A stretch of DNA of 32,873 nucleotides from Cryomorphaceae bacterium. Lineage in GTDB: Bacteria; Bacteroidota; Bacteroidia; Flavobacteriales; Schleiferiaceae. Position 1 is the stretch's first letter; each line of letters opens with the position of its first letter. The stretch lies in contig JAHEGI010000002.1 in the NCBI GenBank assembly GCA_024639785.1, positions 225,239-258,111 of the forward strand. The letters are read 5' to 3'. The notes beneath the pieces are model-generated. The model saw nothing but the letters and a program-made list of their open reading frames with translations. It was not told where the DNA came from and did no database searches. The translations under genes and the position numbers were made by a program. Positions 1 to 32,873 of the stretch are shown here, piece by piece.

Positions 1-1
1 C

Positions 2-9
2 TATCTTTG
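2..9 (+). promoter_or_regulatory. Promoter -7 box of rpsF operon
   Basis: The sequence TATCTTTG matches the Bacteroidota -7 consensus TAnnTTTG exactly and lies 20 bp before the rpsF start codon. Any -33 element would fall outside the window. It probably drives rpsF-rpsR-rplI. Confidence 0.7.
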
Positions 10-29
10 CACCCCTAATTTCATAAACT

Positions 30-365
30 ATGAATCAGTACGAAACCGTTTTCATCCTAAATCCCGTCTTGTCTGAAGAGCAGACAAGGGAAGCGGTTGA
101 TAAGTACACCGGCTACCTACAATCGAATGGTGCCGAGCTTATCAACGTCGAAAAGTGGGGCCTCCGCAAGTTGGCTTACCCCATCGACAAAAAGAAGAGT
201 GGGTTCTATAACCTCCTCGAGTTTAAAGCTCCAGCTCCCGTCATTGCTACGCTTGAAGTAGAAATGAAGCGTGACGAGCGCATCTTGCGCTTCCTCACCG
301 TGACGTTGGACAAGCACGGCGTTGAGTATGCTGCCAAGCGTCGCGCCAAAGTTAAAAACGCTTAA
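30..365 (+). CDS. rpsF: 30S ribosomal protein S6
   Basis: Small-subunit ribosomal protein S6, which binds 16S rRNA together with S18. The 111-residue product has the typical S6 opening ([18 protein letters not shown]) and the conserved [19 protein letters not shown] segment near residues 42-60, where the family has its W-G-x-R-x-LAY-x-I motif. Length is normal for the family. It is the first gene of a three-gene operon: rpsR follows after 11 bp and rplI 8 bp after that, the usual bacterial order but without ssb between rpsF and rpsR. The ATG lies 20 bp after a TAnnTTTG box and has no Shine-Dalgarno sequence, as expected for this phylum. Confidence 0.97.
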
Positions 366-376
366 TCCTTACAGAA

Positions 377-667
377 ATGAGCACTTTGGAAACCACCGCT
401 GGCAATCAATCAGAGATCCGCTACCTCCAGCCGATCGCTATTGACGCTACCAACACGAAGAAGTATTGCCGCTTCAAGAAATACGGCATTAAGCACATCG
501 ACCACAAGGATCCTGATTTCTTGTTGCGTTTTGTGAATGAGCAGGGTAAGATTTTACCTCGCCGCATCACAGGTACTTCCTTGAAGTATCAGCGTAAGTT
601 GGCTCAAGCCATCAAGCGCGCTCGCCACTTGGGACTCATGCCCTACGTAGCCGATAACCTCAAATAA
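377..667 (+). CDS. rpsR: 30S ribosomal protein S18
   Basis: Ribosomal protein S18, the partner of S6 on the platform of the 30S subunit. The 96-residue product carries the S18 core: [20 protein letters not shown] around residues 28-47, then the basic [20 protein letters not shown] stretch near residues 61-80, ending in the ARHLGLMPY motif typical of the family. It has an N-terminal extension of about 20 residues (rich in T, E and Q) before the conserved core. It sits between rpsF and rplI with gaps of 11 and 8 bp, so it is almost certainly co-transcribed with them. Confidence 0.97.
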
Positions 668-675
668 TCAGCGCC

Positions 676-1128
676 ATGGAAGTAATCTTGAAATCTGACG
701 TTGAAAACCTTGGTTACAAGGATGATATGGTCACCGTTAAGAACGGTTATGGCCTCAACTATTTGATCCCAAAAGGGTTCGCTGTTTTGGCGACCCCTTC
801 AGCGAAGAAAGTGTTGGCGGAAGATCTCCGTCAGCGTGCCCACAAGGAGGCGAAAATGATCGAGGCTGCCAACAAGACAGCGGAAGCATTGAATCGCGTT
901 GAATTGAAGCTCACAGCCAAGTCTGGTAAGGGTGGAAAATTGTTTGGAGCCATCACTAATGCCAATGTGGCAGAGGAATTGAATGGCATGGGTCACGCCA
1001 TCGACAAGAAGTTCATTCAAATCGCAGGTGGAACGATCAAGGCGGCTGGCAAGTACAGCGCTAAGGTTCGTCTACACCGCGAAGTGGTTATTGACTTCAC
1101 CTTTGAAGTGATCGGCGACGAGAATTAA
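676..1128 (+). CDS. rplI: 50S ribosomal protein L9
   Basis: Ribosomal protein L9, the two-domain protein that reaches out from the L1 stalk base of the 50S subunit. The 150-residue product begins MEVILKSDVENLGYKDD and continues with VKNGYGLNYLIPKGFA (residues 21-36), the L9 N-terminal signature. An Ala/Lys/Glu-rich connecting helix (about residues 42-76) leads into the C-terminal rRNA-binding domain (GKLFGAIT, then LHREV near residue 133). Length is typical. It is the last gene of the rpsF-rpsR-rplI operon and is followed after 25 bp by a rho-independent terminator. Confidence 0.97.
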   Translation: MEVILKSDVENLGYKDDMVTVKNGYGLNYLIPKGFAVLATPSAKKVLAEDLRQRAHKEAKMIEAANKTAEALNRVELKLTAKSGKGGKLFGAITNANVAEELNGMGHAIDKKFIQIAGGTIKAAGKYSAKVRLHREVVIDFTFEVIGDEN

Positions 1129-1153
1129 TTTCTTACCGTCTACAAAAAGAAAA

Positions 1154-1178
1154 CCCCGTCCTTCCGACGGGGTTTTTT
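1154..1178 (+). terminator. Intrinsic terminator after rplI
   Basis: A 7-bp stem CCCCGTC (1154-1160) and GACGGGG (1166-1172) around loop CTTCC is followed by a run of six T. The four A before the stem can extend the pairing into the T-run. It ends the ribosomal operon 25 bp after the rplI stop. The end of the T-run overlaps TACTTTTA (1178-1185), a weak -7-like box for the next gene. Confidence 0.9.
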
Positions 1179-1189
1179 ACTTTTAAGGA

Positions 1190-3118
1190 ATGAAGGAAAG
1201 TAGCTCCGCACCCCCGGTAAATTATTGGGCCTTGGGCCTTGGCGCTTTGGTCGCGGCTTTACCGTCCTTAGGAACCTTCGCGACGCTTGGCGATCCGGGT
1301 CATTGGCCTCTACAGTTGGGCTTTGCAGTTTTGGGAATTGCGCTGTTGATCACTGCTTGGTCCAGCGCTCCCGCTAGTTCATACAAACTTTCATGGCCAG
1401 CCCTACTTTGGTTGGGTTTGGCGCTTTGGGCCTGGCTGGCTCCTTGGACGACGGATCTCTATTCGGTGGCCGAATGGAAGTACAGTGCAGGCCGCTTCGC
1501 CGGATATGCAGGTTTACTGCTGCTGGGTGGTCTCTGGGCGCAAGATGCCTCATGGAATAGCGCCAAGTTCAGCACGTTTATTCTAGGCTTTGGCGCCATG
1601 CTGAGTATCCATTATGTATTCACCTTCCTAGCCAAAGGCGCGGACGCTTTGGAGGATCCTTACCTGGTACCCGGCTTGATGGGGCATAAGAATTTTACGG
1701 CCAGTGCCATTGCCTTGACGTTACCCATCCTAGTGCTGGGGCGTTCACGTCAGCAATGGCCCTCGTGGTTAGCGGATGCTACCCTATGGTTGGGTGTCTT
1801 GGCCGTTCTCCTCGCGCAGACGCGGAGCATTTGGCTCGGAGGGGCTTTAGCGCTTGGGGTCGGTGTTGCACTTGGCTGGCGTCCGGCTAAGAGCGTTCGC
1901 TATGGCTTGCTTGGAGGCGTGGCTGTAGCTGGCCTTCTCGCGATGTCCGCTCCGGTCCAAAAGCGATTAATGGATCCAGCGAATTTGCAGATTCGTCAAA
2001 TTTTCTGGGACCATTCGTTCCAAATGCAGGCGGAGCTTCCCCTCACCGGGGTAGGTCCCGGCCAATGGCGCATATATTTTCCGAAGTATGGCCTGGAGGG
2101 CATGAATCCCAGTGTGGCGGAAGGTGTCACCTCTGAAGTTCGTCCGCACAACGACTTTATCTGGGTGCTTTCCGAGATGGGTTACGTCGGTCTTGCACTC
2201 TTCCTTGCATTTTTCATCACCGTGGTGGTCTCGGCTGTCCGGGACTACCGAAAAGACCCTTCAGATCTGGGACATGTCACATGGATTTCCATCGTATTGC
2301 TCGCAAGCGTCTATGCCTTCTTTGAATTCCCTCTAGAGCGTGCGGCCTTCTGGGCGCCGTTCATAGTCATGGTAGGGCTACATAGCCGGGGAGGGATAGC
2401 CGTGCCGAAGCGCATGTACCTCGGCGTGGCGTTGGTTTTGGTGGGACTTTCAGGACGCATTGCCTGGGCGGCCATTCACGCAGACCAGGCCAACCAGGTC
2501 GTCTTGGAACAGAACAGTCAACAGGATGCACGTGGGATCGTACAATCGGCGACCGATGCAGTGTCTTCCTGGAATGAATTGGACCGGTTCAGCAACCCCA
2601 TCTTATATTTTGCCGGGATGGGCAGCTTGTTTGGTGAAGCGCAAAGTCTCGGCGCAAATGCGACGTTTGGTCCACAAAATTTCAAAGCGGCGGAAAAGTA
2701 CTTTGATGACGCCTTATCCCTGCATCCTTATCACGTGGTCACCATGTACCAAAAAGCGAACATGCATCGATATCGGGGAGAGTTTGCCCAGGCCCAATCC
2801 ATGTATAAGCAACTTTTGGCCATCTCGCCGCGCCACCCGGGTGCACAAATTCATTACGCCACAACTTTAAATGCCTTAGGTGATTTTGAAGGGGCTGCAC
2901 GCGTGCTCATTGGGGCTTTTTTAACCTCGGAGGACTATCGAAATCCCGATTATCAACGTGGGGTTGTCGAAGCGCTACGCAATATGCCGGCCAATACAAC
3001 ACATCGGGGATTGCAGTCCTTTGTGGCCAATCGAGAACAGTTGGATGACCCGAGTCTCTTTCAGGCCTTTCAAGCGTTTAAACAACAGCGGTGGCAGCAA
3101 GCGCAGGCAGCGCACTAA
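1190..3118 (+). CDS. O-antigen ligase/polymerase-like membrane protein with TPR tail
   Basis: Polytopic inner-membrane protein of the Wzy/WaaL (O-antigen ligase) superfamily, 642 residues. Residues 10 to about 430 hold roughly ten or more hydrophobic segments. The large periplasmic loop ends with RPHNDFIWVLSEMGYVG (His320), matching the family's H-N-D-x-(7)-E-x-G loop motif. The soluble C-terminal part (about 480-610) has TPR-like helix pairs: KAAEKYFDDALSLHPYHVV, then a second unit ending KQLLAISPRHPGAQIHYA. Members of this superfamily join or polymerise undecaprenyl-linked glycans at the periplasmic face of the inner membrane; the substrate here is unknown. The gene follows the rplI terminator, and a weak TACTTTTA box lies just upstream. 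It is separated from the glycosyltransferase block by more than 5 kb. Ligase versus polymerase cannot be decided from sequence. Confidence 0.8.
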   Translation: MKESSSAPPVNYWALGLGALVAALPSLGTFATLGDPGHWPLQLGFAVLGIALLITAWSSAPASSYKLSWPALLWLGLALWAWLAPWTTDLYSVAEWKYSAGRFAGYAGLLLLGGLWAQDASWNSAKFSTFILGFGAMLSIHYVFTFLAKGADALEDPYLVPGLMGHKNFTASAIALTLPILVLGRSRQQWPSWLADATLWLGVLAVLLAQTRSIWLGGALALGVGVALGWRPAKSVRYGLLGGVAVAGLLAMSAPVQKRLMDPANLQIRQIFWDHSFQMQAELPLTGVGPGQWRIYFPKYGLEGMNPSVAEGVTSEVRPHNDFIWVLSEMGYVGLALFLAFFITVVVSAVRDYRKDPSDLGHVTWISIVLLASVYAFFEFPLERAAFWAPFIVMVGLHSRGGIAVPKRMYLGVALVLVGLSGRIAWAAIHADQANQVVLEQNSQQDARGIVQSATDAVSSWNELDRFSNPILYFAGMGSLFGEAQSLGANATFGPQNFKAAEKYFDDALSLHPYHVVTMYQKANMHRYRGEFAQAQSMYKQLLAISPRHPGAQIHYATTLNALGDFEGAARVLIGAFLTSEDYRNPDYQRGVVEALRNMPANTTHRGLQSFVANREQLDDPSLFQAFQAFKQQRWQQAQAAH

Positions 3119-3119
3119 C

Positions 3120-3127
3120 TACCTTTG
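3120..3127 (+). promoter_or_regulatory. Promoter -7 box of VIT1-family gene
   Basis: TACCTTTG matches TAnnTTTG and begins 2 bp after the stop codon of the upstream gene. The ATG at 3133 follows 5 bp later, so the transcript would be nearly leaderless. This favours 3133 over the in-frame ATG at 3091, which lies inside the preceding gene. I see no clear -33 element. Confidence 0.6.
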
Positions 3128-3132
3128 AGCCC

Positions 3133-3906
3133 ATGGCGCACATTGATCCTCCATTGAAGCATCACCCTCATGATGAATCGAAACTCCACGGAAGTCCAAG
3201 TGGCTGGCTTGGCAAGTTCCGTGCGTACATCACAGAGTTTGTCTATGGAGGGATTGATGGTGCGGTAACCACCTTTGCAGTCGTCGCTGGCGCGGCGGGA
3301 GCTGGGCTCGGAACCACCACCACCATCATTCTTGGTTTCGCCAATTTGATTGCCGATGGGTTCTCTATGGCTGTTGGGGCCTACTTGTCGGCCAAAACGG
3401 ACGAGGAAACCTATGATCGCGCTTTGGCTCAGGAATACTGGGAGGTGGACCACCTACCTGATGTGGAGCGTGAAGAAATTCGCGAAATCTACGCGGCGAA
3501 AGGTTTTGAAGGAGCGTTATTGGAGCAAGTTGTCGACGTCATCTGTGCAGACAAGGATCGATGGGTGGATGAAATGATGAAATCCGAACTCGAACTCTTC
3601 CCCGAAGAAAAGAAACCCATTACAACGGCGTGGATGACCTTCTTGAGCTTTAATCTCGTGGGATTTGTGCCCTTGTATGTGTATTTGATGCATCCATTCT
3701 CGTGGATGTCGCGCTATTCCGAAAACGAACTCTTTACAGCCTCAGCGATTTCCACGGGGCTGGCCTTTGTGGGGATTGGCGTGCTCAAAGCCCGGGTGAA
3801 TTCTCGTCCAATTTGGCGCAGTGTGGCCGAGACCGTTTTGTTAGGTGCCCTGGCGGCCGTCTTGGCATATGCGGCGGGAGATCTTTTAGAACAATGGTTA
3901 CGATAA
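3133..3906 (+). CDS. VIT1/CCC1-family iron/manganese transporter
   Basis: Integral membrane protein of the VIT1/CCC1 (DUF125) family, which exports Fe2+ or Mn2+ from the cytoplasm in plants, yeast and bacteria. The 257-residue product has the family hallmark in its first membrane segments: FVYGGIDGAVTTFAVVAG (residues 36-53) and then NLIADGFSMAVGAYLSAKTD (71-90), with the conserved Asp and Met residues of the transport path. A soluble acidic metal-binding-like loop follows (EEIREIYAAKGFEGALLEQVVDVI and onward), then three further membrane segments to the C-terminus. The start at 3133 is preferred because of the TACCTTTG box at 3120-3127; the longer in-frame start would overlap the upstream gene by 28 bp. 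The CruF-like gene follows after 6 bp. Metal specificity cannot be read from the sequence. Confidence 0.87.
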   Translation: MAHIDPPLKHHPHDESKLHGSPSGWLGKFRAYITEFVYGGIDGAVTTFAVVAGAAGAGLGTTTTIILGFANLIADGFSMAVGAYLSAKTDEETYDRALAQEYWEVDHLPDVEREEIREIYAAKGFEGALLEQVVDVICADKDRWVDEMMKSELELFPEEKKPITTAWMTFLSFNLVGFVPLYVYLMHPFSWMSRYSENELFTASAISTGLAFVGIGVLKARVNSRPIWRSVAETVLLGALAAVLAYAAGDLLEQWLR

Positions 3907-3912
3907 CATAGT

Positions 3913-4551
3913 ATGTGGACTGAAAAACAAAAAACCCGAGGAGCCATAGGGCTCCTCATTCTCTTGCACTTCGTAGGCTTTGTAGGATGGCATAGTGAAT
4001 GGGCATCGATGATTTCTCTGCTGACACCGATTCATTTATTGATTTCATTTTGGCTTCTTTTGGCTTTTGCCGGAGGCGGGCAAAATCTCAAAATGCGCTT
4101 GCTGTGGGTATATCTCATAGGATTCGCCGTGGAGATTCTCGGCGTGACGACGGGCTATCCTTTTGGGACCTATGTCTATCTCGAAGGACTCGGCCCAGGG
4201 ATTTGGGATACCCCTTGGATGATTGGAGTCAATTGGGCGATGCTCAGTTTAGCCATTGGTCAATGGGTATTTGCCTATTTGTCCGAATTGTCCGCTTGGC
4301 AGCGAAACACGGTGGCGGCTTTGCTTATGGTGCTGATTGATTTCTTGATCGAACCCGTAGCCCCCAGCTTGCGTTTGTGGCTCTTTGCCGGTGCGGCGGG
4401 CTGGATGAACTACGTTTCTTGGTTTGTCTTGTCTTGGATCATGCAAGCCATGCTCGGTGGTTCAAAGGATCAGGCGAATCCCTTAGCGCTGCCTTTGATC
4501 TTGTGTCAGGCGATTTTCTTCGCAGGATTTCATCTTTGGCCTGCGGCCTAA
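3913..4551 (+). CDS. Carotenoid biosynthesis protein (CruF-like, DUF422)
   Basis: Small polytopic membrane protein of 212 residues with about seven hydrophobic segments. It matches the carotenoid biosynthesis protein/CruF (DUF422) family, whose characterised members add water across a carotenoid 1',2' double bond, as in myxol, saproxanthin or bacterioruberin synthesis. The recognisable core is FAVEILGVTTGYPFGTYVYL (about residues 71-90) followed by WDTPWMIGVNWAML, the family's E-x-x-G-V-x-T-G-x-x-F-G-x-Y-x-Y pattern and conserved Trp. It lies 6 bp after the VIT1-family gene and is probably co-transcribed with it, although the two have no obvious shared function. No other carotenoid gene is in the window. 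The exact reaction is inferred from family membership only. Confidence 0.75.
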   Translation: MWTEKQKTRGAIGLLILLHFVGFVGWHSEWASMISLLTPIHLLISFWLLLAFAGGGQNLKMRLLWVYLIGFAVEILGVTTGYPFGTYVYLEGLGPGIWDTPWMIGVNWAMLSLAIGQWVFAYLSELSAWQRNTVAALLMVLIDFLIEPVAPSLRLWLFAGAAGWMNYVSWFVLSWIMQAMLGGSKDQANPLALPLILCQAIFFAGFHLWPAA

Positions 4552-4563
4552 TTCCCTGTTCCG

Positions 4564-4571
4564 TAGATTTG
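4564..4571 (+). promoter_or_regulatory. Promoter -7 box of dnaX
   Basis: TAGATTTG fits TAnnTTTG and ends 4 bp before the dnaX ATG (4576), implying a leaderless or nearly leaderless dnaX mRNA. TTTGG at 4535-4539 lies upstream, but its spacing is longer than the usual -33/-7 distance. Confidence 0.5.
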
Positions 4572-4575
4572 AGTC

Positions 4576-6462
4576 ATGGATGCGACCCCTTATATTGTTT
4601 CGGCCCGAAAATACCGCCCCAAAGACTTTGAGGCGGTCGTTGGCCAGTCGCATGTCACGGAAACACTCGAACATGAAGTCGCCAGTGGGCACCTGGCTCA
4701 AGCCCTCCTATTTACTGGGCCTCGCGGGGTAGGAAAGACCACCTGTGCGCGAATTTTAGCCCGTCGAATCAATGAAGTGCACACGGGTCCGGATGCGGAT
4801 TACAGTCTGAATATATTTGAGCTGGATGCGGCCTCCAATAATTCGGTGGATGACATTCGCCAGCTCATTGATCAAGTGCGCTTTGCTCCTCAAGTGGGCC
4901 GTTTTAAGGTCTACATCATCGATGAGGTCCATATGCTTTCGCAAGCAGCATTTAATGCCTTTCTCAAGACCCTTGAGGAGCCTCCTGCGCACGCGATCTT
5001 CATTTTGGCCACCACGGAAAAACATAAAGTGCTGCCGACCATCTTGTCGCGTTGTCAAATTTTTGATTTCAAACGCATCGGGCTGCAAGACATAGCGAAT
5101 CACCTCCAGTTCGTGGCGGACAAAGAGGGAATTCAAGCCGAAGAGGAAGCCTTGCATGCCATTGCTGAAAAAGCGGATGGGGCGTTGCGCGATTCTTTGT
5201 CCATTTTTGATCGGGTGTCTGCTTTTGCACGGGGTGGGACCGTGACCTATGACCTGGTGCGTGAAAACTTGCAACTGCTGGATCGTTCGGTCTTTTTCGA
5301 AAGCGTGCATCACATGCTCTCAGGAGCACATACCGAACTTATGTTGCAAGTCAACGACGTGCTCGACCGCGGTTTCGACTTGCATCGCTTTGTGGGTGGA
5401 TTGGCTAGTCACGTGCGTGATGTGCTGTTGGCCAAACATGAAGCTACGGTGCAATTGATGGATGTTCCGGATGGGGTGAAAGCACAGTACCGGACTCAGG
5501 CTGAATCCGCCTCCCCGGCCTTCCTAGCGCAGGCGTTGAAGCAGCTCTCCCAATGTGACTTGTCCTACCGAGCGAGTTCAAATCCCCGCCTCCTAGTGGA
5601 AATTGCGTTGATGGAGCTCGCTGGTTTTGGTCAAGGGCAGTCCCCTTTGCCTGAAAAAAAAAAGTCTAAACCCAGGGACGTAAGCGACCACGAAACGCCT
5701 CCAGCAACTGCAGCTCAAGGTCAAGATGAGGAAGCTAAGCTTCCTGCCGAAACTTCGAAAATATCGGTTGATTCCGCGGACTTGCCGCCTGCGGTGACTC
5801 CCGCGCGGACCCCCTCGGTCGCGATCGAGGCACCGATGGGCAATTCCAGACCTGCGGAAAATGAATCGACCATTTCGCCCGGAAGTATGGCGGAGGCTTT
5901 TGACGTGCCTGCGGATCCCTCTACCGCACATCTCCCTGAGCCATCAGGTGAGGTGCCCACTTCAGCTGGCCCTCCGGAGCCCGTACGCAAGCGGCGTAGT
6001 ACTTTTTCGTTGAAAGCCAACCTCCATCCAGGTGCTGCCTCCGGAGAAGTGGGTGAAGAGGCAGGGGGGCCAGCGCTTGAGCCCGAGGTCAAACGTTTAG
6101 GGCCGTTCAGTCAGCACGCTTTGGAAGCGGCATGGTTGGATGCGGTCAAAAAAATGGAGGATCGCCCGGTGATTCATTCGGTGATTGCTAAAACGACCCC
6201 GGTTTTAGAGGATGATTTTAGAGTGCGCATTTCCGTAGAAAATCGCGTGCAGTCTGATTATCTGGAAGGGGTTCGGGATGAACTGGTAGGAGATCTCCGG
6301 GCCATGCTCGAGAATGATGCGCTCCGACTCATTACGGTGGTGGAAGAAGGGGCAAGCAATGCCAAAATTGTCTACACACCCGAAGAGCGATTTCAGTTTC
6401 TATTAGAAAAAAACCCACATTTAGCCGAATTCAGAAGAGAATTTAAGCTGGATTTGGAGTAA
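4576..6462 (+). CDS. dnaX: DNA polymerase III subunit tau (gamma/tau)
   Basis: Clamp-loader ATPase and organiser of the replicative polymerase, 628 residues. The AAA+ core is clear: Walker A GPRGVGKTT (48-56), FELDAASNNSVDDIR (81-95), Walker B IIDEVHM (114-120), LKTLEEPPAHAIFILATTEKHKVLP and the SRC arginine-finger motif (158-160). The cysteine-rich zinc module normally placed between Walker A and the ELDAAS segment is missing; residues 65-80 contain no Cys. The collar domain reaches about residue 350, followed by a Pro/Glu/Ser-rich linker (about 355-500) and a C-terminal domain (about 515-628) that should bind the polymerase. An A10 run at codons 360-363, with a -1 frame stop one codon later, predicts a short gamma form of about 364 residues. 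The gene has its own TAnnTTTG box and stands between the carotenoid gene and icd. Confidence 0.95.
   Translation: MDATPYIVSARKYRPKDFEAVVGQSHVTETLEHEVASGHLAQALLFTGPRGVGKTTCARILARRINEVHTGPDADYSLNIFELDAASNNSVDDIRQLIDQVRFAPQVGRFKVYIIDEVHMLSQAAFNAFLKTLEEPPAHAIFILATTEKHKVLPTILSRCQIFDFKRIGLQDIANHLQFVADKEGIQAEEEALHAIAEKADGALRDSLSIFDRVSAFARGGTVTYDLVRENLQLLDRSVFFESVHHMLSGAHTELMLQVNDVLDRGFDLHRFVGGLASHVRDVLLAKHEATVQLMDVPDGVKAQYRTQAESASPAFLAQALKQLSQCDLSYRASSNPRLLVEIALMELAGFGQGQSPLPEKKKSKPRDVSDHETPPATAAQGQDEEAKLPAETSKISVDSADLPPAVTPARTPSVAIEAPMGNSRPAENESTISPGSMAEAFDVPADPSTAHLPEPSGEVPTSAGPPEPVRKRRSTFSLKANLHPGAASGEVGEEAGGPALEPEVKRLGPFSQHALEAAWLDAVKKMEDRPVIHSVIAKTTPVLEDDFRVRISVENRVQSDYLEGVRDELVGDLRAMLENDALRLITVVEEGASNAKIVYTPEERFQFLLEKNPHLAEFRREFKLDLE
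5654..5669 (+). promoter_or_regulatory. Probable dnaX slippery site giving a gamma-length product
   Basis: Ten consecutive A (5654-5663) are read GAA AAA AAA AAG in frame (codons 360-363). A shift to the -1 frame reads GTC (5664-5666) and then TAA (5667-5669), so slippage adds one residue and stops after about 364 residues. Addition of one A to the mRNA by the RNA polymerase would give nearly the same end. AAGGG and CCCTT around CAGTC (5633-5647) could form a small upstream hairpin. The arrangement mirrors the known E. coli ribosomal and Thermus transcriptional slippage in dnaX. Confidence 0.65.
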
Positions 6463-6467
6463 ATTTG
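6460..6467 (+). promoter_or_regulatory. Promoter -7 box of icd
   Basis: TAAATTTG matches TAnnTTTG; its first three bases are the dnaX stop codon. The icd ATG follows 44 bp later, leaving one of the few real 5' leaders here, with a short CGGC/GCCG inverted repeat (6484-6487 and 6495-6498). A second, weaker candidate TACGTTTT (6504-6511) abuts the ATG. Confidence 0.5.
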
Positions 6468-6511
6468 TCATTCTTTCAAAATTCGGCGCAATAAGCCGTT
6501 AAATACGTTTT

Positions 6512-7741
6512 ATGGATAAGATTAAAGTAGCGAACCCTGTCGTCGAGCTAGATGGCGATGAAATGACCCGGATCATTTGGTCCTTTATCAAAGACAAACT
6601 CATTCTTCCCTATGTGGATTTGGATATCAAATACTATGATTTGGGAATGGAACATCGTGACGCTACGGACGATCAAGTAACGATTGATGCGGCGGAAGCG
6701 ATTAAAAAATACCATGTGGGCATCAAGTGCGCCACCATCACCCCAGACGAAGGCCGAGTAGAGGAATTTGGCCTCAAGAAAATGTGGAAGAGCCCGAATG
6801 GAACCATCCGTAATATCTTGGGTGGAACGGTCTTCCGCGAGCCGATTATTTGCAGCAATGTACCGCGATTGGTTACCACGTGGAATAAGCCTATCGTCAT
6901 TGGCCGCCATGCCTTCGGTGATCAGTACCGTGCGACAGATACCGTAATTACTGGCAAGGGCAAATTGACGATGACCTTCACTCCAGAAGATGGTTCAGAG
7001 CCTCAGTCTTTTGACGTCTACGATTTTCAAGGCGGCGGCGTGGCGATGAGCATGTACAACACCGATGAGTCGATTTATGGCTTTGCGCGTTCATGCATGA
7101 ACTTGGCCTTGCAGAAAAAATGGCCCTTGTACTTATCTACGAAGAATACGATTCTTAAAAAGTATGACGGTCGTTTCAAGGATATTTTCCAAGAAGTCTA
7201 TGAGGCTGAATTTGCAGAATCCTTCCAAACGGCGGGCATAACCTATGAGCATCGTTTAATTGATGACATGGTAGCTTCCGCATTGAAGTGGGAAGGTGGT
7301 TTCATTTGGGCGTGTAAGAACTACGATGGGGATGTCCAATCTGATACAGTTGCGCAAGGCTTTGGATCCTTGGGCTTGATGACCTCTGTTTTGGTTACAC
7401 CGGACGGAAAAACCCTGGAGGCCGAAGCTGCCCACGGTACGGTGACACGCCACTACCGTCAGCATCAGCAGGGCAAGGAAACCAGCACAAACCCAATCGC
7501 CTCCATTTTTGCTTGGACGCGCGGCTTGGCTCACCGAGGTAAGTTGGATGGAAACGATGCGTTAGTGCATTTTGCCAATACACTCGAGACGGTTTGTGTG
7601 GACGTGGTAGAATCAGGCAAGATGACCAAAGATTTGGCTATTTGCGTGCATGGCAATGCCGTACAACATGGCAGCCACTACCTCTATACCCAAGAGTTCT
7701 TGGATGCGATTGACCAAGAGCTTCAGGCACGCCTAAACTGA
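6512..7741 (+). CDS. icd: Isocitrate dehydrogenase (NADP+), eukaryote-like type
   Basis: Oxidatively decarboxylates isocitrate to 2-oxoglutarate in the TCA cycle, with NADP+. The 409-residue product is of the homodimeric, eukaryote-like kind rather than the E. coli type. Its residue numbering even coincides with human IDH1: [10 protein letters not shown] (94-103) contains Arg100, FREPI contains Arg109, and [11 protein letters not shown] (131-141) contains Arg132 and Tyr139, the isocitrate-binding and catalytic residues. The metal-binding aspartates sit in [16 protein letters not shown] (about 249-264). Length and ends are normal. It is monocistronic by appearance: its own -7 box overlaps the dnaX stop and a strong terminator follows at 7771. 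Aconitase, the preceding enzyme of the cycle, is encoded 8 kb away. Confidence 0.96.
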
Positions 7742-7770
7742 GCCTAACGCCAAACCCAAAGAAGCAAAAA

Positions 7771-7794
7771 GCCCACTGCGAAGTGGGCTTTTTT
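7771..7794 (+). terminator. Intrinsic terminator after icd
   Basis: Stem GCCCACT (7771-7777) and AGTGGGC (7782-7788) with loop GCGA, then a run of six T. The five A before the stem can pair with the T-run, so the structure may also work on the opposite strand for the convergent aldo/keto reductase transcript. Confidence 0.9.
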
Positions 7795-7795
7795 G

Positions 7796-8025
7796 TTTGC
7801 TCGTTAGCGAGAGCTCAGGCTTCGCGCGCGCTCCGGTTGCTCGTTAGTTTGTTTGTTCGGAAACATGAAGCCCCGTCTCTTAAACGCTTAAACACTTTTG
7901 CCTTTAAACTAATGGGTGGAACTTCGCCGCGCGCCGGGACCTTCCGCTGTTTTGCTCAGCCCAGCACTTCCAAGCTCAGGCCCTCTAGCGAACAAGCGAG
8001 CAAACCAACCAACGCGCGTAGCGCC
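7796..8025. repeat. Repeat-rich intergenic stretch between icd and the aldo/keto reductase
   Basis: This roughly 230-bp region between two convergent genes holds no convincing gene. TTGCTCGTTAG occurs at 7797-7807 and again at 7837-7847. TTTGCTC followed by AGCTCAGGC occurs at 7796-7802/7812-7820 and at 7951-7957/7973-7981. An imperfect inverted repeat of about 40 bp joins 7819-7860 to 7984-8025: the left arm contains CGCGCG, GGTTGCTCG and TTGTTCG, and the right arm holds CGCGCG, TTTGCTCG and TTGTTCG in the same order when read on the other strand. It could be a decayed mobile or dispersed repeat, or a structured 3' region. Nothing identifies which. Confidence 0.6.
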
Positions 8026-8027
8026 CC

Positions 8028-8906
8028 CTAGGCAATCCCATGCCCCCGGCTCGCTTGCAGCACGGCGTACCAATCTTCCAAGGGGAAGTCAAAGTTTAGG
8101 GCCTTCACGGCGGATTCTAGGCGCTCCAGCTTTCCTGAACCAACGATCACCGTTGGATTCGATGGCAGCTTGCGGGTCCACGCGTAGGCGAGGGTGTCGA
8201 TGGGAAGGTTGTGGACGTCGGACAGGCGTTGGAAGAGGTCCGCAACCGCGTGGTCGCGTTCGGACTTTGGGGCAAAAAGACGCCCACCACCCAGAGGAGA
8301 CCAGGCCATAGGAGCGTAATCATGCATGAGCGCGTGGTCTTGCCCGCCATCAAAGAGGTAGTCCACGTGCAGTGGGGAAATTTGCACTTGGTTGGTCACC
8401 AAGGGCTGCTCGCAGGTGCTTTGGAGGGCGTCAAACTGTCCGGGGGTGAAGTTGGATACGCCAAAATCGAGAACTTTGCCGGAAGCCTGCAGGTCGGAAA
8501 AGGCACGGGCCACCTCTTCGGGCTGAAGCAGGGGAGAGGGGCGGTGCAGGAGCAGGACGTCCAATTTTTCGGCTCCGAGGCGTTGTAAACTGTTGTCCAC
8601 ACTTTGAACGATGTGGTCGTAACTGTAGTCGTAGTGCTTGATGCGGCGTTCGGGGGCGGAAGCGGTCAGCAGTTTGATTCCACATTTACTCACAAGTTGC
8701 ACCTTCTGACGGACCGAAGGTGCCAAAAGCCCAAAGCCCTGGCCAAAAGCCGCTTCGCAACGGTAATCTCCATAAATGTCTGCGTGGTCGATGGTGTAAA
8801 TGCCCAGATCCAAGGAGGCCTCCACGAGCGAGGCTATGTCTTGGGGACTGAGGTTCCAGTCCATCAAGCGCCAATAACCATGGGAAATCGGGGAAAAAGG
8901 TTTCAT
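8028..8906 (-). CDS. Aldo/keto reductase
   Basis: NAD(P)H-dependent oxidoreductase of the aldo/keto reductase superfamily, 292 residues, most like the bacterial YdhF group. The catalytic tetrad is visible: Asp40 and Tyr45 in YTIDHADIYGDY, Lys74 in LVSKCGIK and His122 in LLLHRPSP. The C-terminal part carries the cofactor-binding TVIVGSGK segment. The substrate cannot be predicted. It is the last gene of a minus-strand set with two glycosyltransferases; its ATG overlaps the stop of the upstream glycosyltransferase gene (ATGA, 4 bp), so translation is probably coupled. It is convergent with icd across the repeat-rich stretch. A role in making a sugar precursor is possible from context but not shown. 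Confidence 0.88.
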   Translation of the reverse strand: MKPFSPISHGYWRLMDWNLSPQDIASLVEASLDLGIYTIDHADIYGDYRCEAAFGQGFGLLAPSVRQKVQLVSKCGIKLLTASAPERRIKHYDYSYDHIVQSVDNSLQRLGAEKLDVLLLHRPSPLLQPEEVARAFSDLQASGKVLDFGVSNFTPGQFDALQSTCEQPLVTNQVQISPLHVDYLFDGGQDHALMHDYAPMAWSPLGGGRLFAPKSERDHAVADLFQRLSDVHNLPIDTLAYAWTRKLPSNPTVIVGSGKLERLESAVKALNFDFPLEDWYAVLQASRGHGIA

Positions 8907-9766
8907 AGGGGGAGGTGCAAATAGGTGAGGCCGCGCAGAAGGGCGGTTTTTAGCGAAGGTTTAGCCCGGCCGTATGCGGCGCGTGCTTGGGTCCAGCGGC
9001 GCGCTTTATGGTGGGTACGACCCACTTGACGCCAAATCTCGGCTTCAGCCCCTTGGCGCTCGGAGGCTTGTATCCAGCCGCGCGTCACAAATTCATCGAG
9101 GCGACCTAGCACTTTGGCCGCATGCGCCTCAACATCTTTGGTCAGGCCCACATTGGTTCGGTAGCGGGTCCATGGCGTGGTGGACCATTGTTCGGGGCGG
9201 TGGCCTGCTTGCCAAAGGCGCATCCACAGATCGATATCCTCCACGAGGTCGCGGGATTCACTCCAGCCGCCAATCTCTTCCAGGACGGAGCGACGAATCA
9301 AACTGCCCGATGGTGCCAACGGCAAGCGTTTGGTCACCAAATCAGCTGCCTGAAGAAGCTGGTCGGTTTGTCGAAGGCGCTTGCGCTGCCCATCCCATTC
9401 GGTGTAGGGATGCCAGAGCCAGCAGCGCTCCGCTGGTTGTTGGGATAAGGCCTGCCCCAAGGCGGAATGCCACCCATCCTCCAACACATCATCGGCATCT
9501 AAAAAGAGAATCCACTCCGAGTTGGCCGCGCGCCATCCCGTGTTGCGCGTGGCCCCAAGCCCTTGGTTGACGGCATGCTTCAGCACGGAGCGGTTCGAAG
9601 CATCGTCCGCTTGCCAAGCCTGTAACAATACTGCGGTGCCATCGGTCGAAGCGTCGTCCACAACAATGACCCGAACCCCCGCAGGCAGGCAGGCCAATGT
9701 TTCGGGTAAATAGGCCGCTGCCTCGTAACAGGGAACAACCACCGTAATATCTGCTGGAGTGCTCAT
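8903..9766 (-). CDS. Glycosyltransferase family 2 protein (287 aa)
   Basis: GT-A fold glycosyltransferase that should move a sugar from a nucleotide donor to a growing surface glycan on the cytoplasmic side. The N-terminus ITVVVPCYEAAAYLPETL is typical of family GT2. The nucleotide-binding VDDASTDGT lies at residues 36-44 and the metal-binding FLDADD at 88-93. The later part (WLWHPYTEW, then VEDIDLWMRLWQAGH) contains the ED pair expected for the catalytic base. No membrane segment is obvious. It overlaps its neighbours by 4 bp on both sides (ATGA junctions at 8903-8906 and 9763-9766), so the two glycosyltransferases and the aldo/keto reductase form one translationally coupled unit. Donor and acceptor sugars are unknown. 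Confidence 0.88.
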   Translation of the reverse strand: MSTPADITVVVPCYEAAAYLPETLACLPAGVRVIVVDDASTDGTAVLLQAWQADDASNRSVLKHAVNQGLGATRNTGWRAANSEWILFLDADDVLEDGWHSALGQALSQQPAERCWLWHPYTEWDGQRKRLRQTDQLLQAADLVTKRLPLAPSGSLIRRSVLEEIGGWSESRDLVEDIDLWMRLWQAGHRPEQWSTTPWTRYRTNVGLTKDVEAHAAKVLGRLDEFVTRGWIQASERQGAEAEIWRQVGRTHHKARRWTQARAAYGRAKPSLKTALLRGLTYLHLPL

Positions 9767-10821
9767 GTCGCGCGGGGCATAAAGTGACGAGGGAAAAAGC
9801 GATGCAGCAGGCGGCGCAAAGGTTCCTTCACGCCCAATCCTTCCAGGATCACCACGGCGAGACGCACCAAGCCTTCATACGGGATGTGCATCAAGACAAG
9901 GGGGTGTAGGACCAAAAAGCGTTTAAACAGCGCCCAGTTGACCGCTGCGTTCTCCTGTAGGCCGGGTCCGCGCCAAGTTTGTCGATACAACGAGTGGGTC
10001 CACCAGGCGGCTACATTGCGGTAGGCTTTTCGGACAATCCAGGGCTCAGGAGAATGCGCGGAACGGATGTAATCGACAATGGCCAGCAGCTCGCGGTAGA
10101 CCTTGCCATTGGCATTGGCACGCTGACGCTGCGTGACGGCATGTAGACGGAAGTAGTTTAGGATTTCTGGGGTGTAGACAATATCGCCATCTTCGAGCAT
10201 CCGGATATAAAACATCCAGTCGCCGTTCAGTTTGGCGGTCGGGTTGGCGCCCCCGATGGCATGGAAGCGTTCGGCTCGGAGCAAGGCGCCGGAAGCATTC
10301 GGGACGACATTGTGCAAAATCATGAAGTGCTCAATCTCGTTCAAGCCGCTATTGGTGTAGGGTTTGGACCAGCGATCGCCTCCAAAAATGTACTGGTAGT
10401 GCACGTCAAAGCTGTGCAGGGGTTCACTTTGCTCGTTAATGAGCATGGACTGGCCGTAGGCGATGACAGCGCGAGGGTTCGCATCCAGCATCGCTACAAG
10501 TTTCTTGAGCAGCTGAGGATCTGCCACATCGTCGCTTTCTGCGATCCAGAGGTAGTCGCCCTGAGCCATGGCAGCCCCCTTGTTCCACTGCGCAAAGGTG
10601 CTGCCGCTGTTTGCTAGGTTTGGCGTGAAGCGGAAGCGGGTATCCTTGGCTTCCCAGGCTTTTAGAATCTCGACCGAACGATCCGTTGACGCATCGTCCA
10701 AAAGCAGTACCTCAAAGTCCTGATAACTTTGGTTGGCAATGCTTTGCAAACGCTCTTCCAGGTAGGGCGCATGCATGTAGTTGGGGACGATGACGCTCAC
10801 GCGCGGCCGGGACTCCTTCAT
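9763..10821 (-). CDS. Glycosyltransferase family 2 protein (352 aa)
   Basis: Second GT2-type glycosyltransferase of the cluster. The N-terminus reads VSVIVPNYMHAPYLEERLQS, followed by LLLDDASTDRSVEIL (Asp42-Asp43) and YLWIAESDDVAD (DD at 97-98), the donor- and metal-binding motifs. The region around residues 195-215 (GGANPTAKLNGDWMFYIRML) would supply the acceptor side and catalytic Asp. The C-terminal 80 residues are basic and partly hydrophobic and may touch the membrane. It is the first gene of the minus-strand unit and is divergent from the sulfotransferase gene, with only 29 bp between the two starts. TAAATTCG (10833 down to 10826), one mismatch from TAnnTTTG, is its likely -7 box. Substrates are unknown. 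Confidence 0.88.
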   Translation of the reverse strand: MKESRPRVSVIVPNYMHAPYLEERLQSIANQSYQDFEVLLLDDASTDRSVEILKAWEAKDTRFRFTPNLANSGSTFAQWNKGAAMAQGDYLWIAESDDVADPQLLKKLVAMLDANPRAVIAYGQSMLINEQSEPLHSFDVHYQYIFGGDRWSKPYTNSGLNEIEHFMILHNVVPNASGALLRAERFHAIGGANPTAKLNGDWMFYIRMLEDGDIVYTPEILNYFRLHAVTQRQRANANGKVYRELLAIVDYIRSAHSPEPWIVRKAYRNVAAWWTHSLYRQTWRGPGLQENAAVNWALFKRFLVLHPLVLMHIPYEGLVRLAVVILEGLGVKEPLRRLLHRFFPRHFMPRAT

Positions 10822-10825
10822 ACCC

Positions 10826-10844
10826 CGAATTTACACTACCTTCC
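10826..10844. promoter_or_regulatory. Divergent promoter region, glycosyltransferase/sulfotransferase
   Basis: Only 29 bp separate the two divergent ATG codons. On the minus strand TAAATTCG (10833 to 10826) lies 4 bp before the glycosyltransferase start. On the plus strand TACCTTCC (10837-10844) lies 6 bp before the sulfotransferase start. Both are imperfect TAnnTTTG boxes; the TACCTTCC form recurs before the MFS gene at 18290-18297. The -33 regions would lie inside the opposite coding sequences. Confidence 0.4.
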
Positions 10845-10850
10845 GGCCCC

Positions 10851-11753
10851 ATGCGCGCAGTTATCTACGGATTGCCCAAAAGTGGCACGACCTACCTCTT
10901 TTCGCTCCTGGCTGAAGCTATGGGCAAAGAGGGTCCGCTGGTTGAATGTTTTGAGCCCAAGACAGTGGACACTGATGGGACTTTACGCCGCGGCGACGGC
11001 ATGGCCTGGCCGCCGGCGCCGCATCAACTCGCCAAAATCCTCTACGCCGACGCCAACCAAAAGTCGGGCTGGAATGGCCCCGAGGCGCAGGCAGCCTTTG
11101 AGGAGTACGATAAAAAGATCTTCTTGGTTCGAGACCCGCGCGACCGCTGGATCTCCGGATTTTTCTACCGCTGGTTCCACCTGCACAACCCCAATCCCGA
11201 GGCCTTTTACCGGGCCCTGCGTTTGACGGAACACAAGGAAAAGCACCCCGACGAGGTGCCCTTCCACCAACTGCACAGCAGCGATCCAGAAGTGCTCCAG
11301 ACCTGGGCCGAAGGGTATAAACAGGGCTTGGATGCCCTGTCCGATTTCTTGACCGGACTCACGCAGGACGGCTGGTTCATCGTGCACTACGAGGACCTGG
11401 TGGACAAGAATTGGGCGGCCCTGGAGGCCTATTTGGGCTTCCCGCTGGCGGCGGATCACGGTATACGCCCCAGTTTCAAGCACGTGAGCCGAACCAACAG
11501 CCACAGCAACTGGCGTCGCTGGTTCACCCCCGATGACGAGGCTTTCTTCAAGCCGGTTTTTGGCCCCTTCTTGCAGGCCCAGGGCTACGATGCGGAGGAT
11601 TGGCGGTTGGAAACAGTGAAGGAACTTCCCGCGGCTGAGGGATCGGGCTACATGCACCGCCTCTTTCACCACCCCAATGGCCCGCATGCGCTGCCCTTGC
11701 CGTGGAAGGCACGGCTAAAAAAATACGTGAAAAGTCTGTTAGGTCGGGCTTAA
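10851..11753 (+). CDS. PAPS-dependent sulfotransferase-like protein
   Basis: Likely cytoplasmic sulfotransferase that moves a sulfate group from PAPS to a hydroxyl of a sugar or lipid. The 300-residue product opens with the 5'-phosphosulfate loop YGLPKSGTTYLFSLL (PKSGTT at 9-14). It then has the 3'-phosphate-binding motif FLVRDPRDRWISG (91-103, with Arg94 and Ser102), the two signatures of this superfamily. It is the only plus-strand gene of the polysaccharide block, lying between the glycosyltransferase pair and the Wzt gene. Its stop overlaps the end of the convergent Wzt gene by 4 bp. Context suggests sulfation of an exported surface glycan, which is common in marine bacteria but not proven here. 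Base composition is high in G+C (one 60-base line, 11521-11580, counts 36 G+C). Confidence 0.82.
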   Translation: MRAVIYGLPKSGTTYLFSLLAEAMGKEGPLVECFEPKTVDTDGTLRRGDGMAWPPAPHQLAKILYADANQKSGWNGPEAQAAFEEYDKKIFLVRDPRDRWISGFFYRWFHLHNPNPEAFYRALRLTEHKEKHPDEVPFHQLHSSDPEVLQTWAEGYKQGLDALSDFLTGLTQDGWFIVHYEDLVDKNWAALEAYLGFPLAADHGIRPSFKHVSRTNSHSNWRRWFTPDDEAFFKPVFGPFLQAQGYDAEDWRLETVKELPAAEGSGYMHRLFHHPNGPHALPLPWKARLKKYVKSLLGRA

Positions 11754-12916
11754 GGCTCCAAGCGCCAGTCTTGACGAATGTGCACCCCATTTTTTCCTGA
11801 GGTGTAGGCTGGGGCCTGCGCCAGGAAGCCCCCAGAGGCTACTTGGAAGCCCCACACATTTTTGTGCTCGTAGGCGACGACCCCGCGTTCGGTTGCGCGC
11901 GCTTGAACGGTGTACCAGCCTTCCATGAAGGGCATCGCCTCAAAATGCACGTAGACCTCGCCCGACGCAGGCAATACAGCAGGCGTAAAGCCATGGGCAT
12001 GCATCGCGATGGGTGCCACAAAACGACCGTCATTGCCGTGAACGTTTAAACGAATGTCCACGTCGTGCTGATCCCCTTCGCCTTCGTAGGCAATGCGCAG
12101 GGTATTGGCCACCCCGGTTTGCGGCGGGCCGGCCATCCACTCCATATCGGTTAGGCGCAGTTTGCCACTGCCTGAAGCCACCCCATGCCCGGAAGCAAAC
12201 GCTTCTTTGGGGCCATGCGCTTGCTTCAAGTAGTCCGTAACCAGATCTGCCGAAGCGCCAAAGCGAACTTTCTCGCCGCGGTCGAGCCAAAGGGACTGCG
12301 GACACAGGGACTGCAGGGCGTAGAGGTTGTGTGAGACAAAGAGTACCGTTCGGCCTTTTTCGCTCATTTGGGCCTCCATGCTCTGCAGGCATTTGGCCTG
12401 AAAACTGGCATCGCCCACCGCCAAAACCTCATCCACGACTAGGATATCGGCATGCAAATGTGCGGCCACCGAAAAGCCCAAACGCACCTTCATGCCGCTG
12501 GAATAATGCTTGATCGGGTGGTCCATGTACTGGTCGTGCAATCCGGCAAACTCCTGAATGGCCTCCATGCGCTGCGCCATCTCCTTGCGCGACATACCGT
12601 GCAAGGCGCCGCTGAGGTAGACGTTTTCTCGTCCTGACAAATCGGGATGGAAGCCCGTGCCTACTTCGAGCAGACTGGTCATTTGGCCGCGGTACTGGTA
12701 ACCGCCCGCACTCGGATGCGTAAGGCCCGACAGCAGCTTCAGCAGCGTGGACTTGCCCGCGCCGTTCGGCCCCATAAGGCCCAGCGCGGACCCCGCGGCC
12801 ACCTCCAAATCCAAGGGCTTCAAGGCCCAGTAATGGGTGCCTTTGAAGGAACCCCGGCCAAAATAGCGTTTGGCGAGTCCTTGAGTTTGTAGCGCGAGGT
12901 GCGAGGGCAGGCTCAT
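11750..12916 (-). CDS. Polysaccharide ABC exporter ATPase with C-terminal domain (Wzt-like)
   Basis: ATP-binding subunit of an ABC-2 type exporter for O-antigen, teichoic acid or similar glycans. The 388-residue product has an ABC domain with Walker A GPNGAGKST (49-57), signature YSSGM (138-142) and Walker B DILVVDE (157-163). The AVGDASFQAKC segment after Walker B is typical of Wzt/TagH-type ATPases. A further domain of about 135 residues (from about 250 to the end) looks beta-rich and corresponds in position to the Wzt C-terminal domain, which in E. coli O9a binds the terminal modification of the finished chain. That would suit a glycan capped by sulfate or another group, but this is inference. 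It overlaps the Wzm-like gene by 4 bp (ATGA) and is G+C-rich (line 12781-12840 counts 40 of 60). Confidence 0.9.
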   Translation of the reverse strand: MSLPSHLALQTQGLAKRYFGRGSFKGTHYWALKPLDLEVAAGSALGLMGPNGAGKSTLLKLLSGLTHPSAGGYQYRGQMTSLLEVGTGFHPDLSGRENVYLSGALHGMSRKEMAQRMEAIQEFAGLHDQYMDHPIKHYSSGMKVRLGFSVAAHLHADILVVDEVLAVGDASFQAKCLQSMEAQMSEKGRTVLFVSHNLYALQSLCPQSLWLDRGEKVRFGASADLVTDYLKQAHGPKEAFASGHGVASGSGKLRLTDMEWMAGPPQTGVANTLRIAYEGEGDQHDVDIRLNVHGNDGRFVAPIAMHAHGFTPAVLPASGEVYVHFEAMPFMEGWYTVQARATERGVVAYEHKNVWGFQVASGGFLAQAPAYTSGKNGVHIRQDWRLEP

Positions 12917-13746
12917 AGGTCGTCGATCAAGGTGCGTTCAACGGCTTTGAGGGCCCAGGTGCCTGTCAAGAATAGGCTCAGGGCTACGCCAAAGGAAATC
13001 AGGTGGTAGTCGTTCCAATCGCCCAGCCCCAACCAGCCAAAGCGCATACCATCGGCCACCCCCACGAAGGGATTCAGGTAGAGGAGCCACGAATGGTCGC
13101 CTAGGGCACTGGCGAAGCGTTCGGTCGGATAGGCAATAGGGGTAAGCAAGAAAAGGCCTTGCACCAAGAAGGGAAGAAGAGCCAACCCGTCGCGATACCG
13201 CACCGAAAGGGCCGCGATCCAATAGGCCAAACCTAGCGCGGCATAGAGGCCCAAAGCGGCGAAGAGAAGTACCCAATGCAGTCCCTCGATCCACATCCCG
13301 GTGGTCCAACCTCGATAGACCCAAAACAAGAGCGTGGCCACGGAAAAATCCACCAGGGCTACCCCTGCTTTGCTTAAGGGAAGGGCGGTCCTTGGAAAAA
13401 AGACTTTACTAACGATGTGCTGATTGTGTACCAAGCTTGGCGCACCCTGCAAAAGAACATGTTGGGCCATAAGCCATGCGGGCAGGGCCGCAAAGGCATA
13501 GAGCGGATAGGAAAGTCCATAGGGAGCCTCCATCTTCACGATCCACGAAAAGACGATGAGCACAATCGCTGCAGCCAATAATGGTTGCCCAACGGACCAT
13601 AACCAGCCCATGCGTGTTTGGGCATAGCGCAATTGTAAATCTCTTCGAGCAAAGGCCCAAGCGACACTCCGAGCACGATGGATCTCTGCCGCACTTCGGC
13701 GCCATAGAGGATCACTTGCGTGAACGGAAGTTTCGGGTTTACTCAT
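12913..13746 (-). CDS. Polysaccharide ABC exporter permease (Wzm-like, ABC-2 family)
   Basis: Membrane subunit of the ABC-2 polysaccharide exporter, 277 residues from the ATG at 13746. After an N-terminal cytoplasmic part, FARRDLQLRYAQTRMGWLW (near residues 34-52) is the typical ABC-2 permease motif at the start of the first membrane helix. About six hydrophobic segments follow, with FLLTPIAYP between the later helices, also usual for Wzm/TagG proteins. A longer version would need a TTG start at 13761. The ATG form overlaps the end of the FtsX-type gene by 8 bp (ATGAGTAA), a common coupling arrangement. It pairs with the Wzt-like ATPase downstream to flip a lipid-linked glycan across the inner membrane. 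Confidence 0.88.
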   Translation of the reverse strand: MSKPETSVHASDPLWRRSAAEIHRARSVAWAFARRDLQLRYAQTRMGWLWSVGQPLLAAAIVLIVFSWIVKMEAPYGLSYPLYAFAALPAWLMAQHVLLQGAPSLVHNQHIVSKVFFPRTALPLSKAGVALVDFSVATLLFWVYRGWTTGMWIEGLHWVLLFAALGLYAALGLAYWIAALSVRYRDGLALLPFLVQGLFLLTPIAYPTERFASALGDHSWLLYLNPFVGVADGMRFGWLGLGDWNDYHLISFGVALSLFLTGTWALKAVERTLIDDL

Positions 13747-14992
13747 AGCGTAGGGCTTCAATCGGATCTAGCCTGGAGGCTTGACGGGCTGGATACCAGC
13801 CAGAAATGATGCCAACCAAGACAGATACGACCAAAGCTAAGATCATCCATTGAATCGGAAAAACCGCCGGAGAATTCATGACGACGGCCATACCATTTCC
13901 GACAGCGAGGCCGAGAATCGTTCCAAATAGGCCACCAATCAGGCTCACCAAAATAGCTTCGGCAAGAAATTGCAAAACGATAATGCGCTGGTTGGCGCCT
14001 AAGGCTTTACGGGTGCCTATTTCGCGGGTGCGTTCGGTCACGGACACAAGCATGATATTCATCAGCGCCACAGAGGCCCCTAATAAGGTGATAAAGCCAA
14101 TCAATGCGGCGCCCATGCTCACAGAGCTCAGCGATTCAATGAGCATCGCTGAAAGACTATCACTGCGTCGGATGTTAAAATTATTTTCTTCCCCTGGGCG
14201 CAATTTTCGAATTGCGCGCATCCGCGCGACTGCTTCTTCAATCGTTGCGTCGAGCGCTAAGGCATTCGGCGCCATTACGCTCGTGACATAGGAAGAAGTT
14301 GGAGAGCCAAACGCCTGATGTCCCGTCATGAGCGGAACGTATACCATATTGTCACTGGCCATGAAGCCACTATTTCCTTTTGGAGCTGAAACACCGATGA
14401 TGGTAAAAGGCTTTCCATTCACTCGGATGCGCTCTCCAATGGGGGATGTATTTTCAAAAAGAACCCGGGCCACATCGGGCGCAATTACCGCAACTGGTCG
14501 GGATTCTTCTTGCTCAATTGGGCTGAAGTATCGCCCTTCCGCGATGGTGATGGCATCTACTGTGGGGTTGTTGTCATCCGAAGCCACGATTCCCACATTC
14601 GGATTCGTCTTTTTTTCCTTGTACTGCACAATGGAGGTTCCGGTCATGTAATCACTTACACTCGCCATGATACCCTGAGCTTGAAGACTAGACTTGAGCT
14701 TGAGTGCCGATCGCAAGGGAATTTGGGGTTGCTCCTTTTCACGGATGCCTCGGCGTCCAATTTGAATGTTCATTCCACCCTGCTGAATCGTGAACGTGTT
14801 GGCCCCCATCGAGGTGAATTGACCCGAAATACTGGTTTCCATCACGCTCGTAGCCGTGAGCATTCCAACCAAAGCGGTTATCCCGATGGCAATGATGAGC
14901 GCGGTCAAAATAGCGCGAAGTAGCTGAGCCCTAAGGGCTTGAATAGCCATCGTGACGGCTTCTAGCAGGATTGGTAGACGGATTTTACGCAT
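13739..14992 (-). CDS. MacB/FtsX-type ABC transporter permease
   Basis: Permease of the MacB/LolCDE-like class, 417 residues. It has one N-terminal membrane helix (about 22-46: LLRAILTALIIAIGITALVG), then a large periplasmic domain (about 50-285) and three C-terminal helices in the FtsX domain (about 290-410). The FtsX domain includes SVTERTREIGTRKALGANQ, the coupling-helix region for the ATPase. Proteins of this class use mechanotransmission to drive envelope efflux or lipoprotein movement rather than transport through the membrane. No matching MacB-type ATPase lies next to it; the following ABC ATPase belongs to the Wzm/Wzt pair. TACCTTTA (15007 down to 15000), one mismatch from TAnnTTTG, lies 7 bp before its ATG. 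Composition is nearer to the window background (line 14341-14400 counts 26 G+C of 60). Confidence 0.88.
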   Translation of the reverse strand: MRKIRLPILLEAVTMAIQALRAQLLRAILTALIIAIGITALVGMLTATSVMETSISGQFTSMGANTFTIQQGGMNIQIGRRGIREKEQPQIPLRSALKLKSSLQAQGIMASVSDYMTGTSIVQYKEKKTNPNVGIVASDDNNPTVDAITIAEGRYFSPIEQEESRPVAVIAPDVARVLFENTSPIGERIRVNGKPFTIIGVSAPKGNSGFMASDNMVYVPLMTGHQAFGSPTSSYVTSVMAPNALALDATIEEAVARMRAIRKLRPGEENNFNIRRSDSLSAMLIESLSSVSMGAALIGFITLLGASVALMNIMLVSVTERTREIGTRKALGANQRIIVLQFLAEAILVSLIGGLFGTILGLAVGNGMAVVMNSPAVFPIQWMILALVVSVLVGIISGWYPARQASRLDPIEALRYE

Positions 14993-14999
14993 ATTATGG

Positions 15000-15037
15000 T
15001 AAAGGTAGTGGGTGGATGGCTTGGCTCTCTAACTTTG
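15000..15037. promoter_or_regulatory. Divergent promoter region, FtsX-type permease/secreted protein
   Basis: TAACTTTG (15030-15037, plus) matches TAnnTTTG and ends 7 bp before the ATG at 15045. TACCTTTA (15007 to 15000, minus) differs only in the last base and ends 7 bp before the permease ATG. Both imply very short leaders. Confidence 0.55.
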
Positions 15038-15044
15038 CAGTCTC

Positions 15045-15869
15045 ATGATGCTGAACAAATTACATGCCGCGGTAGCCTTCATTATAGGTTCTTATGCCGT
15101 CCAAGCCCAATACGTATACCTGGATTTTCAGGATACCACCCTCCAAGTGAATGGTCAATACGTCGATATTGATTTGAACAATGATACGGCGTACGACTTT
15201 CGCTTCACCCTTTTGCGGGATACGGGCACGACAACCACATTGATTGATGCCGCCATTGTTTCTCCATTTGATTCAGTGACTTCAGGGATTTTTGGGCAAC
15301 AGCGCGGACTATTCCATTATGCGGACCGCCTCGATGTGGGTGACATGATCCAATCCACGGCATCGGCTTGGCTAGGAATGTCCCCCACGGATGAGTATGG
15401 GACGATTGACTATCGCTTTGACAGTGTGCATGACCCCTACTCTCAATGGCAAGCGCCCTACACGGATGGTTTTTTAGGGGCCCGAATTCAAAAAGATGGG
15501 GCCTATATCTATGGTTGGATTCGTTTAGAGATGGCTGCTGATGGCAAGTCTTTTACACTGAAGGATTGTGCGTATCAAGAAAAAGCGGATAGTAGCATGG
15601 AAGCGGGTCACTTGTGGATTGGCATGGAAGACCTGAGCCTTCAGGGTTATTCTTGGCTCGCCACGGGGGACGGTATTCAACTTCAGCGACCAAGTGATTC
15701 ACAACAAGCCACCGTTCAGGTGATTTCTAGTCTCGGACAACTTTTATTGGAAGGCCAATGGGTGGATGGAGACTGGGCATTCCCAAGTTCTTTGAGCCGC
15801 GACCGCGTGGTGATTCTTCACGTCCAAGAAGGGGATAAGCACTGGATCCAGCGCATTCCGCTCCGTTAG
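15045..15869 (+). CDS. Secreted protein with T9SS-like C-terminal sorting tail
   Basis: I do not recognise a known functional family. The 274-residue product starts with a signal peptide (about residues 1-21, ending SYAVQAQ). The middle part (22-200) is beta-rich and acidic with many D-N-D and T-T stretches, and contains DAYIYGWIRLEM-like aromatic strands (AYIYGWIRLEM near residue 154). The last 70 residues resemble the type A sorting domain of the Bacteroidota type IX secretion system: VQVISSLGQLLLEG, a turn region with SSLSRDRVVILHVQEG, and a final basic RIPLR. Such domains carry a protein across the outer membrane and are cleaved or lipid-anchored. It has its own TAACTTTG box and stands alone between the permease and aconitase. 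Confidence 0.7.
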   Translation: MMLNKLHAAVAFIIGSYAVQAQYVYLDFQDTTLQVNGQYVDIDLNNDTAYDFRFTLLRDTGTTTTLIDAAIVSPFDSVTSGIFGQQRGLFHYADRLDVGDMIQSTASAWLGMSPTDEYGTIDYRFDSVHDPYSQWQAPYTDGFLGARIQKDGAYIYGWIRLEMAADGKSFTLKDCAYQEKADSSMEAGHLWIGMEDLSLQGYSWLATGDGIQLQRPSDSQQATVQVISSLGQLLLEGQWVDGDWAFPSSLSRDRVVILHVQEGDKHWIQRIPLR

Positions 15870-15923
15870 TTGGATTGAAATAATTCATCTTTTCCTGCTT
15901 TTAGGAAGAAAATCTGCAATGAT

Positions 15924-15939
15924 TTCGGAATAATCCGAA
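15924..15939. promoter_or_regulatory. Palindrome just upstream of the acnA -7 box
   Basis: TTCGGA and TCCGAA flank ATAA in a perfect 6-bp inverted repeat that ends 1 bp before the -7 box of aconitase. The position, between where -33 and -7 would lie, would suit a repressor operator. It may also be a chance hairpin. Confidence 0.35.
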
Positions 15940-15940
15940 G

Positions 15941-15948
15941 TATTTTTG
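15941..15948 (+). promoter_or_regulatory. Promoter -7 box of aconitase gene
   Basis: TATTTTTG matches TAnnTTTG and lies 17 bp before the ATG at 15966. An ATG at 15962 is in another frame and leads nowhere. Confidence 0.6.
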
Positions 15949-15965
15949 CGTCAAACACTCGATGT

Positions 15966-18230
15966 ATGGCATTTGATATTGAAATGATTCGTGGCTTTTA
16001 TGAGCGCTTCCCTGGACGCGTGGCAGCTGCACGAACCGTCGTTGGTCACCCGTTGACCCTCTCTGAAAAAATCCTTTACGCCCACCTATGGCAGGGGGAT
16101 GCAACCGAGGCACATCAACGTGGAGCCTCTTATGTGGACTTCGCACCAGACCGAGTAGCTATGCAAGATGCCACGGCACAAATGGCGCTTCTACAGTTCA
16201 TGCAAGCAGGCCGCAAGCAAGCGGCTGTCCCCTCTACGGTACATTGTGATCACCTGATCCAAGCGCGCGTGGGCGCTTCGACCGACCTCCAAGAGGCGGT
16301 GAACAAGAGCAACGAGGTCTTCAATTTCTTGGCATCGGTATCCAATAAATATGGGATTGGCTTCTGGAAGCCCGGAGCGGGTATCATCCACCAAGTGGTT
16401 TTAGAAAACTATGCATTCCCTGGTGGAATGATGATTGGAACGGATTCGCACACGGTGAATGCTGGCGGTCTCGGCATGGTCGCTATCGGTGTAGGTGGCG
16501 CGGACGCCGTAGACGTAATGGCCGGTATGGCGTGGGAATTGAAATTCCCCAAGCTCATCGGTGTCAAATTGACCGGAGAACTCAACGGATGGGCCTCGGC
16601 CAAGGACGTGATTCTTAAAGTAGCCGGAATTCTTACGGTGAAGGGTGGTACGGGCTGCATTGTCGAGTATTTTGGAGAAGGTGCTGAGTCCCTTTCATGT
16701 ACTGGAAAGGGAACCATTTGTAACATGGGTGCCGAAATTGGTGCGACCACCTCGACGTTTGCTTACGATGCCTCAATGGAGCGCTACTTGCGCGCCACAG
16801 ATCGCAGCGATGTAGCGGATTTGGCCAATACCGTAGCGGGCGAACTCACGGCAGACACGGATGTATATGCCCATCCTGAGAAGTACTTTGATCAAGTTAT
16901 CGAGATTGACCTGTCTACGCTCGAACCCCATGTCAATGGACCGTTCACGCCTGATTTGGCTACGCCCATCTCCAAGCTCGGGGAAGTAGCCAAAGCAAAT
17001 CAGTGGCCCCTGGACGTGCAAGTAGGCTTGATCGGATCTTGTACGAACTCCTCCTACGAGGATTTGACTCGGGCCGCATCCGTAGCGAAGCAGGCGGCAG
17101 CCAAAAATTTGGCCGTGCAGTCAGAATACAGCGTCACCCCTGGATCAGAGCAAGTCCGCTACACGGCGGAGCGCGATGGATTACTTGGGGAATTTGAAGC
17201 GATTGGAGGAAAGGTCTTCGCCAATGCCTGTGGTCCTTGCATCGGTCAATGGGCCCGTGAAGGGGCTGACCAAGGTGAGAAGAATACCATTGTCCATTCC
17301 TTCAACCGAAACTTCGCGAAGCGTGCCGATGGCAATCCCAACACACACGCATTCGTGGCTTCCCCTGAAATTGTGACTGCGTTAGCGATTGCCGGACGTT
17401 TGGATTTTAACCCACTCACAGACACCTTGGTAAATCAATCGGGTGAAGCGGTCCGCCTGGATCCTCCGGTGGGTGAAGAGCTTCCATCACGCGGTTATGC
17501 GGTGGAGGATGCGGGCTACCAAGCCCCTGCAGCTGATGGCTCTGGGGTAGTTGTCGCGGTGAATCCGGAAAGCCAACGTCTCCAGTTGCTGGATTCATTT
17601 GCAGCCTGGGATGGCCAGAATATTTCTGGTGCCAAATTGTTGATCAAGGCGCAAGGCAAGTGCACAACGGATCACATTTCTATGGCTGGTCCATGGTTGC
17701 GCTACCGTGGTCATTTGGACAACATCGCAAATAACACGCTAACCGGCGCCGTGAATGCGTTCAATGGCGGAACAAACTCGGTGCTTAACCAACTCAGTGG
17801 GGAGTACGGGGAAGTTCCAGCGGTGCAACGAGCCTATAAAGCCGCGGGCATCCCTACCCTTGTAGTGGGTGACCAGAATTATGGGGAAGGATCGTCGCGT
17901 GAACACGCCGCCATGCAGCCGCGTCACCTCGGGGTTCGTGCGGTCTTAGTGAAGAGTTTCGCGCGTATTCACGAAACCAACCTGAAGAAGCAGGGCATGT
18001 TGGCCTTGACTTTTGTGGATGAAGCGGACTATGATGTCATTCAAGAGCAAGATGTCATTGACTTTGCGGACTTGACGTCGTTTGCTCCAGGTAAGCCTTT
18101 GACTTTAGTTTTCCATCACCAAGATGGTAGCCAACATCAAGTCTTGGCCAATCATACGTACAATGAACAGCAAATTGAATGGTTTAAGGCGGGCAGTGCC
18201 CTCAACCTGATCAAGCAAGGTCAGGCGTAA
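15966..18230 (+). CDS. acnA: Aconitate hydratase, mitochondrial-type
   Basis: Iron-sulfur enzyme that interconverts citrate and isocitrate in the TCA cycle. The 754-residue product is of the mitochondrial-like class, shorter than E. coli AcnA (about 890) and not AcnB-like. The three cluster ligands are visible: Cys359 in [14 protein letters not shown], and Cys422 and Cys425 in [11 protein letters not shown]. Substrate-site motifs include [13 protein letters not shown] (about 158-170) and, in the swivelling C-terminal domain, [14 protein letters not shown] with the catalytic Ser. It has its own TATTTTTG box with a palindrome next to it and is followed by a strong terminator, so it is probably transcribed alone. 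The symbol acnA is used in the broad sense common for this class. Confidence 0.95.
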
Positions 18231-18258
18231 ATCAACCATGCGTTTATAAGTATTCAAG

Positions 18259-18287
18259 GCCGCAGCTTCACCAGCTGCGGCTTTTTT
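18259..18287 (+). terminator. Intrinsic terminator after aconitase
   Basis: A 9-bp perfect stem GCCGCAGCT (18259-18267) and AGCTGCGGC (18273-18281) with loop TCACC is followed by six T. It lies 28 bp after the stop codon and only 13 bp before the next start, so it separates aconitase from the MFS-led gene run. Confidence 0.92.
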
Positions 18288-18300
18288 ATACCTTCCCCGT

Positions 18301-19584
18301 ATGGACTACTCAAAACGTACTCAATGGGGTTGGGCGATGTATGACTGGGCAAATTCGTCCTATAGCTTAGTCATTGGCACGGCCATTTTCCCGATCTACT
18401 ATGCGGCAGTGATGGAAGGTGCCGGCAAAGAGGGATTCGCGTTTTTTGGGGGGCATATAAGCACGACTGCGGCCTACACCTTTGCGGTGGCAGCGTCTTT
18501 TTTGACCGTAAGTCTTATCACGCCCTACCTCAGCGCCCTTGCGGAATTAGGTGGGTCGAAAAAGCAGTTCATGCGCGGATTTATTTATGCGGGTTCTGTG
18601 GCCTGTATGGGCATGTACTTTTTTACCGAAGAGGCCCTTTGGTGGGGATTGCTCGCTCCCTATCTCGCCTCCTTTTGTTTCAGTGGAAGCCTAGTATTTT
18701 ACAACTCCTACCTACCAGAAATCGCCCCTGCGGAGGCCCAGGATGCGCTCTCCGCACGTGGATTTGCCCTCGGATATTTGGGTTCGAGTTTGGTGCTCAT
18801 TGCGGCATTAGCATGCATTCAAAACCCGAATTGGTTTAATCAAGAGGGGGTGGGTTGGATCACGCGAATGAGCTTTGTGACAGTGGGACTGTGGTGGCTC
18901 GGCTGGGGTGAGTATTCCTTGAGCCGATTACCAAAAGGGCATAAGGTGGCCGACCAGATTCGAGAGAAAGGGTGGATTCGCGCAGCCTACCATCAGGTGT
19001 TTGCCGTAGTGAAGGAATTTCGTGCCATGCAAGGCGTACAACGCTTCCTGATAGGATTTTTCTTTGCGTCTGCAGGCGTCCAGACAATCATTCTTATTGC
19101 CTCTTTATTTGGCACGAAGGTACTTGGCTTAGAAACCTCGGCCTTGATTACAACGATTTTACTCATCCAGTTTGTTGGAATTCTCGGTTCTTGGATCTTC
19201 AGCAAGCTGAGTGCATGGTGGGGCAATTTGCGTGCATTGATCTTAGCGGGATTCCTGTGGGTTTGCATATGTGCTTTAGCCTACGTCGTGGATACCGAAA
19301 CACAGTTTTATCTGCTGGGATCCGCTGTCGGCTTGGTCCTAGGTGGAATACAATCCCTTGCACGTTCCACGTTTTCCAAGTTGTTGCCCGCAGAGGGGGA
19401 GCATGTGACCTATTTCAGTTTTTTTGATATTGCGGAAAAACTGGCGACAGTCCTCGGCATGGTGGCCGTTGGGTGGATGGAGACAATGACCGGTGATTTG
19501 CGGCTTTCCGCTTTATTGCTTTCCGCTTTTTTCCTTTGTGCGGTAATCGCATGGATGGGCGTCAAAACGGCACAAAAGTTGTAA
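18301..19584 (+). CDS. MFS transporter, UMF1/Atg22-like family
   Basis: Inner-membrane transporter of 427 residues with about 12 hydrophobic segments. It resembles the UMF1/vacuole-effluxer Atg22-like branch of the major facilitator superfamily: the N-terminal WAMYDWANSSYSLVIGTAIFPIYYA (about residues 11-35) is the family hallmark. FYNSYLPEIAP (near residue 138) and GGIQSLARSTFSKLLP (near residue 350) also fit. Yeast Atg22 exports amino acids from the vacuole; bacterial members are poorly characterised and the substrate here is unknown. It is the first gene after the aconitase terminator, with TACCTTCC (18291-18298), an imperfect -7 box, 2 bp before its ATG. The cytochrome lipoprotein gene follows 10 bp later, so it probably leads that operon. 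Confidence 0.85.
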   Translation: MDYSKRTQWGWAMYDWANSSYSLVIGTAIFPIYYAAVMEGAGKEGFAFFGGHISTTAAYTFAVAASFLTVSLITPYLSALAELGGSKKQFMRGFIYAGSVACMGMYFFTEEALWWGLLAPYLASFCFSGSLVFYNSYLPEIAPAEAQDALSARGFALGYLGSSLVLIAALACIQNPNWFNQEGVGWITRMSFVTVGLWWLGWGEYSLSRLPKGHKVADQIREKGWIRAAYHQVFAVVKEFRAMQGVQRFLIGFFFASAGVQTIILIASLFGTKVLGLETSALITTILLIQFVGILGSWIFSKLSAWWGNLRALILAGFLWVCICALAYVVDTETQFYLLGSAVGLVLGGIQSLARSTFSKLLPAEGEHVTYFSFFDIAEKLATVLGMVAVGWMETMTGDLRLSALLLSAFFLCAVIAWMGVKTAQKL

Positions 19585-19594
19585 TCTTCAACCT

Positions 19595-19951
19595 ATGAAT
19601 GCGCTTCGAATTTTAGCTCTAATCCTCACGTTGAGCCTTGGTTCATGTTATTACGATCATGCGGATGAACTCTATGGTAGCACCCCTTGCGATGTTTCTT
19701 CCGTGACCTGGACGGTGGATATTCAGCCCATGCTGCAGGCGCAATGCGTGTCTTGCCATTCGGGAGCCTCGCCTTCGGGAGGAAAGGATTTGAGTACCTA
19801 TGCCAATGTCAAGCTCTATTTAGGTGGGGCCGTAAGCCGAATGAATAAGCCTTTGGGAGATCCGCTGATTATGCCGCCAAGTGGACCACTCGCTACCTGT
19901 ATTTTGAATAAATTAGACGCATGGGTAGCTGCTGGCGCCCTCGAAAATTAA
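19595..19951 (+). CDS. Monohaem c-type cytochrome lipoprotein
   Basis: Small periplasmic or outer-membrane-anchored cytochrome of 118 residues. A lipoprotein signal peptide ends at the lipobox LGSC (Cys18). The haem motif is CVSCH (Cys51, Cys54, His55), and Met93 in LIMPPSG is the likely distal ligand. Cys32 and Cys102 flank the domain and may form a disulfide. The domain from Cys32 to the end aligns by eye with the C-terminal half of the dihaem protein at 21386-22039: both have C-D near the start, an AQCVxCH haem site, L-x-x-Y-A, PL(I)MPP, a later Cys and a Trp-x-x-x-G ending. It lies 10 bp after the MFS gene and 11 bp before the YceI gene. It presumably carries electrons within the envelope; the partner is not known. 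Confidence 0.85.
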   Translation: MNALRILALILTLSLGSCYYDHADELYGSTPCDVSSVTWTVDIQPMLQAQCVSCHSGASPSGGKDLSTYANVKLYLGGAVSRMNKPLGDPLIMPPSGPLATCILNKLDAWVAAGALEN

Positions 19952-19962
19952 CCTTTGAACCT

Positions 19963-20508
19963 ATGAAAAAGTCGCTAACTCTTGCGGTTGCCCTGTTGGC
20001 CGTGTTCTCCGCATCTGCTCAAAAATTGGTCAGCCGAGAAACCTATGTGCATTTCTTCTCCGAGACGCCCATTGAGGATATTGAAGCCCATTTAAATGAT
20101 GGGGTGGGCCTGTTAAATACGGAGAACAATGAATTCGTTTTCCAGGTAACAATCCAGTCCTTCACCTTCGAAAAGGCCCTGATGCAAGAGCATTTCAATG
20201 AAAACTATATGGAGTCAAGCAAGTATCCTAAAGCCATTTTTAAAGGCAAGGTGCTTGGCGACGTGAGCTATGCCAAGCCAGGAAGCTACTCGGTTACTTT
20301 GGACGGAGAAATGACCATCCACGGGAAAGCGAACAAAGCAAAAGTCCCTGCCGTCATTCAGGTGAGTAAGGATGGCTTGGTGGTGCTAGAATCCACCTTC
20401 ATCGTGAAGCCGACAGACTATGACATCGAAATTCCGAGCATGGTCGTCACCAAAATTGCGAAGGAACTCGAGGTGAAAGTGAAGTCCACCCTTCGCGCAC
20501 TCCGCTAA
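19963..20508 (+). CDS. YceI family periplasmic lipid-binding protein
   Basis: YceI-family protein with a lipocalin-like beta-barrel; structurally characterised members bind long isoprenoid chains such as polyprenyl quinones. The 181-residue product begins with a signal peptide (MKKSLTLAVALLAVFSASAQ, residues 1-20). The mature part has the family pattern: HFFSETPIEDIEAH, then FVFQVTIQSFTFEKALMQEHFNENYM, YPKAIFKGKV, GEMTIHGKAN and a final EIPSMVV-type strand. The start at 19963 gives a clean signal peptide; the in-frame ATG at 19921 lies inside the preceding gene. The stop codon shares its last base with the next ATG (TAATG), so translation is coupled to the DUF5777-like barrel. Position between two haem lipoproteins suggests a redox or quinone-related role. 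Confidence 0.9.
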   Translation: MKKSLTLAVALLAVFSASAQKLVSRETYVHFFSETPIEDIEAHLNDGVGLLNTENNEFVFQVTIQSFTFEKALMQEHFNENYMESSKYPKAIFKGKVLGDVSYAKPGSYSVTLDGEMTIHGKANKAKVPAVIQVSKDGLVVLESTFIVKPTDYDIEIPSMVVTKIAKELEVKVKSTLRALR

Positions 20509-21383
20509 TGCGACAACTGTTTTTCCTCGGGTTAGTTCTTTTAGGCAGCTCCCTTCGGGCGCAGGATGACTTAATGGCGGAACTCGAGTTGTTGGCTCCA
20601 GCACCGACAAAGTCCTATAGTTACGCAACGTTTAAGGGTACTCGAGTAATCAATCAGCAGTCCATTGAGCTCCCGGGCAAGGGAGTGGGTCAGTTCGTTA
20701 TTGGTCACCGATTTGGGGCCTTAAATGATCGACCACTCTACAATCTCTTTGGCTTGGATGTGGCCCAAATTCGTTTTGAGTACAGCTATTCACCTTATGC
20801 TTGGTTGAATGTGGGTGCTGGCCGCTCTTCAGGCTCCAAGACCTACGACACTTTTGCTAAAATCCGATTCCTACGTCAGTCTTCTGGCTCTGGGTGGAAT
20901 TCTCCGGTTTCCATGGCGTATTACACGAGTGCAACGCTTGTCACGACGCCGTTTTCCGATGGATTTGACCATTACTTTACCGATCGACTCGCCTATACGC
21001 ACCAAGTCTTGGTGGCTCGAAAATTCACGGATGCGCTTTCCTTGCAGCTCTCCCCAACCTTGGTGCATTTTAATCTGGTGCCCACGGTGGCCGATGCGAA
21101 TGATCAATGGGCTCTTTCTTTTGCTGGACGATATAAATTGACACAGCGAATGGCCCTGACTGCAGAGTACATGCTGAACCTAAACGCCGTGGATGGTTAC
21201 CACAATTCGGGCAGCATTGGCCTAGATATTGAAACGGGAGGGCATGTATTCCAATTCCATTTGACCAACTCCCGTTCGATGGCAGATCCCCAATGGATGA
21301 TGCAGACTCCGGGACAGTGGAGCCGTGGGGACATTTTTCTTGGGTTCAATATTACGCGTGTATTCACCCACGTGAGACCTTGA
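20508..21383 (+). CDS. DUF5777-like outer-membrane beta-barrel protein
   Basis: Predicted outer-membrane barrel of 291 residues. A signal peptide (residues 1-18, ending SSLRAQ) is followed by repeated amphipathic, aromatic strands such as VGQFVIGHRFGALN, IRFEYSYSPYAWLNVGAG, TYDTFAKIRFL and ALTAEYMLNLNAV, ending in a strand with FLGFNITRVF. The pattern, size and setting beside a YceI gene and c-type cytochromes match the DUF5777 barrel family of Bacteroidota. The function of the family is not established to my knowledge. The start overlaps the YceI stop by 1 bp and the dihaem cytochrome gene follows after 2 bp, the tightest spacing in this operon. A pore or scaffold for the neighbouring haem proteins is possible but speculative. 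Confidence 0.78.
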   Translation: MRQLFFLGLVLLGSSLRAQDDLMAELELLAPAPTKSYSYATFKGTRVINQQSIELPGKGVGQFVIGHRFGALNDRPLYNLFGLDVAQIRFEYSYSPYAWLNVGAGRSSGSKTYDTFAKIRFLRQSSGSGWNSPVSMAYYTSATLVTTPFSDGFDHYFTDRLAYTHQVLVARKFTDALSLQLSPTLVHFNLVPTVADANDQWALSFAGRYKLTQRMALTAEYMLNLNAVDGYHNSGSIGLDIETGGHVFQFHLTNSRSMADPQWMMQTPGQWSRGDIFLGFNITRVFTHVRP

Positions 21384-21385
21384 GC

Positions 21386-22039
21386 ATGAATCGCATTGTT
21401 CTCCCGTGGCTTTTTCTTTCTTTCGCGTGGTGTGCGGGGTCATGTAGTCATCAGGTTGCGCCTATGGACTGTGACCCGGGGACCGTGGATTTTACCCATG
21501 AGGTATTACCCCTGATCCAATCCAATTGTGCTATGTCGGGTTGCCATGTAGGAGTCAATGCCCCAGATGGCGTCCGTTTAACGAATTACCCCCAAATCAT
21601 ACAGCATGTCAAAGCGGGTAAACCCGACCAGAGCCATCTCTATGAGTCCATCGTGAGTACAGGGGGGCATCGTATGCCGCCGGCCCCTATGAGTCCGTTG
21701 AGTCAAGCGCTGAAAGATTTGATTCGCCTATGGATTGCTCAAGGCGCTTTGGAGACGAATTGCAATAATGCGGGTTGTGACACCTTGGCTCAGGCGTCTT
21801 GGGCACAGGTTTCCAATGTGTTTAATGCGCAATGTGTAGGCTGCCACCAGGCGGCTGGAGCGAGTGGTAATGTTCGATTGGATGATTATGCGGAAGCCGT
21901 ATATGCAGTGAATAGCCGCGGACTAGCCTCGACACTTCATGGAACCAATGGCGCGCCCTTGATGCCCCCCAACGGGGGAACTTCGGCATGCGACGTAGCC
22001 ATCATTGAGCGCTGGATACGAACAGGAACACCCCAATAG
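21386..22039 (+). CDS. Dihaem c-type cytochrome lipoprotein with a CX4CH site
   Basis: Envelope cytochrome of 217 residues made of two similar domains. The signal peptide ends near AGSC (Cys20, likely lipidated). Domain 1 has the unusual haem motif C-AMSG-C-H (Cys48, Cys53, His54; four residues between the cysteines) and Met97 in RMPP. Domain 2 has the standard CVGCH (Cys150, Cys153, His154) and Met193 in LMPPNGG. Both end in a Trp-Ile-x-x-Gly helix (WIAQGALETN and WIRTGTPQ). Domain 2 matches the monohaem protein at 19595-19951 closely. An in-frame ATG at 21293 would put 31 residues without a signal peptide in front and lies inside the barrel gene, so 21386 was chosen. LhgO follows after 5 bp. 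Confidence 0.85.
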   Translation: MNRIVLPWLFLSFAWCAGSCSHQVAPMDCDPGTVDFTHEVLPLIQSNCAMSGCHVGVNAPDGVRLTNYPQIIQHVKAGKPDQSHLYESIVSTGGHRMPPAPMSPLSQALKDLIRLWIAQGALETNCNNAGCDTLAQASWAQVSNVFNAQCVGCHQAAGASGNVRLDDYAEAVYAVNSRGLASTLHGTNGAPLMPPNGGTSACDVAIIERWIRTGTPQ

Positions 22040-22044
22040 GACGT

Positions 22045-23244
22045 ATGACGCAACGCTTCGATTTTATTGCCGTCGGAGGAGGTATCGTAGGAGCCGCTAC
22101 GGCCTACCAATATGCCCAGCGCCATCCAGGCGCCCGCATCGCCATTCTGGAAAAAGAAAAACGCCCAGCGGCCCATCAAACCGGAAGAAACTCTGGTGTC
22201 ATCCATTCGGGTCTCTATTATGCGCCCGGCTCGCTCAAAGCGCAAACCTGCTTAAAAGGCTATGCTCAGTTGCTGGATTTTTGCGAAGCCCATCAAGTTC
22301 GTTATGAGGTCTGTGGGAAAATAGTCGTCGCTACGAATGAGGAAGAATCAAATCGCCTCGAAATCCTTCAAGAAAGAGGGCGGAAAAACGGCTTAGCGGG
22401 GCTCGAATTTCTAGACTCGAAACAAACCCTAGAGGTCGAGCCGCACATTCAGGCTTTTCGCGCCTTGTGGGTGCCTCAGACGGGCATTGTAGACTACCCA
22501 GGAATGACGGAAGCACTGATTCAACGCGCACTTGCATCGAAAGGCTCCCTACATCTTGAAACGCAGGTAATTTCCATGGAGCGCAAAGGAGATATAACCA
22601 CGCTCAAAAGCCATCAAGGTGACCTTTTTGAGGCACCGCTAGTCGTGGTTTGTGCGGGCCTTCAGAGTGATCGAATGGCACAGATGGATGGCTTAAAAAG
22701 TGCAGTACGCATTGTTCCATTTCGCGGGGATTATTATGATTTGACCCCGGCCGCAGCGCACAAGGTTCGGAATCTCGTCTATCCGGTAGCGGATCCAAAC
22801 TTCCCATTCCTGGGCGTGCATTTTACTCGAATGGTGGATGGCGGCGTGGAATGCGGGCCAAATGCCGTCTTCTCATTTGCCCGTGAGGGCTACCACAAAA
22901 CGGCATTTGACCTCAGGGATTCGGCCTCAGCGCTCAGTTTTGGCGGGACGTGGAGGTTGTTTTCACAGCATTGGCGGTATGGATTGGGAGAATATGAACG
23001 CGCATTCTCAAAAGCCAAATTCCTTCAAGCCCTTCAAAAAATGATGCCTGGTTTAACCATGGAGGACATTGTGCCGGGACGGGCAGGGATTCGCGCGCAA
23101 GCCTTAACCCCTCGAGGGAAACTCGTCGATGATTTTGTCATTGAAAAAGGAGCTGCCGCGGTGCATGTCTTGAATGCTCCCTCGCCGGCAGCCACCGCCT
23201 CCTTGGCGATAGGCGAAGAGATTTTAACGCGTCTCGGCCTCTAA
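22045..23244 (+). CDS. lhgO: L-2-hydroxyglutarate oxidase/dehydrogenase
   Basis: FAD-dependent enzyme of the DAO family that oxidises L-2-hydroxyglutarate to 2-oxoglutarate; the E. coli enzyme passes electrons to the quinone pool. The 399-residue product has the dinucleotide-binding motif VGGGIVGAATAYQ (residues 9-21), then AAHQTGRNSGVIHSGLYYAPG (about 41-61), the LhgO family signature. Near the C-terminus are GRAGIRAQAL and the second FAD segment HVLNAPSPAATASLAIGEEI. Length is standard. It is the last gene of the run begun by the MFS gene, 5 bp after the dihaem cytochrome, and overlaps the end of the convergent deacylase gene by 4 bp. Its place next to haem proteins and YceI would fit electron delivery to quinone, but that link is inference. 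Confidence 0.9.
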   Translation: MTQRFDFIAVGGGIVGAATAYQYAQRHPGARIAILEKEKRPAAHQTGRNSGVIHSGLYYAPGSLKAQTCLKGYAQLLDFCEAHQVRYEVCGKIVVATNEEESNRLEILQERGRKNGLAGLEFLDSKQTLEVEPHIQAFRALWVPQTGIVDYPGMTEALIQRALASKGSLHLETQVISMERKGDITTLKSHQGDLFEAPLVVVCAGLQSDRMAQMDGLKSAVRIVPFRGDYYDLTPAAAHKVRNLVYPVADPNFPFLGVHFTRMVDGGVECGPNAVFSFAREGYHKTAFDLRDSASALSFGGTWRLFSQHWRYGLGEYERAFSKAKFLQALQKMMPGLTMEDIVPGRAGIRAQALTPRGKLVDDFVIEKGAAAVHVLNAPSPAATASLAIGEEILTRLGL

Positions 23245-24251
23245 TGGGCCGCGGTGTCGGGCCATTCGGTTTCTTTACCGATATGGAATAAGGCATCCCC
23301 TCGGTGCACAAGCGGAATGTTGTTATGGCCCACGATGAAACCATCCATTGGACTGAATACTTTGACCGTGTAGGAATCGTATGGATTCCGAATGCGGCCA
23401 ATGAGCTCACCTTCGCGCACTGCCTGGCCACTCTGGCGTTCAAAGGAGAATAAGCCCGAAGCTTCGGCACGGACCCAGGTATTTCCTGCAATGTGGCGGG
23501 GGGATTTCTTGCTGACGCGGTCACGGTCCTTGATGCCATGCGTCTTTGGGGCTTTGGACAACATGCCCAAGCTGTGCAAGAAACGCTTCGTGCCTCGGAT
23601 GGCTTCCTTCACGGCTTTTTCATCTAGGCGCAGAGACTCACCTCCTTCGTACACGATGATGGGCACGCCCATTTCATGTCCACACGCACGAAGGGAGCCG
23701 CTGATGAGGCTGGAGCTCATGCTGATGGGCGCTTGAAAGGCTTGTGCCATGTGAATGGCTTGGGCATCTTCCGGAGCATATCGAATTTGGGGATAATTTG
23801 TCCTGCTCGCGCCACCCGTATGAAAATCAATGCCCATGTCTACGACTGGGAGAATTTTGGTCGAAAGGGTATGTGCCACTTGTGCGGCTAGCGATCCTTG
23901 AGCGGACCCGGGAAAACTTCGGTTGACGTCTTTGCCATCGGGCACCTCACGGCTAAAGAACAAGAAGCCATAGACGTTGATAATCGGCAAGGCGACAACC
24001 GTTCCGCAATGAATATGCTCGAAAATGCCCAAAGAGATCATTCGACGAACGACTTCAATGCCATTCACTTCATCTCCATGCAAGCCCCCGCTAAGGAGGA
24101 TAGTAGGTCCTGGATTCTCACTGCGAAAAACGTGAACAGGCATATGAATCAAGGTGCCTGACAAAAGGCGGGCTACTTGAATTTCAACCGTTTTATTGCT
24201 TCCTGGTGGAATGACAATGTCATCAATGACCAAGACGTCGTCGCTGGTCAT
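23241..24251 (-). CDS. Succinylglutamate desuccinylase/aspartoacylase family protein
   Basis: Zinc hydrolase of the AstE/AspA (M14-like) family, 336 residues. The metal ligands are visible: His58 and Glu61 in GGLHGDEVNG and His144 in IDFHTGG. DVNRSFPG (108-115) supplies the conserved Asn-Arg pair. The last 80 residues form a second, beta-rich domain (ASGLFSFERQSGQAVREGE, then FSPMDGFIVG) resembling a biotinyl/lipoyl-like hairpin, usual in this subgroup. Family members deacylate N-acyl amino acids; the true substrate of this subgroup is unclear. Its ATG follows the purB stop codon directly (TAA then ATG), so it is translated from the purB mRNA. RimK-type ligases often accompany such genes, from memory, but none is in the window. 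Confidence 0.85.
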   Translation of the reverse strand: MTSDDVLVIDDIVIPPGSNKTVEIQVARLLSGTLIHMPVHVFRSENPGPTILLSGGLHGDEVNGIEVVRRMISLGIFEHIHCGTVVALPIINVYGFLFFSREVPDGKDVNRSFPGSAQGSLAAQVAHTLSTKILPVVDMGIDFHTGGASRTNYPQIRYAPEDAQAIHMAQAFQAPISMSSSLISGSLRACGHEMGVPIIVYEGGESLRLDEKAVKEAIRGTKRFLHSLGMLSKAPKTHGIKDRDRVSKKSPRHIAGNTWVRAEASGLFSFERQSGQAVREGELIGRIRNPYDSYTVKVFSPMDGFIVGHNNIPLVHRGDALFHIGKETEWPDTAAH

Positions 24252-25592
24252 TTAGCGTCCCGTATAGGTTTGTGGACGAAGCGCGCGCAGCTCCTCTTTG
24301 ACTTCCTCGCGCACGTCTAATTGCTCGATGAAGGCCGCCATGGTGCGCTGAGTAATGCCCTCATTCGTTCGAGTGAGTGCCTTGAGGGCTTCGTACGGTT
24401 GGGGGTAGGCTTCACGGCGTAAAATGGTTTGGATGCCTTCTGCCACGACGGCCCAATTGGATTCCAAATCGGCATCCATGGCGTGTTCATTGACGATCAA
24501 CTTGCCTAACCCTTTTTGAAGATTTTGCATGGCTAGTAAGCTGTGCCCAAAAGGAACGCCGACGTTTCTCAGCACGGTGCTATCCGTCAGATCTCGTTGA
24601 AGGCGAGAAATAGGCAGCTTGGCAGAGAGATGCTCCAATAGGGCATTGGCTATGCCTAGGTTGCCCTCGGCATTTTCAAAATCAATTGGATTGACCTTAT
24701 GAGGCATCGCAGAGGATCCCACTTCTCCGGCGACAATTCGCTGTTTGAAGTACTCCATGCTGATGTACTGCCACACATCTTTGGCGAAATCCATCAAAAT
24801 CGTATGAATCCGCTTCATCCCATCGAGGTAGGCCGCCAAGTAGTCGTAGTGTTCAATCTGCGTGGTAGGGAAGGAGCGCTTGAGGCCCAAAGTGCTTTCG
24901 CAAAAAGTAACGGCGAACTGATGCCAATCCGTGTCGGGGAATGCCGCATAATGTGCGTTGAAACCTCCAGTGGCGCCACCAAATTTGGCGGCAAAAGGGA
25001 TGCTCGTCAAGAGGTCGCGTTGGCTTTGAAGGCGAACAATGAAAACTTGCCACTCCTTGCCAAGTAGTGTGGGGGAGGCGGGCTGTCCATGCGTCCTAGC
25101 GAGCATGGGAAGATCTTTCCATGCTTCGGACTGGATCTGCAGTTGCTCGAGCAAGTCGTCTAAAGCCGGTAAGAAAATTTCCTCGTGGTACTCTTTGATG
25201 GACAGGGGGATGGCCGTGTTGTTGACATCCTGTGACGTCAGGCCAAAGTGGATATATTCAGATTGCGCAGCCAGCCCGAGTTCTGCCATTTTTCCTTTGA
25301 GGAAGTACTCCACGGCTTTGACATCGTGGTTTGTGGTCTTTTCGATACGCTTGATTTCCAAGGCGTCCGCTTCAGAGAACTTGGTGTAGATCTGGCGCAA
25401 CGCCTCTTTTTCTTGGCTCTGAATGTCCGAAAGGGCAGGGAGAGGCAATTCCGCTAACGAAATAAAGTACTCGACCTCGACGCGAACTCGATAGGTAATG
25501 AGTCCAAACTCCGAAAAATAAGGGGATAGGGCTTGCGTGGTCCGAGCGTAACGGCCATCGAGGGGCGATAAAGCGTGTAAGGCGAATTCCAT
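24252..25592 (-). CDS. purB: Adenylosuccinate lyase
   Basis: Fumarase/aspartase-superfamily enzyme acting twice in purine synthesis: it cleaves SAICAR to AICAR and adenylosuccinate to AMP, releasing fumarate. The 446-residue product from the ATG at 25592 begins MEFALHALSPLDGRYARTTQ, a normal PurB N-terminus. The superfamily signature SSAMPHKVNPIDFENAEG carries the catalytic Ser loop, and THGQPASPTLLGKEW carries the His of the active site. A longer in-frame version from 25673 would add 27 residues unlike PurB and would overlap the upstream gene; the TACCTTTG box at 25616-25609 supports the shorter one. The deacylase gene follows without any gap. Confidence 0.96.
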   Translation of the reverse strand: MEFALHALSPLDGRYARTTQALSPYFSEFGLITYRVRVEVEYFISLAELPLPALSDIQSQEKEALRQIYTKFSEADALEIKRIEKTTNHDVKAVEYFLKGKMAELGLAAQSEYIHFGLTSQDVNNTAIPLSIKEYHEEIFLPALDDLLEQLQIQSEAWKDLPMLARTHGQPASPTLLGKEWQVFIVRLQSQRDLLTSIPFAAKFGGATGGFNAHYAAFPDTDWHQFAVTFCESTLGLKRSFPTTQIEHYDYLAAYLDGMKRIHTILMDFAKDVWQYISMEYFKQRIVAGEVGSSAMPHKVNPIDFENAEGNLGIANALLEHLSAKLPISRLQRDLTDSTVLRNVGVPFGHSLLAMQNLQKGLGKLIVNEHAMDADLESNWAVVAEGIQTILRREAYPQPYEALKALTRTNEGITQRTMAAFIEQLDVREEVKEELRALRPQTYTGR

Positions 25593-25600
25593 TCCAAATA

Positions 25601-26038
25601 CTAAAGCACAAAGGTACCAAATGCCGGTAGCATGGGCACGGATTTTGGGCCTTCGGCATGAAATATCTGCCAAGACTTCCCATTGGTGAGCGCGCCCCAG
25701 GGCGCTTGGGTGGTCAGATTATAGCGCATCCATTGGTCTGTGACACGCTCATTGAGGGGAATGTCGTCCGATTTGCACTCGATCAACATCCACAGTTTCC
25801 CTTCAAAAAATACGGCGATATCAAAGCGTCGGAGCATCCCATGCAATTGAATTCCTCGCTCCACAGAAATGGCTTCTTTTGGATAGCCCGCATCAATCAC
25901 TAAACGACGGAGGGCATCTTGGCGAACCCATTCCTCAGGAGTGGCCTTGACATGTTTACGTCGAAAGGCGTCCCACAAGGTCTCTCCGAGTGGATCGAGA
26001 TCATGCATACTAGAATGAAGCCAAGGACGCGGTCGCAT
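25601..26038 (-). CDS. Stand-alone HsdR N-terminal-like (PD-(D/E)XK fold) protein
   Basis: Small protein of 145 residues that resembles the N-terminal nuclease domain of type I restriction subunit R (HSDR_N). KATPEEWVRQDALRRLVIDAGYPKEAISVE (about 31-60) is the recognisable helical start. Asp73 in RRFDIAVF and Glu87-Cys-Lys89 in LIECKSDD give the PD-(D/E)XK metal site. LTNGKSWQIFH near residue 117 also fits. No other restriction or modification gene is nearby. Similar stand-alone proteins are common in Bacteroidota chromosomes, from memory; they are probably housekeeping proteins of unknown role rather than defence genes. An alternative ATG at 26008 would remove the first 10 residues. A TAACCTTG near-match to the -7 box (26050 to 26043) lies 4 bp before the chosen start. 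Confidence 0.75.
   Translation of the reverse strand: MRPRPWLHSSMHDLDPLGETLWDAFRRKHVKATPEEWVRQDALRRLVIDAGYPKEAISVERGIQLHGMLRRFDIAVFFEGKLWMLIECKSDDIPLNERVTDQWMRYNLTTQAPWGALTNGKSWQIFHAEGPKSVPMLPAFGTFVL
25609..25616 (-). promoter_or_regulatory. Promoter -7 box of purB
   Basis: On the minus strand TACCTTTG matches TAnnTTTG and ends 16 bp before the purB ATG (25592). It lies inside the last codons of the HsdR_N-like gene, giving purB its own promoter. No clear -33 element is seen. Confidence 0.55.
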
Positions 26039-26042
26039 GATA

Positions 26043-26060
26043 CAAGGTTATGTACTTTTG
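26043..26060. promoter_or_regulatory. Divergent promoter region, acyltransferase/HsdR_N-like gene
   Basis: TACTTTTG (26053-26060, plus) matches TAnnTTTG and lies 10 bp before the acyltransferase ATG at 26071. TAACCTTG (26050 to 26043, minus) has one mismatch and lies 4 bp before the HsdR_N-like ATG. Only 32 bp separate the two genes. Confidence 0.55.
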
Positions 26061-26070
26061 TGGGAATCTC

Positions 26071-26859
26071 ATGAAGAAAAAAGTACTGCCCTATCGCGAT
26101 CCCTTTGGCTACCCTATTTGGGCTAAGCGGACCGTCATTTTTTGGTTTGGACTTGTGACATGGTACCGCTGCAACCGGATCAACACCCTCAAAGTCTTAG
26201 GCGGCGAAAACCTCAAGGGCCTCCCAAATCAAAATGTGCTCTTTGTGAGTAATCACCAAACTTACTTCATGGATGTGGCTAGTATGTATCTGGTTTTCAG
26301 CCATTCAAAGCATAAGATCTATGACCGAGCTGATCGCTTTTGGCCATTCATTAACCCAAAAATTAATCTCTTTTTCATCGCAGCGAAGGAGACTATGAAA
26401 TCAGGTTTACTCCCCCGGGCGCTCGCGTTGGCCGGTTCTGTGAGCATCAAGCGCACCTGGCGTGAAGCAGGAAAAGACGTGTCGCGCAATGTGGATTCGC
26501 GTGATTTGGACAACATCAAAAAGGCGATTCAAAGCGGCTGGGTCATCACTTTTCCTCAAGGGACGACGAAGCCTTATGTCCCGGGCAGACGAGGAACAGC
26601 GCACATCATCAAGCAGCTGAACCCCGTGGTGGTCCCAGTGGTCATTGATGGTTACCGTCGGGCGTTTGACAAAAAAGGCCTTCGGACCAAGAAGCGGGGC
26701 TCCACCATGACCATGCGTTTCAAGCCTCCGATGACTTTTGATCTGACAGCCAGTCCTCAAGCGATTCTGGACGAGATTATGGACGCCATTGAGCAATCAC
26801 CAATGCATCAAGGAATTCGTACCTTGGAGCCGGTAAAAAACAGCGAAAACGTCGGATGA
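26071..26859 (+). CDS. 1-acyl-glycerol-3-phosphate acyltransferase-like protein
   Basis: PlsC-superfamily acyltransferase, 262 residues, expected to acylate a lysophospholipid or another lipid at the inner membrane. The N-terminal 35 residues are basic and then hydrophobic (RTVIFWFGLVTWYRC). Motif 1 is NHQTYFMD (His62 to Asp68), with five residues between His and Asp instead of the usual four. Motif 3 reads FPQGTTKP (161-168), with Gln163 where Glu is usual, followed by VPGRRGTAHI. The C-terminal region is basic (KKGLRTKKRGSTMTMRF). The start at 26071 is chosen because an in-frame ATG at 26050 would lie before the TACTTTTG promoter box. Its stop overlaps the MbnP-like ATG (ATGA). The exact lipid substrate is unknown. 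Confidence 0.82.
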   Translation: MKKKVLPYRDPFGYPIWAKRTVIFWFGLVTWYRCNRINTLKVLGGENLKGLPNQNVLFVSNHQTYFMDVASMYLVFSHSKHKIYDRADRFWPFINPKINLFFIAAKETMKSGLLPRALALAGSVSIKRTWREAGKDVSRNVDSRDLDNIKKAIQSGWVITFPQGTTKPYVPGRRGTAHIIKQLNPVVVPVVIDGYRRAFDKKGLRTKKRGSTMTMRFKPPMTFDLTASPQAILDEIMDAIEQSPMHQGIRTLEPVKNSENVG

Positions 26860-27650
26860 ACCCTATGAAACGCATCACTTTGATCCTTGCTGCGGCCTTG
26901 CTTGGCATGGCGGCGTGCGAAAAGACCATCCTTCCCGAGGATGCGAGCTATGACCAGCGAAACGTGGTGCTGAAGCACTTTTTGTACTTCGATGGCGTGA
27001 CCATGGATACGAACAAGCGCTTCATGCTAGGGAATGCCGAGGTGCGCTTTCAGGATATTGAAATTGTTTTTGGCGAGTACTACTTCACCGACCACTTGGA
27101 TGATACGTTGACTCCTAATTTTAAGGACACGGTAAACCCCTATGTGTTTGATCCGGTAGCCGCTTCTTTGGCTTACAATACAGATGCGCGGTTGTACCGA
27201 CTCCCCAAGGGCGTATACTCAGGTTCACATCACTTCCGAATGGGGCTGGACTCTACAGCGAATGCGACGCCGCCAAGCGCCTTGCGCGAAGGGCATAGCC
27301 TGCGCCACCCTGGCGTCCATCGCGGGGAAGGTAACGGGTATAATATTCTGTATATCAAAGGACTGTATCGTGACGCGATGGACACCACAATCTTAACTCC
27401 GGACAAGCCTTTTGTATACCGAGTTTCTAATGAGCTCATGAGTTTAGATTGGTTCAAATCCATGTCTTTCAACGTAGTGCCGAACCGTGATGTCAATATC
27501 AACATCGTTTGGGACATTGATAAACTCCTCCTGGGGGTGGATCCATTGTTGGTAGATGACTTAGATGTAGATCCAAGCGATCCCATTGCAGCTGGCCTAT
27601 ATCCCACGATCAAGGGGAATATGGAGGCGTCCTACAGCATTCAGCTTTAA
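26856..27650 (+). CDS. MbnP-like copper-binding-family lipoprotein
   Basis: Envelope lipoprotein of 264 residues with a signal peptide ending at GMAAC (Cys21). The body fits the MbnP/MopE-type family by its ordered motifs: FLYFDGVTMDTNKRFMLG, then a strand with VRFQDIEIVFGEYYFTD, LPKGVYSGSHHFRMGLDSTAN (about 117-137), and GNGYNILYIKGLYRD (about 160-174). The family is linked to copper through methanotroph relatives. In the usual pattern, as I recall it, a Trp-rich MxWxWNxGYIF segment precedes the last motif; here it reads GVHRGEGNGYNILYI, without Trp, so metal binding may differ. Translation starts in an ATGA overlap with the acyltransferase gene (a second ATG lies 9 bp on). Mpl follows after 9 bp. 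Confidence 0.7.
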   Translation: MNPMKRITLILAAALLGMAACEKTILPEDASYDQRNVVLKHFLYFDGVTMDTNKRFMLGNAEVRFQDIEIVFGEYYFTDHLDDTLTPNFKDTVNPYVFDPVAASLAYNTDARLYRLPKGVYSGSHHFRMGLDSTANATPPSALREGHSLRHPGVHRGEGNGYNILYIKGLYRDAMDTTILTPDKPFVYRVSNELMSLDWFKSMSFNVVPNRDVNINIVWDIDKLLLGVDPLLVDDLDVDPSDPIAAGLYPTIKGNMEASYSIQL

Positions 27651-27659
27651 GTAGTTAAG

Positions 27660-29006
27660 ATGAAGGTTCACTTCATCGCTATTGGAGGTTCGGCCATGCA
27701 TAATTTGGCCCTAGCCTTGGCAGAGCGCGGGGATACCGTGATTACAGGTAGCGATGATGCCATATTTGAGCCATCACGGAGCCGGTTAGCGGCTGCGGGT
27801 ATTCTTCCAAAGGAGGAAGGTTGGTTTCCTGAGAAGATAGGTGGGGATTTGGATGCGGTCATTCTAGGCATGCATGCGCGATCCGACAATCCAGAGCTTT
27901 TACGGGCCCAAGAAATGGGTCTAGCCATTTATTCCTATCCAGAATACCTCTATGAGGCCACGAAGCATAAGACGCGGGTGGTCATCGGAGGAAGCCACGG
28001 TAAGACGAGCACGACATCGATGCTGCTGCACGCCCTGCGTATCGATGGTATGGATGTCGATTATATGGTGGGTGCGCAGTTGGCGGGCTACCAAACCATG
28101 GTGCGATTGAGTACGAGTGCGGAATGGGCCGTGTTTGAAGGGGACGAATACTTGTCCTCGCCGATTGATTTGCGGCCAAAATTCCATTTATACCGGGCCA
28201 ATGTGGCCATTTTAACGGGGATGGCCTGGGACCATGTCAACGTGTTTCCTACCATGGCGGACTACGAGAGGGCTTTCAGCGCATTTTTAGAGAGCATGGA
28301 GCCGGGAGGCACATTGATCTACAACGAGGAGGATGAGGCCCTGACGGCCGTCGTACTCGCCGATCAAAGCCCCATTCGCAAGATCCCCTATCGCACGCCG
28401 GCCTATCGCATTGAAGAGAACCAATGGATCTGGGAGACGCCCTCCGGGGATTTGGCTCTGAATATTTTGGGTAAGCACAACTTGAGCAATGCCGAAGGGG
28501 CTCGTTGGCTTGCGCAAGAGATGGGCATACAAGCGGAAGATTTTTACGATGCCATGGCTACGTTTGAAGGGGCTCAGCGCCGATTGGAAGTGCTCGCCGA
28601 GTCGGAAATGCGCTGCGTGCATTTAGACTTTGCCCATGCGCCGAGCAAGGTGAAAGCGACGGTGGCCGCCTACGTGGAGACCTATGAGGAAACTGCCGGT
28701 CTTCTTGAATTGCACACCTTCAGTTCTTTAAACCCCGCCTTTATCCCGGGCTATGCAGGCACCATGAAGGGTTTGGGCCAAGCCATGGTCTACTTTGATC
28801 CGGCCGCAGTAGCGCACAAGAAGCTCCCTGCCTTAGATCCAGCGTGGGTACAAGAAACCTTTGGACCTGGGGTCAAAGTATTCACCCGCCAAGAAGACGT
28901 GCAAGCCGCTTTGGAGGCCTTGCCCAAGACCTGCCATTTGCTCATCATGTCGTCCGGAAATATGGGCGGCATCGATGTCCGCACCTGGGCTCCTTCGTGG
29001 GTTTAA
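27660..29006 (+). CDS. mpl: UDP-MurNAc:L-Ala-gamma-D-Glu-meso-DAP ligase
   Basis: Murein-recycling ligase that attaches the tripeptide recovered from old cell wall directly to UDP-MurNAc. The 448-residue product has the Mur-ligase architecture: an N-terminal nucleotide-sugar domain beginning MKVHFIAIGGSAMHNLALAL, then the ATP P-loop GGSHGKTST (110-118) and the central EGDEYLSSPIDLRPKFHLYR segment. Further on are LTGMAWDHVNVFP, the ADP-contact sequence LGKHNLSNAEGA, and the C-terminal domain starting near FEGAQRRLEVL. The GGSAMHN start and HFGDEY-like segment separate Mpl from MurC. Its role implies meso-diaminopimelate peptidoglycan. It is the third gene of the acyltransferase-MbnP-Mpl set, and ends 8 bp from a convergent gene without a visible terminator. 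Confidence 0.92.
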   Translation: MKVHFIAIGGSAMHNLALALAERGDTVITGSDDAIFEPSRSRLAAAGILPKEEGWFPEKIGGDLDAVILGMHARSDNPELLRAQEMGLAIYSYPEYLYEATKHKTRVVIGGSHGKTSTTSMLLHALRIDGMDVDYMVGAQLAGYQTMVRLSTSAEWAVFEGDEYLSSPIDLRPKFHLYRANVAILTGMAWDHVNVFPTMADYERAFSAFLESMEPGGTLIYNEEDEALTAVVLADQSPIRKIPYRTPAYRIEENQWIWETPSGDLALNILGKHNLSNAEGARWLAQEMGIQAEDFYDAMATFEGAQRRLEVLAESEMRCVHLDFAHAPSKVKATVAAYVETYEETAGLLELHTFSSLNPAFIPGYAGTMKGLGQAMVYFDPAAVAHKKLPALDPAWVQETFGPGVKVFTRQEDVQAALEALPKTCHLLIMSSGNMGGIDVRTWAPSWV

Positions 29007-29014
29007 TCGCTGCC

Positions 29015-29719
29015 TCAGTCGCAGCCGCCGGTTTGAAACATTCCGTTTAAGGGCCATGTTAAACTCCACAGCCAGGTGGTACGCAATTTGTCCGTACGCA
29101 TGTCCAAGGTGGTTTGAGGACCAAAGGAGATTTCTACAGGAAGTATGACGCAGTGATTTAGCACAAAAGGGCTAAATCGGTTACGGTAGTGACCTTGAAC
29201 CCGCAAGACCCAGGGATAGCCGGTCTGATGGTAGACCAAGGGAACGCCCGGCGTTTCCGTGAAGGAACTGCGTGCATAGCCCCAGCCCATACCAGCGCTC
29301 AGATCCCACCCACTTTGGCCACCGACTAAGTAGCCCGTAGTGAGGAGCCCTGCCCAGCGCATTTGATCTAAATAAACCAATTCGCCTGTTTCCGTAAGTG
29401 CTTGACTCTGTGCATCCTGGAGGCTCAACCCGACCGTGAAATGGGGATGCACCCAAGCACTAATCTGAACTCCGCTCAAATTGCCAGAAATGCTGTTGCT
29501 GGCTGCGGTATTGGGGGAGAAGAGTTGGTACGGGCCACTTTCAAAATGCGCGGCAAAGGGCATGTATAAAACCTGGTGAGCAGCTTGTTCATGCAGATCC
29601 ACCCCGACCCAGGTACTATCTCCTTGAGACGTATCCGGTAGAGTTTGGTTGGGGGTACTTTCTACTTGCCCAAAGGCAAGGCTGGGCAAAAGGCATAAAA
29701 CAGCAAAAAAGCCTCTCAT
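29015..29719 (-). CDS. Predicted outer-membrane beta-barrel protein of unknown function
   Basis: I do not recognise a named family. The 234-residue product has a clear signal peptide (MRGFFAVLCLLPSLAFGQ, residues 1-18) and a Ser/Thr/Asp-rich segment to about residue 40. Alternating amphipathic strands follow (ISAWVHPHFTVGLSLQD, MRWAGLLTTGYLVGG, WDLSAGMGWGYARSSF, WVLRVQGHYRNRFSPFVLNHC). It ends GMFQTGGCD, not with the usual terminal aromatic residue. This suggests a small outer-membrane barrel. It is the last gene of the pyrR-pyrB-STAS set; its ATG overlaps the STAS gene stop by 4 bp (ATGA), so it is translationally coupled although no functional link is obvious. Confidence 0.6.
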   Translation of the reverse strand: MRGFFAVLCLLPSLAFGQVESTPNQTLPDTSQGDSTWVGVDLHEQAAHQVLYMPFAAHFESGPYQLFSPNTAASNSISGNLSGVQISAWVHPHFTVGLSLQDAQSQALTETGELVYLDQMRWAGLLTTGYLVGGQSGWDLSAGMGWGYARSSFTETPGVPLVYHQTGYPWVLRVQGHYRNRFSPFVLNHCVILPVEISFGPQTTLDMRTDKLRTTWLWSLTWPLNGMFQTGGCD

Positions 29720-30054
29720 TCCTCCATCAATTTGCGCTGTATCTCATCCATCTCAAAGAAGTCTTCGGCTTCTTGGTAGGACGGAACGACAGGCAAATCC
29801 TCGTCGAAGAGATTCATCAGGCTTTCTCGCACCAGGATGATAAAACTATAGTTCTCATCCAGGCGCTCTACTTGGAAGTCCTGCAATTCCTCGATGTCTT
29901 CGAATTCCTCTACCCTAGAGAGGTTGAGGATGACATGGTCGTTGGAATGTTTGGTCATCAAGGCAATCAACTCTTCGACGTCCGAAGGGCTAAATACGTC
30001 CTCACCAAACTTGATGTGCAGGAAGGCGGATTTCGGTTCTACTTTAAAAGACAT
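29716..30054 (-). CDS. STAS-domain protein
   Basis: Small acidic cytoplasmic protein of 112 residues that fits a single STAS (anti-sigma-antagonist-like) domain: a beta strand KSAFLHIKFG, a helix PSDVEELIALMTKHS, then HVILNLSRVEEFEDIEELQDF. The last stretch sits where the STAS family has its D-S-S-G phosphorylation loop. The loop here is VEEFEDI, without a phosphorylatable Ser, so a classical partner-switching role is doubtful. The C-terminal 25 residues are very acidic (QEAEDFFEMDEIQRKLMEE). It lies 5 bp after pyrB and overlaps the barrel gene by 4 bp. A STAS gene beside pyrB is, from memory, a recurring arrangement in Flavobacteriales, often with ribonuclease Z nearby; rnz is not present here. 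Confidence 0.7.
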   Translation of the reverse strand: MSFKVEPKSAFLHIKFGEDVFSPSDVEELIALMTKHSNDHVILNLSRVEEFEDIEELQDFQVERLDENYSFIILVRESLMNLFDEDLPVVPSYQEAEDFFEMDEIQRKLMEE

Positions 30055-30059
30055 GGTCG

Positions 30060-31004
30060 TTAAGCAATGTTCTTTCCTTGGGCGGCAAGCAGGTAAAGCA
30101 CGGCCATTCGGACGGCAACCCCATTTTGCACTTGGTCTAAGATAATAGCATGTTCCGAATCAGCCACCTCAGAGGTGATTTCTACCCCTCGATTTATGGG
30201 TCCAGGGTGCAAAATCAACGGAATAGAATCCAAGGCGCGAAGTTTTTCCATCGTCACCCCATAGCGCATGTGGTACTCACGGATGCTTGGAAAATAAGCT
30301 CGGTCCATCCGTTCGTGTTGAACTCGGAGCATATTGGCCACATCGGCCCATTCTAAGGCGTCCTCTAAACGGGGGATCACTTGCACCCCTAAGGAGTAAA
30401 TATGCCGGGGAATCAAGGTTGCTGGGCCACAAACGGCCACTTCAGCACCTAATTTCTGAAGACAGTAAATGTTGCTCAGCGCCACGCGTGAATGCGTGAT
30501 GTCTCCTACGATGACGATCCGTTTTCCTTGAAGCGTCCCCAATTTTTCCGTCATGGAAAAGGCATCTAGCAAGGCTTGCGTTGGGTGTTCATGGGTGCCA
30601 TCACCCGCATTGACGATGTGGGCATCCACATGCTTGCTCAGGAATTCAGCGGCTCCAGGTTCAGAATGACGCATCACAATCATGTCCACTTTCATGGCCA
30701 GAATGTTGTTTACGGTATCTACTAGTGTTTCTCCTTTCTTCACTGACGAATTCGAAGCCGCAAAGTTGATCACATCGGCGCTTAAACGTTTTTCGGCAAG
30801 CTCAAAGCTGAGCCGAGTTCGGGTGGAATTCTCGAAAAAGAGATTGGCAATTGTAATGTCACGCAGCGAGGGAACCTTTTTGATCGGACGGTTGATCACC
30901 TCTTTAAACTGGGCGGCCCAGTGCAAAACCAAATGAATGTCTTCAGGACTAAGTCCCTTGATGCCTAAGAGATGGCGTGTGCTCAGTTTAGCGCTGTGCG
31001 GCAT
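30060..31004 (-). CDS. pyrB: Aspartate carbamoyltransferase catalytic subunit
   Basis: Catalyses carbamoyl phosphate plus aspartate to carbamoyl aspartate, the committed step of pyrimidine synthesis. The 314-residue product (from ATG at 31004) has the carbamoyl-phosphate motif FFENSTRTR (56-64), the SVKKGET loop (87-93) with its Lys, HPTQALLDAF (140-149) and HPGPINRGVE in the aspartate domain. A longer reading from 31019 would use a TTG. The ATG form overlaps the pyrR end by 17 bp, so pyrR and pyrB are one operon. No regulatory subunit gene pyrI is present; the enzyme may be of the class without it. Confidence 0.96.
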   Translation of the reverse strand: MPHSAKLSTRHLLGIKGLSPEDIHLVLHWAAQFKEVINRPIKKVPSLRDITIANLFFENSTRTRLSFELAEKRLSADVINFAASNSSVKKGETLVDTVNNILAMKVDMIVMRHSEPGAAEFLSKHVDAHIVNAGDGTHEHPTQALLDAFSMTEKLGTLQGKRIVIVGDITHSRVALSNIYCLQKLGAEVAVCGPATLIPRHIYSLGVQVIPRLEDALEWADVANMLRVQHERMDRAYFPSIREYHMRYGVTMEKLRALDSIPLILHPGPINRGVEITSEVADSEHAIILDQVQNGVAVRMAVLYLLAAQGKNIA

Positions 31005-31539
31005 GTGGGGTGGATTCAATCAATACGGAAGGTAGGTCATCGGCCCATTCGAGGCGCACTCGCTCTTCGGCGATGGCATCGACGCGTCGACCTGAATAGT
31101 CAGGTTGGATAGGCAACTCTCTAGAAAAGCGACGGTCCACAAGCACACAAAGTTCAACGCGTTGCGGCCGGCCATAGTCTTGCAAGGCATCCATGGCGGC
31201 ACGTACGCTGCGGCCCGTGTAGAGCACATCATCGACAATAATTACCCGTTTGCCTTCGACCAGCACATCCATTTGGTTCGGACTGGCGGCTAGGGGTTCT
31301 TCGCGACGGCGAAAGTCATCGCGATGAAAGGTGATATCTAGGGCTCCAAAAGGCACCTCGTTGATACCATGTTCTCGCTGTAGTCTGGATACAATAGCCT
31401 CGGCTAAGCGCGTTCCACGCGGCTGCAAGCCAATGATGACGGAATTATTCCAAGGGAAATGAACTTCGTTCAGTTGGCAACAAAGTCGGTGCAGCGTCAG
31501 ATCGCAGTCCCGAGCATCCAGAAGCGTTTTGGTGGCCAT
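30988..31539 (-). CDS. pyrR: Bifunctional PyrR regulator/uracil phosphoribosyltransferase
   Basis: PyrR of 183 residues; in Gram-positive bacteria it binds pyr mRNA and causes attenuation, and it has uracil phosphoribosyltransferase activity. The PRPP-binding motif VIIVDDVLYTGRSVRAA lies at about 99-115, and VIIGLQPRGTRLAE (34-47) and FRRREEPLAASPN are also typical. Length is standard. It is the first gene of the pyrR-pyrB-STAS-barrel set, with a TACCTTTG box ending 8 bp before its ATG. That leaves no room for a classical pyr attenuator in the leader, so regulation by attenuation at this position is unlikely unless transcription starts further upstream. Confidence 0.93.
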   Translation of the reverse strand: MATKTLLDARDCDLTLHRLCCQLNEVHFPWNNSVIIGLQPRGTRLAEAIVSRLQREHGINEVPFGALDITFHRDDFRRREEPLAASPNQMDVLVEGKRVIIVDDVLYTGRSVRAAMDALQDYGRPQRVELCVLVDRRFSRELPIQPDYSGRRVDAIAEERVRLEWADDLPSVLIESTPHAAQR

Positions 31540-31547
31540 GTTGGCAA

Positions 31548-31555
31548 CAAAGGTA
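31548..31555 (-). promoter_or_regulatory. Promoter -7 box of pyrR operon
   Basis: On the minus strand TACCTTTG (31555 to 31548) matches TAnnTTTG, 8 bp before the pyrR ATG. The 79 bp between this box and the rho stop codon show no clear terminator hairpin for rho. Confidence 0.6.
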
Positions 31556-31634
31556 CTTTTTTAGCCGTGAATAGCGCACATCCGCAATTACGCATGTACA
31601 TCCAATCTCGGTTCGTGACTAAAAGGCGTAAATC

Positions 31635-32873
31635 CTAGCTATTCATAGAGATCAAGAACTCCTCGTTGTTGAGTGTTTTGCTCATCCGGTCATGCATAAA
31701 TTCCATCGCTTCAACCGGGGTCATATCGGCTAAATGTCGGCGCAAAATGTACATGCGGCTGAGTACCTCGGATGGGAGTAAGAGGTCCTCTTTCCGTGTC
31801 CCTGACGACATGAGATCGAGGGCAGGCCAAACGCGTCGGTTGGCAATCTTTCGATCCAACTGCATTTCCATGTTGCCTGTGCCTTTAAATTCCTCAAAAA
31901 TAACCTCGTCCATTTTGGACCCTGTGTCAATCAATGCGGTGGCCAAAATGGTCAATGAACCACCGTTTTCAATATTTCGAGCGGCACCAAAGAAACGCTT
32001 GGGGCGATGCAGGGCATTGGCATCAACACCTCCGGAGAGCACTTTTCCGGAAGCGGGGCTGACTGTGTTGTACGCACGGGCTAGTCGCGTAATGGAATCG
32101 AGTAAGATGATCACGTCATGGCCGCATTCAACTAGGCGTTTAGCTTTTTCCAAAACAATGTTGGCCACGCGCACGTGGCGTTCAGCCGGTTCGTCAAAAG
32201 TGGATGCAACCACTTCCGCATTTACACTACGGGCCATATCCGTGACTTCTTCTGGACGTTCATCCACCAAAAGAATGATCATATAGGCCTCGGGGTGGTT
32301 GGCTGCGATGGCATTGGCCACCTCTTTCAACAAAGTGGTTTTACCCGTTTTGGGCTGAGCCACAATCAACCCACGTTGTCCTTTTCCAATGGGAGAAAAC
32401 AAATCAATCACACGGGTAGACAACGTACTTCGACGTCCAGTGAGGTTAAATTTCTCTTCTGGAAAGAGGGGAGTGAGGTGTTCAAAGCTGACGCGGTCCC
32501 GAATGAAATCTGGTTCGCGGCCATTGATGCTAATGACTTTGGTCAAGGGGAAGAATTTCTCCCCTTCTCGCGGTGGGCGAACTTCTCCGCGTACGGTATC
32601 TCCAGTCTTCAGGCCGAATTGCTTGACCTGTTGCACCGAGATATATACGTCGTCCGGAGAGTTTAGGTAGTTATAATCCGAAGAACGCAAGAAGGCAAAA
32701 TTGTCTGGCATCATTTCGACCACCCCTTCGGTGGGGATGATTCCTTCGAATTCATATTGACGACGCTCTGGACGTTCTTGACGTTCCGGGCGCGGACCGC
32801 GTTCGGGACGATCTCCGCGTTCGGGACGATCTCCTCTTGGTCCACGTTCGCCTCGCTCTGGGCGTTCGCCTCG
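31635..32873 (-). CDS. rho: Transcription termination factor Rho (5' end cut by window edge)
   Basis: Hexameric RNA helicase that ends transcription. The frame is open to the window edge, giving 412 visible C-terminal residues; a GTG at 32723 lies inside the conserved [19 protein letters not shown] segment and is not the real start. RNA-binding domain: [20 protein letters not shown] and [17 protein letters not shown]. ATPase core: [18 protein letters not shown] (Walker A), [13 protein letters not shown] (catalytic Glu), [17 protein letters not shown] (Walker B and Q-loop), and [20 protein letters not shown] with [13 protein letters not shown] (R-loop and arginine-finger regions). The part before the RNA-binding domain consists of Arg/Glu/Pro/Gly hexapeptide repeats, a typically disordered insertion in Bacteroidota Rho. 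It ends with MNS and is followed by the pyrR promoter. Confidence 0.97.
32766..32873 (-). repeat. 18-bp tandem repeats encoding RGERPE hexapeptides in rho
   Basis: Read on the minus strand, six consecutive 18-bp units encode [30 protein letters not shown] and RQERPE. Positions 32797-32814 and 32815-32832 are identical 18-bp copies. The array runs off the window edge, so the copy number is unknown. Charge is mixed (Arg with Glu/Asp), and no hydrophobic residue occurs. Confidence 0.9.

Follow-up and report, generated by a model that had tools for sequence, protein, structure and literature searches.

A recurrent Bacteroidota gene set of haem lipoproteins, a YceI lipocalin and a DUF5777 barrel, tentatively read as an outer-membrane redox-lipid relay

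Results

Organization of the gene run

The window analysed here is a 32,873-nucleotide stretch of DNA from a Cryomorphaceae bacterium. Between nucleotides 19595 and 22039, its plus strand carries a tight run of four genes that, on sequence evidence, encodes two exported haem-c lipoproteins, a YceI protein of a dedicated clade and a 12-strand barrel. The run opens with a monohaem c-type lipoprotein (19595..19951, 118 aa) that has a signal peptide, the lipobox LGSC and a single CVSCH site followed by MPP near the C terminus. It continues with a YceI-family lipocalin of DUF5777-linked type (19963..20508, 181 aa with signal peptide; PF04264), a DUF5777 outer-membrane beta-barrel (20508..21383, 291 aa with signal peptide; PF19089) and a dihaem c-type lipoprotein (21386..22039, 217 aa counted from the ATG at 21386), which carries the lipobox AGSC and two haem sites. 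We re-read the sequence and found the make-up of the run, the spacings of 11, −1 and 2 bp and the export signals as the earlier note had described them. The longest open reading frame for YceI begins at 19921; a start at the ATG at 19963 instead gives a protein with a signal peptide and sets the spacing at 11 bp; the start of the DUF5777 gene overlaps the YceI stop by 1 bp.

The set is embedded in a longer co-directional run, which had gone unmentioned before. An MFS/ATG22-type transporter gene (18301..19584, plus strand; PF11700, 200 bits) ends 10 bp upstream, and the gene for the L-2-hydroxyglutarate oxidase LhgO (22045..23244, plus strand; NF008726, 516.5 bits against a cut-off of 299) starts 5 bp downstream. 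By tblastn, each of the two lies near the set in 6 of 180 related loci. Scanning nucleotides 17900–23600 for promoters and terminators returned the same counts as in shuffled sequence.

Predicted properties of the encoded proteins

Both lipoproteins fit c-type cytochromes by sequence, in that each is exported and combines CXXCH or a variant with a candidate Met ligand. The monohaem protein stays below every Pfam cut-off (the best profile, PccH, reaches 20.6 against 24.4) and groups with a haem-lipoprotein cluster built from 98 loci. The dihaem protein matches PSCyt1 (39.2 bits, cut-off 22) and Cytochrome_CBB3 (32.8, cut-off 27) and has one CX4CH site (CAMSGCH) and one CVGCH site, each followed by MPP; the set thus has three predicted haem sites. 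The CX4CH form is common in this lipoprotein family, occurring in 50 of 164 single-site and in all 55 two-site proteins from 181 loci. Cytochrome-c assembly proteins and a COX1 oxidase are encoded in the same genome, and a search for the OB-fold partner PF12869 gave no match in this genome and none in the controls.

The YceI protein scores 48.6 bits against PF04264 (cut-off 23.7). Its structural model (pLDDT 91.9) superimposes on nine solved YceI-family structures (3q34, 5ixg, 5ixh, 2x32, 2x34, 7bwl, 1y0g, 1wub and 3hpe) with Z scores of 18.0–19.7 over 149–161 residues at an rmsd of 2.1–2.6 Å, and the nearest unrelated fold reaches 10.3. The matches include the UQ-8 and isoprenoid binders 2x32/2x34 and 1wub, and the model thereby bears out the proposed polyisoprenoid- or quinone-binding type of lipocalin fold. 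Since paired YceI proteins are just 11–19% identical to the solved ones, the pocket may hold another ligand. In a tree of 53 YceI proteins paired with DUF5777 and 22 ordinary ones, the two groups are parted by a single branch (SH-aLRT 98), which places the YceI of the set in a clade that appears dedicated to the DUF5777 setting; local recruitment of an ordinary YceI is ruled out by this tree. PMC5429918 lists a YceI gene among iron-limitation genes of Riemerella anatipestifer.

The barrel is a clear DUF5777 protein (274.7 bits against a cut-off of 23.1, covering positions 1–247 of the 247-position profile), and its model (12 strands, pLDDT 92.0, pTM 0.84) predicts a membrane beta-barrel. A sequence search for solved relatives of DUF5777 gave none below an E value of 0.5. 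The fold matches of the model are outer-membrane barrels resembling small outer-membrane channels: FapF (Z 18.1), KdgM (17.7), NanC (17.1), a COG4313 channel (16.9), LpxR (15.0) and OMPLA (12.5), with no MtrB/PioB-type porin among the matches listed. The computed backbone radius is about 11.6 Å for 12 strands versus 25 Å for 26 strands. His67 and His246 are conserved without exception in the 45 barrels aligned and, as assigned from hydropathy and not from coordinates, face outward together with Phe69, Phe248, Phe280 and Arg284 on b1, b11 and b12, the strands that close the barrel. At least 162 of 392 sampled Bacteroidota genomes hold DUF5777 matches. The earlier statement that the family has no established function agrees with our literature search, in which no paper naming DUF5777 was found in open-licence PMC. 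NCBI plasmid records carry the family name.

Conservation of the set across Bacteroidota

We compared 180 DUF5777 loci from other genomes, or 181 with the locus studied, drawing the counts from all open reading frames. One hundred loci were picked from the best-scoring matches listed and spread over genera with paralogues, so that weaker matches are not represented; the other 80 are the best 80 of 584 confirmed loci and are skewed to near relatives. Across these 180 loci (100 best-scoring listed plus best 80 of 584), a same-strand YceI gene lies within 4.5 kb of DUF5777 in 149, a related haem lipoprotein lies within the same distance in 148, and YceI occurs together with a haem or Rieske carrier in 136. 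As controls we took 20 loci built around ordinary YceI genes in DUF5777-bearing genomes, and not one contains DUF5777 or the haem lipoprotein, which rules out chance adjacency; one of them (L230) gave a weak Rieske-profile match of 23.9 bits in a 361-aa protein. An arrangement confined to this genome, one of the outcomes that would have spoken against the earlier note, is excluded by these counts, which support its view that the genes act as a unit; a published function, another such outcome, did not turn up in open-licence PMC.

The gap between YceI and barrel genes falls between −90 and +60 bp in 123 of the 151 loci with a same-strand YceI (181 loci), and gene order is shuffled, YceI standing first in 122 and the barrel in 29. 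Four DUF5777 genes were found on plasmids, each with YceI adjacent or one gene away. No fusion joins any two parts of the set in 181 loci. Thirteen of the 180 loci encode a Rieske iron-sulphur protein, and the barrel tree requires at least four changes between cytochrome and Rieske protein. Because 12 of the 13 Rieske loci are without the haem lipoprotein, a one-electron carrier seems to be required, whichever cofactor it bears. The dihaem gene was found in 13 of the 100 best-scoring loci listed and in 39 of the best 80 of 584. The four-gene composition proposed earlier therefore stands in part: carrier, YceI and barrel form the core, and the dihaem gene is a frequent, not universal, addition. 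By sequence comparison, this core of one-electron lipoprotein, YceI and DUF5777 is recurrent across Bacteroidota.

In 31 of 181 DUF5777 loci, some of them at contig ends, no same-strand YceI lies within 4.5 kb; in 5 of 181 YceI is on the opposite strand. In some YceI-less loci, the barrel has other partners, either a dihaem cytochrome or a set of the NrfD/4Fe-4S kind, so that YceI is dispensable for the barrel. Among 98 loci, the protein cluster of 4Fe-4S type is represented in 9 and that of NrfD in 8. Sampled genomes carry COX1 almost universally (376 of 392), so a test for a link with aerobic respiration has little power: DUF5777 is absent from all 16 COX1-less genomes among the matches listed, a weak result since these genomes represent four family codes.

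Discussion

We consider it a realistic possibility, if somewhat short of an even chance, that the set works at the outer membrane as a redox-lipid relay. Co-occurrence, tight coupling, the dedicated YceI clade, the apparent requirement for a carrier, the YceI fold and the precedents of BcnA-LcoA and Cbp2D lead us to this reading. The lipoproteins would lie at the outer membrane, on its periplasmic side. Their electrons would come from the respiratory chain by way of its periplasmic cytochromes, and their target, which they would reduce or oxidise, would be a hydrophobic redox lipid, for example menaquinone, in the YceI pocket. YceI would dock at the DUF5777 barrel, which would tie the relay to the outer membrane and either present the lipid to the membrane or pass a small hydrophobic compound. 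The purpose, of which we are less sure, might be to provide the outer membrane with reducing power for quenching lipid radicals and peroxides. Against the relay we count the lack of fusions and the 31 loci missing YceI. The neighbours of the set give no particular pointer to oxidative stress, an observation we likewise count against it.

It is unlikely that the genes are merely co-regulated neighbours, responding for instance to low oxygen or NO, with an ordinary job for each product. The truncated haemoglobin and hemA genes that follow the set in Hymenobacter volaticus, the Crp-type regulators that adjoin it in some loci and the missing fusions would suit such an arrangement, but the genes adjoin tightly and time and again, in shuffled order, and the YceI clade is a dedicated one. 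An electron conduit, in which lipoprotein cytochromes and barrel would together carry electrons across the outer membrane, towards the cell surface or away from it, as a porin-cytochrome system broadly defined, is decidedly unlikely. Haem lipoproteins and an outer-membrane barrel do share one gene run, and YceI-less relatives, in which genes for a 4Fe-4S protein, NrfD and more cytochromes come after those for barrel and haem lipoprotein, offer a plausible quinone-linked electron source. However, the set has three haems in total, at most two per protein, and the estimated radius of the 12-strand barrel would leave no room for an internal cytochrome, so that we reject, as the main reading, an MtrAB-type form of the porin-cytochrome conduit that the earlier note had raised. 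In addition, a Rieske protein with a single cluster serves as well, and the window contains no multihaem surface cytochrome.

We judge it quite improbable that the set is a redox or envelope-stress sensor through which a sigma/anti-sigma pair learns the condition of the outer membrane. An ECF-type sigma factor (Sigma70_r4_2, 61.8 bits) and a protein with a C-terminal OMP_b-brl_2 domain (29.8, cut-off 27), an anti-sigma-type outer-membrane-barrel protein, lie on the same strand beside 22 of 180 sets (14 of the 100 best-scoring listed and 8 of the best 80 of 584); the pair is annotated so in Emticicia and resembles the Dma/Das system as PMC13088901 outlines it. Neither the neighbourhood of the set studied nor 158 of the 180 related loci contain the pair, and where present it could simply regulate the set. 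Highly improbable, in our estimate, is an outer-membrane enzyme in which DUF5777 acts on a lipid through its two invariant histidines while the cytochrome or Rieske protein feeds electrons and YceI carries substrate or product. The outward-facing residues on the closing strands and the lipid-acting barrels LpxR and OMPLA among the fold matches point in this direction, but both enzymes are tied with or rank below the non-enzymatic channels FapF, KdgM, NanC and the COG4313 channel, and usual topology would put His67 and His246 at opposite ends of the barrel, hence in no single site.

If the redox-lipid relay is true, it would give a role to DUF5777, a family without a stated function, account for a second YceI clade in so many Bacteroidota and provide the outer membrane of this phylum with its own electron supply. 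Cultured species, among them Salibacter halophilus, Dyadobacter fermentans and Hymenobacter with the set, would allow a test of how the outer membrane, remote as it is from the respiratory chain, uses lipid redox chemistry or is shielded from it. A broader proposal, which we regard as rather doubtful, is a third route for electrons to the outer membrane that would need neither a wide porin threaded by a haem wire nor a soluble shuttle: a small barrel would dock a redox-lipid lipocalin that is recharged by an interchangeable cytochrome c or Rieske lipoprotein, and the same barrel family would act as an outer-membrane plug for NrfD/4Fe-4S-type electron sources in YceI-less relatives.

Comparison with known systems

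The barrel is a clear member of the DUF5777 (PF19089) family of Bacteroidota, and its partner set lies outside the family definition. MtrCAB-type porin-cytochrome conduits combine an outer-membrane barrel with haem proteins; compared with them by description, not by sequence, the set has far fewer haems, a small barrel and an additional lipid-binding protein. The Dma/Das systems are presented in PMC13088901 as dual-membrane anti-sigma pairs of Bacteroidota; judged from domains alone, a similar sigma and barrel-domain pair accompanies related sets, and it is absent from the window. YceI also occurs together with c-type cytochromes in Cbp2D/Cbp2E. In Cbp2D of Cellvibrio japonicus, one protein unites a YceI domain with two c-type cytochromes, and electron transfer has been proposed; in contrast to our set, PMC8981238 depicts a single multidomain protein that is secreted, carries a cellulose-binding module and is linked to polysaccharide oxidation, with neither barrel nor lipoprotein.

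The BcnA-LcoA system of Burkholderia cenocepacia couples a YceI lipocalin with a cytochrome b561 in a system directed at lipid peroxyl radicals, for which the account in PMC9113575 proposes bound quinone as the redox mediator. The cytochrome b561 profile PF01292 has no match in the genome studied here (98.33% complete; the same search was positive in 8 of 14 control genomes), and MFS and LhgO genes, not such a partner, flank the set. According to that account, the partner in BcnA-LcoA is an inner-membrane protein, whereas in our set a c-type or Rieske lipoprotein takes this place, together with an outer-membrane barrel. Both share the genetic coupling of a YceI lipocalin with a redox protein that bears haem, and the proposed relay would be the c-type-cytochrome or Rieske counterpart of the Burkholderia pair.

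Results

Sequence reading confirmed four forward-strand genes, encoding a monohaem lipoprotein (19595..19951), a YceI protein (19963..20508), a DUF5777 outer-membrane barrel (20508..21383) and a dihaem lipoprotein (21386..22039), with the spacings of 11, −1 and 2 bp that the earlier note had claimed. In Pfam profile searches, the barrel matches DUF5777 over its full length (274.7 bits), YceI scores 48.6 bits against a cut-off of 23.7 and the dihaem lipoprotein exceeds two cytochrome cut-offs. The monohaem lipoprotein falls under all Pfam cut-offs, but its sequence has a lipobox, CVSCH and MPP, and clustering places it among haem lipoproteins from other loci. Of the two haem sites in the dihaem lipoprotein, one has the form CX4CH, a variant common in the haem-lipoprotein family (50 of 164 single-site and 55 of 55 two-site proteins), where MP follows the haem site in 159 of 164 and 55 of 55 proteins, respectively.

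The gene run extends in both directions, to an MFS/ATG22 gene at a distance of 10 bp on the upstream side and to an L-2-hydroxyglutarate oxidase gene (22045-23244) 5 bp downstream, the dihaem gene standing between the latter and the barrel gene. At three DUF5777 loci fetched from other genomes (L135, L191, L205; such loci carry L numbers) the oxidase gene lies immediately 3′ of the barrel gene, and at L136 ~600 bp 3′. An exported lipoprotein-like protein at 26856-27650, without Pfam matches at E 1, may resemble MbnP-type proteins, judged by eye. The host genome (22 contigs, 1.82 Mb) contains one DUF5777 and two YceI genes; among the matches listed, the named relatives nearest to the barrel share 63% (uncultured Cryomorphaceae; best segment) and 58% (Schleiferiaceae bacterium) identity with it.

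A profile search at E 0.001 or better detected DUF5777 in 162 of the 392 Bacteroidota genomes sampled (159 exceeding the cut-off; 85 of 179 genera), and all 14 control genomes were without a match. YceI was found in 347 of the 392. We counted same-strand neighbours within 4.5 kb at 100 loci sampled from the matches listed and at 80 named loci (best 80 of 584). YceI occurs at 78/100 and 71/80 loci, respectively, a haem lipoprotein at 78/100 and 70/80, a Rieske protein at 8/100 and 5/80, either carrier at 85/100 and 75/80, and YceI together with a carrier at 69/100 and 67/80. Two-site haem proteins (13/100; 39/80), a sigma and barrel-domain pair (14/100; 8/80) and an OB-fold protein (tRNA_anti-like, PF12869; 30/100; 40/80) also recur, the last not seen adjoining the set in the window. 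Titles among these best 80 of 584 span Bacteroidales, Flavobacteriales, Chitinophagaceae, Saprospiraceae and Cytophagales; one is Rickettsiales, possibly a mislabelled bin. Four plasmid records, all Bacteroidota, match DUF5777, with YceI adjoining the barrel or one gene away in each. Emticicia pEMTOL02 has the order ccsA (opposite strand), sigma factor, outer-membrane beta-barrel protein, Rieske, DUF5777, YceI and c-type cytochrome. On Hymenobacter volaticus plasmid unnamed5 (L242), truncated haemoglobin and hemA follow the YceI–DUF5777 pair, and the identical YceI accession is annotated a second time.

In the neighbourhood survey across Bacteroidota that the earlier note had proposed, YceI is same-strand in 151 of 181 loci (window, sample and named loci combined). 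Of these YceI genes, 123 lie −90 to +60 bp from the barrel gene. As control, 20 loci around top-scoring ordinary YceI genes of DUF5777-bearing genomes were searched with identical profiles; none contained DUF5777 or a haem lipoprotein, and a single weak Rieske-profile match fell in a 361-aa protein. Since only a handful of YceI genes is listed per genome (1 to 9), adjacency by chance within a 9-kb span would, by our own arithmetic, not exceed a few per cent. YceI comes first at 122 of the 151 loci and the barrel at 29, and this shuffled order within a retained neighbourhood speaks for a functional tie over mere block inheritance.

In a quick tree search with 53 paired YceI proteins (every third locus) and 22 ordinary ones, a single branch (SH-aLRT 98) separated the two groups. 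The carrier label, cytochrome or Rieske, changes at least four times on a FastTree tree of the 181 barrels. Twelve of 13 Rieske loci have no haem lipoprotein within 4.5 kb, L095 having both; Pfam confirmed the Rieske identity of one representative (PF00355, 43.1 bits). Because Rieske loci mostly lack a haem lipoprotein and the carrier switches on the barrel tree, the third member's place appears to be that of a one-electron carrier whatever its cofactor, and not of haem itself.

The DUF5777 model (pLDDT 92.0, pTM 0.84) shows a barrel of 12 strands and, at the N terminus, a helix. Its Foldseek matches are generic porins, and the nearest solved structures, FapF (Z 18.1), KdgM (17.7), NanC (17.1) and a COG4313 channel (16.9), are approximately tied. 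Ten columns show no variation among the 45 aligned barrels (Q19, H67, F69, G82, Q124, P133, H246, F248, G279, F280). With facing assigned by hydropathy and not from coordinates, conservation is no lower at outward than at inward strand positions (2.54 versus 2.36), and H67, F69, H246, F248, F280 and R284 face outward on b1, b11 and b12, which adjoin one another in the closed barrel. These conserved residues suggest contact with a partner, oligomer or lipid on that hydropathy-defined face. Against the YceI model (pLDDT 91.9), solved YceI proteins score Z 18.0-19.7; among them are the polyisoprenoid-binding domain 2x32/2x34 and 1wub.

At 31 of the 181 loci, some at contig ends, there is no same-strand YceI within 4.5 kb; five of the 181 have an opposite-strand YceI. 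Partners at some YceI-less loci are a 4Fe-4S protein with NrfD and cytochromes, or a haem-b (EB_dh) protein, and at others a dihaem cytochrome. The NrfD-type runs (L048/L235, L055/L238, L085/L237, L118/L236, L060) are without YceI and comprise DUF5777 and a haem lipoprotein, then a TAT-type 4Fe-4S protein, NrfD, a ~285-aa protein with nothing above Pfam cut-off, and a monohaem cytochrome. At L048, L061, L068, L075 and L081, the haem lipoprotein and DUF5777 are immediately preceded by an ethylbenzene-dehydrogenase-type haem-b domain protein (PF09459, checked in L061). A ~340-aa dihaem cytochrome adjoins DUF5777 in runs without YceI at L062, L063, L065, L070 and L071. At L237:8161-9904 and L240:12316-14104, a small cytochrome c and a 469-aa COX1-family protein lie 3′ of the DUF5777 gene, possibly a NorCB-like pair, which is a guess.

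Discussion

Gene content, export signals, conservation, a dedicated YceI, an exchangeable carrier and predicted folds are established here from sequence or prediction. In the mechanism that we propose, the lipoprotein would be located at the outer membrane, periplasmic cytochromes would feed electrons in, and YceI would hold a redox lipid and dock at the barrel. The YceI-less loci with other redox partners indicate that the barrel can probably serve other electron systems, the NrfD-linked loci being a likely second use, and this is as compatible with a conduit or a general docking function as with a lipid relay. No fusion joins any parts of the set in the 181 loci, and DUF5777 was not found in the open-licence literature searched.

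Electron exchange between YceI and haem is made credible, by analogy, by two precedents. In the Burkholderia BcnA–LcoA system, a YceI lipocalin and cytochrome b561 guard the envelope against lipid peroxyl radicals, and the YceI-bound quinone is proposed to be reduced (PMC9113575); in Cbp2D of Cellvibrio japonicus, a single polypeptide combines a YceI domain with c-type cytochrome domains (PMC8981238). In contrast to BcnA–LcoA, the host genome of the set, 98.33% complete, has no cytochrome b561 match, so the carrier must be something else if YceI is redox-active, and the cytochrome lipoproteins are then the obvious candidates. The set would be a kind of YceI-linked redox system, with the outer-membrane barrel as its new feature.
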